Assembly (NCBI GenBank): GCA_030837965.1
Contig: JAUTXP010000044.1
Location: 1-64,000 of the forward strand
Source of the DNA: Acidimicrobiaceae bacterium
GTDB taxonomy: Bacteria; Actinomycetota; Acidimicrobiia; Acidimicrobiales; JAUTXP01
Length of the DNA stretch: 64,000 nt
Direction of reading: 5' to 3'
Shown here: positions 1-64,000 of the stretch, in pieces
How the letters are laid out: the number at the start of each line of letters is the position of its first letter
Numbering within the stretch: position 1 is the first letter of the stretch
Notes under the pieces: model-generated
The model's input: the letters and a program-made list of their open reading frames with translations, nothing else
The model's database searches: none
What the model was told of the DNA's origin: nothing
Position numbers and translations under genes: made by a program

Positions 1-22
1 CGACAACGACGCGCTCGCTCAC
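1..22 (-). CDS. Start of a toxin gene (likely VapC/PIN), cut by window edge
   Basis: Only seven codons are visible. A GTG start at 22-20 overlaps the antitoxin stop codon by four bases (GTGA), and the first residues read MSERVVV. A short hydrophobic strand right after the start is how PIN-domain toxins begin, where it would run into the first catalytic Asp. Tight overlap with an upstream ribbon-helix-helix antitoxin is the usual vapBC arrangement. The PIN assignment is inferred from position and these few residues; another toxin fold is possible. Confidence 0.45.
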
Positions 23-240
23 CACCCGAGATCCGACCGCGCCGCGTCGACGGCGTCCACCGCGTCGGTGTGGTCCACGAAGGTCCGCGGGAGAGCCGTC
101 ACACGGTCGAGCCAGTCCTCCGAACGACGGAGTGTGAGCTCCTGCCGAAGCGCCCGTTGGGCAACGCTCGAGACATTGAGGCCGGCAGCACGCGCTTCCT
201 CGATGAGCTCGTCCGGGAGGTACACGTTTACCCGTGCCAT
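19..240 (-). CDS. VapB/CcdA-like antitoxin
   Basis: A 73-residue protein beginning MARVNVYLPDELIEEAR, the pattern of a ribbon-helix-helix antitoxin: a short N-terminal DNA-binding strand, then amphipathic helices (NVSSVAQRALRQEL). An in-frame ATG 60 bases further upstream would add a Cys-rich, non-conserved leader, so the start at 240 is preferred. It would bind its own promoter and neutralise the toxin that begins four bases before its stop. The C-terminal half (about residues 35-73) would be the toxin-binding part. Family assignment is fairly secure; the partner is mostly outside the window. Confidence 0.75.
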   Translation of the reverse strand: MARVNVYLPDELIEEARAAGLNVSSVAQRALRQELTLRRSEDWLDRVTALPRTFVDHTDAVDAVDAARSDLGW

Positions 241-310
241 GCGCACATCATACACACTGCCGGAGCTGCTCATCGTCCGACGGCAGAAGCAAACGACCAC
301 CGAGTAATTC

Positions 311-425
311 GTGGTCCTCGGGTGTCATTGTACGAACACCGCCCCGGCGACGATCCCCGGCCCGGTGCTTGGAATGCGCCCGCCGAACACGCCGCTGAGG
401 GCGGGCGGCGGCGGCCGGTAGTCGG
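311..425. repeat. 115-bp intergenic repeat, copy A
   Basis: The core GGTGTCATTGTACGAACACC is at 321-340. A second conserved block lies at about 357-390, reading GGCCC, GTGCTTGG, then GCCC and CGAACAC. Homology to copies B and C starts about ten bases before the core (GTGGTCCT). It sits 5' of the methyltransferase gene, on the same strand sense. Differences between copies fall at all codon positions, so it does not look coding. Its function is unknown. Confidence 0.8.
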
Positions 426-449
426 AGGGCGGTCTGTGAGACTGCGTCG

Positions 450-1205
450 GTGAGCGAGACGTACACAGCGGTCGACGCCAGCGCCGATCCAGCCATGGCC
501 GTCAGTTGGCAGGAACGGCTCGCAAAGTGGCCCGCGATCGAGGCCTACAAGGCGAGGTCGCGAGAACTCCTCGGTCCGCGCGGGCCCTTCCTCGACGTTG
601 GCTGCGGTCCGGGAACCGACGTCGTTGCCCTTGCCCCCGACGGGGTCGGCGTAGACGCTTCCGCGACGATGTGCGCGGCCGCGGCTCGGCGCGGAGCACG
701 CGTATGCCGCGGGAAGGCGACTGCGCTTCCATTCGCCTCCGACGCCTTCAGCGGAGTCCGGGCAGACCGAGTGGTGCAACACCTCGCCGCGCCCGATGCC
801 GCTCTTGAGGAGATGAGGCGCGTGGCACGGCCGGGCGGGCGTGTCGTCGTGTCGGACCCCGATCAGGAGTCGTTGGTCATCCACGTCTCCGGCGTCCGCC
901 AGGGCGTGCTGGACCGGATCAAGGCATTGCGGCGAGACGTCGGGTACCGCAACGGGCGGCTCGCGTCGCGGCTCCCCGACGTGTTCGCCCGGCTGGGGTT
1001 GCACGACGTGTCGGTGGAGGGCTTTACGCTGGTGCTTACCGACCCTGCGGACGCGTTCGGCCTGCCGACGTGGCCGCGCACGTGGCGTGAGGAGGGCCCG
1101 TTCAGCGAAAGCGAGCTGGAGGAGTGGGAGGCGGCGATCCACGGTCGCCCGAAGGGCTTTCTGTACTGCGTGACCTATCTGGTGGTTGCCGGCACGAAGC
1201 CGTAG
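450..1205 (+). CDS. Class I SAM-dependent methyltransferase
   Basis: A 251-residue protein that would transfer a methyl group from S-adenosylmethionine to an unidentified small molecule. Motif I is FLDVGCGPGTDV at residues 47-58, followed by an acidic motif II (VGVDAS), the RVVQHL segment and the RVARPGGRVVVSDPD stretch typical of the UbiE/Methyltransf_11 group. The GTG at 450 gives a 15-residue lead before an internal ATG at 495; either could be used. It stands alone, about 110 bases downstream of repeat copy A, and converges on the Nudix gene. The substrate cannot be told from the sequence. Confidence 0.85.
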   Translation: MSETYTAVDASADPAMAVSWQERLAKWPAIEAYKARSRELLGPRGPFLDVGCGPGTDVVALAPDGVGVDASATMCAAAARRGARVCRGKATALPFASDAFSGVRADRVVQHLAAPDAALEEMRRVARPGGRVVVSDPDQESLVIHVSGVRQGVLDRIKALRRDVGYRNGRLASRLPDVFARLGLHDVSVEGFTLVLTDPADAFGLPTWPRTWREEGPFSESELEEWEAAIHGRPKGFLYCVTYLVVAGTKP

Positions 1206-1274
1206 GTCCCAGCCTCCCACGCCGAGCGGTACAAGCGAGTGCGACCTAGCTGTGCGAATGGTTAACCCATGCAC

Positions 1275-1790
1275 TCATGTTCGCCGAAGACCCGCCTCCC
1301 GAAGCCACCGCTCGTACAGCGGCTCGAATCCCGGCTCCATCCACAGGAAGGAATCGAGTTCGTCGGGCGACACCGTTTTGCGGTCGCGTATCTCGAACTC
1401 GGGTCGCCACTTGCGCATCTCGACCTGGGCTCGCCAGATCGAACGGACCAGGACAAGGCCAGCCTCAGGACCATCCAGGCACTGTGATCGCGTGAAGCCA
1501 AGGCATCGGGCGGAGCGGACGGTCGCACACACCTCCTCGGCGATCTCCCGATTCAGCGTCTGGTCCCACGTCTCGGTACCCTCAGGGCGCCCGCCGGGCC
1601 ATCCCCAGTGCTCGCCGTCCCCCGACACGAGTACAACGTCCCCCGCGGCTGTAACGCACCAGGCATTCACCCCATGGTTGGCCCCGCCCGGGGCCGCGCC
1701 CGGCGAGTGGCACGACACGAGCCAGCGCCCGCCATTCGCCACGACCCGAACCTGCTCTTCGAACTGAGCTGGTTGGGACCCCATCGCCAT
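1275..1790 (-). CDS. Nudix hydrolase
   Basis: A 171-residue protein carrying a Nudix box: G67, then E73, then REIAEE at 81-86, which fits G-x5-E-x7-R-E-h-x-E-E. The position usually held by Gly two residues after EE is Cys88, a mild departure. The N-terminal part (HGVNAWCVTAAGDVVLVSG) is the opening beta-strand region of the fold. It would hydrolyse a nucleoside diphosphate linked to another group; the substrate is unknown. An alternative ATG lies two codons in. The gene converges on the methyltransferase and its start faces repeat copy B. Confidence 0.85.
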   Translation of the reverse strand: MAMGSQPAQFEEQVRVVANGGRWLVSCHSPGAAPGGANHGVNAWCVTAAGDVVLVSGDGEHWGWPGGRPEGTETWDQTLNREIAEEVCATVRSARCLGFTRSQCLDGPEAGLVLVRSIWRAQVEMRKWRPEFEIRDRKTVSPDELDSFLWMEPGFEPLYERWLREAGLRRT

Positions 1791-1893
1791 GAGTGTTGCA
1801 TCCGACGCAGCGTCACGGGCCCGCCAACGGTGCGAAGCAAGCTTGTGGTCAGTGTGTCGGCTGGACGGCGCTCGAAGTACACGCCTGCGAAGT

Positions 1894-2012
1894 GTGGTCC
1901 TGGGGTGTCATTGTACGAACACCGCTGAGACCACGATCAACGGCCCAGTGTTGGCGCTGTGCCCGTCGAATACGGCCCGCCGGGCCGGTAACGGCGATCG
2001 GTGAGAGCGGCA
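1894..2012. repeat. 115-bp intergenic repeat, copy B
   Basis: The core 20-mer is at 1904-1923, identical to copies A and C. It is followed by ACCACGATC and a diverged second block (GGCCC, GTGTTGGC, GCCC, CGAATAC) to about 1972, then CGGTAACGGCGATCG, which copy C shares. It lies 1583 bases after copy A. Confidence 0.8.
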
Positions 2013-2086
2013 GTTGAACGCCGCCCGGCAGCGCCGCAGGGTGTCAGATGTGGACGATCCTCAGTTCCGAGCCGAGAGCGGCGGCG

Positions 2087-2386
2087 ATGCGCGGACGCAT
2101 CGTTATCGTCCGTGGGCACGGCATGTGGTCCGGTCGTCGGGCCCCCGGCATCTACAAGATGGTCGACGACGAGCTCCTCACCAAGCGGGCCCACGCCGAC
2201 GCTGGCGGCGGCGGCGCTGGCTCCGAGGACCGGGGCGGGCGCTCTGCTGCGGAGCGACAAGATGACCTCCCTCGCCTGCCCCTTACGGGGCCAACTCCCG
2301 GTTTCGCGACGCCTCCGGCTGGTCGCCCGCCATCCCAGCGCCCGCAGGGGTGGCTGGCCACCGCCGCCGTGCTGTATCCCGAGTAG
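2087..2386 (+). CDS. Doubtful ORF or gene remnant after repeat copy B
   Basis: The 1791-2389 stretch holds no clearly recognisable gene apart from repeat copy B. One plus-strand frame from an ATG at 2087 reads MRGRIVIVRGHGMWSGRRAP and then GIYKMVDDELLTKRAH with G/C-ending codons, before degrading into Gly- and Pro-rich sequence with no family resemblance. It is about 165 bases after the repeat core, similar to the distance between copy C and the phosphotransferase gene. It may be a decayed gene; I assign no function. Confidence 0.2.
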   Translation: MRGRIVIVRGHGMWSGRRAPGIYKMVDDELLTKRAHADAGGGGAGSEDRGGRSAAERQDDLPRLPLTGPTPGFATPPAGRPPSQRPQGWLATAAVLYPE

Positions 2387-2389
2387 GAC

Positions 2390-2959
2390 TCAGTCGCCGG
2401 TCCGGATCGCGGCGGCGCGTGTCGCGGCCTCGGCCTCGGCCTCGGCCAGCACCTGCACGAGGTGGGCCACGTCGAATGGCTGCTCCACCAGCGTGTCCGG
2501 GTCCCATTCGCTGCGAGGCGTCCCGAAGAAATCGCCGCCGTAGACGTGTATGGCGGCGGTATACGTGCGCCGGGGGTTGGCCACCGAGTGGATGGCGTCG
2601 CGGCCCAGCACCACCACGTCGCCCGCGTCCAGGTCCTTGCCGCCTGATCGCACCAGCCCGTCAGGCGAGCGCCGGTAGAACGTGTTTTCCTCCTCGCCGC
2701 CGTAGATGCCGTTGACCGCCCACATCTGATGGTCGTGCGGGAACAACGTCACCGCGGGCGGCCACACGATCTGCAACACGGTCAGGTCGTCGGACTGGTG
2801 CAGCGGCACGATGCCGCCCTTGTTCGACACCCCCAACGCCTCGTCGATGGCGGACGGGTTCGAGAGCGCCCGCTTCAAGAGCTCTTTCACTGCCAGGGGT
2901 GCCTGCTGCTCCCTCAGGGCGGCGCGGCACTCCGAGACGAACTCCTCGACGTCGAACAT
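2390..2959 (-). CDS. Cupin metal enzyme, cysteine-dioxygenase-like (COG5553 type)
   Basis: A 189-residue protein of the double-stranded beta-helix type. Likely iron ligands are H75 and H77 (in TLFPHDHQMW) and H124 (in GRDAIHSVAN), with the family's GGEEENTFYRR segment at 88-97. An N-terminal helical region of about 45 residues precedes the barrel. Members related to cysteine dioxygenase oxidise thiols to sulfinates; this one could act on cysteine or another small thiol, which is inference. It lies 74 bases after a short RelE-like ORF on the same strand. Confidence 0.75.
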   Translation of the reverse strand: MFDVEEFVSECRAALREQQAPLAVKELLKRALSNPSAIDEALGVSNKGGIVPLHQSDDLTVLQIVWPPAVTLFPHDHQMWAVNGIYGGEEENTFYRRSPDGLVRSGGKDLDAGDVVVLGRDAIHSVANPRRTYTAAIHVYGGDFFGTPRSEWDPDTLVEQPFDVAHLVQVLAEAEAEAATRAAAIRTGD

Positions 2960-3033
2960 GGCCCGCCCATCCTATCTGCGAAATCCACAGCACCACCTCG
3001 GCAGTCGGTGTCGGTTCCAGAACAGGCAGAAGC

Positions 3034-3249
3034 TCAACGGGGCGCCAAAACGACCGTCCGCTGCTGCACCCAGTGGACGAGCACGACCGACGCCTCCTCG
3101 TCAATCTCATAGACGACTCGGTCGTCCCCCGGCGTGCCCACCACCGGCAAGCTCTTCCACCAGAGCTTCGCAACAGATTTCGGCACAGCCGCGACCGAGA
3201 AGCGGCGGCCGAGTTCGTCCTCGGTGATTTCGGGATTCCAAGCTCGCAT
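3034..3249 (-). CDS. Short RelE/ParE-like toxin ORF, possibly truncated
   Basis: From the ATG at 3249 this gives 71 residues. The C-terminal half, GDDRVVYEIDEEASVVLVHWVQQR, matches the final beta strands of RelE/ParE toxins (consensus like DYRVIYEIDDEARVVTVLRVGHR). Full toxins have 85-100 residues and an N-terminal helical hairpin that is not seen here, so the gene may be a remnant or start further upstream in poor sequence. No antitoxin is recognisable beside it. Family assignment is moderate, activity doubtful. Confidence 0.4.
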   Translation of the reverse strand: MRAWNPEITEDELGRRFSVAAVPKSVAKLWWKSLPVVGTPGDDRVVYEIDEEASVVLVHWVQQRTVVLAPR

Positions 3250-3399
3250 CCGTACCACGAAGGCGACCTGATCCCGCTGCTGAGAACCGATCGAAGCCCG
3301 TTCGCCCAAAGCTTCGCCGTTGGCGGCTGAGGCAGCGGCCGGACCGCCGGACGCCGGGCCCAGACAGGCGTCCGACCCCGATGGGACAGGGTGTGCGCG

Positions 3400-3433
3400 C
3401 AATGACACCCCAAAGTGGGCCTGGGTGTCATTG
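3400..3433. repeat. Inverted repeat at the edge of repeat copy C
   Basis: CAATGACACC at 3400-3409 is the exact reverse complement of GGTGTCATTG at 3424-3433, separated by 14 bases. The first half of the repeat core is therefore duplicated head-to-head at copy C. Copies A and B lack the left arm. Confidence 0.8.
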
Positions 3434-3533
3434 TACGAACACCCCACGGGCCACGATTGCTGGCCCTGTGCTTGGCATGTGCCCACCGAACACTCCCCTG
3501 CAGAGCGGAAGCGGCGATCGCTAGAACGGTCGC
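3415..3533. repeat. 115-bp intergenic repeat, copy C
   Basis: The core is at 3424-3443. The second block runs to about 3492 (GGCCC, GTGCTTGGCATGTGCCC, CCGAACAC), followed by GCGGCGATCGCTAG. It lies 1520 bases after copy B and about 160 bases 5' of the phosphotransferase gene. The rest of the 3250-3600 gap shows no gene. Confidence 0.8.
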
Positions 3534-3600
3534 GCGATATGCGGCGCGGAGCGGGTCCGAGGAGCAACATCGCTCACCCTTCGGACGGCAGAATCAGATT

Positions 3601-4458
3601 GTGCGCATCCCCTCGCAGGACGACACGCAAGCAGAGGAGACGTCGGTCGCAGCCGATCACGTCGAAGGGGCGCTTGCCGCTGCGGCGCGGGTAGCAGCCG
3701 CTGCTGGCTGGGACTCTGGCCCATCGTCAGTCCTCCGGGCCTCGAACAACGTCGTGGTGCGTATGGGCGACAAGGTGCTGAAGGTGGCTGCTCAGTTCGC
3801 TACGGCGACCAAGGAGGTCGCCGTAGCGACTGCCGTCGCAGCCGCAGGTGGCCCGGCCCTTCATCCGCTGGCGGGCGCGATCGCCGACGGCGGCTTCGCC
3901 GTCACGGTGTGGCCCTTCGTCGCGGAGGACGCGGACCCCGTGACCGACGCCGACACTCTCTCCGGCATGCGGGAGCTCCACCATGCGCTGCAAGGCGTTT
4001 CACACCCGCTGCCCAGCTATGAAGCGAGTCTGGACAAGACGCGCGCGGCCCTGAGCAGCGTTCCCCACGGGATCTTGAACGAGCACGACAGCGCACTGCT
4101 CGCCCGGTCGCTCGACATGGTCCAAGCGGCGTGCGACGCATCGCCGACGCGGGTCGTCCACGGCGAGAACTCGATCCTCAATCGGCTCTCCGTCTCGGGA
4201 AGGGCCATCTTCATCGACTTCGAGGGGACGTTGGTAGCGCCGCCCGAATGGGACCTCGCCGTATGGCCGGATGCCTTGCTCCGCGAGCTCTGGCCGGAAC
4301 ACGACCCGGACACGCTCAGTTACATGAGGCTTGGCATCTACGCCCGCACTTCGGTCTATTGCTGGCGGCACGCTGCGGCCCGCCCCGAGAGCGATAACCT
4401 CCGCTGGCACGCGGAGCACCACTTGGCGAACGTCCGCACGTTCCTGGCCCGAGAATGA
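3601..4458 (+). CDS. APH-family phosphotransferase
   Basis: A 285-residue kinase-fold protein of the aminoglycoside/choline phosphotransferase family. The Brenner-type catalytic loop is HGENSILN at 187-194, with Glu in place of the usual Asp after Gly, and the metal-binding IDFEGT segment is at 205-210. The N-lobe contains RMGDKVLKV, which offers a Lys for nucleotide binding. GTG at 3601 is chosen because the upstream in-frame sequence is the repeat. The enzyme would phosphorylate a small hydroxylated molecule; resistance is possible but not shown. It is the last gene before tRNA-Val. Confidence 0.75.
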   Translation: MRIPSQDDTQAEETSVAADHVEGALAAAARVAAAAGWDSGPSSVLRASNNVVVRMGDKVLKVAAQFATATKEVAVATAVAAAGGPALHPLAGAIADGGFAVTVWPFVAEDADPVTDADTLSGMRELHHALQGVSHPLPSYEASLDKTRAALSSVPHGILNEHDSALLARSLDMVQAACDASPTRVVHGENSILNRLSVSGRAIFIDFEGTLVAPPEWDLAVWPDALLRELWPEHDPDTLSYMRLGIYARTSVYCWRHAAARPESDNLRWHAEHHLANVRTFLARE

Positions 4459-4503
4459 CCGCACCACACGTGCGGAGCGACTAAATCACATGGATGTGAT
4501 CCG

Positions 4504-4577
4504 TGGGCGATGAGGGAGTCGAACCCCCGACCCCTTGCGCGTCATGCAAGTGCTCTAACCAACTGAGCTAATCGCCC
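4504..4577 (-). tRNA. tRNA-Val (GAC)
   Basis: Acceptor arm GGGCGAT pairs with ATCGCCC, discriminator A. Anticodon stem CTTGC/GCAAG encloses the loop ATGACGC with anticodon GAC. The T-loop is TTCGACT. CCA is not encoded. Its 3' end faces the accessory block at 1-4500, so it is a plausible integration target. Confidence 0.95.
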
Positions 4578-4651
4578 GGCGAGGGCGAGACGATAGCAGC
4601 ACCACCCGGGACCGACCCCGACCCCCGGCCTCGTTCCCCCGGCCGCCCGCC

Positions 4652-4699
4652 GTCTGGAGGACATAGCCCCCTCGAATCCGCAAGGCATGTCCTCCAGAC
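4652..4699. repeat. Dispersed 47-bp hairpin, copy 1
   Basis: Arms GTCTGGAGGACAT (4652-4664) and ATGTCCTCCAGAC (4687-4699) are exact complements. The pairing extends inward as GCC/GGC around a bulged A, and the loop contains TCCGCA, conserved in the other copies (18639 and 39007). It lies 75 bases upstream of tRNA-Val, in the gap before the divergent small gene at 4771. Confidence 0.85.
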
Positions 4700-4770
4700 A
4701 CGCTGGAGACGGCGCGCGCCGAGGGAGTGGGCCACGTGTGTCGGCCGATCGGCTGGGTAGGACGACACGT

Positions 4771-4986
4771 ATGACCGAGCGCGCTGAGCACACCAAGCCG
4801 ACCGCCGAAACCCGCCAGGCCGACCGGGCCGACGCCCAGGCCGAGCACGGTGCATTCGAGGAGCTCACCCCCGAGGACGAGCAGGCCGTCGAGGGCCGCA
4901 CGCCCAGCCCGGGCGTGGCCGAGCACTACGAGGAGATGACCGAGCGGGGCGCCAACCAGCAGGGCGAAGGCCGCATCACCGAGTAG
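4771..4986 (+). CDS. Small acidic hydrophilic protein, function unknown
   Basis: 71 residues from the ATG at 4771, beginning MTERAEHTKPTAETRQADRA and rich in Glu, Ala, Thr and Gln, with no membrane segment. Codon use is strongly G/C-ending, and the ORF ends cleanly at TAG. I do not recognise a domain. It resembles the many small, probably disordered acidic proteins of high-GC actinobacteria, such as those at 21658 and 28561 here. It is transcribed away from tRNA-Val and stands alone. Confidence 0.6.
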   Translation: MTERAEHTKPTAETRQADRADAQAEHGAFEELTPEDEQAVEGRTPSPGVAEHYEEMTERGANQQGEGRITE

Positions 4987-5137
4987 CGCCTTCGCGCCCG
5001 CTCCTCACCAGATCTGGCCCCGGTCGCGCGCGACGGCGGACGCGACCGGGGCCAGCAGGGCGCCCAACCGATACATCCACATCCGCCGCGCTCCCCCAGC
5101 CACCGACCCGCCGACCACCGACCCGCCAAACGCCCGA

Positions 5138-5183
5138 CCCCAACCCCCGACCCCCCACCCGCCCCGCCAACCCCCGCAACCCC
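5138..5183 (-). other. G-quadruplex-capable tract at the end of the diguanylate cyclase gene
   Basis: On the minus strand, seven G-runs of 3-6 bases with loops of 1-5 bases begin at the last base of the stop codon of the cyclase gene. This fits the four-run G-quadruplex pattern with runs to spare. In the transcript it would lie directly in the 3' untranslated region. The rest of the 4987-5182 gap continues C-rich on the plus strand. Confidence 0.6.
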
Positions 5184-6370
5184 TACCGGCTGCGGGCCCG
5201 ACGGCGCTGTTCGAACAGCCGACGGTCGGCCAACTCCAACACCGCGTCCACCGAGTCGGCGTCCACCGGGTACGTCGCCACCCCCCACGAAAACGCAGGC
5301 GCCCCAGTGGCAATGGCACGCGCCACCACCAGCTCGGCCGTGTCAGGCCCCGCGTCCGGCAGCACGACGACGAACTCGTCGCCCCCGACCCGATAGGCCG
5401 CATCCACCGACCGCAGCACGGCCACGAAGGCCCGGGCCAACGACAGCAGGTGCTGGTCGCCGGCCAAGTGCCCCTCGGTGTCGTTGACCAGCTTGAGATG
5501 GTCGACGTCGATCACCATGACCGACACGGCCGCGTCGTAGCGGGCGGCCCGGGCCAACTCCCTGCGCAAGTCGCGGTCGAGGGCCCGCCGGTTCAACAAG
5601 CCGGTGAGCGGGTCGACCATGGCCTCCTGCTCCAACTGCCGGGCCGCCCGCCCGGCGGCCACGCCGATGGCCCGGTCGATCACCATGCTGAGCCGGTCGG
5701 CCGTCTCCTCCCGCTCGGCCACGGGCACGACCTGGTCCAACCGCCTGCGCAACGCCTCTCGCAGGCAGACCAACTGCCCGATGGCCACTTCGAGCGACAT
5801 GGCCGAGCTGGTGTACCGCTCGATGACCTCCTCCACCACCGGGTCGACTCCCCAGCCCAACGGCTGCGGGCGCGACATGGCGTCGGCCACCGCCCGGATC
5901 ACGGCGTGGGGCATGGGCGGCTCGTTGTCGGCCGGGAGGATCGGGTCCCAGCGGCACAGCTCGCGCCACGACCCCACCAGGGCGTCGACCTCGTCCCACA
6001 TGGTCGTCGCCGCGGTGAGCACGGCCGGGCCCCGGCGAGGCACGCGCAAGTCGAGGCGTCGGCCAAGCGTGTGCGGATCGACGGCAGTCACCCGCTCGTC
6101 CAGCACGATGAGACGGGCTCGAGGCCAGGACCGACGAGCCTCCTCCACCATGGCCCCGCCCGCGTCCCCGTCCTCGTCGGCCGTGTCGACCACCACGCCG
6201 CGGACCTCGCGCCCGGCGGTGGTGGCCCGGTCCAGCGCCTCGTCGACCGAGTCGCCCTCGACGACCACCGCGCCGTCCAACTCCAGTCCCATACGGACGA
6301 CGCGGCGGACCGTGGGGTCCGCTCCGACCAGCACCACGGTCGGCGCGGCGCTCATGCGCCGATCGTCCAT
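5183..6370 (-). CDS. GGDEF diguanylate cyclase with receiver-like N-domain
   Basis: 395 residues from the ATG at 6370 (another ATG at 6355). Residues 8-110 look like a degenerate receiver domain (VVLVGADPTVRRVV, GVVVDTADED); a helical linker follows. The GGDEF domain is at about 230-395 with intact GGDEF at 329-333 and an RSVD inhibition site at 320-323, exactly five residues upstream. It should join two GTP into cyclic di-GMP and be feedback-inhibited by the product. It is divergent from the PP2C regulator at 6461, sharing a 90-base gap, so the two may be co-regulated. Confidence 0.85.
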   Translation of the reverse strand: MDDRRMSAAPTVVLVGADPTVRRVVRMGLELDGAVVVEGDSVDEALDRATTAGREVRGVVVDTADEDGDAGGAMVEEARRSWPRARLIVLDERVTAVDPHTLGRRLDLRVPRRGPAVLTAATTMWDEVDALVGSWRELCRWDPILPADNEPPMPHAVIRAVADAMSRPQPLGWGVDPVVEEVIERYTSSAMSLEVAIGQLVCLREALRRRLDQVVPVAEREETADRLSMVIDRAIGVAAGRAARQLEQEAMVDPLTGLLNRRALDRDLRRELARAARYDAAVSVMVIDVDHLKLVNDTEGHLAGDQHLLSLARAFVAVLRSVDAAYRVGGDEFVVVLPDAGPDTAELVVARAIATGAPAFSWGVATYPVDADSVDAVLELADRRLFEQRRRARSR

Positions 6371-6460
6371 CTTCGGACCTTTCCCGATCCCCCAACCGAC
6401 AAACCGACTCGCCCTCGGAGTGCGGTTGGCGCCCCCGGCACCGCCGCCTAGCCTTCGTGC

Positions 6461-8086
6461 GTGCCCCAAGCGGCCGCTCAGGGAACGCCCCCCATTGTCG
6501 AACTGCCGTCCCTGTTCGCCCAGGCGGCTGCGGCCGTGCACGGCGAGCGTCGGCTCGACCGCGCCATCGAGTGGGTGTTGGACGCGGCTCGTCACGTCAC
6601 GGGCGCACGGGATGCGGCCGTCTGCCTGATCCGCGAGGACGGCGTGTTCCAGTGGCATCCGTCGCCGTCCGTCCTGCCCTCGGTCACTTCAGGCGACCCG
6701 CGCGACCAGCCTTTGCTGGCGCCCGTCATCCGCAGCGGCGCCGTCATGCAGTCCGGCGTGGGACACGGCGTCGTGGCCGTCCCGGTCACCGGAACGGACG
6801 ACTTGATCTGCGGCGTGCTGGTCTGCGCCGGCCCACTGACCCGGTCCGTCGACGCCGAGGCCGAGGACGCCCTCGTGGCCTTGGGCACCCACTTGGGCGT
6901 GGCCGTTTGCACCCACGCAACTCTGGCCCGCATGTCGGAGTTGGAGGAGGCTCAGCGCGACCTCGTGCACCAACTCCAAGTGGCGGTGCGGCCGCAGGTG
7001 ATCCAAGTGCCCGACACCGAACTGGGCGCCCACTACCTGGCCGCCGAAGAGGGCGTCCCGACCGGCGGCGACCTGTGGGACTGGGTGCTTCTTCCCTCGG
7101 GCGACCTGCACGTGGCCGTCATCGACATCATGGGCAAGGGGGTCAAGGCCACCAAGGACGCGCTGGCCGTGACCCACGCACTGCGGCTGCTGGTGCTGGA
7201 CGGGTGCCCCATGGAGCAGGTCGTGGCCCGGGCCGACCAGATCGTCACGCAGCAGAACCCCGACTTGGTCGCCACCCTCATCATCTGCCGCTACGACCCG
7301 TCCACCGGCAGGCTCCGGCTGGCGGGCGCGGGCCATCCGCCCGCCCTGCTCGTCCACGACGGCCAGGTCCGCCAGCTCGCGGCGGGAGGCATCCCCATCG
7401 GTTGGCCGGGGGCGGGCTCGACCGAGGTGGTGGAGGCCGAGCTGGGCCGTGCCGACAGCCTGGTGCTCTACACCGACGGGCTCATCGAGGGCACCAAGGA
7501 CATCATCGCCGGCCTCGAAGCGCTGGAGGAGACGGCGGCCCAGACGGCGGCCTTCCCTGCGTCCCAACAGGCGCGCATCCTGGTCGAGCGCTCGCTCGAA
7601 GGGGCGGCCCGCCGGGACGACTCACTCGCGCTCGTCTTGCGCAGGCGCCCGCCGCCCGACACCATGCCCCGGCACCGGCTCGGGCCGTTGTCGTATCGGC
7701 TCAGCCGCTCATTGGCCGGCGTGGGCCTGGCCCGCGACCTGCTGCGGGACTGGCTCGTGCGCGTCCCCGTGGAGCCCGACGCCGTGCCCGACCTGCTCCT
7801 GGTCGCGTCGGAGCTGTGCAGCAACGGGATCAAGCACGCCAGTTGGGAGGGCGAGGGGGCCACGCTGCGGGCCTGGGTTCGCGACGCCGACGTGCTCATC
7901 GAGGTGGAGGACGACGGCGCGGGCTTGTCGCTCCCCTATCTCGACGAGGAGCCGCCCGACCCGGACGCCGAGCGGGGCCGCGGGCTGTGGCTGGTCCACA
8001 CCCTCACCGACGAGCTGGTCCAGGTCGACAGCGAGACCACCAACATCGTGCGCTGCTGCAAGCGCAACGTGGTCGCCGCGTCCTAA
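6461..8086 (+). CDS. GAF-PP2C (SpoIIE)-HATPase partner-switching regulator
   Basis: 541 residues from a GTG. A GAF-like sensor spans about 15-155. A SpoIIE/RsbU-type PP2C phosphatase follows (about 190-390) with GGDLWDW, VIDIMGKG, AGHPPALLV and LYTDGLIEG motifs. A C-terminal HATPase_c domain (about 400-541) has the N-box ASELCSNGIKH and the G-box DDGAGLS with GRGLWLV. The phosphatase would dephosphorylate a STAS antagonist, and the kinase-like domain could bind or phosphorylate one. Having both activities in one chain is common in actinobacteria. A STAS protein is encoded at 18182; partnership is speculation. Confidence 0.85.
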   Translation: MPQAAAQGTPPIVELPSLFAQAAAAVHGERRLDRAIEWVLDAARHVTGARDAAVCLIREDGVFQWHPSPSVLPSVTSGDPRDQPLLAPVIRSGAVMQSGVGHGVVAVPVTGTDDLICGVLVCAGPLTRSVDAEAEDALVALGTHLGVAVCTHATLARMSELEEAQRDLVHQLQVAVRPQVIQVPDTELGAHYLAAEEGVPTGGDLWDWVLLPSGDLHVAVIDIMGKGVKATKDALAVTHALRLLVLDGCPMEQVVARADQIVTQQNPDLVATLIICRYDPSTGRLRLAGAGHPPALLVHDGQVRQLAAGGIPIGWPGAGSTEVVEAELGRADSLVLYTDGLIEGTKDIIAGLEALEETAAQTAAFPASQQARILVERSLEGAARRDDSLALVLRRRPPPDTMPRHRLGPLSYRLSRSLAGVGLARDLLRDWLVRVPVEPDAVPDLLLVASELCSNGIKHASWEGEGATLRAWVRDADVLIEVEDDGAGLSLPYLDEEPPDPDAERGRGLWLVHTLTDELVQVDSETTNIVRCCKRNVVAAS

Positions 8087-8123
8087 CCCGCGTCGCTACC
8101 CGCGCCGCCACGGCCCCGCCGTC

Positions 8124-8903
8124 TCAACGCGCCGCTTCCTGTACGGCGTCGGCTTCGGCCGCGCAGCCCAACTCGCTGTCGTCGGCCGGCGCGCCAAGGC
8201 ACAGCAGCGTGTACGCCATGCGCAGCACGGGCTGGGCCACGTTGCGCACATGCACGCCGCCGGGCGTCACGCCCTTCTCGCTGCCGCCGTGGGCGTGGCC
8301 GTGCACGGCCAGGTCGGCCCCCGCCCTGTCCACCGCCTCGGCCAGGAAGTAGCACCCGAGGAAGGGCCAGATCTCCAGCCGCTCCCCTCGCAACGTGCCC
8401 TCCACCGGTGAATAGTGCATGAGGGCGATGCAGGTGTCACAGTGCCGCACCTCGCGCAGCGCGGCCTCGAGCCCGTCGGCCACCGTTCGGCTGTGCCGCA
8501 TGAACGCCTTCATCTCGGGCTCGCCGAAGTCGCTCCCCATGGCCCCAGGGAACCCGCCGCCGAACCCCTTGGCCCCGGCCACGCCCACGGTCTGCCCGCC
8601 TACGTCGATCACGACGGACGTGCCTTCGAGGACGCGCACCCCCGCCTCGGCCAGGATGTCGACGACCTCCTTCTCCCTGTCCGACTCGTAGTCGTGATTG
8701 CCGAGCACGGCGACGACAGGGACGCGCAGGCCGCGCAACTCGTCGGCCAGCACGAGGGCCTCTTCGGGCAGGCCCCGCTTGGTCAAGTCGCCCGCCAAGA
8801 GGAAGAGGTCGGCCCGGTCGTCGAGGTGGGCCCAGTGCGGGCGCAGCGTGTCGTGCGAGTCGGTGCCCACGTGGACGTCGCCCACCGCGGCCACGCGGAT
8901 CAC
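8124..8903 (-). CDS. Calcineurin-like metallophosphoesterase
   Basis: 259 residues with all metallophosphoesterase blocks: GDVHVG at 8-13, AGDL near 38, GNHDY near 67, MHYSP near 158 and GHAHGG near 204. These supply the two-metal site for phosphate ester hydrolysis. No signal peptide is present, so it is cytoplasmic. The GTG start overlaps the stop of the BON-domain gene by four bases, implying one transcript and translational coupling. The substrate is unknown; the presence of GNHD and GHxH alone does not separate phosphodiesterase from phosphatase activity. Confidence 0.85.
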   Translation of the reverse strand: MIRVAAVGDVHVGTDSHDTLRPHWAHLDDRADLFLLAGDLTKRGLPEEALVLADELRGLRVPVVAVLGNHDYESDREKEVVDILAEAGVRVLEGTSVVIDVGGQTVGVAGAKGFGGGFPGAMGSDFGEPEMKAFMRHSRTVADGLEAALREVRHCDTCIALMHYSPVEGTLRGERLEIWPFLGCYFLAEAVDRAGADLAVHGHAHGGSEKGVTPGGVHVRNVAQPVLRMAYTLLCLGAPADDSELGCAAEADAVQEAAR

Positions 8904-9169
8904 GACAACGCCTCCATGTCGGACGGTTCGGGGAAGTCGGCGACGGTCGCCTGGTTGACCAGCGACCAGTCCGGCAACAGCTCGGCCACGATCTCGGCCA
9001 CCGCGGCGTGGCGCTCCTTGGTCGACACCGTTCCGTCCACGAAGATGCGGCGGCCATGGACGGTGACGTGCAGGCCCTGCTCGTTCACCCGCTCGTCGCA
9101 GGCCAACGCCTCTTCGAGATGGCCGACGATGTAGTCGACCGGCTCTTGTGGATCGAGCGCCTGTGCCAT
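8900..9169 (-). CDS. BON-domain protein
   Basis: 89 residues. The central part, LHVTVHGRRIFVDGTVSTKERHAAVAEIVAELL, is the BON pattern of a strand, Gly-turn, strand and helix, as in OsmY. No signal peptide is seen, so the protein appears cytoplasmic, unlike OsmY. BON domains are thought to bind phospholipid or other ligands. Its stop overlaps the start of the metallophosphoesterase gene, suggesting the two act together. Confidence 0.8.
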   Translation of the reverse strand: MAQALDPQEPVDYIVGHLEEALACDERVNEQGLHVTVHGRRIFVDGTVSTKERHAAVAEIVAELLPDWSLVNQATVADFPEPSDMEALS

Positions 9170-9180
9170 CGGTCGTGTCG

Positions 9181-9234
9181 CCGTCCTCGCTGTCGCCGTC
9201 CTCGCTGTCGCCGTCTCGCCGTCTCGCCGTCTCG
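9181..9234. repeat. Short tandem repeats between BON and nucleotidyltransferase genes
   Basis: Two copies of CCGTCCTCGCTGTCG (9181-9210) are followed by three copies of CCGTCTCG (9211-9234). They fill the gap just past the end of the minus-strand nucleotidyltransferase gene. Such runs are prone to slippage; no function is evident. Confidence 0.9.
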
Positions 9235-9239
9235 CCCCG

Positions 9240-9911
9240 TCAGGCCGTGGCCCGCAGGGCCTGCGGATCGTCGATCAGGGCGAACAGCTCGCGCACCGGC
9301 CCCCACGGCACGACCAGGTCGTTGGACTGCGCGTACAGCAGCAGCGACAGCACCCGGCGGACGCCCTTGCGGGCTCGGCGCACGAGGTAGTCCCAGTCCA
9401 GTTCGGCCACCGCGATCAAGGCGAGGGCGTCGTGCCAGTGGCGGGGCATGTGCTCGTTGTGGACCAAGGCCTTGATGACGATCAGGTCCTCGGCCGGGAC
9501 GATGCGAAGGTCCCTTCCCATGAACGGCGTGGTCGGGGCCCGGGCCAGCATCTCGTCGTCCAGGTAGATGTCACCGGTCGATCTGAAGATGAGGTCGACC
9601 ATCTGGTCGTGCTTGAAGCCCTTGTAGAGCCACTCGGCGTACGTCTCTTCGGTATCGAAGCCCGCCTGGCCCAGCGCCTCCAGGGCTTTGCGGGCCTCTT
9701 GCGGCCGCACGAACAGGTCGATGTCGTGGGTGAAGCGGGGCCTGCCTTGGCACGCCGACGCGATGCCGCCCATGAAGAGGTAGGGCACGTCCGCGCCCTC
9801 CAAGGCGGCCACGCTCTCGTCCAGCGCGGTGAGAAAGGCGACCTCGTCCCAGTCGTGGGTCTCGGCCCGCACCCTGCGTTCGTCCTCGGAGATGGGCTCG
9901 GTGGTGGCCAT
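9240..9911 (-). CDS. Nucleotidyltransferase-fold protein (AbiEii-like group)
   Basis: 223 residues from the ATG at 9911. The polymerase-beta signature is visible: MGGIASACQG at 47-56, then THDIDLFVRP at 61-70 with D63 and D65 as likely metal ligands, and a later acidic strand (DQMVDLIFRS). The C-terminal half is helical. Related proteins include AbiEii-type toxins and minor nucleotidyltransferases. Here no adjacent antitoxin or HEPN gene is present, so toxin function is only a possibility. A perfect 12-bp palindrome covers the region 6-34 bases upstream of its ATG, suggesting tight control. Confidence 0.7.
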   Translation of the reverse strand: MATTEPISEDERRVRAETHDWDEVAFLTALDESVAALEGADVPYLFMGGIASACQGRPRFTHDIDLFVRPQEARKALEALGQAGFDTEETYAEWLYKGFKHDQMVDLIFRSTGDIYLDDEMLARAPTTPFMGRDLRIVPAEDLIVIKALVHNEHMPRHWHDALALIAVAELDWDYLVRRARKGVRRVLSLLLYAQSNDLVVPWGPVRELFALIDDPQALRATA

Positions 9912-9917
9912 GGCGAT

Positions 9918-9945
9918 CGTTGCTGAGGTACCCACCTCAGCAACG
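9918..9945 (-). promoter_or_regulatory. Perfect 12-bp-stem palindrome upstream of the nucleotidyltransferase start
   Basis: CGTTGCTGAGGT (9918-9929) and ACCTCAGCAACG (9934-9945) are exact complements around a 4-base loop, ending 6 bases before the ATG. In the minus-strand mRNA the right arm plus loop reads GAGGUGGGU, the only Shine-Dalgarno-like stretch, so the hairpin would hide it. As DNA the same site could be an operator. Confidence 0.75.
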
Positions 9946-9962
9946 ACGCACGCACGTCTCGA

Positions 9963-9993
9963 CTTTTCCACAGCAGCAGGTGCTGTGGAAAAG
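9963..9993 (-). terminator. 31-bp hairpin family H1, copy 1
   Basis: CTTTTCCACAGCA and TGCTGTGGAAAAG form a perfect 13-bp stem around GCAGG. It begins 10 bases past the stop of the minus-strand M15-LysM gene. No U-tract follows. Identical stems recur at 28823, 48150 and 53308, each just past a minus-strand 3' end, so a role in termination or mRNA end protection is likely. Confidence 0.75.
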
Positions 9994-10003
9994 ATGGAGG
10001 GGG

Positions 10004-10720
10004 TTAAGGGAGGTGGACTTGTTGGCCGGGCTTGATGAGGTTGGGGTTGGCCTTGAACTCCGGGTTCAGCTCCAACAGGCGGGCCAGCGTGATGCCGTTG
10101 TCCTTGGCGATGCGGCCGAGGGTGTCGCCGGACGTCACCACGTGGACATGGCCTGAAGCGGGCGGCGCGCCGGCTGGCACGGGCGGCGGCGACGCCACCG
10201 GCGCAGGCCCTGCCCCAACGCCCGTGATGGTCGGCCTGGTCCCGTTCCTGGCCGCGGCGATGCTGACGCCCTTGACCTCGACGTGGGTGGGGTCGAAGCC
10301 CAGGCGAACCGGCGCGCCCAGGTTGTGGGCCGCGAGGGCAGCCTCGACCGGCGCGGCGTCGGCCGCCTTGAGGTCCCACACGATCCCGGTCTCCAGGCCA
10401 TGGGCTCGAGCGGCGATGCTCAGGGCCAGCAGGTAGTTGGTCCTCGAGTTCAGCGGCTGGTCGTCGTCCAGCACGTCGCACGCCAGCGACTCCTTGCCCC
10501 CGCCCGCATTCACGGTGTTGTGGAAGCCGAACTTCACGTGCGTCTTGCCCGCCTTGAACAGGTCCAACTGCTCGGCCTCCGAACGCCACGCGTGTTGGAT
10601 GCGGGGCCGGAACCCCTGGCTCTCCATCTCGTCGAGCACCGTCCTGAGCACACCCGCAAAGGGCGAGAAGCACTCGGTCAAACGCTCGGTGTTGCGCTCC
10701 AGTCGCGCTGCCTCTTTCAT
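10004..10720 (-). CDS. M15-like peptidase with C-terminal LysM domain
   Basis: 238 residues from the ATG at 10720, chosen over an upstream in-frame ATG at 10810 that adds unlike sequence. Residues 20-145 resemble D-Ala-D-Ala carboxypeptidase/endolysin M15 enzymes: a FRPRIQHAWRSEAEQLDLF strand-helix, then HNT and ACDVLDDD supplying the first His and Asp ligands, and DPTHVEV supplying the late His. A Pro/Ala-rich linker leads to a LysM domain (VVTSGDTLGRIAKDNG to the end) for peptidoglycan binding. It probably trims cell-wall peptides, but no signal peptide is obvious, leaving its export route unclear. Confidence 0.75.
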   Translation of the reverse strand: MKEAARLERNTERLTECFSPFAGVLRTVLDEMESQGFRPRIQHAWRSEAEQLDLFKAGKTHVKFGFHNTVNAGGGKESLACDVLDDDQPLNSRTNYLLALSIAARAHGLETGIVWDLKAADAAPVEAALAAHNLGAPVRLGFDPTHVEVKGVSIAAARNGTRPTITGVGAGPAPVASPPPVPAGAPPASGHVHVVTSGDTLGRIAKDNGITLARLLELNPEFKANPNLIKPGQQVHLP

Positions 10721-10828
10721 GAGCCCCCCTTGTCCGTCGAGGTCCCAGCGTGCCACGAAACGACCTGTCCATGCCGACGAAGCGTTCGAACCGGACAGCG
10801 CCAGCGCCAAAGCGCCGGCGCCGGACGG

Positions 10829-11983
10829 TCAGACCACGGCGTCCAATGCCGCGGCCAGGTCGGCCAGCAGGTCGTCCACCGTCTCGATGCCAACCGACAG
10901 CCGCACCAATGCAGGGCTGATCTCCAACGGCGAGCCCGCGGCCGACGCGTGGGTCATGGCCGCGGGGTGCTCGATGAGCGACTCCACCGCGCCCAGCGAC
11001 TCGGCCAACGTGAACACCTTGGTCCCCGCCGCCACCCGTCGGGCCGCCGTCTCGCCGCCCCGCAACGTGAACGACACCATGCCGCCAAAGCCGCGCATCT
11101 GCCGAGCCGCCACCTCGGACCGATCCGGGTAGTACACGTCCTCGACGGCGGGGTGCCCGCGCAACAGAGCGACCACGGCGGCCGCATTCCGACCGTGGCG
11201 ATCCATGCGCACGCCCAGCGTCTTCACGCCCCGCAGCACGAGGTAGCAGTCGAACGGTCCTGGCACCGCGCCCGCCGCGTTCTGGAAGAAGCGGAGGCGC
11301 TCGCCAATGGCGTCGTCGTTGGTGGCCGCGAACCCGCCGACCACATCCGAGTGCCCGCCGAGGTACTTCGTCGACGAATGGACGACGACGTCGGCGCCCA
11401 GGGCCAGCGGCGTCTGGAGATACGGCGTGGCGAAGGTGTTGTCGACCACGACGATGGCGCCCCGCTCGTGGGCCATGGCCGCGACGGCGGCGATGTCGAC
11501 CACGTCGAGCCTCGGATTGGTGGGCGTCTCCAACCACACCAGGCGCGTCTCGGGCTGCCACGCCTCGGCCACCGGCGCGGCCGTGTAGCGCAGATGGGTG
11601 TGCACCTTGTCGATCAGGCGAAAGGTCCCGCCGTATGCGTCGGTGGAAAGGACCACATGGTCGCCCGGCGCCAACAGCCGCAGCACCGCGTCCTCGGCGG
11701 CCAGCCCACTGGAGAAGGCCAGACCATGGGCCGCGCCTTCGAGCGACGCCACGCACGCCTCCAACGCGGAGCGAGTGGGGTTGCCCGACCGGGCGTACTC
11801 ATAGCCCTGATGCACACCGATGTCGGACTGGGCGAAGGTGGACGCCAGCACCACAGGCGGGACGACCGCGCCAGTCGCCGGGTCGGGTGCCTGCCCGGCG
11901 TGGATGGCCCGGGTCTCGAAGCCGAAGCCAGACCCGGACCCGGAACCGGCACCCGGACCGGACTCGGAATCAGGACCCGTCAT
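10829..11983 (-). CDS. Cystathionine gamma-lyase/gamma-synthase family PLP enzyme
   Basis: 384 residues. A Gly/Ser-rich N-terminal tail (GAGSGSGSGFGF) precedes the fold. Family marks are YEYARSGNPTR, AFSSGLAAEDA, WLETPTNPRLDV, VVVDNTFATPYLQ and the PLP lysine in HSSTKYLGGHSD. The family covers gamma-synthase, gamma-lyase and O-acetylhomoserine enzymes, which sequence alone does not separate. The ATGA overlap with the cystathionine beta-synthase gene argues for the gamma-lyase direction: cystathionine to cysteine plus 2-oxobutyrate. Confidence 0.85.
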   Translation of the reverse strand: MTGPDSESGPGAGSGSGSGFGFETRAIHAGQAPDPATGAVVPPVVLASTFAQSDIGVHQGYEYARSGNPTRSALEACVASLEGAAHGLAFSSGLAAEDAVLRLLAPGDHVVLSTDAYGGTFRLIDKVHTHLRYTAAPVAEAWQPETRLVWLETPTNPRLDVVDIAAVAAMAHERGAIVVVDNTFATPYLQTPLALGADVVVHSSTKYLGGHSDVVGGFAATNDDAIGERLRFFQNAAGAVPGPFDCYLVLRGVKTLGVRMDRHGRNAAAVVALLRGHPAVEDVYYPDRSEVAARQMRGFGGMVSFTLRGGETAARRVAAGTKVFTLAESLGAVESLIEHPAAMTHASAAGSPLEISPALVRLSVGIETVDDLLADLAAALDAVV

Positions 11984-13581
11984 CGCCGGGTCAGGAAGTC
12001 GAGCAGGTCCGACCTGGTCACGATCCCCACCGGGTGCCCGCTGTCCAGCACCAGCACGGCCGACGCCGTCTCCAACGCCTCGACCGCGCTCTCCAACGAC
12101 TCGCCGCTGCCGACCGACGGCAAGGGCGAGGCCATGACCTCGCCCACGGGCCGGTCGAGCACGGTCGTGTCGGCGAAGGCCTTGTCCAACAGGTCCCGCT
12201 CGCTGATGGACCCGACCACCTCGGCCGCGGCAAGGGGCGGCTCGGCCTTCACCACCGGAACCTGCGACACCTCGTACTCGCGCAGCACCCCGATCACGTC
12301 GCGCCCCAACTCGTCCGGATGCACATGGACCAACGGCGGCAAGGCCGTCCCCTTGCGGGCCAGCACATCCGCCACCGTCGGACCCGCGGCCCGCAGGAAG
12401 CCGAAGTCGGCCATCCAACCGTCGTTGTAGAGCTTGGACAGATAGCCACGGCCCGAGTCGGGGATGAGCACCACGACCACGTCGTCCGGACCCAGTTCGG
12501 CGCCCACATGCACGGCAGCCCACACCGCGGTGCCCGCCGATCCGCCCACGAGGATGCCCTCTTCCCGCGTCACCGTCCGCGCCGTGAGGAATGAGTCGCG
12601 GTCGCTGACCATCACCACCCGGTCCACGACCGAAGGGTCATACGTGGTGGGCCAGAAGTCCTCGCCGATGCCCTCCACCAGATAGGGCCTGCCCGTGCCG
12701 CCCGAGTACACCGATCCTGCGGGGTCGGCCCCCACGATCTGCACGGCGCCGTCGGACAACGACTTGAGCGAGCGGCCCACGCCGGTGATGGTCCCGCCCG
12801 TGCCGATGCCGGCGACGAAGTGGGTGATGCGGCCCGCCGTCTGGCGCCAGATCTCGGGCCCGGTCGACGCCACGTGGGAGGCCGGGTTGGCCGGGTTGTG
12901 GTACTGGTCGGGCTGGAACCCGCCGGGGATCTCGGAGGCGAGGCGGGCGGCCACCGAGTAGTAGGAGTCGGGGTGCTCGGGCGCCACCGCTGAAGGGCAC
13001 ACCAAGACCTCGGCCCCATAGGCCCGCAGCAGCGCGATCTTCTCGCTGCTCATCTTGTCGGGCATGACGAACACGCAGCGGTAGCGGCGGCGGGCGGCGA
13101 CGATGGCCAGCCCCACGCCCGTGTTGCCCGACGTGGGCTCGACGATGGTGCCGCCCGGCTGCAGGCGCCCGTCACGCTCGGCCGCCTCGATCATGGCCAC
13201 CGCGGGCCTGTCCTTCACCGAGCCGCCCGCGTTCAAGAACTCGAGCTTGGCCAAGAGGTGGCACGACAGGTTGCGGGCCATGCGGTCGAGTCGGACCATC
13301 GGCGTGTTGCCCACCAGGTCGAGCAGGGAGTCGGCCGCATCCATGGGCGCGCCCGCATCGTCGTGCACCACCCGGACAGGGAAGCCGTGTTGATGGAGGC
13401 GGGCCGACACGCCGTCGGCGCCATCGCCGTACACGCCGACCATGCGGGGGATGTGGGTGCGGATGTGGGCCACCAGGTCGGGGTCGCCGTCCCCGTCGGC
13501 CCGGGTCCGCAGCACATGACCCGCCCGCTCCCGCAGCCAGCCGGGCGGCTCGGCGTCGCCCACCACCACAAGGACGTCCAC
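11980..13581 (-). CDS. cbs: Cystathionine beta-synthase with CBS pair and N-terminal extension
   Basis: 533 residues from 13581. Residues 84-385 are the PLP fold II core: SLLDLVGNTPMVRLD, PLP lysine K123 in AGGSVKDRP, PTSGNTGVGLA and GIGTGGTITGVG. Residues about 400-533 hold two CBS motifs (VIGVLREYEVSQVPVV and the terminal VGIVTRSDLLDFL), a place for regulatory ligands. The first 79 residues (MDVLVVVGDAEPPGW onward) are an extension with strand-helix character; an ATG at 13344 would give the standard start. It condenses serine with homocysteine. It is co-transcribed with the gamma-lyase, and only 27 bases separate it from the divergent amidohydrolase. Confidence 0.88.
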   Translation of the reverse strand: MDVLVVVGDAEPPGWLRERAGHVLRTRADGDGDPDLVAHIRTHIPRMVGVYGDGADGVSARLHQHGFPVRVVHDDAGAPMDAADSLLDLVGNTPMVRLDRMARNLSCHLLAKLEFLNAGGSVKDRPAVAMIEAAERDGRLQPGGTIVEPTSGNTGVGLAIVAARRRYRCVFVMPDKMSSEKIALLRAYGAEVLVCPSAVAPEHPDSYYSVAARLASEIPGGFQPDQYHNPANPASHVASTGPEIWRQTAGRITHFVAGIGTGGTITGVGRSLKSLSDGAVQIVGADPAGSVYSGGTGRPYLVEGIGEDFWPTTYDPSVVDRVVMVSDRDSFLTARTVTREEGILVGGSAGTAVWAAVHVGAELGPDDVVVVLIPDSGRGYLSKLYNDGWMADFGFLRAAGPTVADVLARKGTALPPLVHVHPDELGRDVIGVLREYEVSQVPVVKAEPPLAAAEVVGSISERDLLDKAFADTTVLDRPVGEVMASPLPSVGSGESLESAVEALETASAVLVLDSGHPVGIVTRSDLLDFLTRR

Positions 13582-13608
13582 GAGGCGACCCTATTACTGT
13601 CGTCGACC

Positions 13609-14772
13609 ATGAGCGGACGCATGATCCACGACGCCGACTCGCACCTGATGGAGTCGCCGGACTGGTTCGTGCAATACGCCGACCCGGACGTGCGCGACCG
13701 CATGCGCCCGCTGTTCAAGGTCAACGTCGGACCGGACACGTCGTTCGACCTCGACGCCTTCGAGTCGAAGCACGCCGATCCCGACTACCGGGCCAAGGGC
13801 GAGGACGAGATCTGGCTGCGCAAGAACTGGGCCGCGCTGGGCTCGTTCCGCAAAGAGGACAGGCCGCGCGCCCTCGACCTGCTCGGGTTCGCCAGCCAGC
13901 TCGTGTTCAACACGTTTGCCAACAAGGCCTTGCAGGAGGCCGAGCACAGCGGCGACCTCGACTACGCCTACGGCCTGGCCCGGGCCCACAACAGGGGCAT
14001 GGTCGACTTCTGCTCCATCGACTCCCGGCTGCTCCCCGTCGGGTACGTGCCCCTGGCCGACGTCGATCGAGCGGGCCCTTTCGCGGCCGAGGCCCTGGCC
14101 CTCGGGTGCAAGGCGCTGATGATCGCGTCGGCCTGTCCCCCAGGCCATTCGCCGAGCCATGTCGGCCTCGACCCGGTCTGGGCCCAGGCCCAGGAGGCGG
14201 GCGTGCCGGTGGTCCTGCACGTTGGTGGCGGAGGGCGGCTGCTCGACCCCGCCTACTTCGAGAACGGCCTGCCCCCAGTGCCCGACTTCCACGGAGGCGA
14301 CGGCAACTTCCGCTCGGTCGACTACATGGCCATCGCCAACCCGGTCATGCAGACGCTGGCCGCCATGATCATCGACGGCGTGCTGCACCGCTTCCCCGAC
14401 CTGCGCATCGGCGTCATCGAGCAAGGCGCGTGCTGGGTGCCGGGTTGGATGCGATCACTGGACTCGGCCGCCACCGCCTTCCAGCGCAACGAGGCCCGCC
14501 TGCAAGCGCTGGACATGCCGCCTTCCGGCTACGTCCGCAGGCAGATCAGGGTCACGCCCTATCCGCACGAGGATGCGGGCTGGTGCATTCGGGAGGGCGG
14601 CGAGGACGTGTTCATGTTCTCCTCCGACTTCCCGCACGTGGAGGGCGGGCGCAATCCGCTGGGCCGCTTCGAGCGCTCCTTGGAAGATGTGAGCGAGGAC
14701 GCCAAGGACCGCTTCTACCGGCGCAACTTCGAGGATTTGATGGGGGCGGCGCTTTCTGCGGTAGCGGGGTGA
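13609..14772 (+). CDS. Amidohydrolase_2 family metal hydrolase
   Basis: 387 residues. The start MSGRMIHDADSHLMESPDW gives the D-x-H metal motif of the ACMSD-like amidohydrolases. VVLHVGGGG near 200 supplies another His, and MFSSDFPHVEGG near 335 the catalytic Asp. These TIM-barrel enzymes hydrolyse or decarboxylate small organic acids; the long insert and PxW segments match actinobacterial members of unknown substrate. It is transcribed divergently from the CBS gene and is followed 21 bases later by the Rieske protein gene on the same strand. Confidence 0.8.
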   Translation: MSGRMIHDADSHLMESPDWFVQYADPDVRDRMRPLFKVNVGPDTSFDLDAFESKHADPDYRAKGEDEIWLRKNWAALGSFRKEDRPRALDLLGFASQLVFNTFANKALQEAEHSGDLDYAYGLARAHNRGMVDFCSIDSRLLPVGYVPLADVDRAGPFAAEALALGCKALMIASACPPGHSPSHVGLDPVWAQAQEAGVPVVLHVGGGGRLLDPAYFENGLPPVPDFHGGDGNFRSVDYMAIANPVMQTLAAMIIDGVLHRFPDLRIGVIEQGACWVPGWMRSLDSAATAFQRNEARLQALDMPPSGYVRRQIRVTPYPHEDAGWCIREGGEDVFMFSSDFPHVEGGRNPLGRFERSLEDVSEDAKDRFYRRNFEDLMGAALSAVAG

Positions 14773-14793
14773 GCACCGGGGTAGGACACGGCC

Positions 14794-15648
14794 ATGCTCG
14801 TGCGCGACGTCGTGCGCCGTCTGGAGTCGCTGTCCGTCCTTGACGCTCCGGGCAAGGCGCTGCAGAACGCGGTCAATGCCGCCATCGACCCGACCCCGGT
14901 CAAGAACGCCCTCAACGGCACGTGGCTTGGCCACCCCCTCCATCCGCTCCTGACCGACATCCCCATCGGGGCGTGGGGCATGGCCGTGGCCCTCGACTGG
15001 GTCGGCGGAAAGCGCAGCAGGCCCGCGGCCGACCGCCTCTTGGCGTTGGGCATCCTGGCCGCCGTCCCCACCGCGGCCAGCGGGGCCGCCAACTGGGCCG
15101 ACTTCAACGACGACAAGCCCCGCCGCATCGGCTTGGTCCACGCCGCGGCCAACACCGTCGGGCTGACGTTGTTCACCGCCTCGTACGTGTCGCGCAAGCG
15201 CGGAAAGCGCCTGCGCGGGAAGGCGTACGGGCTGGCGGGCATGGGCGCGTTGACCGTGGGCGGCTGGCTCGGCGGCCACTTGTCATATGACTTGGGCGTG
15301 GGTGTCAACCGCACCGCGTTCCAGTCCACCGGCCCGTCGGCGTGGACGGACACGGTCGCCCTCGAATCGCTCACCGACGGCAAGGCCCACCTGACGAGCG
15401 TCGACGGGGTCGACGTGCTGCTGGTCCGCGACGGGCTGGGCGTGGCCGCATTGGCCGACGTGTGCAACCACATGGGCGGACCGCTGCACGAGGGCCCGGT
15501 GGCCGACGGCTGCGTCACCTGCCCATGGCACGGCAGCACGTTCCGACTGGCCGATGGCGAGGTGGTGCGCTCTCCCGCGGTGTCGCCCCAACCCCGCTAC
15601 GAGACCCGCGTCATCGACGGCACCGTCCAACTACGAAGCGGCCACTGA
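14794..15648 (+). CDS. DUF2231 membrane domain fused to a Rieske [2Fe-2S] domain
   Basis: 284 residues. Residues about 45-175 match DUF2231: HPLHPLLTDIPIGAWGMAVALDW and further hydrophobic helices, giving roughly four membrane segments. Residues about 185-284 are a Rieske ferredoxin domain with CNHMGGPLHEG and CPWHGSTF, supplying the Cys-His pairs for the 2Fe-2S cluster. It is likely a membrane electron carrier. DUF2231-Rieske fusions are known in actinobacteria, with unknown partners; the F420 enzyme gene 42 bases downstream is a candidate neighbour only. Confidence 0.88.
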   Translation: MLVRDVVRRLESLSVLDAPGKALQNAVNAAIDPTPVKNALNGTWLGHPLHPLLTDIPIGAWGMAVALDWVGGKRSRPAADRLLALGILAAVPTAASGAANWADFNDDKPRRIGLVHAAANTVGLTLFTASYVSRKRGKRLRGKAYGLAGMGALTVGGWLGGHLSYDLGVGVNRTAFQSTGPSAWTDTVALESLTDGKAHLTSVDGVDVLLVRDGLGVAALADVCNHMGGPLHEGPVADGCVTCPWHGSTFRLADGEVVRSPAVSPQPRYETRVIDGTVQLRSGH

Positions 15649-15690
15649 CCGCACCGAACTGACCCGCACCGAGTTGCGAAGGAGGAATGC

Positions 15691-16668
15691 ATGTTCGAGA
15701 TCGGCTACGCCCTTTCGTCCGAGGAGCACCCGCCCCGCGACCTGGTGGCCAACGCGGTCAGGGCCGAGGAGTTGGGCTTCACATTCATCGGCGTGTCCGA
15801 CCACTTCCACCCATGGATCGAGGAGCAGGGGCAGAGCCCGTTCGTGTGGAGTGTGCTGGGCGCCATCGCCCAGGCCACTGAGCGGTTGAAGGTCGGCACG
15901 GGCGTGACCTGCCCGACGGTGCGCATCCACCCGGCCGTCATCGCCCAGGCCGCGGCCACCACCGAGGCGCTGATGCCGGGCCGCTTCTCCCTGGGCGTGG
16001 GGTCGGGCGAGGCCTTGAACGAGCACATCTTCGGCGACCGCTGGCCCCCGGCCGAGATCCGGCTGGCCATGCTGGAAGAGGCCATCGAGGTCATCCGCAA
16101 GCTGTGGGAGGGCGGGACCGTCAACCACCACGGCCCCCACTACACGGTGGAGGACGCCCGCCTGTTCACGCTGCCCGAGTCGCCGCCGCCCATCATCGTG
16201 GCCGCCAGCGGCGACAAGGCGGCCGAACTGGCGGGCCGGGCCGGCGACGGCTTCTGGTCCACGTCACCCTCGGCCGAGACCGTGAAGACGTACGAGCAGG
16301 CGGGCGGGTCGCCCGACTCACCGCGCTACGGCCAGCTCACGTTGTGCTGGGCGGCCAACGAGGACGATGCGGGCAAGACGGCCCACACCGTCTGGCCCAA
16401 CACGGCCATCACCGGCCAGCTTTCGCAGGACCTGCCCACGCCTGCCCACTTCGAGCAGGCCGCATCCATGGTCACCGAGCAGGACGTGGCCGACAAGATC
16501 GTGCTCGGCCCCCAGGTCCAGCCCTACGTCGAGGCCGTGCGCGAGTTCGCGGACGCGGGCTTCACCCACGTCTACCTGCACCAGATCGGCCGGGACCAGG
16601 ACGGGTTCTTCCGGTTCTGGGAGCAGGAGCTGGGCCCGGCTCTGCGCGACGGCGGTTTGCTGTCGTAA
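15691..16668 (+). CDS. F420-dependent LLM-class oxidoreductase (FGD-like, TIGR03557 type)
   Basis: 325 residues behind a clear GAAGGAGG ribosome site. The protein begins MFEIGYALSSEEHPPRDLV and shows the luciferase-like TIM-barrel marks GFTFIGVSDHFHPW, GTGVTCPTVRIHPAVIAQAAATTEAL and GRFSLGVGSGEALNEH. These are close to F420-dependent glucose-6-phosphate dehydrogenase and its relatives. It would transfer a hydride between cofactor F420 and an unknown substrate. A second, different LLM enzyme is encoded at 56585, consistent with an F420-making organism. Confidence 0.85.
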   Translation: MFEIGYALSSEEHPPRDLVANAVRAEELGFTFIGVSDHFHPWIEEQGQSPFVWSVLGAIAQATERLKVGTGVTCPTVRIHPAVIAQAAATTEALMPGRFSLGVGSGEALNEHIFGDRWPPAEIRLAMLEEAIEVIRKLWEGGTVNHHGPHYTVEDARLFTLPESPPPIIVAASGDKAAELAGRAGDGFWSTSPSAETVKTYEQAGGSPDSPRYGQLTLCWAANEDDAGKTAHTVWPNTAITGQLSQDLPTPAHFEQAASMVTEQDVADKIVLGPQVQPYVEAVREFADAGFTHVYLHQIGRDQDGFFRFWEQELGPALRDGGLLS

Positions 16669-16738
16669 GCGGGCTGGGTACGCGGCCAAGCACACCCCCC
16701 AGCACGTCGGGCCCCGTCCGACGAGGAAGGAGCACCCC

Positions 16739-16951
16739 ATGGGCGTGTTCGAAGAGGCCAAGGGCAAGGCCAAAGAGGCAATCGGCGACCTGACCAACAA
16801 CCCGGACCTCCAGCGCGAGGGCCAGGCCCAGGAGCAGAAGGGCCAGGCCGAGCGGGAGGCCACCGAGGCCAGGGCCGAGGCCAAGGCCCACGAGGCCAAG
16901 GCCAAGGAGAAGGAGTTGGAGCAGGAGACGGCCGAGTCCCTGAAGGACTGA
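16739..16951 (+). CDS. CsbD-like stress protein
   Basis: 70 residues. The start MGVFEEAKGKAKEAIGDLTNNPDL matches the CsbD pattern of a Lys/Ala helix with GxxTxNxxL. The remainder is a highly charged Ala/Glu/Lys helix typical of these stress-induced, probably disordered proteins. A ribosome site (AGGAAGGAG) lies 8 bases upstream. The molecular role of CsbD proteins is not known. An inverted repeat follows 55 bases after the stop. Confidence 0.85.
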   Translation: MGVFEEAKGKAKEAIGDLTNNPDLQREGQAQEQKGQAEREATEARAEAKAHEAKAKEKELEQETAESLKD

Positions 16952-17005
16952 GCCACGCTCACTCTGTGATCGTCGGCTCCTCCATGACCGTCGTTCCTCT
17001 GTGAC

Positions 17006-17040
17006 CCTCGGACCCGGGGGCTAGGTCCTCGGGTTCGAGG
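17006..17040 (+). terminator. Inverted repeat between csbD-like and topoisomerase genes
   Basis: CCTCGGACCC (17006-17015) and GGGTTCGAGG (17031-17040) pair with one G-T wobble around a 15-base loop. It lacks a U-tract and lies 16 bases before the topoisomerase start. It may terminate csbD transcripts or sit in the topoisomerase leader. Confidence 0.5.
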
Positions 17041-17055
17041 GGTACAGGCCAGCAC

Positions 17056-18132
17056 ATGCCTCGACTGCGCCGCGCCGACTGCTCCACCCCAGGGATCACC
17101 CGGCGCCGGGCCGGACGGGGCTTCGCGTACTACGACTGCGACGGGGCGCGCGTCAACGACCCCGAGCTGCTGGCCCGCATCCGGGCCTTGGCCATCCCGC
17201 CCGCGTGGACGGACGTGTGGATCTGCCCATGGCCCAACGGCCATATCCAGGCCATCGGCACCGACGCCCGGGGCCGCAAGCAGTACCGCTATCACGACCA
17301 CTGGCGGCTGCGGCGGGACCAGGAGAAGTTCGACCACATGCTCGAGTTCGCCCAGGCCCTGCCCGGTCTGCGGGCCGCGTGCGCCGAGCGGCTGACCCCT
17401 CCCGATGCCGGCCCTGCCGACGGGGGTGCCGGGCCCGCCGCTCCCATCACCAGGGACCGGGCTCTCGCCTGCGCCACCCGCCTGCTCGACCTCGGCTTCT
17501 TCCGCATCGGCACCGAGGGCTACGCCGAGCAGAACCAGAGCTACGGACTGGCCACCATCCGCAAGTCCCACGTGAAGGTGGCCGACGGTTTCATCACCTT
17601 CGACTACACGGCCAAGAGCGGCAAGCGGCGCATCCAGTCGATCGTCGACCCGACCGTGTGCGACATCGTCACGCGGCTCAAGGCCAGGCGGGGCGGCGGC
17701 CCGGAACTGCTGGCCTACGAGCGCCCGGACGGCGGCTGGTCGGACGTCAAGTCGGCCGACATCAACGCCTTCATCAAAGAGGTCACGGGCGGCGACTTCA
17801 GCGCCAAGGACTTCAGGACCTGGAGCGCCACCGTGCTGTGCTCGGTGGGGCTGGCCGTGTCCACCGAGGCCCGGTCCCCCACGGCCCGCAAGCGGGCCAT
17901 CGTGCGGGCCGTCAAAGAGGTGGCCCACTACCTCGGCAACACCCCGGCCGTCTGCCGGGCGTCCTACATCGACCCCCGGGTGATCGACCGGTATCAGGCG
18001 GGCGTCACCATCGGCGGGGCGTTGGCCAAGCTGGCCGCCGACGTGGACTTCGGCGAGCTGTCCACCCACGGGGCGGTGGAGGAGGCGGTGCTGGACATGC
18101 TCCTCGACGCGCCGGACGCGGCCGCCGCGTAG
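17056..18132 (+). CDS. DNA topoisomerase IB
   Basis: 358 residues. The N-terminal part (GRGFAYYDCDGARVNDPELLARIRALAIPPAWTDVWICP) is the conserved entry domain of bacterial topoisomerase IB. Catalytic elements are TAKSGKRRIQSIVDP, KDFRTWSATVL and the nucleophile Y304 in CRASYIDPRVID. The enzyme nicks one strand through a 3'-phosphotyrosyl link and relaxes supercoils without ATP. It appears complete and monocistronic, converging on the STAS gene across a GC-rich 49-base gap. Confidence 0.9.
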   Translation: MPRLRRADCSTPGITRRRAGRGFAYYDCDGARVNDPELLARIRALAIPPAWTDVWICPWPNGHIQAIGTDARGRKQYRYHDHWRLRRDQEKFDHMLEFAQALPGLRAACAERLTPPDAGPADGGAGPAAPITRDRALACATRLLDLGFFRIGTEGYAEQNQSYGLATIRKSHVKVADGFITFDYTAKSGKRRIQSIVDPTVCDIVTRLKARRGGGPELLAYERPDGGWSDVKSADINAFIKEVTGGDFSAKDFRTWSATVLCSVGLAVSTEARSPTARKRAIVRAVKEVAHYLGNTPAVCRASYIDPRVIDRYQAGVTIGGALAKLAADVDFGELSTHGAVEEAVLDMLLDAPDAAAA

Positions 18133-18181
18133 GCCACCGGCCGAGGGCCGGGGCCGGGGCTACGGACCACCGGCCAGCCGA

Positions 18182-18511
18182 TCAGCCCGCGGTCAGGGCG
18201 GGCTCGGCCAGGACGTGCAGCAGGTCCATGGCCGCCAGCAGATGGCGGGTGAGGCGCGACGGGTTGCGCACCAAGACCCGGCCGCCACGGTGGGCCAGCT
18301 CGACGTCCGCGGCCGCCACTGCGTCGAGGCCGTGCGAGTCCACGAACCCCAGGTGGCCCATGTCCAGCACCACGTCGGTGCTGCCCGACTCGGCCAGCAG
18401 CCTCAGCAGCTTCACCAGCTCCGGGGCGCTGGCCACGTCCAACTCGCCTCGGACCACCACCGTCGCCGAGCTCCCTGCGTGGGACACGTCCAGCCCAAGC
18501 GCCAGCGCCAC
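18182..18511 (-). CDS. STAS-domain anti-sigma factor antagonist
   Basis: 109 residues with the STAS layout: TVVVRGELDVASAPELVKLLRLL, then VVLDMGHLGFVDSHGLDAVAAA, where the Ser in FVDSHG is the expected phosphorylation site. Such proteins release a sigma factor by binding its anti-sigma kinase when unphosphorylated. The PP2C proteins encoded at 6461 and perhaps 62318 are potential phosphatases, but none is adjacent. A dispersed hairpin lies 128 bases upstream. Confidence 0.88.
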   Translation of the reverse strand: MALALGLDVSHAGSSATVVVRGELDVASAPELVKLLRLLAESGSTDVVLDMGHLGFVDSHGLDAVAAADVELAHRGGRVLVRNPSRLTRHLLAAMDLLHVLAEPALTAG

Positions 18512-18638
18512 CGTTGCACCCTCCCCAGTCGGGCCCCGCCCTCCGGGGGGGGCACGGCCGCTGCGGGAGTTCTATCGCGCCCCGTTCCCAGCCACAACCC
18601 GCACGCCCGCTCGCACCGCCAGGCCCCCCAAACCCGCG

Positions 18639-18685
18639 GACTGGAGGACATGGCCTGCGGATACGGCGGGCTATGTCCTCCAGAC
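18639..18685. repeat. Dispersed 47-bp hairpin, copy 2 (reverse orientation)
   Basis: Arms GACTGGAGGACAT (18639-18651) and ATGTCCTCCAGAC (18673-18685) pair with one mismatch. The reverse complement aligns with copies 1 and 3 through the loop, including TCCGCA. It is upstream of the minus-strand STAS gene and downstream of recQ. Confidence 0.85.
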
Positions 18686-18748
18686 GTGGGGAAACCCGGG
18701 GCCTAGACGCGAAGACGCCAGACGCGAAGAAACGCCCACCGATTGCTC

Positions 18749-18792
18749 AGATACCGGGGAGGCCGTTTCGAAAAGCGGCCCCCCCGGTATCT
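18749..18792 (-). terminator. Strong hairpin downstream of recQ
   Basis: AGATACCGGGG (18749-18759) pairs with CCCCGGTATCT (18782-18792), with inner GGCCG/CGGCC pairs and a TTTCGAAA core, giving one of the longest stems in the window. A second GC-rich dyad follows to about 18837. Both lie within 100 bases of the recQ stop, so they are likely its terminator region. The remainder of 18512-18854 shows no gene. Confidence 0.7.
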
Positions 18793-18854
18793 GGGGCTCC
18801 CGGGGGGCGGGACGCAGTTACTTTGCCCGGTCCCCGGAACCGTTAAACACCCCT

Positions 18855-20444
18855 TCAGGAAAATTTTTCGGGAGATTCCGAGACCAGGAGGGCCCCCTCC
18901 AGCACGAGGGGCACCGACAGCGTCTTGTAGCCCACCTCGTCGAACAGCACGACCACGGTGTCGGCCTCGTAGCGCAGCACCGACCCCACCCCCCACGCCT
19001 CGTGCCGCACGAGCGACCCCACCTCGAAAGGCCCGCTCTCAGGCGGCGCGCAGGCCTGGCCCGACCGGCACGTGTCGCAGTGCCCGCACGGCTCGGCCAG
19101 GTGCTCGCCGAAGTACCCAAGAAGGGCCTGGCGCCTGCATCCCCGGCCTTCGGCGTAGGCCCGCATCATGTCCACCCGCGACTGCTCGATCCGCCGCCTG
19201 GCCTCCTCGGCATCGGCGGCTGCGGCCGGATCACCGTCGGCCTCGTCCAGCCTGCCCACCGCCGCGGCCAACCGGGAGGCGGACAGGCAGGTGGCCTCCT
19301 CCAGATCGCGCCCCTCGGCCAGCGCCTCGGCCACTTGGGCCAGCACCTCCTCGCCCAGCCCGCCGCCGGACGCGAAGAAGCGGCGCACGCCCACGTCCTC
19401 GGGCCGGTAGAGCAGCACGGCCTCGGCCGGTTCGCCGTCGCGCCCAGCCCGGCCGATCTCCTGGTAGTAGGAGTCGATCGAATCGGCGATGTCGTAGTGG
19501 TAGACGAAGCGCACGTCGGCCTTGTCGATGCCCATGCCGAAGGCGGTGGTGGCCACGACGACCTCGGCCTCGCCGTCCATGAAGGCGGACTGGGTTTCGG
19601 TCCGCAGCCCCGCGGCCATGCCGCCGTGATAGGCGAGGGCGGCCGTCCCCGCGGCCCGCAGTTCCTCGGCCAGCTCCTCGGTGGTGCGGCGGGTGGCGGC
19701 GTACACGATGCCGGGCTTGGCCGCGGCCGCTACCCGAGCCACCAACGCGGCCCGCTTGTCATCCTCGCCCACGTGGCGCTCCACGGCCAAGAAGATGTTG
19801 GGCCGGTCGAATCCGCGCACCACCACGGCCGGGTCCGGGCCCAAGCCCAGCCGGGCCACGATCTCCTCGCGCACCGGCGGCGAGGCGGTGGCCGTCAAGG
19901 CCAGCACGGGCGGGTGGCCCAGGGCGTCCACCACCTGGCCCAGCCGCAGGTAGTCCGGCCGGAAGTCGTGCCCCCACGACGAGATGCAGTGGGCCTCGTC
20001 CACCACGAACAGCGAGGGTCGGGCCGAAGCCACCTGGGCTCGCACCTCGTCGTTGGCCAACTGCTCGGGGGCGAGGAAGAGGAACTCGAGCCTGCCCCTG
20101 CGCAGGTCGCGCAAGGTGGCGGCCCGCTGGGCGTCGGTGGCATGCGAGTTGGCCGCGGCCGCCTCCGACCCGGCCGCGTCGAGGGCGGCGAGCGACTCGA
20201 CCTGATCGCGCTGCAAGGCGATGAGGGGCGACACCACCACCGTCGGCCCGTCGATCAGCAAAGCGGCCAGTTGGTAGATGGCCGACTTGCCCGAGCCGGT
20301 GGGCAGCACGGCCAGGGTGTCCCTGCCTGCCAGCACCGCGGCCAGGGCCTCCTCCTGGCCCGGGCGCAGACCGTCGAAGCCGAAGACATCGGCGGCCAGG
20401 CCGCGGGCCTCGTCGAGCAACGACTCCGCGGTGCCGTCCGCCAT
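18855..20444 (-). CDS. recQ: RecQ-family ATP-dependent DNA helicase
   Basis: 529 residues. Helicase motifs: [12 protein letters not shown], Walker [15 protein letters not shown] in [29 protein letters not shown], and motifs [24 protein letters not shown] and [11 protein letters not shown] zinc-binding segment follows ([13 protein letters not shown] with CGHCDTC). The usual winged-helix and HRDC domains are not evident; instead a short beta-rich module ([20 protein letters not shown]) ends the protein. It would unwind 3'-tailed DNA in repair. It is the last gene of the treX-to-recQ run. Confidence 0.9.
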
Positions 20445-20469
20445 GAACTCGGAGATGGCGGGCTGGGGG

Positions 20470-21600
20470 TCAGCCAGGAGGGGCGATGGTGTCGTCGACG
20501 GGCTGGTCCTCGCTCAGCGCGCCTTCGTCGATGAACCGCGGGCCCTTCTCGCCCTGCTCGTGCGCCACCCGCTCGCGGACCTCGTCGATCTCCTCGCCCA
20601 GGTGGTCGAGATCCTGGCGGGCCGCGGCCTCGTCCTGTTGCTGCGTCATGGGCCCCGTATACCCAGCCACTGCGCCCTCCCACTCCTCGGGCATGCCCCC
20701 TTCGCCCCGCAGCGAGCGGGCGCACGCCACCCCGGCCACGGTGCCCTTGGCCGCGGCCACCTGTACCAAGTGCAGTCCGGGCACCAAGTCGCCTGCCGCG
20801 TACACGCCGGGCACCGACGTGCAGCCCTCGTGGTCGACCTGCACGCAGCCCTCGGACGTGCGGGCGCAGCCGAGCTGGTCGGCCAACTCGGCATGGAAGC
20901 GATGGGCGATCGAGAAGAAGGCCATGGCGCACCGCAGCACCTCACCGCCTCGGAGGCGCACGCCTTCCATGGCCCCGCGCTCGCCCATGAAGGCCACGGC
21001 CTCGTCCTCGAGGACCCGCACCCCGTTGGCCACCAGTTGGCGGCGGCAGGCCTCGTCGCCCTCGAAGCCCCGGCCGTCGGTGACGATGGTGACGGACGAC
21101 GCCCAGCCCAACAGGGTCAAGGCGAAACCGGTGACCTCCTCGCTCCAACCCAGGGCGACCACGTCCTTGCCCTTGGCCTCGTAGCCGTCGCACGTGGGGC
21201 AGTGGAAGACGTCGGCGCCGTAGAAGTCGAAGAAGCGCTCGACCTCGGGGAACACGTCGCCTACGCCGGTGGCCAGCACCACCCGCTTGGCCCGAAGCAC
21301 GTCGGGCTCGCCTTCGAGCGAAAGCGTGAAGGTGCCGTCGTCGTTACGCACAGCCGCGGTGACCCGGCCCGGCCTGCGGCTGGCCTCGGGGTAGGCGTCC
21401 ACGTCGGCGCAGGCCCGCTCGAGCAGGTCCGGGGGATGGAACGGGTCGGCGCCGAGGTAGCCGTGGGCCTGGTCGACCCACCTGTTGCGGTGCTCGCCGC
21501 TGTCCACGACGACGACCCGGCGTCGATAGCGGGCCAGCCACAGCGCGGCGGCCAAGCCCGAAGGCCCGCCCCCGACCACCACCGCGTCGAGGACCGTCAC
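20470..21600 (-). CDS. Thioredoxin-reductase-like flavoprotein with acidic C-terminal tail
   Basis: 376 residues. FAD-binding [10 protein letters not shown] is at 10-19, the redox-type CPTC at 134-137 (with DGY after it), a NAD(P) region follows, and [13 protein letters not shown] is the second FAD segment. This covers about 310 residues, the normal length. The last 59 residues, starting at an in-frame ATG (20649), are acidic and helical ([16 protein letters not shown]) and look like a separate small protein fused on. An independent start there cannot be excluded. The electron acceptor is unknown. Confidence 0.85.
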
Positions 21601-21657
21601 GCGGGAGCCCGGCCCGTCATCTCACCGCTCTGGATGAGAAGGCGCGAGGTGACCAGG

Positions 21658-22008
21658 TCAGGGGACGTCGGTGATGTGCATGGCCGCCTCTTCGGCGGAC
21701 AGGCCCGCGTCGTCGCCCGTCATGGTGGCGACCTCTTCGGCCTCGACGTCCATGTCGATCATGCCTTGGTCCTGCTGCACCAGCCTGCCCACGTGGCCGT
21801 CGTCCCCGGGCTCGACGTCGGGCAGCTCGCGACGGACCCGCTCGGCCAAGGGCTCGTCGGACTGCTCCTCGCGGGCGGTGGTGCCCCACTGGTCGACGCC
21901 TTGCGGCGTGTCGCCCGGCGGGATCATGCCCTCGACCTCGTTGTCGCCGCCGATCCCGGGCGGGTTGTCCTCGATGGGCGGGATGCCTTCAGCTTCCAGA
22001 TCGGACAT
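21658..22008 (-). CDS. DUF5709 family acidic protein
   Basis: 116 residues with the DUF5709 pattern: GTTAREEQSDEPLAERVRRE, then ELPDV, GRLVQQDQG and the terminal GDDAGLSAEEAAMHI. The family is actinobacterial, soluble, acidic and of unknown function. The gene starts 10 bases after treZ ends and precedes the reductase, so it is probably in the trehalose transcript. No metal or catalytic motif can be named. Confidence 0.85.
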   Translation of the reverse strand: MSDLEAEGIPPIEDNPPGIGGDNEVEGMIPPGDTPQGVDQWGTTAREEQSDEPLAERVRRELPDVEPGDDGHVGRLVQQDQGMIDMDVEAEEVATMTGDDAGLSAEEAAMHITDVP

Positions 22009-22018
22009 GCCGGTCGTC

Positions 22019-23740
22019 CTACCCAGCCAGCACGACGGCCACGCTGTCAGGCGGCAACACCATCGTGTCGCCGTCCAGCCGCACGCCCTCCTCGGAGGCC
22101 AGCACCAGCCTGCCGTCCGCGGGGAGCCGCAGTTCCGTCGGCCCCAGGTTGCAGGCGACGGTCACAGGCGGGCGCACGACCACCAGCCGCCCAACCCCGT
22201 CGTCGCAGTTCACTGCGACCGAGTCGAAGCGGCCGTCGGTCAGCGAGGGCACCGACCGGCGCAGGTCGATCAAGGCGCGGTGCCAGGCCAGGAGAGACGC
22301 GTGGGGCTCGCGCCCAACCTCGTCCCAGTCCAGCCTGGACCGCTCGAACGTCTCGAACGCCTGGGGGTCGGGCACGTCCTCGGGCTGCCAGCCGAACGAC
22401 GCGAACTCCCTGCGCCTGCCCTCGCTCACCAGTCGGCCCAACTCCGCGTCCTCGTGATCGGTGAAGTATTGAAACGGACTCGACGCGCCCCACTCCTCGC
22501 CTTGGAACAGCATGGGCACGAACGGCGACAGCAGCACGAGGGCGGCCCCCACCTTCAACCTGCCGGTCGACATGAGATGCGACGACCGCTCCCCCACCGC
22601 CCTGTTGCCCACCTGGTCGTGGTTCTGGAGGTAGCCCAGGAAGCGATGGCCGGCGATGCCCACCGGCTTGCGGCCGTGCACCCGCTTGCGGTGAGGCGAG
22701 TAGTCGCCCGCGTAGACGAAGGCCTGGCGCATGGCCGTGGCCACGTGGGCCAGGCCGCCGAAGTCCTCGTAGTAGCCCGACTTCTCGCCCGTCAGCGCGG
22801 CGTGCAGGGCATGGTGGAAGTCGTCGCTCCACTGGGCGTCCATGCCGTAGCCGCCTGCCTCTCGGCGGGCCACGACGCGCGGGTCGTTCAAGTCGGACTC
22901 GGCGATCAGCGTGAGTGGCCGGCCCACGTGGGCGGACAGGACCTCGACCTCGCCGGCCAACTGTTCGAGCAGGTGCGTGGCCGACGTGTCCACGATGGCG
23001 TGCACGGCATCGAGGCGCAGCCCGTCGATGTGGTAGTCACGCAGCCACATCAAGGCATTGTCGATGAAGAAGCGGCGCACCTCGTCGCTGTCGGCGCCGT
23101 CGAAGTTGAGGGCGTCGCCCCACGGCGTGTTGTAGCGGTCCGTGAAGTACGGGCCGAAGCGGGACAGGTAGTTCCCGGAGGGGCCGAGGTGGTTGTAGAC
23201 GACGTCCATGACCACCGCCAGCCCCCGGTGATGGCACGCGTCGACGAGCTTCTTCAAGCCGTCGGGCCCGCCGTACGCGTGGTGGGGCGCGTACAGGTCG
23301 ACGCCGTCGTAGCCCCACCCGCGCGAGCCCGAGAACTCGCCCACCGGCAGCAGCTCGATGGCGCCGACACCGAGTTCCACGATGTGGTCGAGCTTGGGCA
23401 CGACGGCCTCGAACGTCCCCTCGGGCGTGAACGTGCCGACATGCAACTCGTACAGCACGGCCGACGGCAGGTGCAGGCCCCGCCAACCGTGGTCCGTCCA
23501 AGGGAAGGCGGCATGGTCGACCACGCGGCTGGGCCCGTGCACGCCTTCGGGCTGGAATGTCGAGCGAGGGTCGGGCAGCGGATCGCCGTCGACCACGAAC
23601 CGGTAGTCGTCGCCCGGCCCAGCCCAGTCCACCTCGGCCACGCGCCAGCCGCGATCGGCGGCGGCCATGGGAACCCGCTCGCCGCCCACCTCCACGGCCA
23701 CCGACTCGGGGGTGGGGGCCCACACTCGGAACTGCGTCAC
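22019..23740 (-). CDS. treZ: Malto-oligosyltrehalose trehalohydrolase
   Basis: 573 residues from a GTG that overlaps the treY stop by four bases. The N-terminal beta domain (FRVWAPTPESVAVEV) is followed by the GH13 barrel: ELHVGTFTPEGTF, VMDVVYNHLGPSGNYL, nucleophile region GLRLDAVHAI, acid LIAESDLNDP and YLQNHDQVGNRA. It releases trehalose from the malto-oligosyl trehalose made by TreY. It appears complete and cytoplasmic. Confidence 0.93.
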   Translation of the reverse strand: MTQFRVWAPTPESVAVEVGGERVPMAAADRGWRVAEVDWAGPGDDYRFVVDGDPLPDPRSTFQPEGVHGPSRVVDHAAFPWTDHGWRGLHLPSAVLYELHVGTFTPEGTFEAVVPKLDHIVELGVGAIELLPVGEFSGSRGWGYDGVDLYAPHHAYGGPDGLKKLVDACHHRGLAVVMDVVYNHLGPSGNYLSRFGPYFTDRYNTPWGDALNFDGADSDEVRRFFIDNALMWLRDYHIDGLRLDAVHAIVDTSATHLLEQLAGEVEVLSAHVGRPLTLIAESDLNDPRVVARREAGGYGMDAQWSDDFHHALHAALTGEKSGYYEDFGGLAHVATAMRQAFVYAGDYSPHRKRVHGRKPVGIAGHRFLGYLQNHDQVGNRAVGERSSHLMSTGRLKVGAALVLLSPFVPMLFQGEEWGASSPFQYFTDHEDAELGRLVSEGRRREFASFGWQPEDVPDPQAFETFERSRLDWDEVGREPHASLLAWHRALIDLRRSVPSLTDGRFDSVAVNCDDGVGRLVVVRPPVTVACNLGPTELRLPADGRLVLASEEGVRLDGDTMVLPPDSVAVVLAG

Positions 23741-26367
23741 ACCGCCTCCAGGAGGGCGACGGGGAATCGGGCCAGCAGGACGTTGGCCTGCTGCTCGCCG
23801 CCTGGCACGTCCTCCCCCGTGAGGACGTTGCGCCATGCACGCTCGGGCAGGACGACGGTGCCATTCGCGGGGCGGCCGCCGCTGCCGTCGGCGGGGCGGC
23901 CGAGGACGAGCCGGGGCACGACGGTCACCGCGTCGCCGCGGGAGAAGGCCACGATGCGCTCGGGTGCGGGCAACGGCTCGTAGGCCCGGAAGGCGTCGGG
24001 CCGACGCTGCCGAAGGCGCAAGGCCGACGCGGTGACCCACAGCTTGGGCAGGCCCTCGTCGGCCCGGGCGAGGATCTCCTCCGCGCTCATGGCGCCGGCG
24101 TCGCCGTCGAGTTCCGCCAAGAGCCTTCGGCGGGAGTCGTAGTCGACCGGGCGGCGGTTGTCGGGGTCGACCAGCGAGAGGTCCCAGAGCTCTTGGCCCT
24201 GATACACGTCGGGGACGCCCGGCGCGGTCAGCTTCACCAACGCCTGAGCCAACGAGTTGACCCGCCCGGGACCCACCAGCGGGGCCACGAAGGCCTCCAC
24301 GTCCCGCACGAGATCGGCGTCGTCGAACGCGGCGCGCACGAAGTCGGCCACGGCCGCGTCGAACTCGGGGTCCGGATTGGTCCACGATGTGCGGGCCTTG
24401 GCCTCCTTGGTCGCCTTCTCCATGTAGGCCACCGCCCGGTCCGGGGACCATGGCCACGCGCCGACAACCGTCTGCCAGAACAGGTAGGCGGTATTGGGGT
24501 CGGGCCCCGGCCGACGGGCCGACCAGCGTCGGACGGCTGCGGCCCACTGGTCGGGTATCTCCGACAGCAGCGCGATGCGGGCGCGCACGTCCTCACTTCG
24601 CTTGGTGTCATGAGTCGACGTGGTGAGCATGGCCGCGGGCCGATCGCGCTGGGCCTCGGCCATGGCCGCGTGGAAGTCCTCCACCGACACGCCGAAGCGA
24701 CTCGGGTCCCCCCCCACCTCGTTGAGCGACACCAGCCGGTTGAAGACGTAGAAGGCCGTGTCCTCCACGCCCTTGGCCATCACCGGGCCGGTGAGCTGTT
24801 GGAAACGGGCCGTCAACTCCTCCTCCACGCCGCCGGGCACGCCTTGCAGCAGCACGTCGCGCAAGAAGGTGAACAGGTCGGCGTCCAAGTCCGGCCTGGC
24901 GTCTCGCGCCGACTCGACGGCCTCGGTCAGGTACTGCACGTCGGCCTCGGAGGGCGCTCGGCCGGGAACCACATAGGTCCGGTACACGGGGAAGCGGGCG
25001 ACCACTTCGCGCAGCACCTCTTGCAGGTCGTGACGGGTGTAGTCGCGGTAGCGCCGATGGCGTTCGCACACGTCGACCAGCAACGACGTGAGCCGGTTGA
25101 GGTCGGCGGCCAGCGCGTCCTCCAACACGTTGTGCTTCTTGTCGAGGACGACAGCCTCGTAGTCCGTCGACTCGCCGGTGAACTCCTCGTACAGCGCGGT
25201 CAAAGGTGCTTCGCCCGCGGGGTCGACGAACAGCCCGCCCAGGCAGTTCAAGAAGTCGTACCCCGTGGTGCCCGCGGTGGCCCAGTCGCCAGGCAACCGC
25301 TCGCCCGGCTCCAGGATCTTCTCGACCACCACCCATCCCCCACCCGTGCCCCGGGCCAGTCGTTCGAGGTAGCCGACCGGGTCACGGAGCCCGTCCGGGT
25401 GGTCGATGCGCAAGCCGTCGAGCACGCCCTTGCCCACCCACTCGAGGATCAGCGAATGGGTGTCCTCGAAGACCTGCTCGTCCTCGGTGCGCAGGCCGAT
25501 CAGGGTGTTGATGTCGAAGAAGCGGCGGTAGTCCAACTCGCGCCCGGCCGTGCGCCAGTAGGCCAGTCGGTAGTTCTGGCGTTCGAGCAGCGCGTCGAGG
25601 CGGTCGGGGTCGGCGTTGACGGCCGCCGTCTCGGCATCGATGGCCTCGGCCACCTCGGGCCTGTCCTCGCACAGTTGGGCCAGCCTGTCCTTCAACACCT
25701 CCTTGTCCCGATGGCGCTCGCGCACGCTCTCGGTGTCGGTGGCCCACGCGGGCGGGAGCTTGCCCAAGGCCGCGGCCACCGACTCCAACTCGTCCACGTG
25801 CACCCGCTCGTTGGCGGCCAGCAACAGCGTGTCCAGCGAGCGGGGCGCCACCGGCGCCAATGTGTCGTAGTACGACACGATGAACTGGCCGCCGTCGCGG
25901 CGAAGGGTGATCTCCCCCGCCTCCAGCACCCGCCCGTAGTGGTCGCCCAGCACCGGTAGCAGCACGGTGTTGCGCAGCTTGGCCTCGGGCGGGTCCCAGA
26001 CCACGTCGAAGTACGACGCGTAGACGCTCGACGGGCCGTTCTCCAACACGTCCCACCACCACTCGTTCTGGCGCACCCCGATGGCCATGTGGTTGGGCAC
26101 CACGTCGAGCACCTGCCCAAGACCGGCTTCACCTAGGGCCTGGCACAGGCGGGCGTGACCCTCGGCCCCACCCAACTCCTCGTTGGCCCGGTGGTGGTCG
26201 ACCACGTCATAGCCATGGGTGCTGCCCGGCGCGGCCTGGAGGTAGGGCGAGGCGTAGAAGTGGCTGACGCCCAGCGCGGCGAGGTAGTCGGCGATGGCGG
26301 CGGCCGCGTCGAACCCGAAGTCGGGCGTGAGCTGGACGCGGTACGTGCTGCGGGGCGGCTCGGTCAC
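23737..26367 (-). CDS. treY: Malto-oligosyltrehalose synthase
   Basis: 876 residues from a GTG. The start STYRVQLTPDFGFDAAAAI and YASPYLQAAPGSTHGYDVVDH are diagnostic, with LDVVPNHMA, the catalytic Asp region GLRIDHPDGLRDP and EKILEPGE. Near the C-terminus VPDVYQGQELWDLSLVDPDNRRPVD completes the family marks. It turns the reducing end of malto-oligosaccharides into a terminal trehalose unit. It overlaps treZ and lies 35 bases after treX, so the three genes form one operon. Confidence 0.94.
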   Translation of the reverse strand: MTEPPRSTYRVQLTPDFGFDAAAAIADYLAALGVSHFYASPYLQAAPGSTHGYDVVDHHRANEELGGAEGHARLCQALGEAGLGQVLDVVPNHMAIGVRQNEWWWDVLENGPSSVYASYFDVVWDPPEAKLRNTVLLPVLGDHYGRVLEAGEITLRRDGGQFIVSYYDTLAPVAPRSLDTLLLAANERVHVDELESVAAALGKLPPAWATDTESVRERHRDKEVLKDRLAQLCEDRPEVAEAIDAETAAVNADPDRLDALLERQNYRLAYWRTAGRELDYRRFFDINTLIGLRTEDEQVFEDTHSLILEWVGKGVLDGLRIDHPDGLRDPVGYLERLARGTGGGWVVVEKILEPGERLPGDWATAGTTGYDFLNCLGGLFVDPAGEAPLTALYEEFTGESTDYEAVVLDKKHNVLEDALAADLNRLTSLLVDVCERHRRYRDYTRHDLQEVLREVVARFPVYRTYVVPGRAPSEADVQYLTEAVESARDARPDLDADLFTFLRDVLLQGVPGGVEEELTARFQQLTGPVMAKGVEDTAFYVFNRLVSLNEVGGDPSRFGVSVEDFHAAMAEAQRDRPAAMLTTSTHDTKRSEDVRARIALLSEIPDQWAAAVRRWSARRPGPDPNTAYLFWQTVVGAWPWSPDRAVAYMEKATKEAKARTSWTNPDPEFDAAVADFVRAAFDDADLVRDVEAFVAPLVGPGRVNSLAQALVKLTAPGVPDVYQGQELWDLSLVDPDNRRPVDYDSRRRLLAELDGDAGAMSAEEILARADEGLPKLWVTASALRLRQRRPDAFRAYEPLPAPERIVAFSRGDAVTVVPRLVLGRPADGSGGRPANGTVVLPERAWRNVLTGEDVPGGEQQANVLLARFPVALLEAV

Positions 26368-26402
26368 GGGGTTGGCTCGGTCAGGTCAGGAGGTTCGCTC
26401 GG

Positions 26403-28499
<2,097 letters not shown>

Positions 28500-28560
28500 G
28501 CGAGCGAACCTACCCGCCCGACCGGGTTTCACCCGCGGCCGGGGATGGAAGGGTGGGGGC

Positions 28561-28821
28561 ATGGTTGACGAGGCCGACGACGTCGACGTCGAGAGGGCCG
28601 ACGGCGAGAGGGCCGACGAAGAGCCGATGGCCCAGTCCAATGTGGGCAGGGAGAACATGGCGGGCAGCGGCGAGTGGCCCTCGCCCGACACCCCGCCCAC
28701 CGGCCCCGCCCCCGGCCCGTCCGAGGTGCCGGACCGCTCGAGCGGGCCGACGCAGTTCAAGGATGCATTGGAGCGGGACCCTGTCCTGGGCGGCTCCTCC
28801 ACCGCGGGCGACCCCGGCTGA
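28561..28821 (+). CDS. Small acidic Pro-rich protein, function unknown
   Basis: 86 residues from the ATG at 28561: an acidic start (MVDEADDVDVERADGERADE) followed by a Pro/Gly/Ser-rich middle (GEWPSPDTPPTGPAPGPSE), so probably disordered. It is divergent from treX across 61 bases, and its stop is directly followed by hairpin H1 copy 2. I do not recognise a family. A strong GGGTGGGGGC stretch just before the start is a weak ribosome site. Confidence 0.5.
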   Translation: MVDEADDVDVERADGERADEEPMAQSNVGRENMAGSGEWPSPDTPPTGPAPGPSEVPDRSSGPTQFKDALERDPVLGGSSTAGDPG

Positions 28822-28822
28822 T

Positions 28823-28853
28823 CTTTTCCACAGCAGCAGGTGCTGTGGAAAAG
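28823..28853. terminator. 31-bp hairpin family H1, copy 2
   Basis: The 13-bp stem and GCAGG loop are the same as copy 1. It lies one base after the stop of the plus-strand small gene and 25 bases past the stop of the minus-strand EAL-protein gene, so it may serve both. Confidence 0.75.
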
Positions 28854-28878
28854 TCGAGGGGTTGGCGGGTGGCGGCGG

Positions 28879-31710
28879 TTAGCGGGTGGCGGCGGCCGTG
28901 TGGCCGACCAGCAGGTCGATCACGTCGTCGGCCTCCACCGGCCTGCTGAGCAGGAAGCCTTGGGCCACGTCGCAGCCCGCGTGGCGCAGGAACCCGAGTT
29001 GGGCCTCCTCCTCCACTCCTTCAGCCACCACTTCGAGGCCAAGGCTCCTGGCCATGGCGATGGTGGCCGACACGATGGGCGCGTCGTCGTTCGCGTCGCG
29101 GATCTCGGCGATGAACGACCGGTCGATCTTGAGCGTGTCCAGCGGGAAGTCGCGCAGGCGGCTGAGCATCGAATAGCCCGTGCCGAAGTCGTCGATGGCC
29201 ACCCGGACGCCGATGGCCCGCAGCCGGAACAAGGCGTCGCGCACGCCGTGCACCTCGGTGACGGCCGTGCCCTCGGTGACCTCCAGTTCGAGCAGCGTGG
29301 GCGGCAAGCCGGAGCGGCGCAGCGCGGTCATCACCGACTCGGCGAAGCGCGGGTGCTGCAACTGCCGGGCCGACACGTTGACCGCCACCCGCAGTCCGCC
29401 CGGGCATTGCCTGCACCATTGGGCGGCCCGGTCGCACGCGGTCTGGAGCACCCACGTGTCGAGCGTCCCGATGAGGCCCGCCTCCTCTGCCAGCGGGAGG
29501 AACTCCGTGGGCGCGATGTCGCCCAACTCGGGATGGCGCCAACGAATGAGGGCCTCCACCCCCACCATGCCGCCCGCGCCACCCTCGGTCAGGTCGATCT
29601 GAGGCTGGTACACAACCCGCAGCTCGTGGCGGGGCATGGCCATGTGCAAGTCGGCTTCGAGGGTCAGCCGCGGATAGGCGACCTCCTCGTCGGAGTGCGA
29701 TGCGTACAGCTCCCACGTCATCCCGCCCGCGGCCTTGGCCCGGTACATGGCGATGTCGGCATGCTTCAAGAGCGACTCGTAGCGCAGTCCGTCCGACGGG
29801 TACACGGCGATGCCCACGCTGGCGCTGACGAACAGTTGGTGCTCGCCGACCATGAACGGCATGCGCAAGGCGTCGACCACCTTGGCCGCAACCGCGCACG
29901 CGTCCTTGTCGCTGGCCAGCCCGGGCAGCAGCAGGGTGAACTCGTCGCCGCCCATGCGGGCCACGGTGTCGCCCGCCCGCACCGCGCCAAGGAGACGGCC
30001 CGCGACCTGTCGCAACAGCTCGTTGCCGAAGTCGTGGCCCAGCGTGTCGTTGACCTTCTTGAACCTGTCGAGGTCGGCGAACAACAAGGCCACCCGGGTC
30101 CCTGAACGGGCGCCTTGGGTCAGAGCCTGGGCTACGCGGTCCTCGAACAGCAACTGGTTGGGCAGGCCGGTCAGCGAGTCGTGCAGGGCTTGATGACGGG
30201 TGCGTTCGAGCAGGCGCACGTTGGCCATGCCCACCCCGGCCTGGGCGGCCAGCAGTTCGAGGCACTCGATCTCGGGCGCGGTCACCGGGTCGGGCCTGCG
30301 GGTGCCCGCGACGAGTGCGGCCGCCACGGCAGTGCCAGCGAAGATGGGCGTGGCCGCCACGGAGTGGAACCCCGCGGCCTGCCACGGTCCTGCGGGCCCG
30401 CTTGGGGCTTGCGTCGAGTCGTTGTTCTCGGGCCTGGCTGGGTCGTCGGGACGGCCGTCTCCGAACTGCACGAGGACGGTGGCCTGCTTGGCCCGGACCG
30501 ACGCCAGCAGCGGAGGGCTCAGCGGCGTCGGGCTCGTCCCCTCCATGCCGTGGGAGCCGGCCACCGACCACGTGGCCGCGGCGTCGTCGAACCGGCACAG
30601 CTCGACGCCCTCGAACCCGAAGGCGGCGGCCGCGTCGACCACGCCGCCGAGCAACTGGTCAACGTCGAGCGCAGCCAGCCTGCGACTGGCGGATGCGACC
30701 AAGCCGAGCAGTTCGGCCCTGCGCTCGGACTCGATGCCCGATCGGCGATGCTGCTCGCTCGTTCGGGCGAAGCTGGCGGCCAGGTGTCCGGTGGCCACGG
30801 TCACCAGCAGCAGCACGCCGAGTTGGTAGGTGAAGGACTCGAGCGACAGGTGCCGGGGCGGGCCGTAGTGGTCGAAGGCCCACACCTCGCGCCCGACATA
30901 GACGGCGCCGGTCGCGGCCCATGTGGCCAGTGCGCCTTTGAGCTGGCCCCGCATGGCACCTTCGATGATGGGCACGAGCAGCAGGGTCCAAAGCACAGAC
31001 GCGGCGTCGAAGCTGAAGAGGGTGATGACGGCGACGACCACGACCGCGTCGGCCACCATCGCCACCCACGGGAACGGTTTGTGTCGGGAAAGGACGTTGA
31101 CCGCGACCAGCACGCCCGCGACCAGCAGGCCAGTGGGCCGGGCAGGGAACGGGACCCGCACGCCGGCGGGCGGGCGGTAGAGCCAGAACTGCAATAAGGC
31201 GAAGAGCACCGCGACCCAGCGCACGTGGCGAAGCAGGCGCTCAGTGGGGTCGTCGCGAAGCAGGGCGGGCGGCTCGGCCAGCAGCGGCTGTTCGAGGCCG
31301 GACTGGCCCTCGGCTGCCCGCGGGTCTTCTTGGCGGCACACGTCGAGCAGGACCGAAGTGAGCTTTTGGAACGTGGTCTTCTCGACGTAGCTGTCGGCTC
31401 CCACGGCCTTGGCCTGTTCGACCATGTGCCGGGCGCCGAAGCCGGACAGCACGACGATGCGCGTGGCCGGGCTGACCCGCTTGATGCGAGGGATGGCAGC
31501 CAGTCCGTCGAGCACGGGCATGGCCAGGTCGAGCACTACGGCGTCGGGCTGATGACTGGCCGCGGCGGCCACTGCTTCAGCCCCGTTGGCCGCTTGGGCG
31601 ACGACCTCGAAACGCCCGTCGAGGTCGAACGTGTACTGCAAAAGGGAGCGGACGTCCTCAGTGTCGTCAGCGATGACGACCCTCAGTCGCGCCTCCCCCT
31701 GGTTCGCCAT
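28879..31710 (-). CDS. REC-membrane-GAF-GGDEF-EAL cyclic di-GMP protein
   Basis: 943 residues from the ATG at 31710. A receiver domain (about 10-125) has the acidic pair at 15-16, phospho-acceptor D61 in VVLDLAMPVLDG and Lys near 110. Five to six hydrophobic segments follow (about 165-320), then a GAF domain, a GGDEF domain with RMGGDEF and an RAGD inhibition site five residues ahead, and an EAL domain (VGVEALIRWRHPE, NVSARQL, DDFGTGYSML, KIDRSFI). All catalytic marks of both domains appear present, so it could make or degrade cyclic di-GMP. A receiver ahead of a membrane region is unusual. Confidence 0.85.
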   Translation of the reverse strand: MANQGEARLRVVIADDTEDVRSLLQYTFDLDGRFEVVAQAANGAEAVAAAASHQPDAVVLDLAMPVLDGLAAIPRIKRVSPATRIVVLSGFGARHMVEQAKAVGADSYVEKTTFQKLTSVLLDVCRQEDPRAAEGQSGLEQPLLAEPPALLRDDPTERLLRHVRWVAVLFALLQFWLYRPPAGVRVPFPARPTGLLVAGVLVAVNVLSRHKPFPWVAMVADAVVVVAVITLFSFDAASVLWTLLLVPIIEGAMRGQLKGALATWAATGAVYVGREVWAFDHYGPPRHLSLESFTYQLGVLLLVTVATGHLAASFARTSEQHRRSGIESERRAELLGLVASASRRLAALDVDQLLGGVVDAAAAFGFEGVELCRFDDAAATWSVAGSHGMEGTSPTPLSPPLLASVRAKQATVLVQFGDGRPDDPARPENNDSTQAPSGPAGPWQAAGFHSVAATPIFAGTAVAAALVAGTRRPDPVTAPEIECLELLAAQAGVGMANVRLLERTRHQALHDSLTGLPNQLLFEDRVAQALTQGARSGTRVALLFADLDRFKKVNDTLGHDFGNELLRQVAGRLLGAVRAGDTVARMGGDEFTLLLPGLASDKDACAVAAKVVDALRMPFMVGEHQLFVSASVGIAVYPSDGLRYESLLKHADIAMYRAKAAGGMTWELYASHSDEEVAYPRLTLEADLHMAMPRHELRVVYQPQIDLTEGGAGGMVGVEALIRWRHPELGDIAPTEFLPLAEEAGLIGTLDTWVLQTACDRAAQWCRQCPGGLRVAVNVSARQLQHPRFAESVMTALRRSGLPPTLLELEVTEGTAVTEVHGVRDALFRLRAIGVRVAIDDFGTGYSMLSRLRDFPLDTLKIDRSFIAEIRDANDDAPIVSATIAMARSLGLEVVAEGVEEEAQLGFLRHAGCDVAQGFLLSRPVEADDVIDLLVGHTAAATR

Positions 31711-31912
31711 GCGTCCATGATGGAGGTCAAACGCACAAGCGCAAACAGCGACATGGGGCAAACCGGGACGCATTTCGTCAATTTCCGCGGTTTAGCGTCG
31801 TTTGACGCACAGCCCGGCTGCCAGCAGAGGTATTCGGCACTCCGGAAGCGCGGGAAATGGCCATCGAGGCTGGACAGACTGAGGACGGAACCTTCGTCGA
31901 GGAGGGGATCGA

Positions 31913-32532
31913 ATGCCTAGGAGATCGGCCGTTGCGGGCACGGCCCTGGCGCTGCTTGTCGCCGCCACCGGATGCGGCGCCAAGGACGGCCCGGAGTCGA
32001 CCCGGCCGGCGGCCGCCGCGGGGGCAGCGAAGGCCGGCGTAATGCACCACATCTCGATCGACTACGCCGCGCCCGAGCCCGGCGTGACCCATGAACAGGC
32101 CATCCGCGCCATGGTGCAGCCGCCCGCGGTCAAGGGCTACGTCCTCGGCACGGTGACGAGCGCGGGAACGGTCGTGACCGTGGACGAAGCCCGGTTCACC
32201 GTCGAGTGCACGGACTACGACTTCACCGTCACCCGGTTCGTCGGCCCTGACCCTGCCCCCTACTCACCGCCAAGATCACGCTGCGCATCCCCGGCGGCGG
32301 ACACACCGTTGTCGACAGCGGCACGCCTGAGGTGCTCAAGGGCGGCGTTGTCCTCGTCCTCGTGCGGGATCAGGGCGTGACCGGCGGCGGCAACGCCGCG
32401 GACCGGGTCGTGGCCAGCGCGCCCGGGCTGGATCTGCTCGACGTACGTGACGGGGTGGTCCACGGGCAGGCCGCCTGGGCCGACCTGGTGATGCCGTTGG
32501 CCGACTTCGAGGCCGACGTCACCCACCGCTGA
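31913..32532 (+). pseudogene. Frameshifted lipoprotein gene
   Basis: A start with GAGGAGGGG ribosome site gives a lipoprotein signal (ALALLVAATGC) and a soluble domain (VMHHISIDYAAPEPGVTHEQAI, then VVTVDEARFTVECTDYDFTVT). At about 32256-32260 the sense jumps: the open frame reads on as unlike Ser/Arg-rich sequence, while another frame continues LLTAKITLRIPGGGHTVV and LVLVRDQGVTGGG to a stop at 32532. Adding one C to the CCCCC run restores a single ~206-residue protein. It may be a true mutation or a sequence error. The function of the family is unknown to me. Confidence 0.7.
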
Positions 32533-32570
32533 TCCGGGCGAGGCGGGCGGAACTCGCCCACCACGCGCGC

Positions 32571-32626
32571 GGGCCCGGGTCCCACGCCGACCGGGAGGAA
32601 AGAGATCGGCGCAAAGACCCGGGCCC
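32571..32626 (+). terminator. GC-rich hairpin after the lipoprotein gene
   Basis: GGGCCCGGGTC (32571-32581) and GACCCGGGCCC (32616-32626) are exact complements, with an inner GCCGA/TCGGC pair. It lies 39 bases past the lipoprotein stop and about 200 bases before the next start. A terminator role is likely. The rest of 32533-32824 shows no gene. Confidence 0.65.
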
Positions 32627-32824
32627 AGTGGTGACGCCCCCAGCGGCGGGGTCGTCTCCAAGTCGTCATCATCCTGCCCCGAACCCCGCCGGCACAACCC
32701 CGGTCTCCAACGCCGTCCGTTCTTGTCATCGTGAGTTCGGGTCGCAGGCGTACGACCCTGACAAGAAACGACACGACCGGATTCGCCAAGAGCAAGGCCC
32801 ACCCACGGGTGCGATGATCGGGCC

Positions 32825-33688
32825 ATGACAGTCCTCATTGAACGCGTTGGAGTTGTGGGGTGCGGGCTCATGGGCTCGGGTATCGCCGAGGTGGCAGCCC
32901 GGGCCGGGCTCGACGTGATCGTGTGCGAGACCGACGCAGGCGCGGCCGAGGCGGGCCGGGCGCGAGTCGAGACCTCCCTCAACCGGGCCGTGGGCTCCGG
33001 GAAGTTGAGCGAGGAGGACAGGGCATCGGCCCTGCACAAACTGCACTTCACCACCGACTTCGGCGATCTGGCCGAGCGCCAGCTCGTGGTCGAGGCCGTG
33101 GTCGAGGACGAGGACGAGAAGTCCAAGGTCTTCGCCCTGATCGACAAGGCCGTGGCGGGCGACGACGCCGTGCTGGCCTCCAACACGTCGTCCATCCCGA
33201 TCATGAAGCTGGCCATGGCCACGCAGCGGCCGGAGGCCGTCGTCGGCCTCCACTTCTTCAACCCCGTCCCCGTGCTGAAGCTGGTCGAGATCGTGCCCTC
33301 ACTGCTCACCTCGCAATCGACCATCGACACGGTCGAGCAGCTCGCAGTAGAGCGCCTCGGCAAGCTCGTCATCCGCTCGCAGGACCGCGCCGGCTTCGTG
33401 GTCAATGCACTGCTGATCCCCTACCTGCTGTCGGCCATTCGCATGATGGAGTCCGGCTTCGCCACGGCCGAGGACATCGACGCGGGCATGGTGCTCGGCT
33501 GCGCCCACCCCATGGGGCCGCTGGCCCTGGCCGACCTCATCGGCCTCGACACCACCATGGCCGTGGCCCAGTCCCTGTACGAGGAGTTCAAGGAGCCCCT
33601 CTACGCCCCGCCGCCGCTGCTGTCGCGGATGGTCGACGCGGGCCTGCTCGGACGCAAGCGGGGACGGGGCTTCTACAGCTACGGCTGA
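32825..33688 (+). CDS. 3-hydroxybutyryl-CoA/3-hydroxyacyl-CoA dehydrogenase
   Basis: 287 residues. The N-terminal Rossmann motif is VGVVGCGLMGSGIAEVAARAG. VLASNTSSIPI and VGLHFFNPVPVLKLVEIVPS (with the catalytic His) and the helical C-domain (DRAGFVVNALLIPYLLSAIRMMESG, GCAHPMGPLALADLIGLD) complete the family. It oxidises (S)-3-hydroxyacyl-CoA to 3-oxoacyl-CoA with NAD(P). The stand-alone size fits butyryl-CoA metabolism or general beta-oxidation. It converges on the next gene with a 10-base overlap. Confidence 0.92.
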   Translation: MTVLIERVGVVGCGLMGSGIAEVAARAGLDVIVCETDAGAAEAGRARVETSLNRAVGSGKLSEEDRASALHKLHFTTDFGDLAERQLVVEAVVEDEDEKSKVFALIDKAVAGDDAVLASNTSSIPIMKLAMATQRPEAVVGLHFFNPVPVLKLVEIVPSLLTSQSTIDTVEQLAVERLGKLVIRSQDRAGFVVNALLIPYLLSAIRMMESGFATAEDIDAGMVLGCAHPMGPLALADLIGLDTTMAVAQSLYEEFKEPLYAPPPLLSRMVDAGLLGRKRGRGFYSYG

Positions 33689-34386
33689 GGGCCGCCGCCC
33701 CGGACGATCCAGTCGGGCGTGAAGACGCTCGCCGGCACCGGCCTGTCGAACTCGATGGCCGTCACTTCGACGACCCTGAACGCCTCGCCGCCTCGACGGG
33801 CCTCCGATCGAAGCAGCACGCCCCGCTCGTCGTCCACCAGCAGCCCGTACTCATCGGCGCCCGACCCCAGGCTGTGCAGGGCGAAGCCGTGGGCCGGATC
33901 GGCCGGGCGCACCGGGACGGCTCGCACCATTGAGACGGACCGGCCGACGAAGGTCGACGGGCCGAGCACCTCCATGTCGAGGGTCGGCACGATGGGCCGG
34001 GGGTCGACGAGCACTTCGCCCGGCCCCCTGCCGTGGGCCCCGCCCGGCGACGTCGCATGGGCATTGGTGCGCTCGCCCGACGACGGCGACCAGCTCCACC
34101 ATCGGTCGGCCTCGAACACCGCGGTCACCTGCTCACGACCGAGCGCGAACTCCACTCGCATGCGATCGGGCTTGGCCACCCACATGCGCCACTGCTCCTC
34201 ACCCTCCGCGGCCGCGTCGCCTTCAGCCGCGAAGGCGGCCACGGTCGAGCCGGTTGACCGAGCTCCGTTGGCGGCCGCGAAGGCGGCGTGCAGCCGGGCG
34301 TGATGGCGCCACTCCGTACCCTCGACCCGAAGCGTGTCGAAGGGCGGTTCAAGCCCCGAGCCGAGGCCGAGGTTCAGCGCGGCCAC
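33679..34386 (-). CDS. LolA/RseB-like beta-fold protein, function unknown
   Basis: 235 residues. The central part shows repeated beta-strand patterns typical of lipoprotein-carrier-like folds: EEQWRMWVAKPDRMRVEF, QVTAVFEADRWWSWSPSSG, and late strands GFALHSLGSGADEYGLLVDDERGVLLRSEAR and FRVVEVTAIEFDRPVPASVF. No signal peptide or lipobox is visible with this start, which is odd for such a fold. I infer a substrate-binding or sensing role at most. Its end overlaps the dehydrogenase gene by 10 bases. Confidence 0.55.
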   Translation of the reverse strand: MAALNLGLGSGLEPPFDTLRVEGTEWRHHARLHAAFAAANGARSTGSTVAAFAAEGDAAAEGEEQWRMWVAKPDRMRVEFALGREQVTAVFEADRWWSWSPSSGERTNAHATSPGGAHGRGPGEVLVDPRPIVPTLDMEVLGPSTFVGRSVSMVRAVPVRPADPAHGFALHSLGSGADEYGLLVDDERGVLLRSEARRGGEAFRVVEVTAIEFDRPVPASVFTPDWIVRGGGPQP

Positions 34387-34398
34387 GTCGGAAATCGG

Positions 34399-35136
34399 TT
34401 AGGAGGGCGTGCCGCGGGGCAGGTCGAGGGCCGAGGCTGACACCACGCCGGCGATGACGTCCTGGGCCAGATCGACGAGTCGCAAGTTGTGATTGCGGGC
34501 GTGCGTGCGCAGTCGGGAGAAGGCCTGTTGCATGTCCAGGGCCTCCCGCTCGGCCACCATCCCCTTGGCCTGCTCGATCATGACCCGGCTGTTGAGGGCG
34601 CGGTTCAGTTGATCGTTGAGGACTTGGCTCTCCGCCGCAGCGCGGTGCTGGAGGATGCCGATGGTGGCCACATCGGCCAGGGCCTGCGCCACATCCACAT
34701 CGACCTGGCGCATGGCCCGGGCCTCGACGGAGAAGAGGTTGAGGGCGCCGATGACCGTGCCCCGCAGCCGCATGGGCAGCGCGTGCACGGAACGGAAGCC
34801 GGCCCGCAGAGCCTCAGCGGTGAAGCGCGGCCACCGGCCGTTCAACTCGTCGAGGTGCTGGTTCATGACGGGTTGGCCAGTGCGAAAGCAGTCGAGGCAA
34901 GGGCCTTCCTCGGACTGCAACTCGAAGAGCTCGAGGATCCGCATGGCCTCGCTCGAGGACGCCATGGCCCGAAGGCCGCCTTCCGGGCTGACGAGCATGA
35001 TCCCCGCAGCATCGAGCTCGAGAAGTTCGACGCAACGGTCCGTCAACAAGGTGAGCAGCTCCACCACGTCGAAGTCGGCGACGAGCGTGTCGGCCAGCTC
35101 CACGAAGGTGCGGGCGAGGTTTGCTTCCCTGAGCAT
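34399..35136 (-). CDS. GAF-ANTAR transcription antitermination regulator (first)
   Basis: 245 residues. A GAF domain (about 20-165) with EEGPCLDCFRTGQPV and FRSVHALPMRLRGTVIGALNLFS is followed by an ANTAR domain (about 180-240): RVMIEQAKGMVAEREALDMQQAFSRLRTHAR. ANTAR domains bind paired RNA hairpins and prevent termination. GAF would sense a small ligand; the conserved EGPC Cys is typical of this group. Its paralogue starts 92 bases upstream on the same strand. Confidence 0.85.
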   Translation of the reverse strand: MLREANLARTFVELADTLVADFDVVELLTLLTDRCVELLELDAAGIMLVSPEGGLRAMASSSEAMRILELFELQSEEGPCLDCFRTGQPVMNQHLDELNGRWPRFTAEALRAGFRSVHALPMRLRGTVIGALNLFSVEARAMRQVDVDVAQALADVATIGILQHRAAAESQVLNDQLNRALNSRVMIEQAKGMVAEREALDMQQAFSRLRTHARNHNLRLVDLAQDVIAGVVSASALDLPRGTPS

Positions 35137-35228
35137 CGGGTCTCCGATCAGTTTCCGCCGGCCACTTCGCAGGGCTCCTGTCGAGCGCGACCCGGGGTTA
35201 TATGGTAGGGCTGATCGGCGGATCTCGA

Positions 35229-35960
35229 CTACGGCGACGGGTCCTTTTCACCGCTCTGCTCGTCGAAACGGAGAACCCGGCCCACAACCTCACGGGCCAC
35301 GGAGGCCAGCGAGCGGCCGTTGCCGAAGGCGTAGGCGCGCAGGCGGACAAGGGCCTGTCCAACGGTGACCCCGAGTTGGGCGGCGACCATGCCCGAGGCC
35401 TGGTGCACGACGTACCGGAAGTCGGCCCCAGCCTCGAGCTCAGCGGCCAGGCCGTCGGCCGGCGCGTGGGCTTGCAGCGCCAGGATGGCCCGGGCCGCGA
35501 CGCCGGCGGCCACCAGGGCATCGGCGTACTGGTCGTCCGTCAACGGGCCGGGCCGGTCGCAGTACAGGTTCAGTGCGCCCAGACGAACCGCGCCCACGAG
35601 CATCGGGAAGCCGAAGACGGCCCGGGCGCCTGCGGCGAGCGCGGGCGCCCTGAACGCGAGCCACCGCGGCACGAGCGGTTCAGCCAGGTCGGGTTCCAGG
35701 ACAGGCGTGCCCTGCTCGTGCGCATCCACGCACGGCCCCTCGCCCAACTCGTACTGCAGCTCCTCGATGAGCGAGCTCACATCGTTGGTCGTGCACACCG
35801 AGCCTCTCGGCGTGTCGCCGGACATCAGCATGATCCCGGCGCCAGTCATGCCGGTGACGTCGGCGCACACCTGACACAGCTTCTTGGTCTCGGTGTTCAG
35901 CGTCGCGTCACCAGCCAGCAGCTCCAGTATCCGCAACCGCCGGTCGCGCGGTTCCTTCAC
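35229..35960 (-). CDS. GAF-ANTAR transcription antitermination regulator (second)
   Basis: 243 residues. The GAF domain has GAGIMLMSGDTPRGSVCTTND, LGEGPCVDAHEQGTPVLEPD and GARAVFGFPMLVGAVRLGALNLY. The ANTAR domain ends the protein with RYVVHQASGMVAAQLGVTVGQALVRLRAYAFGNGRSL. It is a diverged paralogue of the gene at 34399, and the two are probably expressed together. RNA targets with tandem hairpins would be expected in the genome; none is certain nearby. Confidence 0.85.
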   Translation of the reverse strand: MKEPRDRRLRILELLAGDATLNTETKKLCQVCADVTGMTGAGIMLMSGDTPRGSVCTTNDVSSLIEELQYELGEGPCVDAHEQGTPVLEPDLAEPLVPRWLAFRAPALAAGARAVFGFPMLVGAVRLGALNLYCDRPGPLTDDQYADALVAAGVAARAILALQAHAPADGLAAELEAGADFRYVVHQASGMVAAQLGVTVGQALVRLRAYAFGNGRSLASVAREVVGRVLRFDEQSGEKDPSP

Positions 35961-36320
35961 GGCGCGTCACGCGTCGCTGGACGGCGTCTCAGCGCCGACG
36001 ACGCATGGGAACCGTCGATCGTGGTCGAAGGCTGGGTTCGGGCGACGGGGTCTCCTGGCGGGTCGACGCTGCATGTGCGCGCTACCGGGGTCTGGAGCAC
36101 CGCTTCCGGGCCGAACGCCTCCGGCCCGACACACGACGGCTTGGTCGTGTCACCCCCGAACGTACACCCCATATCCAAGTGGGCAAACGGCGCGATCGCG
36201 TTGGACCGCATGATTCGGACGATTGGCTGTACCATTTGCTCTGCGAGTTGCATCAAGGCGGCTCGTGAAGCGTCGCGTTGCCCCGGACCCTGGTGGCGTC
36301 ACCCGCCCAGGAGCTCATTG
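35961..36320. other. Divergent intergenic region without a gene
   Basis: These 360 bases separate the divergent GAF-ANTAR and PAS-GGDEF-EAL genes. Open frames exist on both strands but lack family resemblance. A small dyad, ACACGAC (about 36131) with GTCGTGT (about 36144), is the only structure seen. It should hold both promoters. Confidence 0.5.
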
Positions 36321-38027
36321 GTGGCAGCCGTCCCCGTTGCGTCGGAAGTCGATCAGGCGTTTCACCGCATCGTCGCCGAGGGTTCGCGGGATCTGCACAC
36401 CATCACCAGCGTGGCCGGGGTGTACAGGTTCGTCTCTGCCGCCAGCCTGGTCATGTTCGGGTGGGAGCCCGATGCTCTGGTCGGTCGTCAACAGCAAGCC
36501 TTCGTGCATCCCGACGACGCCGCACTGGTCATGTCCGCCGGCGTCGAGGTGTCGCAACCGGGCTCCAGCCCCGTCGTGGTGGTATGCCGGTTCCGGTGCG
36601 CAAACGGCAAATACCGATGGGCTGAGATGCTGACCAGCCTGTTCGTGGCCAATGGCGAGCCCCTGCTGGTCTCGACCGTGCGCGATATCGCTGACCGCAA
36701 GAAATCCGAGCTCGACCTGCAAAGGCTGGCATCCACCGACCCGTTGACCGGCGTGGCCAACCGGACGGTGTTCATGGACCGGTTGCGCCAGGCCCTGCGC
36801 CGCCTGGAGCGCGGGGGAGGCTTAGTGGCCGTGCTGTTTCTCGACCTCGACCGGTTCAAGCTGATCAACGACTCGGTTGGCCACAGCATGGGAGACGCCG
36901 TGCTGCTTCAGATGGCGGAGCGCCTGCGAAAGTTCCTGCGTCCGCAGGACACGCTGGCTCGACTCGGCGGCGACGAGTTCGCGGTGGTCGTCGAGGACAT
37001 GGCCCATGCCGACGAAGCGGTGGCGTTGGGCGCCCGCATCATCGATGCGGGCCGTTGCCCATTCGAGATACGCGGCGAGCAGTTCGTGTGCACGACCAGT
37101 GTGGGGATCGCGGTGACAACCGATTCGCAGCACGGGGCCGAAGACTTGTTACAGGAGGCCGACCTGGCGCTGTACCGGGCCAAGGACCGCGGCCGCGACC
37201 GGGCCGAGATTTTCGACGAGGACCTGCGGACCCGGGCCGTCGGACGGCTCGGCACCGAACGCATGCTGCGACGGGCGATCAAGGACGACCGCCTCAGGGT
37301 CGAGTACCAGCCCGTGATCGACCTGCGCAGTACCTCAACGGTTGGCGCCGAGGCGCTGATGCGAGTCTGGGACCCGGAACGGTCGGACATGATCGTCGCC
37401 AACTCGTTCATCGAGGTGGCCGAAGAAGCCGGGCTGCTGGCCATCATGGACGACCAGGTGCTGGCCCAGGCCATCGCGCAGGCCACCTCATGGCGCACCC
37501 TGTTCGCAGGCGCGGGCTTCGGCGACATCGCCGTCAACGTCACGGCCCGCCACTTGGCCAATGCCGACTTCGCACCGTCGGTGATCAACGAGTTGGCGGC
37601 CCACGGCCTGCCGCCGAGCGCACTTCAGATCGAGGTCACCGAACGTGTCCTCATGGAGGCGTCAAACTCGACCATGGCCGGGTTGACCACGCTGCACGAC
37701 TCCGGCATCAAGGTCGGCTTGGACGACTTCGGCACGGGATACTCGTCGCTTTCCTACCTGAGGCTGTTCCCGCTCGACTTCGTGAAGATCGACCGGTCGT
37801 TCATCCACGAGCTCGGGCTCGGTACCGCCGAGCAGGCCATCGTGGCATCGATCATCGACCTGTCCCACGCTCTGGGCCTGGCCGTCGTCGCTGAGGGCGT
37901 GGAGACCAAGGCCCAGCTCGACGCGCTCGTCGCCCTGGGCTGCGACCGGGCCCAAGGCTTCTTCTTCGGCGCCGCAGCCTCGCCGAAGAGCATCGAGGAC
38001 CGGGTGCTGCACCCCGCCGGCCGCTGA
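36321..38027 (+). CDS. PAS-GGDEF-EAL cyclic di-GMP protein
   Basis: 568 residues from a GTG at 36321 preceded by AGGAG eight bases upstream. A PAS domain (about 10-130) shows GVYRFVSAASLVMFGWEPDALVGR and FVHPDD. GGDEF follows with TDPLTGVANRTVFMDRL and RLGGDEF plus RPQD at the inhibition position. EAL follows with GAEALMRVWDP, NVTARHLAN, LDDFGTGYSSLSYL and KIDRSFIHEL. Both domains look catalytically complete, so net direction cannot be told. It is soluble, unlike the protein at 28879. Confidence 0.9.
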   Translation: MAAVPVASEVDQAFHRIVAEGSRDLHTITSVAGVYRFVSAASLVMFGWEPDALVGRQQQAFVHPDDAALVMSAGVEVSQPGSSPVVVVCRFRCANGKYRWAEMLTSLFVANGEPLLVSTVRDIADRKKSELDLQRLASTDPLTGVANRTVFMDRLRQALRRLERGGGLVAVLFLDLDRFKLINDSVGHSMGDAVLLQMAERLRKFLRPQDTLARLGGDEFAVVVEDMAHADEAVALGARIIDAGRCPFEIRGEQFVCTTSVGIAVTTDSQHGAEDLLQEADLALYRAKDRGRDRAEIFDEDLRTRAVGRLGTERMLRRAIKDDRLRVEYQPVIDLRSTSTVGAEALMRVWDPERSDMIVANSFIEVAEEAGLLAIMDDQVLAQAIAQATSWRTLFAGAGFGDIAVNVTARHLANADFAPSVINELAAHGLPPSALQIEVTERVLMEASNSTMAGLTTLHDSGIKVGLDDFGTGYSSLSYLRLFPLDFVKIDRSFIHELGLGTAEQAIVASIIDLSHALGLAVVAEGVETKAQLDALVALGCDRAQGFFFGAAASPKSIEDRVLHPAGR

Positions 38028-38060
38028 CGCCCGGCCCTCTTCAGTCAGTCAGTCGTCGGT

Positions 38061-38132
38061 CAGTCGGTCAGTCGGTCAGTCGGTCAGTCGGTCAGTCGGT
38101 CAGTCGGTCAGTCGGTCAGTCGGTCAGTCGGT
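38061..38132. repeat. Octamer tandem repeat (CAGTCGGT x9)
   Basis: Nine perfect units of CAGTCGGT run from 38061 to 38132, flanked by partial units from 38041 and to about 38137. It occupies the gap between the convergent PAS-GGDEF-EAL gene and the hypothetical gene at 38153. Such short-unit arrays vary in length by slippage. Confidence 0.97.
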
Positions 38133-38152
38133 CAGTCTCCGCCCCGACGGGA

Positions 38153-38614
38153 TCAGTACTGACCCTTGATCACGAAGTACGAGCCGCGGATCGTCCCGGC
38201 GAGCTTCGACTTCTGTCTGGCGAACTTGAACGAGCCCAGCTCGGCTGGGATCTCCATTCCGTCGCTCAGCTTGAACCCGACCGCCGGCTTCTTCGATGCG
38301 TCCAGCGGATACAGGACGTTGATCGACAGCCCACTCTCGTAGAACACGTAGGTCCATCGCGTGTTCTCGACCTCGAAACTGGTTGCCTCCAGGGCGGGCG
38401 AAGCGACGACGATGTCGCGCTCCTCCTTGAGGATGCGGTGGACCCAGTCGATTGTCTTCTTCGCCTCGGCGGCCGGATCAACAGTGAAGACGTGGTCGTA
38501 CTTGTTCTTGAAGTAGCGGGCCTCGTTCGCGCGCAGCCCGGCAAGTGCGGTCGCCACCGGCGAGGATTCCAAACCGACGGTGGAGACGTTGACGAAGTCC
38601 ACTGCGTAGCTCAT
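38153..38614 (-). CDS. Hypothetical protein, function unknown
   Basis: 153 residues from the ATG at 38614 (MSYAVDFVNVSTVG); an ATG nine codons upstream adds only basic sequence. Mixed alpha/beta character: ARYFKNKYDHVFTVDPAAEAKKTIDWVHRILKEE, WTYVFYESGLSINVLYP and a Lys-rich end with GSYFVIKGQY. No membrane segment or known motif. Its codon use is a little less G/C-biased than its neighbours. I do not recognise the family. Confidence 0.55.
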   Translation of the reverse strand: MSYAVDFVNVSTVGLESSPVATALAGLRANEARYFKNKYDHVFTVDPAAEAKKTIDWVHRILKEERDIVVASPALEATSFEVENTRWTYVFYESGLSINVLYPLDASKKPAVGFKLSDGMEIPAELGSFKFARQKSKLAGTIRGSYFVIKGQY

Positions 38615-38849
38615 GTCGCGGCACACAGTACGCCGCCGCACACGTGCAGGCGGGACGGCCCCTGACTCAGCGACGGTGGTCGCTCCACGTCACCGGCGGA
38701 AGCTGACATCTGACGGGAGGGCCCGGCGCTGGTGGCAACGTGTGGCGAGACCACCGTTCGGCACGACGGGCCGCGTGGCCGGGGTCAGTCCGGGGTGTGA
38801 CGGAAGGGTCCGAACGTGGGCCCTGACCTGCCATGCGTGCAGATCAGGT

Positions 38850-38924
38850 TGGAGGCGGCGACCGGAATCGAACCGGTGTACAGGGCTTTGCAGGCCCTTG
38901 CCTAAGCCACTCGGCCACGCCGCC
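38850..38924 (-). tRNA. tRNA-Cys (GCA)
   Basis: Acceptor GGCGGCG pairs with CGCCGCC. Anticodon stem AGGGC/GCCCT holds loop CTGCAAA with anticodon GCA; T-loop TTCGATT. CCA is encoded (38850-38852). A TACACT hexamer upstream of the 5' end fits a -10 box. Confidence 0.95.
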
Positions 38925-39006
38925 GGGGTCCGCGGAGGCGCAGTGGCACCCGCGGTCGGCGGTGAAGTGTAGGCGGACGCGCGGCGCCGACGCCCGCCCC
39001 CCACAC

Positions 39007-39053
39007 GTCTGGAGGACATAGACCGCCGATTCCGCAGGGCATGTCCTCCAGAG
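39007..39053. repeat. Dispersed 47-bp hairpin, copy 3
   Basis: GTCTGGAGGACAT (39007-39019) pairs with ATGTCCTCCAGA (39041-39052). The loop again carries TCCGCAGGG. It is 83 bases upstream of tRNA-Cys and in the same orientation as copy 1 near tRNA-Val. Confidence 0.85.
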
Positions 39054-39121
39054 CGACCTGGAGGACGCCAGGCCAGGGGCAATACTCGTGGGGGGAAGGG
39101 ACCAGGCCGCCACCAGCGAGG

Positions 39122-39193
39122 AGCGACAGCAGCGAGCGACAGCAGCGAGCGACAGCAGCGAGCGCCAGGCCGCCAGCGACAGCAGCGAGCGAC
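39122..39193. repeat. 13-bp tandem repeats upstream of the ABC operon
   Basis: Three adjacent copies of AGCGACAGCAGCG (39122-39160), a fourth at 39175-39187 and a partial unit to 39193. They end 13 bases before the ATG of the binding-protein gene, so they lie in its promoter or leader. Confidence 0.95.
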
Positions 39194-39206
39194 AAAGAGA
39201 GGTGCC

Positions 39207-40907
39207 ATGCGACAACCACGCTCCGGCCGAGAGCCCGGTCGACGGCCAGCCCTGCGCACTCGCACGCGCACGCGCCTGGCGCCCGCATCGGGGCTTCGGA
39301 GTGCGACCGCGGCGGCGGCTACCGCGCTGGCCCTCGTGGCCACGGCCTGCGCAGGCGGCGGCGGGGGAAACAAGGCGGCGAGCACCAAAGCCAACAAAGA
39401 CGCCAGCGGACCGCCCAAGGCCGGCGGCCGCCTCATCATGGCCACCGAGGCCGAGGTGGACGGCTTCGACCCCACCAAGAACCGCTTCGACATCACCGGC
39501 CTCACCTACGCCGAGACGGTGTACGACCCCCTCGCGGCCTACGGCAAGGACGGCAAGGTCCATCCCTACCTGGCCGAGTCGATCGACCACAGCCCGGACT
39601 ACACGACCTGGACGATCAAGGTCCGCAGCGGCGTGCGCTTCCACGACGGCGACCCCCTGAACGCGGACGCGGTCAAGGCCACCCTCGACGCCCACCTGCG
39701 CTCGCCCCTCACCAGCCCGGCCCTGGCGTCGATCGCGTCGGTCGACAAGGCCGACGACATGACCGTGGCCGTGAAGATGAAGGAGCCTTGGACCGCGTTC
39801 CCCAGCTACCTCACCGGCCAGGTGGGATACGTGGTGTCGCCCAAGACGCTGAACGACCCCAACGGCTCGCGTCACCCCATCGGCACCGGACCCTTCACGT
39901 TCAAGGAGTGGATCCCGGGCAACCATTTCATCGCGGCCAAGAACCCGAACTACTGGCAGAAGGGCCTGCCCTATCTGAATGAGATCGAGTACCGGCCCAT
40001 CGTGGAGGTCCAGTCCCGCGCCTCGAGCCTGAGCGCGGGCACCATCGACATCCTCCACACCACCGATCCGGACACCATCGTCGCCTTCCGCAAGGACAAG
40101 AACGTCAAGCTGGTCGACGACGCCACCAGCAAGGGCGAGCACGAGGAGTCCTTCTTCATGCTCGACACGGCCAAGCCCCCGCTGGACGACGTGCGGGTGC
40201 GCAAGGCCCTCGCCTACGCCACCGACCGACGCACGGTCGTCAACACGGTCTACGCGGGCATCCTCCCCGACGCCACCGGCCCGTTCGACAAGAACTCCCC
40301 CTACGCCAACGACTCCGGCTACCCCAGCTTCGACCTCGACAAGGCCAAGGCATTGGTGGCCGAGTACGAGAACGAGAAGGGCCCGATCACCTTCGAGCTG
40401 GGCACCACCAACTCGGCCAAGAACCTGCAAGCCGTGCAGTTGGTGCAGTCCCAGTGGAAGGACGCGGGCATCACCACCACGCTCAAGCAGGTCGACCAGA
40501 GCCAGTTCATCCTCAACGCGCTGGTGGGGAACTACAGCGCCTACCTCTGGCGCCAGTTCGGCGAACCCGACCCAGACGGCGATGTGGTCTGGTGGAGCTC
40601 GGCCACGGCCAAGCCCATCGGCAGCCTGTCCCTCAACTTCGCCCGCAACAAGGACCCTGAGGTCGACACGGCCCTGGCCACCGGACGCCATTCCGGGGAC
40701 CCGGCCGAGCGCAAGGCCGCCTATCAGTCCATCGCCAAGCGTTTCGCCGAGGACGTGCCCTACGTCTGGATCGGCACGACGGTGTGGGCCGTGGCGGCCA
40801 AGCCGCGGGTGCAAGGCATCACCACCTGGAAGCTGCCCGACGGGTCCGAGGGGATCGACAGCCTGCTGTCCGGCCGCTTCCTGCTCTCCCACGTGTGGAC
40901 GAGCTGA
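39207..40907 (+). CDS. ABC transporter substrate-binding lipoprotein, oligopeptide type
   Basis: 566 residues. A basic start and hydrophobic stretch lead to a lipobox (LALVATAC), then a Gly-rich linker. The family 5 (DppA/OppA) layout follows: GGRLIMATEAEVDGFDP, YDPLAAYGKDGKVHPYLAESI, SGVRFHDGDPLNADAVKATLDA and VRKALAYATDR. It would bind peptides, or possibly nickel or sugars, outside the membrane and hand them to the permeases. A ribosome site (AGAGAGG) is 5 bases upstream. First gene of a five-gene transporter operon. Confidence 0.9.
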   Translation: MRQPRSGREPGRRPALRTRTRTRLAPASGLRSATAAAATALALVATACAGGGGGNKAASTKANKDASGPPKAGGRLIMATEAEVDGFDPTKNRFDITGLTYAETVYDPLAAYGKDGKVHPYLAESIDHSPDYTTWTIKVRSGVRFHDGDPLNADAVKATLDAHLRSPLTSPALASIASVDKADDMTVAVKMKEPWTAFPSYLTGQVGYVVSPKTLNDPNGSRHPIGTGPFTFKEWIPGNHFIAAKNPNYWQKGLPYLNEIEYRPIVEVQSRASSLSAGTIDILHTTDPDTIVAFRKDKNVKLVDDATSKGEHEESFFMLDTAKPPLDDVRVRKALAYATDRRTVVNTVYAGILPDATGPFDKNSPYANDSGYPSFDLDKAKALVAEYENEKGPITFELGTTNSAKNLQAVQLVQSQWKDAGITTTLKQVDQSQFILNALVGNYSAYLWRQFGEPDPDGDVVWWSSATAKPIGSLSLNFARNKDPEVDTALATGRHSGDPAERKAAYQSIAKRFAEDVPYVWIGTTVWAVAAKPRVQGITTWKLPDGSEGIDSLLSGRFLLSHVWTS

Positions 40908-40943
40908 CCCGGCGACGCCGCGCCCGAGGCCAAGGCTGACCCG

Positions 40944-41903
40944 GTGAACGCTCGGTACCTCGGCCGCAAGGTGCTGCTGCTCGTCCCCGTGCTGTTCGCG
41001 GTGTCGGCCCTGTCCTTCCTGCTCCTCAACCTCTTGCCCGGCGACCCGGCTATCGCCATCCTCGGGCCCAGCGCCACCGAGCAGAGCGTGGCCGCCTTGC
41101 GCCACGACCTCGACCTCGACCAGCCCTTGCCCGTCCGCTACGTGCGCTGGATGGGCCACACGGTGACGGGCGACTTGGGCCGCTCGTACGTGAGCAATCA
41201 GCCCACCGTCGAGGCCGTGCGCCAGCGCCTGCCGGTGACGCTCGAGCTGCTGCTGCTCTCGCAACTGCTGGCCTTGGCCCTGGCCATCCCTCTGGCCCTG
41301 TTGGCCGCGTCCAAGCCCAACGGCCTGCTCGACCGGGCGTCCACCAGCACCGCCTTCGCCTTCCTCGCCATCCCGAACTTCATGCTCGGCGTCCTGCTCA
41401 TCTACCTGTTCGCGGTGCGCGTCCACCTCTTCCCGGCCACCGGCTACACGCCGTTTCACGATCATCCCATCGAGAACCTGCGGGCCATGGCGTTGCCTGC
41501 CGTCACCCTCGGTGTGGCCGAGTTGGCCGTGTACCTCCGCCTGCTGCGCAGCGATCTCATCGCCACGCTGCAACAGGACTACATCACCATGGCCCAGGCC
41601 AAGGGCATGTCCCGCAACCACATCCTGTTGCGCCATGCCTTGCGTCCGTCCGCCTTCTCGCTGGTGACGGCCGCGGGCCTCAACCTGGGCCGGCTGATCG
41701 GCGGCGCCTTCGTGGTCGAGTACCTCTTCGCCTTGCCGGGCATCGGCTCGCTGACGGTCGAGTCCATCTTCAAGCGCGACTACATCGTCGTGCAGGGAAC
41801 CGTCTTGTTGGTGGCCGTCGGCTACGTGCTGGCCAACTTCGCAGTGGACGTGCTCTACGGCGTCCTCGACCCTCGAGTGCGTCATGCCCGAGCCACAGCC
41901 TGA
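40944..41903 (+). CDS. Oligopeptide ABC transporter permease, DppB type
   Basis: 319 residues from a GTG. Six membrane segments are expected; the start LGRKVLLLVPVLFAVSALSFLLLNLLPGDPA is the classic DppB N-terminus. The EAA loop YITMAQAKGMSRNHILLRHALRPS contacts the ATPases. It forms the translocation channel with the product of the next gene, which it overlaps by 20 bases. Confidence 0.92.
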   Translation: MNARYLGRKVLLLVPVLFAVSALSFLLLNLLPGDPAIAILGPSATEQSVAALRHDLDLDQPLPVRYVRWMGHTVTGDLGRSYVSNQPTVEAVRQRLPVTLELLLLSQLLALALAIPLALLAASKPNGLLDRASTSTAFAFLAIPNFMLGVLLIYLFAVRVHLFPATGYTPFHDHPIENLRAMALPAVTLGVAELAVYLRLLRSDLIATLQQDYITMAQAKGMSRNHILLRHALRPSAFSLVTAAGLNLGRLIGGAFVVEYLFALPGIGSLTVESIFKRDYIVVQGTVLLVAVGYVLANFAVDVLYGVLDPRVRHARATA

Positions 41904-42756
41904 TCCGGCGTCGGCCGACGTCGAACACGGGTCGACGGGCCGACGGCGGCTGGGCCTGTTGTTCTGGGCCTCGGTCGGCTGGCTCGGGTTGATCGCCACC
42001 CTCGCGGCGACGGCCGACTGGCTGCCCATCCCCGACCCGACCAGGCCGGGCGTGGCGCCCGCCCGCCAGCCGCCCACGCTGCACCATCTGCTCGGGGTCG
42101 ACGTCCTCGGCCGCGACATGTTGTCGCGCACCATCCACGGCGCGCGTGTCTCGCTGGTCGTCGGCTTCAGCTCCATTGCCTTCGGCCTGTTGGTCGGTGG
42201 CGCCGTCGGCGTGCTGGCGGGTTACTTCAGAGGCCGGTTCGAAGCCATCGCCATGGGCACGGTCGACGTGCTCCTCGCCTTCCCCGCGCTGGTGTTCGCG
42301 CTGGCCTTGGTGAGCTTCCTCGGCCCCAGCCTGGGCACGGTCACGCTGGCCATCGGCGTGCTTTCCATCGCCCCCATCGCCCGCATCATCCGGGCCAGCA
42401 CGCTGGCCTTCGCTCAGCGCGAGTTCGTGCTGGCCGCGCGCACGGTCGGGGCCAGGCATCGTCGCATCATCGTCAACGAGATCCTCCCCAACGTGATCCC
42501 GGCCGCGGTGTCGTTCGCCTTGGTCGCGGTGGCCGTGGCCATCGTGTCCGAAGGAGCGTTGGCGTTCCTGGGCCTGTCCGTCGCCGCGCCCACGCCCACG
42601 TGGGGCTCGATGATCAACGAAGGCCGCACGGTCTTGCAGGACGCGCCCCACATCAGCTTCGTGCCGTCGGCGGCCATGTTCCTCACCGTGCTCGCCCTGA
42701 ACTTCGCGGGCGACTCCCTGCGGGCCCGGTTCGATGTAGGCGAGGGCAGGCTGTGA
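41884..42756 (+). CDS. Oligopeptide ABC transporter permease, DppC type
   Basis: 290 residues. The N-terminal helix (LGLLFWASVGWLGLIATLAA) and GVDVLGRDMLSRTIHGARVSL are typical of DppC, with the EAA loop REFVLAARTVGARHRRIIVNEILPNV and a C-terminal PTWGSMINEG segment. It pairs with the DppB-like protein. Its stop overlaps the GTG of the ATPase gene by four bases. Confidence 0.92.
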   Translation: MPEPQPDPASADVEHGSTGRRRLGLLFWASVGWLGLIATLAATADWLPIPDPTRPGVAPARQPPTLHHLLGVDVLGRDMLSRTIHGARVSLVVGFSSIAFGLLVGGAVGVLAGYFRGRFEAIAMGTVDVLLAFPALVFALALVSFLGPSLGTVTLAIGVLSIAPIARIIRASTLAFAQREFVLAARTVGARHRRIIVNEILPNVIPAAVSFALVAVAVAIVSEGALAFLGLSVAAPTPTWGSMINEGRTVLQDAPHISFVPSAAMFLTVLALNFAGDSLRARFDVGEGRL

Positions 42757-43811
42757 AGCCCGTGCTGCTCGACGTGGCCGGGCTGAGCACGACATTCCCT
42801 ACCGGGCGCGGCCCGCTCATCGCGCTCGACGATGTGAGCCTCAGCCTGGACCGGGGCCGGACCCTTGGCCTGGTGGGCGAGTCGGGCTCGGGCAAGACGG
42901 TGCTGGCCCGGTCCATCATGGGACTGCTGCCGGCCCACGCGCATCGCCAAGGCCACGTGTGGTTCGAGGGACAGGACCTGGCCGCGCTGTCGCCACGCGA
43001 CCTGCGCGACATCTGGGGCCGTGAGATAGCCATGGTGTTCCAGGACCCGATGACGTCGCTGAACCCCGTCATGAAGGTCGGGCGTCAGATCACCGAGTCG
43101 CTGCGGCACCACCTGCGCATGGGCAAGGACGAGGCCAGGACGGCGGCCGTCGACCTGCTCGACTCGGTCGGCATCCCCGAGCCCAAGCGGCGGGCGGACG
43201 AGTACCCGCACCAGCTCTCGGGCGGGATGCGCCAGCGGGTCACCATCGCCATCGCCTTGGCCTGTTGGCCCAAGCTGCTGTTGGCCGACGAGCCCACCAC
43301 CGCCCTCGACGTCACCGTGCAGTCGCAGATCCTCGACCTGCTCCAGGCCAAGCAGGCCGAGCGCTCCATGGCCATGATCCTGGTCACCCACGACCTGGGC
43401 GTGGTGGCTGGGCGGACCAACGAGATCGCGGTGATGTACGCGGGCCGCATCGTGGAGCGGGCCGACACGGCCACCCTCTTCGCCGAGACGCGCATGCCCT
43501 ACACCGAGTCGCTGCTGGCCTCCATCCCCCGCGTCGAGCGCCCCAGCCATACCCGGCTCCAAGCCATCGCGGGCCGCCCTCCCGACCTGGTGACCCGGCC
43601 TGGCGGCTGCCGCTTCGCGCCCCGGTGCCCGTACGCCCAGCCTCGATGCGCCGAGGAGGAGCCGCCGCTGCTGCCCGCGCCCACGCCGGGCCATACGTTC
43701 GCCTGCTGGTATCCCGTGGGAACTCCCGCGGGCGACGAGGCCCTGGCTCGCAACACGGCGAGCAACGAGGCGAGCAATAAGGCGGCCGACAGGGCGGCCG
43801 ATGGCCGGTAG
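42753..43811 (+). CDS. Oligopeptide ABC transporter ATPase, DppD type
   Basis: 352 residues. Walker A GESGSGKT, Q-loop MVFQDPMTSLNP, signature LSGGMRQR, Walker B LLLADEPTTALD and the H-loop THDLGVV are complete. The C-terminal Cys-rich GGCRFAPRCPYAQPRCAEEEP is the oligopeptide-transporter extension that can hold an iron-sulfur cluster. An Asn/Ala-rich tail (NTASNEASNKAADRA) is unusual. It overlaps the next ATPase gene by 11 bases. Confidence 0.93.
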   Translation: MKPVLLDVAGLSTTFPTGRGPLIALDDVSLSLDRGRTLGLVGESGSGKTVLARSIMGLLPAHAHRQGHVWFEGQDLAALSPRDLRDIWGREIAMVFQDPMTSLNPVMKVGRQITESLRHHLRMGKDEARTAAVDLLDSVGIPEPKRRADEYPHQLSGGMRQRVTIAIALACWPKLLLADEPTTALDVTVQSQILDLLQAKQAERSMAMILVTHDLGVVAGRTNEIAVMYAGRIVERADTATLFAETRMPYTESLLASIPRVERPSHTRLQAIAGRPPDLVTRPGGCRFAPRCPYAQPRCAEEEPPLLPAPTPGHTFACWYPVGTPAGDEALARNTASNEASNKAADRAADGR

Positions 43812-44850
43812 CGGCACGGCCCATCTGCGCGATCGGGCCGACGCGCTCTTGCGCGTCGAGCACCTGGTGGTCGAGTTCCCTGCGGCCGGACGGGGGCGCA
43901 AGGTGCACGCCGTGTCCGACGTGAGCCTCGACGTGTTGCCGGGCGAGACCCTGGGCCTGGTGGGCGAGTCGGGCTGCGGCAAGTCGACGCTGGGTCGGGC
44001 CGTCATGCAACTGCCCCGGCCCACGTCCGGCTCGGTCCGCTTCGGCGGGCAGGAGCTGACCGCACTGAAGGGCGAGCCCTTGCGCAGGCTGCGTCCGCAG
44101 ATGCAGATGATCTTCCAAGACCCGATCTCGTCGCTCAACCCGCGCCGCCGGGTGGGCGACATCGTGGCCGAGCCATTGGCCGTGTGGCGCTCAGGCCAAA
44201 GCCATGGCGACGTGCAGGCCGCGGTGCGGGCTGTGCTGGCCGACGTGGGGCTGGACTACGACACCGCGGCCGACCGCCTCCCGCACCAGTTCTCGGGCGG
44301 CCAGTGCCAGCGCATCAGCATCGCCCGGGCCTTGGTGCTGGAGCCGAAGCTGCTCGTGTGCGACGAACCCGTGTCCGCCCTGGACGTGTCCGTGCAGGCC
44401 CAGATCCTCAACCTGCTGGAGGACATGAAGGCGCGCTACGGCCTCACCATGCTGTTCATCGCCCACGACCTGGCCGTGGTGAAGAGCATCAGCGACCGGG
44501 TGGCGGTCATGTACCTGGGCAAGCTCTGCGAGGTGGCGCCGTCCGACGGGCTGTACGACGCGCCGACCCATCCGTACACGGCCGCCCTGCTGGCCTCCAT
44601 CCCCGTGCCCAACCCCGAGGTGCGCCCCGGCGTGGGCGGGGGGACATTGTCCAACGACCTGCCCTCGCCCATCGACCCGCCCTCGGGCTGTCGGTTCCGC
44701 ACCCGCTGCCCGCGCGCCGGACAACGCTGTGCGGAGGAGGAGCCGGTGCTGCGCCACTGCGGCGACGACCACTGGGTGGCCTGCCACTTCCCCGTGGGCA
44801 AGCTCGGCCAAGCCCTGTCCCACACGGGTCCCGACGCCATGGCCGACTGA
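43801..44850 (+). CDS. Oligopeptide ABC transporter ATPase, DppF type
   Basis: 349 residues with Walker A GESGCGKST, QMIFQDPISSLNPR, signature FSGGQCQR, Walker B LLVCDEPVSALDVSVQ and IAHDLAVV. The C-terminus has CRFRTRCPRAGQRCAEEEP as in its partner. The Gln-Cys in the signature (FSGGQCQR) matches many DppF proteins. It heterodimerises with the DppD-like subunit to power import. Last gene of the operon. Confidence 0.93.
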   Translation: MAGSGTAHLRDRADALLRVEHLVVEFPAAGRGRKVHAVSDVSLDVLPGETLGLVGESGCGKSTLGRAVMQLPRPTSGSVRFGGQELTALKGEPLRRLRPQMQMIFQDPISSLNPRRRVGDIVAEPLAVWRSGQSHGDVQAAVRAVLADVGLDYDTAADRLPHQFSGGQCQRISIARALVLEPKLLVCDEPVSALDVSVQAQILNLLEDMKARYGLTMLFIAHDLAVVKSISDRVAVMYLGKLCEVAPSDGLYDAPTHPYTAALLASIPVPNPEVRPGVGGGTLSNDLPSPIDPPSGCRFRTRCPRAGQRCAEEEPVLRHCGDDHWVACHFPVGKLGQALSHTGPDAMAD

Positions 44851-44872
44851 CGGGCGGGCAGACTCTTCGCCG

Positions 44873-45352
44873 ATGAGAAGGGCGCGGGCGGCGACGACCA
44901 TGACGACAATGACGACGGCGACCACGGCCGTGGCCGCGGCGGCGGTGTGGGCCGCGCTGGCGTGGTCCGCCTTCGGACCCGGTTCGGCGGCACGGGCCCA
45001 GGTCACGATCCCCACCAGCACGACCTCCACCACGGCCAGGCCCACCACCACCACGGCCCGTCCGACCACGACGACGCCCACCACGGCCCCACCCGGATCG
45101 ACCACCACCGCGCCCAAGAAGAAGGCCACCACCACCGTGGCGACCACGGCCCCGCCCCGCACCACGTCGACCATCGCCACGCCCGAGGCGGGCCCCACGA
45201 CCACCCTCCCGGCCGTGCCCATTTCGCGTCACAGTGGGCACTTCAGTCCGGCGTTGTCGGTGTTGTCCGTGTTCGGGCTGTTGGCCGGGCTCGGGCTGCT
45301 GGCCTGGCAGTGGTTCCTCACCCGCCCTGGGCGTGAGGGTTGGACGCTCTAG
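44873..45352 (+). CDS. Secreted or anchored Thr/Pro-rich protein
   Basis: 159 residues from the ATG at 44873. An N-terminal hydrophobic signal (AVAAAAVWAALAWSAF) is followed by about 75 residues rich in Thr and Pro (TTTTARPTTTTPTTAPPGS), a likely glycosylated or wall-spanning region. A single C-terminal membrane segment (LSVLSVFGLLAGLGLLAWQWFL) and a basic end complete it, so it would be anchored with the Thr/Pro region outside. No enzymatic domain. It starts 22 bases after the transporter operon. Confidence 0.7.
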   Translation: MRRARAATTMTTMTTATTAVAAAAVWAALAWSAFGPGSAARAQVTIPTSTTSTTARPTTTTARPTTTTPTTAPPGSTTTAPKKKATTTVATTAPPRTTSTIATPEAGPTTTLPAVPISRHSGHFSPALSVLSVFGLLAGLGLLAWQWFLTRPGREGWTL

Positions 45353-45488
45353 GCGTCGACTAGTCAGATCGGGCCGGGGAAAAATCCCTCGCTGGGGCCA
45401 TTCTCCCGCGGGCGAAAAAGGCCGAGACTCCTTGTGTCCGCCGAAGTGGGCGATCTCCCTGCACTTGTAGAACTGGACGGACCTCAGC

Positions 45489-45689
45489 ATGGAAAACAGG
45501 ACGATGGAGACCGAACGCGAATACCTGCGAGTGGCCGAGGTGGCCAAGGCCTTCCACGTGTCCCCCAAGACAGTGGCTCGGTGGGCAGACGAAGGGCGCA
45601 TCCCGTTCGTCTTGACCCTCGGAGGGCACCGGCGCTTTCCCCGCAAGGAGATCGAGGCCCTGCTCCCCAAGTTGCATCACGAGGAGTAG
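45489..45689 (+). CDS. BldC-like MerR-type DNA-binding protein
   Basis: 66 residues; the MerR-type helix-turn-helix covers YLRVAEVAKAFHVSPKTVARWADEGRIPFVLTLGGHRRFPRKEIEALL, closely following BldC. BldC binds tandem repeats cooperatively and regulates developmental genes in Streptomyces; here the target set is unknown. The start could also be the ATG five codons in. It stands alone, and the 136-base upstream gap contains A-tracts within small G/C dyads that may form its promoter. Confidence 0.88.
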   Translation: MENRTMETEREYLRVAEVAKAFHVSPKTVARWADEGRIPFVLTLGGHRRFPRKEIEALLPKLHHEE

Positions 45690-45711
45690 GCCCCGCGCCA
45701 CAGCGGCGGAC

Positions 45712-46500
45712 CTAGGTGTAGCGACTGATGAACCCGCGCGCCCTGAACGCGCTCAGCATCCTGGTCACGTAGACCACGGACAGCACGGCCAGCACGCCGG
45801 TGCCCAGCGCGGCCCATCCCAATTGACCCCACGGCAGCGCTCGGCCTGACAGCACAACCCTGGCCGCGGCGAACACATGCGTGGTGGGCAGCACGCGGGC
45901 CACGTATTGCAAGCCTGCGGGCATGACGTCGACCGGGTAGAAGGCGCCTGACAGCGGAAGCACGAACGCCAACAGCCCCCACGCCAGGATCTCCGCCCCC
46001 TGCCCGACGCGCAGGATGAGCCCGACCACGATGAGGCCGACCGACCAGCCCACGACCAGCAGCACGGCGATGATCGGCACCAGGGCCAGGCCGATGTCGG
46101 TGATGTTGAAGGCGAACAGGACGAAGGCCATGGTGCCGACCACACCGACGCCCAGGGCCAGCTTGGCCAAGCCGAACAGCACCGTGCCTGCGACGTACTC
46201 GACCTCGCGCAACGGCGTGACCAACAGGTTCAGCAGATTGCGCGACCACGTCTCCTCCATGAAGCCGGTGGCCACGCTGATCTCGGACTGGAACACGACG
46301 TGGAACAACAAGATGCCGGACAGCAGCACGGCCACGCCCTGCGAGCCGGGCCCGGCTTGGCGCGCGAGGTAGACGCCGATGGAGCCGAACAACAACGCGT
46401 CGACGACCGGCCAGAGGACGACGTCGAACCAGCGTTGCGGCTTGCGCTGCAACACGTACATGTGGCGGCGGGCCACAGCCTTGACCCGACGCCAGCTCAT
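45712..46500 (-). CDS. ABC-2 type transporter permease
   Basis: 262 residues with about six membrane segments (VVLWPVVDALLFGSIGVYL, GILLFHVVFQSEISVATGFMEE, LGVGVVGTMAFVLFAF, VPIIAVLLVVGWSVGLIVVGLIL and others). The ETWSRNLLNLLVTPLREVEYVAGT stretch is typical of ABC-2 exporters. Its ATG overlaps the end of the ATPase gene by four bases. Substrate may be a lipid, drug or polysaccharide; sequence does not decide. Confidence 0.88.
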   Translation of the reverse strand: MSWRRVKAVARRHMYVLQRKPQRWFDVVLWPVVDALLFGSIGVYLARQAGPGSQGVAVLLSGILLFHVVFQSEISVATGFMEETWSRNLLNLLVTPLREVEYVAGTVLFGLAKLALGVGVVGTMAFVLFAFNITDIGLALVPIIAVLLVVGWSVGLIVVGLILRVGQGAEILAWGLLAFVLPLSGAFYPVDVMPAGLQYVARVLPTTHVFAAARVVLSGRALPWGQLGWAALGTGVLAVLSVVYVTRMLSAFRARGFISRYT

Positions 46501-47252
46501 CGCTCGCCCTCCTCGGCGAGGTGGAGGAACACGCCTTCCAAGTCGTCGCGTCCGAAGCGGGCGGCCACGTCAGCCGCCGTCCCGTCGGCCACCACCTGGC
46601 CCGCGGAGATGAAGACGATGCGCTCGCACAGCCGCTCGACCTCGATCATGTTGTGGCTGGTGACCAACAGGGCCGTGCCCTCCTCCGCGCACAGGTCCTC
46701 GATGCCGGTGCGCACCCGCTTGGCCACGTCCGGGTCCAGCGACGCCGTGGGCTCGTCCAGGATCAGCAGGCGCGGGTGGTGCATGGTGGCCTTCACGATG
46801 CCGACGAGGGTGCGCTGCCCGGACGACAGCTCGTTGCCCATGGCCTCGGCCAGGTGCTCGATGCGGAAGCGGGCCAGCCCCCGTTCGATGGCCCCGTCCG
46901 TGTCGGCGCTGCCGTACAGCTCGCCGAACAGGTGGAGGAACTCGCGCACCCGCAAAGCCTCGGGCAGCGGGAGGTACCCCGCCGCGAACCCGACCTCGGT
47001 GGCGGCCTGGCTGCGGGCCCCGGGCAGGCGATGACCGCCGATCTCCACCCAGCCCTCGTCCGGCGTGACCACACCGAGCATCATCAACAACGTGGTGGTC
47101 TTGCCCGCGCCATTGGGTCCGAGCAGGGCCACGCGCTCGCCCGCCCCCACGCTGAGGTCGACACCGTTGACGGCCTGGACGCGCTTGTAGCGCTTGACCA
47201 GGCCGCGGGCGCGCAGCACAGGAGGAGGAAGTTCACGCACGACGGCCAGCAT
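46497..47252 (-). CDS. ABC transporter ATPase for the ABC-2 exporter
   Basis: 251 residues. Walker A GPNGAGKTTT, Q-loop region, signature ELSSGQRTL, Walker B LLILDEPTASLD and TSHNMIEVERL place it in the ABC-2 drug/polymer exporter group. It is cytoplasmic and pairs with the permease it overlaps. The motifs are complete. Confidence 0.92.
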   Translation of the reverse strand: MLAVVRELPPPVLRARGLVKRYKRVQAVNGVDLSVGAGERVALLGPNGAGKTTTLLMMLGVVTPDEGWVEIGGHRLPGARSQAATEVGFAAGYLPLPEALRVREFLHLFGELYGSADTDGAIERGLARFRIEHLAEAMGNELSSGQRTLVGIVKATMHHPRLLILDEPTASLDPDVAKRVRTGIEDLCAEEGTALLVTSHNMIEVERLCERIVFISAGQVVADGTAADVAARFGRDDLEGVFLHLAEEGER

Positions 47253-47288
47253 CGCAGACGGCCTACGGGCCGTCGCCTGATTTCGCGG

Positions 47289-48035
47289 CTACGAGCCCGA
47301 CGTGACCCTGGCCTCGAGCGCGTCGACCAGGCCTGCTGCGTCGTCAACCGTCACCGTCAGGGCCGGGTGCCTGAACAGCGCCTTCGGGGCCAATGCCGAC
47401 ACCGGCTCCTTGAAACGGATGCACACGCCTTGGCGGGTGGACGTGGCGAAGGTGACGCCGCGGTCGGCCAGTGAGAGATGGGGCGGTCCCGCCACCTTCC
47501 AAGGCGAGTACGGGCCGGTGACCTGCGCCCCCTCGACGTTGGCCAGCGGGGTGCGCACCGTCCACGGGCCGAAGCGGACGCGCAGTTCGCCGTCGCCCAC
47601 CTCCACGCCGCTGGTGAACGGGGTGATGCCCAGGGCGAAGGCGAAGGGGGTCAGCCGGCGCTCGAAGTCGAAGCCGAACTGGGCCTTGCCTCGCGGGGCC
47701 GGGGCCGGGCCCGGGCCCGCGCTGCGAGCCGAGCCCAGGTCCGAGATGGTGGCCGCCGCAGGCCCGTCCACCGCGGTGGCCGCCGTCTTCGTCGCGGTCG
47801 CGGTCACTTTCGCGGTCGCTTTCGCGGTTGCCGCCTTGCGGGCCCGGGGGCGTGGTGGCGGCCCGTCGGGCTTGTCCTGGTCGTGCTCGGGGTGGTGGCC
47901 GGGCAGGTTGTCCTCGGGGATGGGACCGGTGGGGGCGGTTTGATCGGTCGGTCCGCCGGTGCGGGTCTTGGCCGCGGCGGGATCAGTCTCGCTCCGCCCG
48001 CTGCGCGCCAGCTCTGGTTGCTGAGGCTTGGTCAT
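47289..48035 (-). CDS. Hypothetical protein with disordered N-half and beta-rich C-domain
   Basis: 248 residues. The first 115 are Pro/Ala/Lys/Thr-rich and probably disordered (ARKAATAKATAKVTATATKT). Residues about 120-248 form a compact domain: FGFDFERRLTPFAFALGITPFTSGVEVGDGELRVRFGPWTV, HLSLADRGVTFATSTRQGVCIRF, with PH-like strand spacing. I have seen no catalytic motif. The basic Ala/Lys tail recalls histone-like tails, but DNA binding is only a guess. Hairpin H1 copy 3 lies upstream. Confidence 0.6.
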   Translation of the reverse strand: MTKPQQPELARSGRSETDPAAAKTRTGGPTDQTAPTGPIPEDNLPGHHPEHDQDKPDGPPPRPRARKAATAKATAKVTATATKTAATAVDGPAAATISDLGSARSAGPGPAPAPRGKAQFGFDFERRLTPFAFALGITPFTSGVEVGDGELRVRFGPWTVRTPLANVEGAQVTGPYSPWKVAGPPHLSLADRGVTFATSTRQGVCIRFKEPVSALAPKALFRHPALTVTVDDAAGLVDALEARVTSGS

Positions 48036-48149
48036 CCCCTGCTTCCTCCCCGATCCGGCCGGGGGCTATGCGTGGCCCAGGCCGCACCGGTGGGCAGGGC
48101 GCGACGCAACGAACCGCGGAACATGGCCCAGACCCCACCCGCCCGAAAA

Positions 48150-48180
48150 CTTTTCCACAGCAACAGGTGCTGTGGAAAAG
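48150..48180 (-). terminator. 31-bp hairpin family H1, copy 3
   Basis: Same 13-bp stem; the loop is ACAGG instead of GCAGG, with two further A-T pairs outside. It begins 14 bases past the stop of the minus-strand secreted BNR-type gene. Confidence 0.75.
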
Positions 48181-48194
48181 TTCGGGAGTCCGGG

Positions 48195-50426
48195 TCAGCC
48201 TGCGGTGTGGAGGGTCAGGGCCGCGGGGTAGGTGCCGTCGCCGTAGTAGAAGCGGGTGCCCGACGAGACCAGGTACGGGAAGGACATGGCCAGCACGAGC
48301 TGGTTGGCCCGGGGCAACAGCCACGTGTCCGGCAGGGCGATGGAGACGTCGAGCTTGGTCGGCTCGGCCCCGCCCACCACCTCCGGCCCCTCCTGCACGG
48401 CCTTGCCCGCGATGGGCACGATCTTGCCGGTGATGGCGTCGACCGCGAACAACGTGAAGTCCAGTTCCGTGGCCCCGTCCTTGCCCAGCTCGTTCTGGAT
48501 GTAGAGCGTGAAGTCGAGCGCCGTGCCCAAGATGGTGTCCTTCTCCAGCACCGGTCCGGTGAAGACCACCTGCGACCCCGCGACCGGCGTCGAGTTGGCC
48601 GCGTACCCGATCAGGCCGACGTGGCCCTTGGTGCCTGGCGTCGGGCTCATCTCGCCGCCGATGGTGGCCCCGTCGAAGGCGTAGCCGGGCTTGGTCAGCA
48701 CGCCGTCGCCGGCGCCCTTGCCGTTGCCCTCGTTGACGAAGTAGTTGGGCGACAGCACGTCGGTGCCCACATGCGGGATCACGCGCGGCCCGGTGGGCGC
48801 GGGCGGAACCGGCGGCTTGGGCGTGATGTCGGCGAACAGGCCAGGCCCCGCGTCTTGCTCGACCACGGTGGCGAAGGCGGCCGCGTGCGTCCCCGTGTAG
48901 TCCTCGGGATAGGCGACGAGCACGCGGCCGTCGCGCGTGATCCCCATCTGGAGGACCTCGGCCAGCGCGCGGCCGTCATCCAACGGGTTCTCCAGCGTGC
49001 AGCCCAGGCCGTGCATGCAGACGCGGCCGACGTGGGCAGGCCTGGTCGACGCCCGCGTCACCGTGAAGTTGGGTGAGGAGGCCAGTCCGTCTTCCGAGTA
49101 GGCGTATTGCACGGTCCACACCGCGGTGTCGCTGTCCAGGCTCGGGTCCGACGTGCCCAGCCACGCCAGGCCGACGCGGCCGGGCGAGCCCGCCACCACG
49201 TAGGGGAAAACGGTGCTGGCATTGGCATCGCGGGCGCCTGCGGTCACCTCGTTGAACGGTCCCCACGTCTGACCCCGGTCCTTGCTGGTCGACAGGAAGA
49301 CGCCATGGCGGTTGCTGGCCGTGACGTAGAGGTTGCCCGCTGAGTCGGTGGCAATGGCCGGGAACAGGCCGACCGCGGTGGGCGCCACTTGGCCGATTCT
49401 GATGTTCTGGACCGTCGTGGCCGTGGGGTCGGTGATGGCGACCCACACGTCGTCGTTGGGGGCGCCGTCGGGAATGGCGTCTGGACGCTCGACGCCGTCG
49501 GGCGTGCCCACGCCTGCCGGGCTGCCCGCCGCGGCCCGTGCATAGGCGAAGGCCACACCGCCGTCGGGCAGGGCGATCATGTTGCTCTGCGTGTTGCCGT
49601 TGCCCAGGTCGCCCGCGCCGAACCAAATGTCGTACGACTCGCTGATGGTGTCGAGCGTGTACATCTCCATGGGCGGCCCCCAGGTGACCCCGCCGTCTGT
49701 GGTCTTGGTCATCAACACGGTCGACGCGCCGATCTCGTGGAACGACAGGTACGCGGTCTTGGGCCCGACCGCGGCCAGCCACTGACGGTCGACGCCGACG
49801 AAGCTCGAGGCGATCGGGTTGTTGCTCCACGTGTCGCCCCGGTCGGTGGACACGGCCACGCCGTTGGTGACCAGGCTGTTGAGGCTCGAGACGTAGACGC
49901 GGTACGCGCCGCCCAAGTCGGGGTCGGGCGTGCCGATGGCCAGTTCGTTGTCGCCGCCGCCGCCAGTGGTGCTGGTGGCCTCGGAGGCGTTCCCGGGCAG
50001 CCCGTCGGGCTTGGCCAGTTGGACGTACTCGAAGCTGCCCGGGTCGCGCCGCCAGGCCATCACGCCCGCGGGAGTGCCCTCCTGAGCAGTGACGTAGATG
50101 GTGCCGTCGGGGCCCGTCTTGGCCTCGGGCTCGAGGGCCTGGCCGCAGCCGACGGGCCCTTCGATGGCGAGCGAGCACGGCATGCCCACCTCGGGGAAGA
50201 AGCTGAAGCCTGCCCCACCGGGCGTGGCCCTGACGCCGGCGCCGTCGGTCTTCTTGGCCTCGAACCCGCCGACCGCAGCCTCCCACTGACCGCCGACCCG
50301 CTCCTTGGTCGGTTCGGTGACGCCCGCGGGCGTCTTGTCGATCAGTTCCGAGTTGTCGGCGAAGGCCGCACCCGCGGCCAGCAGCATGATCGCGAGCAAG
50401 CCCGCGACGAACAGTCTCCTACGCAT
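48195..50426 (-). CDS. Secreted BNR/sialidase-like repeat protein
   Basis: 743 codons from the ATG at 50426. A signal peptide (RRRLFVAGLLAIMLLAAGAAFA) is followed by a beta-propeller-like region with Asp-box-type turns: STDRGDTWSN, TTDGGVTWGPP and STSKDRGQTWGP. This is the pattern of BNR repeats in sialidases and exo-enzymes. The last 200 residues (HVGTDVLSPNYFVNEGNG to the end) form a separate beta domain. No sialidase catalytic Arg triad can be assigned, so enzymatic activity is unproven; it may simply bind. The gene is monocistronic. Confidence 0.75.
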   Translation of the reverse strand: MRRRLFVAGLLAIMLLAAGAAFADNSELIDKTPAGVTEPTKERVGGQWEAAVGGFEAKKTDGAGVRATPGGAGFSFFPEVGMPCSLAIEGPVGCGQALEPEAKTGPDGTIYVTAQEGTPAGVMAWRRDPGSFEYVQLAKPDGLPGNASEATSTTGGGGDNELAIGTPDPDLGGAYRVYVSSLNSLVTNGVAVSTDRGDTWSNNPIASSFVGVDRQWLAAVGPKTAYLSFHEIGASTVLMTKTTDGGVTWGPPMEMYTLDTISESYDIWFGAGDLGNGNTQSNMIALPDGGVAFAYARAAAGSPAGVGTPDGVERPDAIPDGAPNDDVWVAITDPTATTVQNIRIGQVAPTAVGLFPAIATDSAGNLYVTASNRHGVFLSTSKDRGQTWGPFNEVTAGARDANASTVFPYVVAGSPGRVGLAWLGTSDPSLDSDTAVWTVQYAYSEDGLASSPNFTVTRASTRPAHVGRVCMHGLGCTLENPLDDGRALAEVLQMGITRDGRVLVAYPEDYTGTHAAAFATVVEQDAGPGLFADITPKPPVPPAPTGPRVIPHVGTDVLSPNYFVNEGNGKGAGDGVLTKPGYAFDGATIGGEMSPTPGTKGHVGLIGYAANSTPVAGSQVVFTGPVLEKDTILGTALDFTLYIQNELGKDGATELDFTLFAVDAITGKIVPIAGKAVQEGPEVVGGAEPTKLDVSIALPDTWLLPRANQLVLAMSFPYLVSSGTRFYYGDGTYPAALTLHTAG

Positions 50427-50544
50427 ACCAGCACCCCTGTTGGTCGCATCCCAAACCGTGGGATTCGCCCCTTTTGCGTCCGATACCTGCCTGGCGGGTG
50501 CCAGCACGGGCGCTTGGGGCGCAGGCCAATGGCTCGGCGCGGGC

Positions 50545-51546
50545 ATGATGCCCGGCGTGGACGGCGCCTTTCGACGGGTCTGGCTGGGCGTGGTGGCCAT
50601 GACCTTGATCCTCGTGCTGGGCACCGTCGGCTACGTCGTGCTCGGCTACGGCTTCCTCGACGCGCTCTACCAGACCGTCGCCACCGTCACCACCGTCGGC
50701 TACCGCCATCCGGCCACGGGCGCGGGCAAGGCCTTCACCATCGTGGTGGTGCTCGTCGGCGTGAGCACCGCCCTCTATACCTTCGGCGTCCTCCTCGAAT
50801 CGCTGGTCGAGGGGCACGTCCGCGACCTGCTCGGGAGGCGCCGCATGGAGCGCAGGATCCAGGACATGCACGACCACGTCATCATCTGCGGCTGGGGCCG
50901 GGTCGGACGGGCGATCGCCCGAGCCGTGCACGCCGCGGGCACCGACGTGGTCGTGGTGGACAAGGACGCGACCAGATTGGAGGTGGTCCCCTACCCCACC
51001 GTCCATGGCGAGGTGGGCGACGATGCCGTGCTGGAGGCGGCGGGCATCGGCCGGGCGCGGGTCCTGGTCGCCGCCCTGAACACGGATGCAGACAACCTGT
51101 ATGTGACCGTGAGCGGACGGGCCATCAAGCCCGACCTGTTCATCATCGCCCGGGCCCGGACGGAGTCGAGCGAGCCCAAGCTGATGCGGGCCGGAGCCGA
51201 CCGGGTGGTCAACCCGCAGCGCATCGGCGGCGAGCGCATGGCCGCCTTCGCCTTGCAGCCTCACGTGGCCGAGTTCCTCGACGTGGTGATGCACGACGGC
51301 AGCCTGGAGTTCCGCTTGGAGGAGGTGCCGGTGGCCCCCGCTTCGCCCTTGGCCGGGCGGACGCTGCGCGACGCCCACATCCGAGATCGGACCGGCGCGC
51401 TGGTGCTGGCCGTGCGCGACGGCGACGGCGAGTTCGCCACCAACCCGCCGCCCGAGACGGTGATCCAGGCCGGGTCCATCCTGATCGCGGTAGGCACGTC
51501 CGAGCAGGTGGCCGCGCTGGTCGCCGAGGCCGCGGTGGCCGAGTGA
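50545..51546 (+). CDS. Two-transmembrane potassium channel with RCK (TrkA) domain
   Basis: 333 residues from the ATG at 50545 (another at 50548). Two membrane segments flank a pore helix and the filter TVGYRHP, where the classic sequence is TVGYGD. An RCK/TrkA-N domain follows (HVIICGWGRVGRAIARAV, a Rossmann NAD(H) site), with TrkA-C at the end. It would form a ligand-gated K+ channel. The altered filter is seen in some actinobacterial relatives (TVGF/TVGY followed by non-GD residues), so conduction may be unusual. Confidence 0.85.
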   Translation: MMPGVDGAFRRVWLGVVAMTLILVLGTVGYVVLGYGFLDALYQTVATVTTVGYRHPATGAGKAFTIVVVLVGVSTALYTFGVLLESLVEGHVRDLLGRRRMERRIQDMHDHVIICGWGRVGRAIARAVHAAGTDVVVVDKDATRLEVVPYPTVHGEVGDDAVLEAAGIGRARVLVAALNTDADNLYVTVSGRAIKPDLFIIARARTESSEPKLMRAGADRVVNPQRIGGERMAAFALQPHVAEFLDVVMHDGSLEFRLEEVPVAPASPLAGRTLRDAHIRDRTGALVLAVRDGDGEFATNPPPETVIQAGSILIAVGTSEQVAALVAEAAVAE

Positions 51547-51613
51547 GCCGAGTGGCCGAGTGAGGCGTTGCCGCGCTACGCCGCCATCGGGCTGAGGATG
51601 CTTCCGGAGAGTC

Positions 51614-52672
51614 TCAGGCGGGGGCGGGCGCCGGGGCCGGGAACTTCACGTACGTCTCGATCAACAGCTTGCCCAGCTCGGCGTCGGACAGGCCATGGTC
51701 GACGCTGCTGAGCACGCCCTTGTCGCACAGGTCCGCGACCAGGCCGTCGAGGATGGCCCCCAGGGTGAGGTCGTCCGAGTGCGAGTCCCATGCGAGGCGC
51801 TCGGCATCGTCGGCGAAGCAGTAGGCCTTCCATGAAAGCGAGTACCGGACCTCGTCGCTGCCGAACTGGGCCACCACGTGGTCGGGGCGGGCCGGGTCCC
51901 GCACGGCCCATCGGTCCCCGCCCTCGTAGTGCAGGCGCATCCCCGGGCGCAGGAGGGTGATGGCCGAGTCGTCGCCGAGCACGCGGTCCACACCGTGGAA
52001 GACGGAGTCGGTGTCGAGGACCATGGCCGAGTTGTGGGTCGGCGCGTAGGTCTGCGGCGGGCCTGCGGGCCCCTCCGGGTAGTAGGCCAGCTCGCCGCCC
52101 CGGCCTCCGCCGAAGTAGCTGATGATGGTGGCGATCGGCATGCGCCACGCGTCGAAGAGGCCCGAGTGGTGGGCCACGACGAGCAGCCACTGGGGCACGA
52201 CCTTGCGGTTGGCGCCGCGGAACTCGGGCACGTCGGTGTGGACGGCAAGCTCCTGGCCGGGCAGCAAGATGTTGGCGTAGACGATGGCGGGGACGACGAC
52301 GGGCCGGCCGTGCAGGTCGCGCGCCGCCTGCATCAAGCGGTCATTGGCGAAGAAGGGCTCGATGCCCGGCGCGGTGATCTCCTCGCCGTAGGCGTAGGTC
52401 TCGCGGAAGTAGTTGGTGCGCGCCGCCAGCATGGACTTGGCCTCGGCGGCCCGGCCGAAGCGCCCGCCGGTGCGGATGAAGTTGACGGTGGCGTCGTAGC
52501 GCTGGGCCAGTTCCGGGGCGAAGCGGGCCGGTGCGCTCTCGTTGCTGTAGAGGCCGTAACTGGGAAAGCCGAGCCACACGTCGACCACCGCGTCGGCCTC
52601 GGCGGGCGACAGCAGCGGGGCGAGGACGGCGTGGGCGGTCGGCGCGTTCGGGGTCGGCGCGTTCGGGGCCAT
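51614..52672 (-). CDS. Putative 2-oxoglutarate/Fe(II)-type oxygenase
   Basis: 352 residues. ELAVHTDVPEFRG at about 135-147 supplies an H-x-D pair, and DSVFHGVDRVLG near 226 a second His about 80 residues later, with an Arg nearby; this is the facial-triad spacing of 2-oxoglutarate oxygenases. Surrounding strands (VPAIVYANILLPGQ, MVLDTDSVFHG) fit the jelly roll. The N-terminus has PxAPTPNAPT repeats. It starts 11 bases after adk ends, on the same strand, so it is likely co-transcribed. Substrate unknown. Confidence 0.6.
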   Translation of the reverse strand: MAPNAPTPNAPTAHAVLAPLLSPAEADAVVDVWLGFPSYGLYSNESAPARFAPELAQRYDATVNFIRTGGRFGRAAEAKSMLAARTNYFRETYAYGEEITAPGIEPFFANDRLMQAARDLHGRPVVVPAIVYANILLPGQELAVHTDVPEFRGANRKVVPQWLLVVAHHSGLFDAWRMPIATIISYFGGGRGGELAYYPEGPAGPPQTYAPTHNSAMVLDTDSVFHGVDRVLGDDSAITLLRPGMRLHYEGGDRWAVRDPARPDHVVAQFGSDEVRYSLSWKAYCFADDAERLAWDSHSDDLTLGAILDGLVADLCDKGVLSSVDHGLSDAELGKLLIETYVKFPAPAPAPA

Positions 52673-52683
52673 GGCGACAGACG

Positions 52684-53277
52684 CTACGCCGAAGCGTCCG
52701 AGCCTGGATAGAGGCGATCGACCTGGGCGCGCAGGCGCGCGCCCACGTCCTCCACCGGGCCCTCGCCGTCCACCTCAACGAGGATGCCGCGCTCGCGGTA
52801 GAAGTCGAGCAGCGGCTCGGTGAACTCGTCGTAGACGCGCAGGCGGTTGCGGATGGTGTCGTCGGAGTCGTCGATCCGGCCCTGGGCCGCGCCCCGCTCC
52901 AGCAGGCGGCGGACCAGCTCGTCCTCAGGCACGTCCAGCGAGATGACGGCGTGGAAGGTGCGGCCGTTGGCCTTGCCCCATTGGAAGGCGGTCTTGGCCT
53001 GGTTCAAGGTGCGCGGGAAGCCGTCGAGGATGAAGCCCTCCAATGGCTCGGGTTCCGACAGCAGGTGGAGGACCAGCTCTAGGACCAGGCGGTCGGGAAC
53101 CAGTTCGCCCCGCTCCATGTAGGCACCCGCCTGGGCGCCGATCTCGCTGCCCTCGGCCACGTGCCTGCGCAGGGCGTCGCCGGTGGCGAGGTGGGGCACG
53201 CCGTAATGCTCGGACAGGCGTTCGCCCTGGGTCCCCTTGCCCGCACCGGGCGGGGCCAGGAGGAGGGCGCGCAGCAT
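52684..53277 (-). CDS. adk: Adenylate kinase
   Basis: 197 residues. P-loop APPGAGKGTQ has Ala where most have Gly, followed by HLATGDALRRHV (AMP-binding), GFILDGFPRTLNQA and RRLLERGAAQGRIDDSDDTIRNRL, which shows the short-LID form without zinc cysteines. It balances ATP, ADP and AMP. The gene is not in the usual secY-adk-map ribosomal cluster, so a second adk or a moved gene is possible. It follows hairpin H1 copy 4 and tRNA-Gly. Confidence 0.9.
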   Translation of the reverse strand: MLRALLLAPPGAGKGTQGERLSEHYGVPHLATGDALRRHVAEGSEIGAQAGAYMERGELVPDRLVLELVLHLLSEPEPLEGFILDGFPRTLNQAKTAFQWGKANGRTFHAVISLDVPEDELVRRLLERGAAQGRIDDSDDTIRNRLRVYDEFTEPLLDFYRERGILVEVDGEGPVEDVGARLRAQVDRLYPGSDASA

Positions 53278-53307
53278 CGGCCGGACTCTAACTTGCCCGC
53301 CCTCGAT

Positions 53308-53338
53308 CTTTTCCACAGCAGCAGGTGCTGTGGAAAAG
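53308..53338 (-). terminator. 31-bp hairpin family H1, copy 4
   Basis: Stem and loop are the same as copy 1. It begins 6 bases past the 3' end of tRNA-Gly (minus strand) and 30 bases before the adk start. Confidence 0.75.
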
Positions 53339-53344
53339 TTTGAA

Positions 53345-53420
53345 TGGAGCGGACGACGGGATTCGAACCCGCGACCCCAACCTTGGCAAGGTTGTGCTCT
53401 ACCAACTGAGCCACGTCCGC
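53345..53420 (-). tRNA. tRNA-Gly (GCC)
   Basis: Acceptor GCGGACG pairs with CGTCCGC. Anticodon stem CAACC/GGTTG holds loop TTGCCAA with anticodon GCC; T-loop TTCGAAT. CCA is encoded (53345-53347). Confidence 0.95.
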
Positions 53421-53437
53421 AAGCGGCCGGAACTTTA

Positions 53438-54958
53438 TCAGGTCGGCTTGGCCGCCTTCGGCCTGGCCTTGGGGGACGTGGGCTTGGGGGACGTGGCCTT
53501 GGGCGCACCGGCCTTGGCGGACGAGGCCTTGGGCGCGGCGGCCTTGGGGGACGAGGCCCGGTCAGCCGCCTTCTTCAATTCCTCGAGCGAGTCGTTCAAG
53601 TAGTCGGCGATGGTCCACACGTTGGGCACCGTCTCGCGGCAGGCCACCAGGCCGAAGAACATCGACCCCATATAACTCATCACCGTGATGTTGAGCCCGC
53701 CCCCGTCGGCCACCGGGCCCATCGGGTACATGGCCACCATGCGGGCCCCCGCCGAGTACAGCGGGAAGTTGGGGCCGGGCACGTTCGAGATGGTCACGTT
53801 GAAGAACGGGTTGTGGCGATCGGCCAGGCGCATGGAGGAGTAGAGCCGGGCCGCCCGGGCCGCCACCGCGGGGGCGGCGAACTCGGTCCAGTCGGTGAGG
53901 AACTCGGCCCCGATGGCCTTCTCCTGGTCCTTGGCATGAACCGTGCCCGCGCTGATGGTGTGCAGGCGCTCGGCCGGGTCGGCCACGTCGGTGGCCAGCG
54001 AAACCAGCATGGACGAGACCCGGTTGCCCATGGTCCCCTTCTGGTCCTCGGTCCGCACCGACACCGGGACCATGGCGATGAGCGACTTGTCCGGGCGCTC
54101 GCCGTTGTCGGCCAGGTATTGGCGCAGCGCGCCCGAGCACATGGCCAGCACCACGTCGTTCACCGTGCCGCCCAAGGCGTTCTTCACCTGCTTCACGTCG
54201 TCGAGCGAGACCTGGGTGTAGCCGAAGCGCCGGTGCGGGGTGATGGCGCCGTTGAGCGAGGTGCGCGGCGCGCTGAACGGTGCGGGCGGCGGGTTGACCT
54301 CGGGCCGGCGGTTGCGCCTGCGCAGCCCCCACATCATCTCGACCGTCTTGCGGGCCGCCTTGGCCGCCTTCATGGGCTGGCGGGCCAGCGAGTTCATGGC
54401 GAAGAGGAACAGCTCGACGTCGGTGGGCTCGCGGTCGGGCTTCCACGCCGCGTGCAACTCCTCGGGCACGGGCGTGGGCTCGGGCTGGAGATCGAGCAGG
54501 TTGACGGTGAGCTCGGCGCCGGACACGCCGTCGATGGCCGCGTGATGGGTCTTGGTGACGGTGGCGATCATCCCGTTCTCCAAGCCCTCGACCACGTACA
54601 TCTCCCACAGCGGGCGGTTGCGGTCGAGCGGACGGGAGTGGACCTCGGCCGCGAACTCGGCCAACTCCTTGTCGCCGCCGGGCGCGGGCAGCGCGGCGCG
54701 GCGCACGTGATAGTCGAGGTCGAAGTCGGGGTCCTCGATCCACAGCGGGTGGTGGATCTGGAACGGGATCTCCACCAAGCGGCGACGGAAGGGCGGGAGC
54801 AGCGGCAGTCGATCCTCCACCAGGTCCCGCACCCGGTCGAATGAATAGCCACCCGGAACGCTCGACGGGTCGAAGACGCACGTCGACGCCACGTGCATGT
54901 GGTTCTGCCGCGTCTCCAGGTAGAGGAACGTGGCATCGAGCCCAGTCAGTCGTTGCAT
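53438..54958 (-). CDS. Wax ester synthase/diacylglycerol acyltransferase (WS/DGAT)
   Basis: 506 residues from the ATG at 54958 (MQRLTGLDATFLYLET). The catalytic HHAAIDG motif is intact at about 148-154, with the PLWEMYVVEGL lead-in, NDVVLAMCSGALR and a late NVPGPNFPLY segment typical of the family. It transfers acyl-CoA to diacylglycerol or fatty alcohol, making storage lipid. The last 39 residues are Ala/Pro/Lys-rich with repeated SPKA units, an atypical basic tail. It follows the Fpg gene by 25 bases. Confidence 0.9.
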   Translation of the reverse strand: MQRLTGLDATFLYLETRQNHMHVASTCVFDPSSVPGGYSFDRVRDLVEDRLPLLPPFRRRLVEIPFQIHHPLWIEDPDFDLDYHVRRAALPAPGGDKELAEFAAEVHSRPLDRNRPLWEMYVVEGLENGMIATVTKTHHAAIDGVSGAELTVNLLDLQPEPTPVPEELHAAWKPDREPTDVELFLFAMNSLARQPMKAAKAARKTVEMMWGLRRRNRRPEVNPPPAPFSAPRTSLNGAITPHRRFGYTQVSLDDVKQVKNALGGTVNDVVLAMCSGALRQYLADNGERPDKSLIAMVPVSVRTEDQKGTMGNRVSSMLVSLATDVADPAERLHTISAGTVHAKDQEKAIGAEFLTDWTEFAAPAVAARAARLYSSMRLADRHNPFFNVTISNVPGPNFPLYSAGARMVAMYPMGPVADGGGLNITVMSYMGSMFFGLVACRETVPNVWTIADYLNDSLEELKKAADRASSPKAAAPKASSAKAGAPKATSPKPTSPKARPKAAKPT

Positions 54959-54983
54959 GCGGACATTCTCCCCCTTTGCCGCG

Positions 54984-55846
54984 CTACTTGAGCAATCGCG
55001 ACAATCGGCGGTCGGCGAGAGGCTTGCCACCCGTTTGACATGTCGGGCAGTACTGCAACGACTTCGTCGCGAAGGACACCTCGCGGACGGTGTCGCCGCA
55101 CTCCGGGCAGGGCTGGCCCGCCCGGCCGTGGACCCGCATCCCCGACTTCTTCTCCGACTTGAGGCCCGCCGCGGGAAGGCCGGCGGACCGGGCGACGGCG
55201 TCCGTCAAGACGGTCCGCAGCGCGGCGTGCAGGCGGGACACCTCGTCCGGCGAGAGCTTGGCCGCCTGCTTGAACGGCGACAGCTTGGCCACGTGCAAGG
55301 CCTCGTCCGAGTAGGCGTTGCCCACGCCCGCGATGAGGGTCTGGTCGGTCAGCACGCCTTTGATCTGCTGGTTGCCCGCGGCATGCAGGACGCGCCCGAG
55401 CGCGTCGGCGTCGAAGGCGGCGTCGAGCACGTCCGGTCCCAGGCGGGCGATGCCGGGCACCTCGTCGAGCGAGCGGACGACGTAGGCGGCGAGCCGCTTC
55501 TCGGTGCCCGCCTCGGTGACGTCGAACCCGCCGCCGCCCGAGAGCTTCACCCGCATGGCCATCGGGCCCTTGCCCGGCTTCACCGGCGTCGGGGACATGG
55601 TCTCGGCCCACTTGATCCACCCGCCGCGGGCCAAGTGGAACACCAGCCAGAGTCCGTCGAAGTCGAGGCAGATGAACTTGCCCCGCCTGGTGGTGCCGGT
55701 GAGGGCCCGGCCGTGGAGGGCGTCGAGGGGAGGGTCGTAGGTCTTGAGGGCTGAGAAGGCGGCCAACTCGATGCGCTCCACCGTGCGGCCGGTGCACTGG
55801 TCGGCCAGGAACTGGCCAGTGACGCCACCTCGGGAAGCTCGGGCAC
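54984..55846 (-). pseudogene. Fpg/Nei DNA glycosylase gene with a frameshift near its start
   Basis: The GTG at 55846 starts MPELPEVASLA, the essential N-terminus (catalytic Pro2 and Glu3). After about 11 codons that frame loses family similarity, while another frame continues FLADQCTGRTVERIELAAFSALKTYD through AGVGNAYSDE to the zinc finger CPECG and CPTC at the end. Inserting one C in the CC at 55814-55815 rejoins them. An internal start (ATG at 55781) would lack the catalytic proline. Either the gene is broken or the sequence has an error. The intact enzyme removes oxidised bases. Confidence 0.85.
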
Positions 55847-55869
55847 GGCGTCAGCGTACGCTCGGCCTC

Positions 55870-56403
55870 ATGCTCGTTTGGATGGACCTCGAGATGACCG
55901 GACTGGACCCGGGCCGCGACGTCATCGTCGAGATCGCCACCCTCGTCACCGACGACCAGCTCGACGTGGTGGCCGAGGGACCGGACCTGGTGGTCGCCGC
56001 GCCCGAGGACCGGTTGGCGGGCATGCAGGACGTGGTCCGCAAGATGCACGCCAAGAGCGGCCTGCTCGACGCCATCGCCGCTTCCACGCTGACGCTCGAG
56101 GACGCGGGGGCACAGACGCTGGCGTTCATCAAGGAGCACGTGCCCGAGGCCCGGACCGTGCCCTTGTGCGGCAACTCGATCGGCACCGACCGGCGGTTCC
56201 TCGCCGCGTACCTGCCCGAGGTCGAGGAGTACTTGCACTACCGGTCGATCGACGTGTCGACGGTCAAGGAGCTGGCCCGGCGCTGGTACCCGCCTGATGT
56301 GCTGGCCGGGGCGCCGGAGAAGAAGGGCGGGCACCGGGCCCTGGACGACATCAGGGAGAGCGTGGCCGAACTCCGCTACTACCGCACCGCCCTCTTCCGC
56401 TAG
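55870..56403 (+). CDS. orn: Oligoribonuclease
   Basis: 177 residues from the ATG at 55870. DEDDh exonuclease motifs: MDLEMTGLDPGRDVIVEIATLVTD at the start, PLCGNSIGTDRRFLAAYLPEV, and HRALDDIRESVAELRYYR with the last His and Asp. It degrades 2-5-base RNAs, including pGpG from cyclic di-GMP turnover, which links it to the GGDEF/EAL proteins of this window. It is divergent from the Fpg gene, 23 bases apart. Confidence 0.94.
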   Translation: MLVWMDLEMTGLDPGRDVIVEIATLVTDDQLDVVAEGPDLVVAAPEDRLAGMQDVVRKMHAKSGLLDAIAASTLTLEDAGAQTLAFIKEHVPEARTVPLCGNSIGTDRRFLAAYLPEVEEYLHYRSIDVSTVKELARRWYPPDVLAGAPEKKGGHRALDDIRESVAELRYYRTALFR

Positions 56404-56467
56404 CCCCCCCGGTCGCCCCCCCCAGCCACACCCGCCCGCCCCCCTCCCCCGCACGCGTCGCGCCTCC

Positions 56468-56522
56468 CCCGTTCTGGGCACCAAAACTTGTCCATAGGCG
56501 AAGAAAACGTGCCCAGAACGGG
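56468..56522. terminator. 14-bp-stem hairpin between convergent orn and LLM genes
   Basis: CCCGTTCTGGGCAC (56468-56481) and GTGCCCAGAACGGG (56509-56522) are exact complements around an A-rich 27-base loop. To the left (56404-56450) the plus strand has long C-runs, to the right (56530-56577) G-runs, so the whole gap is a large C-rich/G-rich dyad. Position between convergent stops supports bidirectional termination. Confidence 0.75.
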
Positions 56523-56584
56523 AAGGCACGCGGGTTGGGGGGGGCGGGTCTCTGGCGGGGCGGGCGGCGGGGCGAAGTCGAGGG

Positions 56585-57622
56585 TTAGGCGTCGGCGGCG
56601 AGGGCTTTGACCTGCTCGACCAGTCGGACCGGGTCGCCGCCCACGGGCAGGACGTTGAGCACGGTCACGCCCGCCTCCTTGTACGCGGCCAGACGGTCCT
56701 TCACGTATCCAGCCGAACCGACCAGCGACGTCAATTCCAAGAACTCGGCCGGCACCTTGGCCGCGGCCTCGTCCTTCTTGCCCGCCAGGTACAGGTCCTG
56801 GATCTCGGCCGCCTCCTGCTCGTAGCCGTACCGGCAGGCCAGCTCGTTGTAGAAGTTGCGTCCTTTGGCCCCCATGCCGCCGATGTACAGCGCGGCCATG
56901 GGCCGGGCCAACTCGCGGATGCCCTCCACGTCGTCGCCGATGGCCAGCATCCCGCCCGCGCACACCTCGAGCGGCGGAAGGTCGGCGGCCCGGTTGGCGC
57001 CTCCCTTGGCCAGCGACTCGCCCCACACGTCCTTGGCCTTCTCCGGGATGAAGAAGATGGGCAGCCAACCCTCGGCCAGCTCGGCCGTCATCTCCACGTT
57101 CTTGGGCCCGAGCGACGCCACGTAGATCGGGATGCGGTCGCGCAACGGGTGGGTGATCATCTTCAACGGCTTGCCCAGCCCCGTCCCCTGCTCGGGCGGC
57201 AGCGGGATCGTGTACGCCGGGCCCGCGTGGTCGATGCGCTCACGGCGCCAGACCTGACGGCACACCTCGATGATCTCGCGGGTGCGGGCCAACGGCCGGT
57301 CGTACGGCATGCCGTGCCAGCCCTCGATCACCTGCGGCCCCGACGCGCCCAACCCGAGAATGCAACGCCCGTCCGACAGCAGGTCGACGCCGACCGCGGT
57401 CATGGCCAGCAGCGTCGGCGTGCGGGAGTAGATGGGCAGGATGCCCGACGCGATCTGCAGCCGCTCCGTCTTGGCCGCGATGTAGCCCATCAGGCTGACC
57501 GCGTCGGCCCCATAGGCCTCGGCCACCCACGCGATGTCCAGCCCCGCCTTCTCCAACGAGGCCGCCAGGTCGGCCGACTCCTTGAAGCCGCCTGCGTACG
57601 AGAGCTGGATGCTGATCTGCAT
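56585..57622 (-). CDS. F420-dependent LLM-class oxidoreductase
   Basis: 345 residues. Start MQISIQLSYAGGFKESADLAASLEKAGLDIAWVAEAYGADAVSLMGYIAAKT and ILGLGASGPQVIEGWHGMPYDRPLARTREI fit the mycobacterial Rv3520c-like LLM group, a different branch from the enzyme at 15691. It would use cofactor F420 on an unknown substrate. A TATGCT -10-like hexamer six bases before the ATG suggests a leaderless transcript, and an 18-bp perfect palindrome overlaps the promoter shared with the MBL gene. Confidence 0.85.
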   Translation of the reverse strand: MQISIQLSYAGGFKESADLAASLEKAGLDIAWVAEAYGADAVSLMGYIAAKTERLQIASGILPIYSRTPTLLAMTAVGVDLLSDGRCILGLGASGPQVIEGWHGMPYDRPLARTREIIEVCRQVWRRERIDHAGPAYTIPLPPEQGTGLGKPLKMITHPLRDRIPIYVASLGPKNVEMTAELAEGWLPIFFIPEKAKDVWGESLAKGGANRAADLPPLEVCAGGMLAIGDDVEGIRELARPMAALYIGGMGAKGRNFYNELACRYGYEQEAAEIQDLYLAGKKDEAAAKVPAEFLELTSLVGSAGYVKDRLAAYKEAGVTVLNVLPVGGDPVRLVEQVKALAADA

Positions 57623-57637
57623 GGGCGGAGCATACGT

Positions 57638-57655
57638 CTTGACCGATCGGTCAAG
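57638..57655. promoter_or_regulatory. 18-bp perfect palindrome, TetR-type operator
   Basis: CTTGACCGATCGGTCAAG lies in the 47-base divergent gap. -10-like hexamers sit beside it on each side: TATGCT (minus strand, 57634-57629) and TAGGGT (plus strand, 57656-57661), each 6-8 bases before its start codon. The palindrome would therefore fill the spacer of both promoters. Spacing and symmetry suit a TetR-family dimer; no such regulator is in the window. Confidence 0.85.
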
Positions 57656-57669
57656 TAGGGTCGCACGAC

Positions 57670-58713
57670 GTGAAGCAGGAGCAGGAGCCGGCGGGCACCG
57701 AGGTCACCGAAGTGGGCCCGAACGTGCTGCGCATGCAGCTCCCCATCGACATGCCGGGGCTCGGTCACGTCAATGCATACGCCCTGCTCGACTCGGCGGG
57801 CGCGGCCGTCGTCGACCCCGGCCTGCCCGGCCCTTCGACGTGGAAGGCCCTGGTCGCCCGGCTCAAGCAGGCGGGCCTCAAGGTGGCCGACGTGCACACC
57901 GTGGTCGTCACCCATTCGCACCCCGATCACTTCGGGACGGCGGGCAGGCTGGCCAAGGAGGCGGACGCGGCCCTCGTCACCCACTCGGCTTTCCGCACGT
58001 GGTGGGCGCCCGCCCATTCCTGCGACGACGGGGACCTGCACGACGTCGACCCGGTGGACATGCCGACCGGCAACCCGTTCAACGGCGAGACGCCGTGGGG
58101 CGGCGAGTACAAGTTCAGCCGGGGCAGGCGGTGGAAGTTCCGACTCATGCGCTCGCGTCTGCTCGGCATGTTCGTGCCCCCTGCACCGACCCGCAGGCTG
58201 CGCCACCGCGAGACCATCAAGCTGGCCGACCGCGAGTTCATCGCCACCCACACGCCCGGCCACACGCTCGACCATCTGTGCCTGCTCGACGGCGAGGCGG
58301 GCCTGTTGTTCAGCGGCGACCACGTGCTGCCCACCATCACGCCTCACATCTCGGGATTGGGGACGGGCCGTGACCCGCTCAAGGCCTTCGTGGCGTCGCT
58401 CGACCGCGTGGCCGAACTGGCCGACGACGTGCGCCTGGTCCTCCCGGCCCATGGCCATCCGTTCACCGACCTGGTGGGCAGGGTCGAGTCGATCAAGCAC
58501 CATCACGCCGAACGCCTGGACAAGCTGCGCTCGCTGTCCATCGCCCTCGGCCCGGCCACGGTCGAGACGCTGTCGCACGAGCTGTTCCGACAAGCCCGCT
58601 GGGGGCCCATGGCCGAGAGCGAGACGTACGCCCACTTGGAGCACCTGCGTCTGGCGGGCCAGGCCGTGTCGCACCGCGAGGCGGACAAGCTCCTCTACAC
58701 CATCCACCCCTGA
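57670..58713 (+). CDS. Metallo-beta-lactamase fold hydrolase
   Basis: 347 residues from a GTG. VNAYALLDSAGAAVVDPGLPG and the metal motif THSHPDH (HxHxDH), then THTPGHTLDHLCLLD and LLFSGDHVLP give the two-metal site. A C-terminal extension (HHHAERLDKLRSLSIALGP onward) suggests a thioesterase-like or related role. Its promoter is shared with the LLM gene and an acyl-CoA ligase follows 63 bases later, so lipid or CoA metabolism is plausible but inferred. Confidence 0.85.
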   Translation: MKQEQEPAGTEVTEVGPNVLRMQLPIDMPGLGHVNAYALLDSAGAAVVDPGLPGPSTWKALVARLKQAGLKVADVHTVVVTHSHPDHFGTAGRLAKEADAALVTHSAFRTWWAPAHSCDDGDLHDVDPVDMPTGNPFNGETPWGGEYKFSRGRRWKFRLMRSRLLGMFVPPAPTRRLRHRETIKLADREFIATHTPGHTLDHLCLLDGEAGLLFSGDHVLPTITPHISGLGTGRDPLKAFVASLDRVAELADDVRLVLPAHGHPFTDLVGRVESIKHHHAERLDKLRSLSIALGPATVETLSHELFRQARWGPMAESETYAHLEHLRLAGQAVSHREADKLLYTIHP

Positions 58714-58776
58714 GGCCGTTCGGCCCCTGAGCCAAGGCACCAGTCGGCGCCCACCGAGCCAACATCGGGTAGACCC

Positions 58777-60465
58777 GTGGGGATGATGTCGCTCGCCGAA
58801 GCCACCGCCGTCCTGACCGCGCCGGGCCAGCACTTCGAGATGGAGGAGCTGGACATCCGGGGCGTGCCCACCCGCGTGTGGAAGAACGCGCCGCCCACGC
58901 TGCGCCACATCCTCGAGGCCAGCCGCAAGCACGACGACGCCCTGTTCCTCGTCTACGAGGACGAGCGCACGTCGTTCGAGGACCACTTCCGCGCCGCCGC
59001 CACGGTGGCCACCGCGCTGGTCGAACGGCTGGGCGTGGCCAAGGGCGACCGGGTGGCCATCGCCATGCGCAACTTCCCCGAATGGGCCATCGCCTTTTGG
59101 GCCGCGGCCGCCGCGGGCGCAGTGGTGGTCCCCCTCAACGCCTGGTGGGCGGGGGCGGAACTCGCCTATGCACTCGACGACTGCGGGGCCGAGGTGCTGT
59201 TCGCCGACCAGGAACGGGTGGCCCGACTGGACGAGCACTGGTCCGACCTGCCCGGCTTGAAGCACGTCGTAGTGGCCCGCAGTCGAGTCACCAGCGAGCA
59301 CATCCCCTTCACCGACCTGCTGCGCGACGAGTCGTCCAAGGCCCCGCTGCCCGACGTCTCGATCGACCCCGAGGACGACGCCACCATCTTCTACACGTCC
59401 GGCACCACGGGCAGGCCCAAGGGCGCGGTGGGCACCCACCGCAACATCTGCACCAACCAACTGAGCCTGGCCTTCGTCAACGCCCGAAACGCGGTGCGGG
59501 TCCAGGGCCAGGCGGGCCCGCCGGGCCGCAGCGGGCAGAACGCCTACCTCCTGTCCGTCCCCTTCTTCCACGCCACCGGCTGCCACTCGGTGCTGGTGGC
59601 CAACACGCTGTACGGCGGCAAGCTCGTCATCATGCACAAGTGGGACGCGGGCCGGGCCTTGGAGCTGATCGAGCGCGAGCGGGTCACCACCTTCGGCGGC
59701 GTACCCGCCATGGTCATGCAGGTGCTCGACCATCCCGACTTCGCCACGCGCGACCTGTCGAGCGTCAAGAGCGTGGGCTACGGCGGCGCGCCTGCCCCGC
59801 CCGACCTGGTGCGCAGGATCAAGGAGCACTTCCCCACCGGCAGCCCGTCGAACGGCTACGGCCTGACCGAGACCAGTTCGGTCACCACCATGAACGCGGG
59901 CGACGACTACGTGCGCAAGCCCGACAGCGTGGGCCCGCCCGTGCCCGTGTGCGACGTGCGCATCGTCGGAGACGACGGGTCCGACGCGGCCATGGGCGAG
60001 GTGGGTGAGCTGTGGATCAAAGGCCCGAATGTGGTCCGGGGCTACTGGAACAAGCCCGACGCAACCGCGGCCGCCTTCACCGAGGGATGGCTGCACTCGG
60101 GCGACGTGGCCCGCATCGACGACGAGGGCTTCGTGTACATCGTGGACCGGGCCAAGGACATGGTCATCAGGGGCGGCGAGAATGTCCACTGCGTGGAGGT
60201 GGAGGCGGCCCTGCACGAGCACCCGGCGGTCAGCGACGCGGCAGTGATCGGCGTGCCCCACGACGTGCTCGGCGAGGAGGTGGGCGCCGTCGTGCAGGTT
60301 CGTCCCGGCCACCAGGTCACCGAGCAAGACCTGCAATCGTTCGTGGGCGAACGATTGGCCGCGTTCAAGGTCCCGGTGCGCATCTGGTTTCGCGACCAGC
60401 CCCTCCCCCGCAACCCGGCAGGCAAGATCCTCAAGCGCGAGCTGCGGGAGGAACTGGTGGGGTGA
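58777..60465 (+). CDS. Acyl-CoA synthetase (AMP-dependent ligase)
   Basis: 562 residues from a GTG (ATGs follow at 58783 and 58786). Core motifs: P-loop FYTSGTTGRPKGAV, NGYGLTETSSV, WLHSGDVARIDDEGFVYIVDRAKD and the catalytic Lys in GKILKRELREEL. It activates a fatty or other carboxylic acid to its adenylate and then CoA ester. Chain-length preference cannot be read. It is followed within 8 bases by the coiled-coil gene. Confidence 0.92.
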   Translation: MGMMSLAEATAVLTAPGQHFEMEELDIRGVPTRVWKNAPPTLRHILEASRKHDDALFLVYEDERTSFEDHFRAAATVATALVERLGVAKGDRVAIAMRNFPEWAIAFWAAAAAGAVVVPLNAWWAGAELAYALDDCGAEVLFADQERVARLDEHWSDLPGLKHVVVARSRVTSEHIPFTDLLRDESSKAPLPDVSIDPEDDATIFYTSGTTGRPKGAVGTHRNICTNQLSLAFVNARNAVRVQGQAGPPGRSGQNAYLLSVPFFHATGCHSVLVANTLYGGKLVIMHKWDAGRALELIERERVTTFGGVPAMVMQVLDHPDFATRDLSSVKSVGYGGAPAPPDLVRRIKEHFPTGSPSNGYGLTETSSVTTMNAGDDYVRKPDSVGPPVPVCDVRIVGDDGSDAAMGEVGELWIKGPNVVRGYWNKPDATAAAFTEGWLHSGDVARIDDEGFVYIVDRAKDMVIRGGENVHCVEVEAALHEHPAVSDAAVIGVPHDVLGEEVGAVVQVRPGHQVTEQDLQSFVGERLAAFKVPVRIWFRDQPLPRNPAGKILKRELREELVG

Positions 60466-60472
60466 AGGGGCG

Positions 60473-61183
60473 GTGGCGGTGAACGTCGAGGACCTCTACG
60501 GCCTGCCTCTCGCCGAGTTCGTGAGGGAGCGCAACGCGCTGGCCAAGTCGTCGGGCGACAAGGACGTGGCCAAGCTCAAGAAGCCGTCGAGCGCGGCGTG
60601 GGCCTTGAACCAGGCGGCTCGCACCAACAAAGGCGATGTGGCCCGCTTCCTGCATGCCGCGGGCCGCGTGCGCGCCGGAGGCGACCGCTCGGTCATGGCC
60701 GAGCTGCGTACCGCGGAGGCGGACGTGCGCAGGGCCGCGCTGCACGCGCTGGGTGCGTCGGGCGACGCCCAACTGGCTGCCGTGAACGCGCTGCTGGCTG
60801 CGGCCGCCGTCGACGAGAGCGTGGGCCAGGTCTTGGCCGCGGGCACGCTGGACGGCTCCGAGGAGGCGGAGGCGAGCGGCTTCGTCGGCGCGGTCAGTGG
60901 AGGCGGCAGCAGCGGAGGCGGCGGCGGTGGCGGCAAGTCGTCCGCTTCCGACCGCAAGCCCAAGCGGGACGAGGTGCGCGAGGCGCGCGAGCGCAAGGTC
61001 AGGGAGCAGGCTCGCAAGAAGCGGGAGGCGGCCGAGGCCGCGTGCAAGGAGGCCGAGGAGGAGGCCGAACGCCTGGAGCGGGAGGCGGACGAGGCCGAGG
61101 AGAAGGCTGATCGGGCCAGACGCCGGGCTGACGCGGCCAGAGAGAAGGCCGAGGCCCTGCGGGTTGCACTGGACGTCGAGTGA
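60473..61183 (+). CDS. Coiled-coil protein, function unknown
   Basis: 236 residues. The N-terminal 150 residues are helical (VEDLYGLPLAEFVRERNALAKSSGDKDVAKLKKPSSAAWALNQAAR) and recognisable as a conserved actinobacterial domain of unknown role. A Gly/Ser linker (GGGSSGGGGGGGKSS) leads to a charged coiled coil of about 70 residues rich in Glu, Arg and Ala. The stop overlaps the GTG of the LigD-like gene by four bases, suggesting a shared function in DNA metabolism. Confidence 0.65.
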   Translation: MAVNVEDLYGLPLAEFVRERNALAKSSGDKDVAKLKKPSSAAWALNQAARTNKGDVARFLHAAGRVRAGGDRSVMAELRTAEADVRRAALHALGASGDAQLAAVNALLAAAAVDESVGQVLAAGTLDGSEEAEASGFVGAVSGGGSSGGGGGGGKSSASDRKPKRDEVREARERKVREQARKKREAAEAACKEAEEEAERLEREADEAEEKADRARRRADAAREKAEALRVALDVE

Positions 61184-62277
61184 GTCCGAAGCGCAGCGAT
61201 GGGAACGCAGAAGAGCGACTCGAGCGATACCGGTCGATGCGCGACTTCCAGCGCACGGCCGAGCCCGCGGGAGCAGAGCGCACCGAGGCCCGGGGCGACC
61301 GCTTCGTCGTGCAGGAGCACCACGCCACCGCACTGCATTGGGACTTCCGACTCGAACGCGATGGCGTGCTCGTCTCGTGGGCCGTGCCCAAGGGCCTCCC
61401 GCCCCATCCGGCCCAGAACCACTTGGCCGTGCACACCGAGGACCACCCCCTTGACTACATCGACTTCGAGGGCGAGATCCCCGAAGGCGAGTACGGCGGA
61501 GGGCAGGTCATGTTGTGGGACCAAGGCACCTACGAATGCGAGAAGTTCAACGAGCGCGAGGTCATCGTCGTGCTTCACGGCCGCCGGGCGCGAGGCCGTT
61601 ACGTGCTCGTGAAGACGGGCGGCAAGAACTGGCTCATGCACCGCATGGACCCGCCCGACGACCCCACCCGCGAGCCCATGCCCAGCGGCCTGTCGCCCAT
61701 GCTGCCCACAACCCGCAAGACACTGCCCGAGTGCGACTCCGAGTCCGAGTCCAAGTCCGAGTCGGACTGGTTGTTCGAGCCCGCATGGGGCGGCGAGCGC
61801 GTCCTCTTGGCGTGCGAAGGAGGGCGGGTTGTGCTGACCGCGGCGGACGGAGCCGACGTGACGGAGCGCTTCCCCGAGTTCAGGGCCCTCGGTCGGGCCC
61901 TGGGCTCGCTGGCCTTGATCCTCGATGGCGAGGTCGTGGTGCTGGACGGCACCGGTCGGCCTGACCCTGCCTTGCTCGCCCGGCGTAAGGCCAGGCCCGA
62001 GCAGCCCGCCGTCTTCTTCGCCTCGGACCTGGTCTGGCTGGACGGGCATCCCGCCGTGGGCCTCCCCGCTTCCGACCGCAGGACCCTGTTGGCCAAGCTC
62101 GACTTCGGCGGCCCAACGTGGCGCACCAACCCAACGTCGGACGGGCAGGCCCTCCTGGCCGCAGCCGGGCAGCAAGGGCTTCCCGGCGTCTACGGTCGGT
62201 CGGCCGCCAGCGCATACGAACCGGGGCAAACCAGCCCAGAGTTCGTGTTCGTCCCTGTGCCCGCCAAGGATCGGTAG
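61180..62277 (+). CDS. LigD-type 3'-phosphoesterase fused to a degenerate ligase domain
   Basis: 365 residues. The phosphoesterase half (about 40-170) has QEHHATALHWDFRLERDG, with likely catalytic H48, H53, D55 and R57, then AVHTEDHPLDY and EGEYGGGQVMLWD. After a SESESKSES linker, residues 195-330 resemble the start of an ATP-dependent ligase, but motif I reads EPAWGGERV instead of EPKWDGxR: the AMP-accepting Lys is Ala202. ILDGEVVVLD (motif III) remains. It would clean 3' ends in end joining; the ligase part should be inactive. Ku and an active LigD are not in the window. Confidence 0.82.
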   Translation: MSPKRSDGNAEERLERYRSMRDFQRTAEPAGAERTEARGDRFVVQEHHATALHWDFRLERDGVLVSWAVPKGLPPHPAQNHLAVHTEDHPLDYIDFEGEIPEGEYGGGQVMLWDQGTYECEKFNEREVIVVLHGRRARGRYVLVKTGGKNWLMHRMDPPDDPTREPMPSGLSPMLPTTRKTLPECDSESESKSESDWLFEPAWGGERVLLACEGGRVVLTAADGADVTERFPEFRALGRALGSLALILDGEVVVLDGTGRPDPALLARRKARPEQPAVFFASDLVWLDGHPAVGLPASDRRTLLAKLDFGGPTWRTNPTSDGQALLAAAGQQGLPGVYGRSAASAYEPGQTSPEFVFVPVPAKDR

Positions 62278-62317
62278 CCCGGGACCAGGCTGGGAGTGAC
62301 AATGTCGGGGACCGGTG

Positions 62318-64000
62318 ATGAGCGCGACGGAGAGGGGCCAGACGAACACGCCCGATGAGGCGGGGGCTGGCCTTGTCGCGCGCTTCGAAGGCTTGGGGCT
62401 ACCCGCCTGTCGGCTCGACGGGGCCGGGGTCGTGCAGGAGTGGGGCGACGGCCTGACCGACGTGCTCGGCTGGACCGCCCACGAGGTGGTGGGCAAGGAG
62501 CCCGTGGCCTTCGGAGTGGCCGCTACCGAGGCGGGACCGGCGCTCAAGGTCATCCAGCACGTGGCCGACGGACGGCGCTGGCACGGGCGCTTCCCGGTCA
62601 GCAAGAAGGACGGGTCCCGGCTGTCGGCCTGGTGGCTGGCCATCCCGCTGGCCTCGCCCGCGGACCGGTGGCAGGGCGCGGTGTTCGTCATGCTCGGCAC
62701 CGACGACGACGACGACGAAGGACGCGACGACGGCGGCGGCAATGGTGCGTCGCCCGAGTTCGAAGAGGCGGAGCAGGCCAACCTCCTGCTCGACGCCGTC
62801 CTCACGAACGCGCCAGTCGCCCTTGCCATCCTCGACCGCGACCTGCGCTACGTCCGCGCCAACCGGGCCTTGGCCGAGGTCAACGGCATCAGCGCGGAGG
62901 AGCACGTGGGCCGTCGCATCACCGAGGTCGTGAAGGGCATGCCCGAGGACGCGCTGGCGGACATGCGCAAGGTCTTCGAGACCGGGCAGCCTGTCGTGGG
63001 CAGGCGCGTGCTGGCGGAGACCACCGCCCAGCCCGGCGTGGCCCGGGAGTGGCAGGTCGGCTACTACCCCATCGCGCTGCGGGGCGAGGTGCGGTGGGTG
63101 GGCGCGGTGGTGCTGGAGGAGACCGAGCGGCGGCTGCTGTTGGAGGCCGAGCAGTCGGCCCGTCGACAGGCCGAGCGCACAGCCGAGCAGCTCACCCGAC
63201 TGCAGTCGATGACCGCGCTGCTCTCGGCCGCCAACAGCCAGTCCGATGTGTGCTCCGTGCTGGTGGACCAAGGCGTGGCCGGCGTCGGCGCCACCACGGC
63301 GGTGCTGTGCCTGCTGTCGGCCGACGGGACCACGCTGGACATCGTGCGGTCGGTGGGACTGCGGCCTGAGACGGAGGAGAACTGGGCGCACTTCCCGCTT
63401 GACGCGCCGGTGCCCGCGTGCGACGCGGTGCGGACGGGCAAGCTCGTGCTGTTCTCGAACCTGGAGGAGCGGGACCGCCTGTATCCAGTGTTCTCGGGGG
63501 CGCCGACGCGCAACCAGGCCTTCGCCACCGTGCCTGTGATGGTCGGCCGCACCGCGTTGGGCGCGGTGACCTTCGGCTGGGAGGAGTCCAGGGAGTTCAC
63601 GGTCGAGGACAAGCGCTTCCTCACCGCCTTGGCCGAGCAGTGCGGCCAGGCCTTGGAGCGGTGCAGGCTGGCCGAGGCCGACGCCCGTCAGCGCATGCGC
63701 AAGGACTTCGTGGCCGAGGCGGGCCGGGTGCTGTCCTCGTCGCTCGACTACGAGATCACCATCGAGCGCGTCGCCCGCCTGCTGCTGCCGGAACTGGCCG
63801 ATGCGTGCGCAGTGCACGTCACCACGGGCGACCGGCTGGAGATGGTGACGGTCGCCCATGTCGACCGGGTGCACGAGAAGCTGCTGCGCGACCTGACCAT
63901 GCAGGACGACGACCTGGCTCATCAGTTGCACCTCCACGAGGTGTCCCGGTCCCGCCGGCCCCTCCTGGTCGAGTCCATCGCCCCTGACGTGTGGACGACC
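62318..64000 (+). CDS. PAS-PAS-GAF-GAF signalling protein, cut by window end
   Basis: 561 codons are open from the ATG at 62318 to the window end without a stop. A first PAS-like domain (about 20-120: CRLDGAGVVQEWGDGLTDVLGWTAHEVVGKEP) is followed by an Asp-rich linker (TDDDDDEGRDD), a second PAS (about 155-270, VLTNAPVALAILDRDLRYVRANRALAEVNG), then GAF domains from about 300 and 460. This sensor stack usually ends in a PP2C phosphatase or histidine kinase, beyond the window. The output domain is therefore unknown. Confidence 0.8.
   Translation, partial: MSATERGQTNTPDEAGAGLVARFEGLGLPACRLDGAGVVQEWGDGLTDVLGWTAHEVVGKEPVAFGVAATEAGPALKVIQHVADGRRWHGRFPVSKKDGSRLSAWWLAIPLASPADRWQGAVFVMLGTDDDDDEGRDDGGGNGASPEFEEAEQANLLLDAVLTNAPVALAILDRDLRYVRANRALAEVNGISAEEHVGRRITEVVKGMPEDALADMRKVFETGQPVVGRRVLAETTAQPGVAREWQVGYYPIALRGEVRWVGAVVLEETERRLLLEAEQSARRQAERTAEQLTRLQSMTALLSAANSQSDVCSVLVDQGVAGVGATTAVLCLLSADGTTLDIVRSVGLRPETEENWAHFPLDAPVPACDAVRTGKLVLFSNLEERDRLYPVFSGAPTRNQAFATVPVMVGRTALGAVTFGWEESREFTVEDKRFLTALAEQCGQALERCRLAEADARQRMRKDFVAEAGRVLSSSLDYEITIERVARLLLPELADACAVHVTTGDRLEMVTVAHVDRVHEKLLRDLTMQDDDLAHQLHLHEVSRSRRPLLVESIAPDVWTT

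Follow-up and report, generated by a model that had tools for sequence, protein, structure and literature searches.

The gene at 61180-62277 of the window, by which we mean the whole 64,000-nucleotide stretch of DNA analyzed here, is a real and conserved variant of the LigD PE-LIG module, in which an intact phosphoesterase (PE) domain is fused to a ligase (LIG) domain that is, on well-supported grounds, catalytically dead yet retained. We lean towards a role of its product as a 3'-end-processing protein of NHEJ, with the pseudo-ligase serving as a docking module and sealing being performed in trans by a separate LIG. The features of this gene (PE-pseudoligase) and of its upstream neighbor, encoding a helical or coiled-coil protein (cc), are as follows.

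60473..61183, + strand: cc protein, 236 aa, with a helical head (residues 5-142) and a charged C-terminal helix (residues 162-235)
61180-61183, + strand: 4-base overlap (GTGA) of the cc stop and the PE-pseudoligase start
61180..62277, + strand: PE-pseudoligase gene, GTG start, 365 aa; PE fused to a dead ligase nucleotidyltransferase core, no OB
61300..61647, + strand: PE domain, residues 41-156, from the Pfam match, active-site residues and fold match to 3p4h and 3n9b
61762..62256, + strand: pseudo-ligase, nucleotidyltransferase core, residues 195-359, from Pfam, alignment and fold match to 6nhx; it ends after motif V
61783..61791, + strand: degenerate motif I (A202, W203, G204), aligned to Lys481 and Asp483 of M. 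tuberculosis LigD (MtLigD)
61921..61932, + strand: kept motif III (LDGE, residues 248-251), from alignment
62182..62184, + strand: motif IV Glu613 replaced by Pro335, from alignment
62248..62256, + strand: motif V KxK replaced by F357-V-P359, from alignment; the protein ends shortly after and OB is absent

That this ORF encodes a LigD phosphoesterase with intact active-site residues, fused to a ligase domain, had been proposed in an earlier note and was confirmed by Pfam and NCBIfam. PF13298 scored 139.8 bits (cut-off 31.1) over residues 45-145, and TIGR02777 (LigD 3'-phosphoesterase) scored 184.3 bits against a cut-off of 144. All the PE active-site residues were found (Q45, H47, H53, D55, R57, K71, E87, H89 and Y93), and each member of the catalytic set of P. 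aeruginosa LigD (PaeLigD; H42, H48, D50, R52, H84 and Y88) is matched in the alignment. The ligase core was recognized by PF01068 (39.4 bits over residues 192-351, with a loose cut-off of 26.2), and the score with TIGR02779 (NHEJ ATP-dependent LIG), 92.1 bits, is under the cut-off of 227.75. Judged from its sequence, the window protein belongs to the PE family on all the tests made and lies outside the active ligase family.

The losses in the ligase half are extensive. Motif I reads 199-FEPAWGGER-207, with Ala202 and Gly204 at the positions of Lys481 and Asp483 of MtLigD, as the earlier note had read it (PDB chain 6nhx, present in this alignment, is itself K481M). The alignment to MtLigD also places Ala222 at Arg501 and Phe357/Pro359 at Lys635/Lys637; K481, R501, E613, K635 and K637 are ligase active-site residues of MtLigD according to PMC8656161. 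Motif III persists, as had been noted, with its acidic residue E251. The earlier note had allowed for an intact Lys elsewhere in the domain, but none of the aligned catalytic positions carries a Lys. The window protein has no OB domain, the ORF stopping just past motif V and the next gene starting from 62315. The earlier note missed the losses in motifs IV and V and of OB, and also a separate, intact LIG-Ku-POL operon described below. A frameshift, assembly or sequencing error hiding the Lys or OB was ruled out, since 40 other proteins are without the same Lys and share the same end point.

These proteins came from a comparison of 89 relatives, drawn from 99 genomes of the same order and from a scan of genome contigs. 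In the alignment they split into two types, with no intermediates for the Lys-OB pair: 48 have K481 and an OB-length tail (live type), and 41 are without the Lys and stop directly behind motif V. Every live relative has at least about 115 aa past motif V, and no Lys-less protein has more than about 10. The live type, with its intact KxDG, also keeps K635. K481, R501 and E613 are present in all 48 live proteins, versus 0, 1 and 0 of the 41 Lys-less proteins, respectively, and K637 is present in 47/48 versus 2/41. At the E613 position, 34/41 Lys-less proteins have Pro; at the Lys481 position they have Ala (33), Gly (4), Asp (2), Arg (1) or Trp (1). The motif III Glu is kept in 36/41. The PE site of the Lys-less proteins is essentially complete, Q40, H42, D50, R52, E82, H84 and Y88 (PaeLigD numbering) being found in 41/41 and H48 in 40/41. 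The copy from Actinomadura nitritigenes (L135, 5968-7038) has Arg in place of the active-site His corresponding to H48, and its PE is possibly impaired too for that reason.

The Lys-less set includes 10 proteins from the sample of the window's order, 24 from Actinomadura, and others from Cellulomonas sp. Leaf334, a Geodermatophilaceae MAG and Acidimicrobiia MAGs. The same type was found beyond the 41 in Nonomuraea gerenzanensis and in a genome of the window's order (G238, locus L180). When the phylum was sampled evenly (246 genomes), a PE-ligase match was obtained in 70, and among the best 30 of these only the window and L180 proteins end without OB, although the simple pattern used left motif I or the tail unread in some others; the Lys-less type is therefore uncommon but recurrent. 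On trees built without the motif columns, the Lys-less proteins require 3-4 changes, and the hypothesis of a single Lys-less clade is at the edge of rejection (AU p = 0.0498). The trees suggest that they may form more than one clade, and the shared AWGG and E613 to Pro change may stem from a single old origin, from transfer or from convergence. PE-LIG proteins of Chloroflexota and Dormibacterota (L061-L093), with ~50% identity to the window protein, are nested among the actinobacterial ones, and this nesting may reflect transfer between phyla.

Conservation, selection and predicted structure all agree with the claim of the earlier note that a dead ligase fold is retained. The live type has 53 invariant positions in its ligase core. 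In a thinned Lys-less set, the six catalytic ones among them were kept at 4% on average, versus a mean retention of 75% for the 42 that belong to neither the catalytic nor the adenosine-contact set. By the Nei-Gojobori method, a simple one applied here to high-G+C DNA, dN/dS among 24 Actinomadura was 0.27 for the pseudo-ligase and 0.19 for PE, and among live Chloroflexota PE-LIG proteins it was 0.17 for LIG and 0.11 for PE. The LIG:PE ratio of dN/dS is about equal in the dead and live proteins, so the ligase half is about equally constrained relative to PE; the pseudo-ligase is clearly under purifying selection in Actinomadura. The AlphaFold2 model of the window protein has two confident domains (pLDDT 88.7, pTM 0.84), with confidence >90 across most of the pseudo-ligase. 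In Foldseek searches, the ligase half of the model matched 6nhx (LigD LIG) with an rmsd of 2.3 A over 191 columns, and the PE half matched 3p4h (TMt 0.94) and also 3n9b.

This evidence makes it unlikely that the ligase half is a decaying remnant, a leftover drifting away from a protein in which PE alone matters. The domain is found in 41 proteins of several families with its fold-specific residues and the retention given above, one common truncation point is used throughout, and both the dN/dS of 0.27 in Actinomadura and the model confidence over most of the domain speak against drift. A remnant would fit the disappearance of catalysis and OB, however, as well as the state of the window copy, which is further degenerate around motif IV (PGVYGRSAASAY) and sits on a long branch (0.58-0.64); the L014 and L127 proteins diverge even more.

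The retained fold could also be a nucleotide sensor that regulates PE or a partner LIG, through a pocket still able to bind ATP/AMP or an end that is adenylated or carries a ribonucleotide. Five MtLigD residues for which adenine/ribose contacts are reported in PMC8656161 (E479, W482, R486, E530 and K618) are kept at 75-95% in the thinned Lys-less set, with the phosphate/metal residues lost, as such a sensor would predict. Their mean of 86%, however, is not clearly above the 75% of the other live-invariant positions and is perhaps fold-driven, and Arg replaces K618 in the window copy. A special conservation of the adenosine pocket was rejected for this lack of a clear excess over other positions, and we regard a sensor as improbable. 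The least probable of the alternatives weighed is a second activity independent of the ligase site, for example, a 5'-dRP lyase as in B. subtilis LigD, whose mutants K24A, K189A, K206A, K208A and E184A retain this activity according to PMC4770248.

The genomic setting bears on how an end-processing protein with a docking module would act. The window genome has one PE (the window gene) and one Ku, and its NHEJ gene set is present, with LIG, Ku and POL in one operon on a contig other than that of the PE-pseudoligase. In a second genome, Ku and the PE-pseudoligase are themselves adjacent.

7139-8125 of contig C24 (G000), - strand: LIG, motifs intact
6237-7133 of contig C24 (G000), - strand: Ku, in the row LIG-Ku-POL
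5332-6237 of contig C24 (G000), - strand: POL, in the same row
6753-9670, locus L048 (G017:C263): Ku (stop 8610) and PE-pseudoligase (start 8612), adjacent, one operon

Ku was found in all 31 genomes reached via named loci outside the order sample, 30 of them with the Lys-less type, and each of the 31 also has a LigD-type LIG scoring at least 203 bits. The 17 dedicated LIGs that were aligned, 16 of them from Lys-less genomes, all retain Lys in motif I and Glu in motif IV, and their tails are of OB length. In the order sample, 8/10 Lys-less genomes have Ku; it was not detected in G009 (70% complete) and G054 (86% complete), and in G029 no separate LIG was above the cut-off. Redundancy with a second LIG is insufficient by itself to explain the ligase loss, because the order genomes with an intact PE-LIG (G027, G048 and G077) have a separate LIG too. 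In most genomes the PE-pseudoligase is located away from Ku. Its conserved neighbors in Actinomadura (L096, 4052-7903) are genes for an M24 peptidase, a helix-hairpin-helix protein and a YdjM-like membrane protein, with no Ku nearby.

The reading that we favor, an end-processing protein docked by its pseudo-ligase, draws on the intact PE residues, the loss of the catalytic residues and OB, the retained predicted fold, the purifying selection in Actinomadura and the co-occurrence of Ku and an intact LIG. The PE domain would remove 3'-ribonucleotides and 3'-phosphates at breaks. The pseudo-ligase, probably a conserved pseudoenzyme, would have lost both AMP uptake and nick sealing and would bring PE to Ku-bound ends, most likely via the Ku-binding surface of live LigD ligase domains, and ligation would then be done in trans by the separate intact LIG encoded beside Ku. 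The protein presumably descends from a PE-LIG fusion, from which the OB clamp and the six catalytic residues were lost as a set. The DNA-end-binding or scaffold role suggested in the earlier note is plausible on sequence grounds, and Ku docking is its likelier version because direct binding of the Ku core to the LigD ligase domain is published (PMC9638933); PMC13201618 infers a Ku-ligase-domain interaction for B. subtilis too. The same binding of live LIG domains to Ku (PMC9638933) would also suit a regulator, the ligase half acting on Ku or on the partner LIG, for instance, through competition for ends or Ku until PE is done, and an intact LIG is always found alongside where LIG was read. The missing OB clamp, though, should weaken DNA binding, and we find such a regulator very improbable.

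The window protein shares with the LigD PE-LIG module and with three-domain LigD (M. tuberculosis POL-PE-LIG; P. aeruginosa) the PE-then-LIG order, the PE residues and the nucleotidyltransferase fold, and its best NCBIfam match is PRK09632, a mycobacterial LigD-type model (361.8 bits over residues 8-355). Unlike LigD, it is without the AMP-accepting Lys, the motif IV Glu, the motif V Lys, OB and POL, and its scores are under the LigD and LIG cut-offs. The stand-alone archaeal and bacterial LigD PE proteins (3p4h, 3p43 and 5dmp) have the same PE fold and residues but consist of the PE domain alone, whereas the window protein adds a 165-residue dead ligase core. In the split NHEJ sets of Streptomyces, as described in PMC5124664, LIG, POL and Ku are on separate genes, as here; S. 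ambofaciens is without a PE-like gene, whereas here PE is present and fused to the pseudo-ligase. Vertebrate DNA ligase IV, given a structural, non-sealing role in end synapsis in PMC10858965, offers a functional analogy only, that of a ligase fold binding ends; Lig4 is an active ligase with OB and has no homology to the pseudo-ligase beyond the ligase fold. A literature search of titles and abstracts, with partial coverage of full texts, returned no description of the PE-pseudoligase or of the cc family.

The cc family is not covered by any Pfam model, and sequence searches of NCBIfam and the PDB gave no meaningful match. The AlphaFold2 model of the window's cc is an all-helical head with a 74-residue charged helix (pLDDT 90, pTM 0.60), and a PDB structure search returned no solved structure resembling it (best E 1.8). 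Homology to XRCC4/XLF was rejected on these grounds, the model being all-helical and without a PDB match of E below 1.8. The C-terminal helix has a high content of Glu, Ala, Arg and Lys, and opposite charges are spaced i/i+4, so that it may be a single alpha-helix instead of a coiled coil.

The 4-base GTGA overlap makes translational coupling of cc to the PE-pseudoligase plausible, and the earlier note had taken it as a hint of a two-protein repair complex. This idea has gained partial support: the cc family directly adjoins Ku in five genomes besides the window's, from four families, which with the window makes six genomes in five families, and in one of the five PE is there as well. The direct cc-PE coupling, however, was seen in the window only, and cc is unlinked in most genomes (18/21 cc genomes of the order sample); cc as a fixed PE partner was thus rejected. 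Ku is followed by cc on one strand in G138 (L229) and G179 (L224), which belong to one genus, and in G180 (L202), and the two genes are divergent in G046 (L198) and G017 (L048). In G017 the cc and Ku start codons are 16 bases apart and Ku then runs directly into the PE-pseudoligase; no tighter NHEJ linkage of the two window genes was found.

Overall, the cc family is present in 21/99 order genomes and 56/246 phylum genomes. By counts uncorrected for phylogeny, it is found in 9/10 Lys-less order genomes versus 12/89 others and, in the phylum sample, in 41/70 genomes with a strong PE-ligase profile match versus 15/176 others. Its co-occurrence with Ku, likewise uncorrected, has a raw Fisher p of 7e-5 and is partly due to genome size, as p is 0.066 among genomes of at least 3 Mb; with phylogeny also uncontrolled, it was rejected as proof. 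The adjacency of cc and Ku is stronger evidence than these counts. It is possible, if doubtful, that cc is an undescribed NHEJ factor of Actinomycetota acting with Ku and the PE-pseudoligase, a functional counterpart of XRCC4/XLF with an unrelated fold, and that they jointly make up a complex for holding and cleaning ends, which would then pass to the separate ligase. Bacterial NHEJ is usually pictured as two proteins, Ku and LigD, and a recurrent Ku neighbor such as cc may point to a further, unnamed NHEJ protein in Actinomycetota; among the leads, this helical family linked to Ku is the most novel. The results suggest that in several soil-type bacterial groups a dead ligase plays a structural part in the repair of breaks, alongside an undescribed helical protein.

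The gene upstream of cc in the window (58777-60465) encodes an acyl-CoA synthetase with 72% identity to a G037 synthetase whose gene immediately precedes the PE-pseudoligase, with no cc between the two, a case of local synteny without cc. A general linkage to this synthetase was dropped, as the arrangement was shared with G037 only. On the contig of the LIG-Ku-POL operon (L036, G000:C24), the ORF at 11492-13105 is subtilase-like, and its C-terminus consists of ~13 WSATR/WSGTR repeats in a run.
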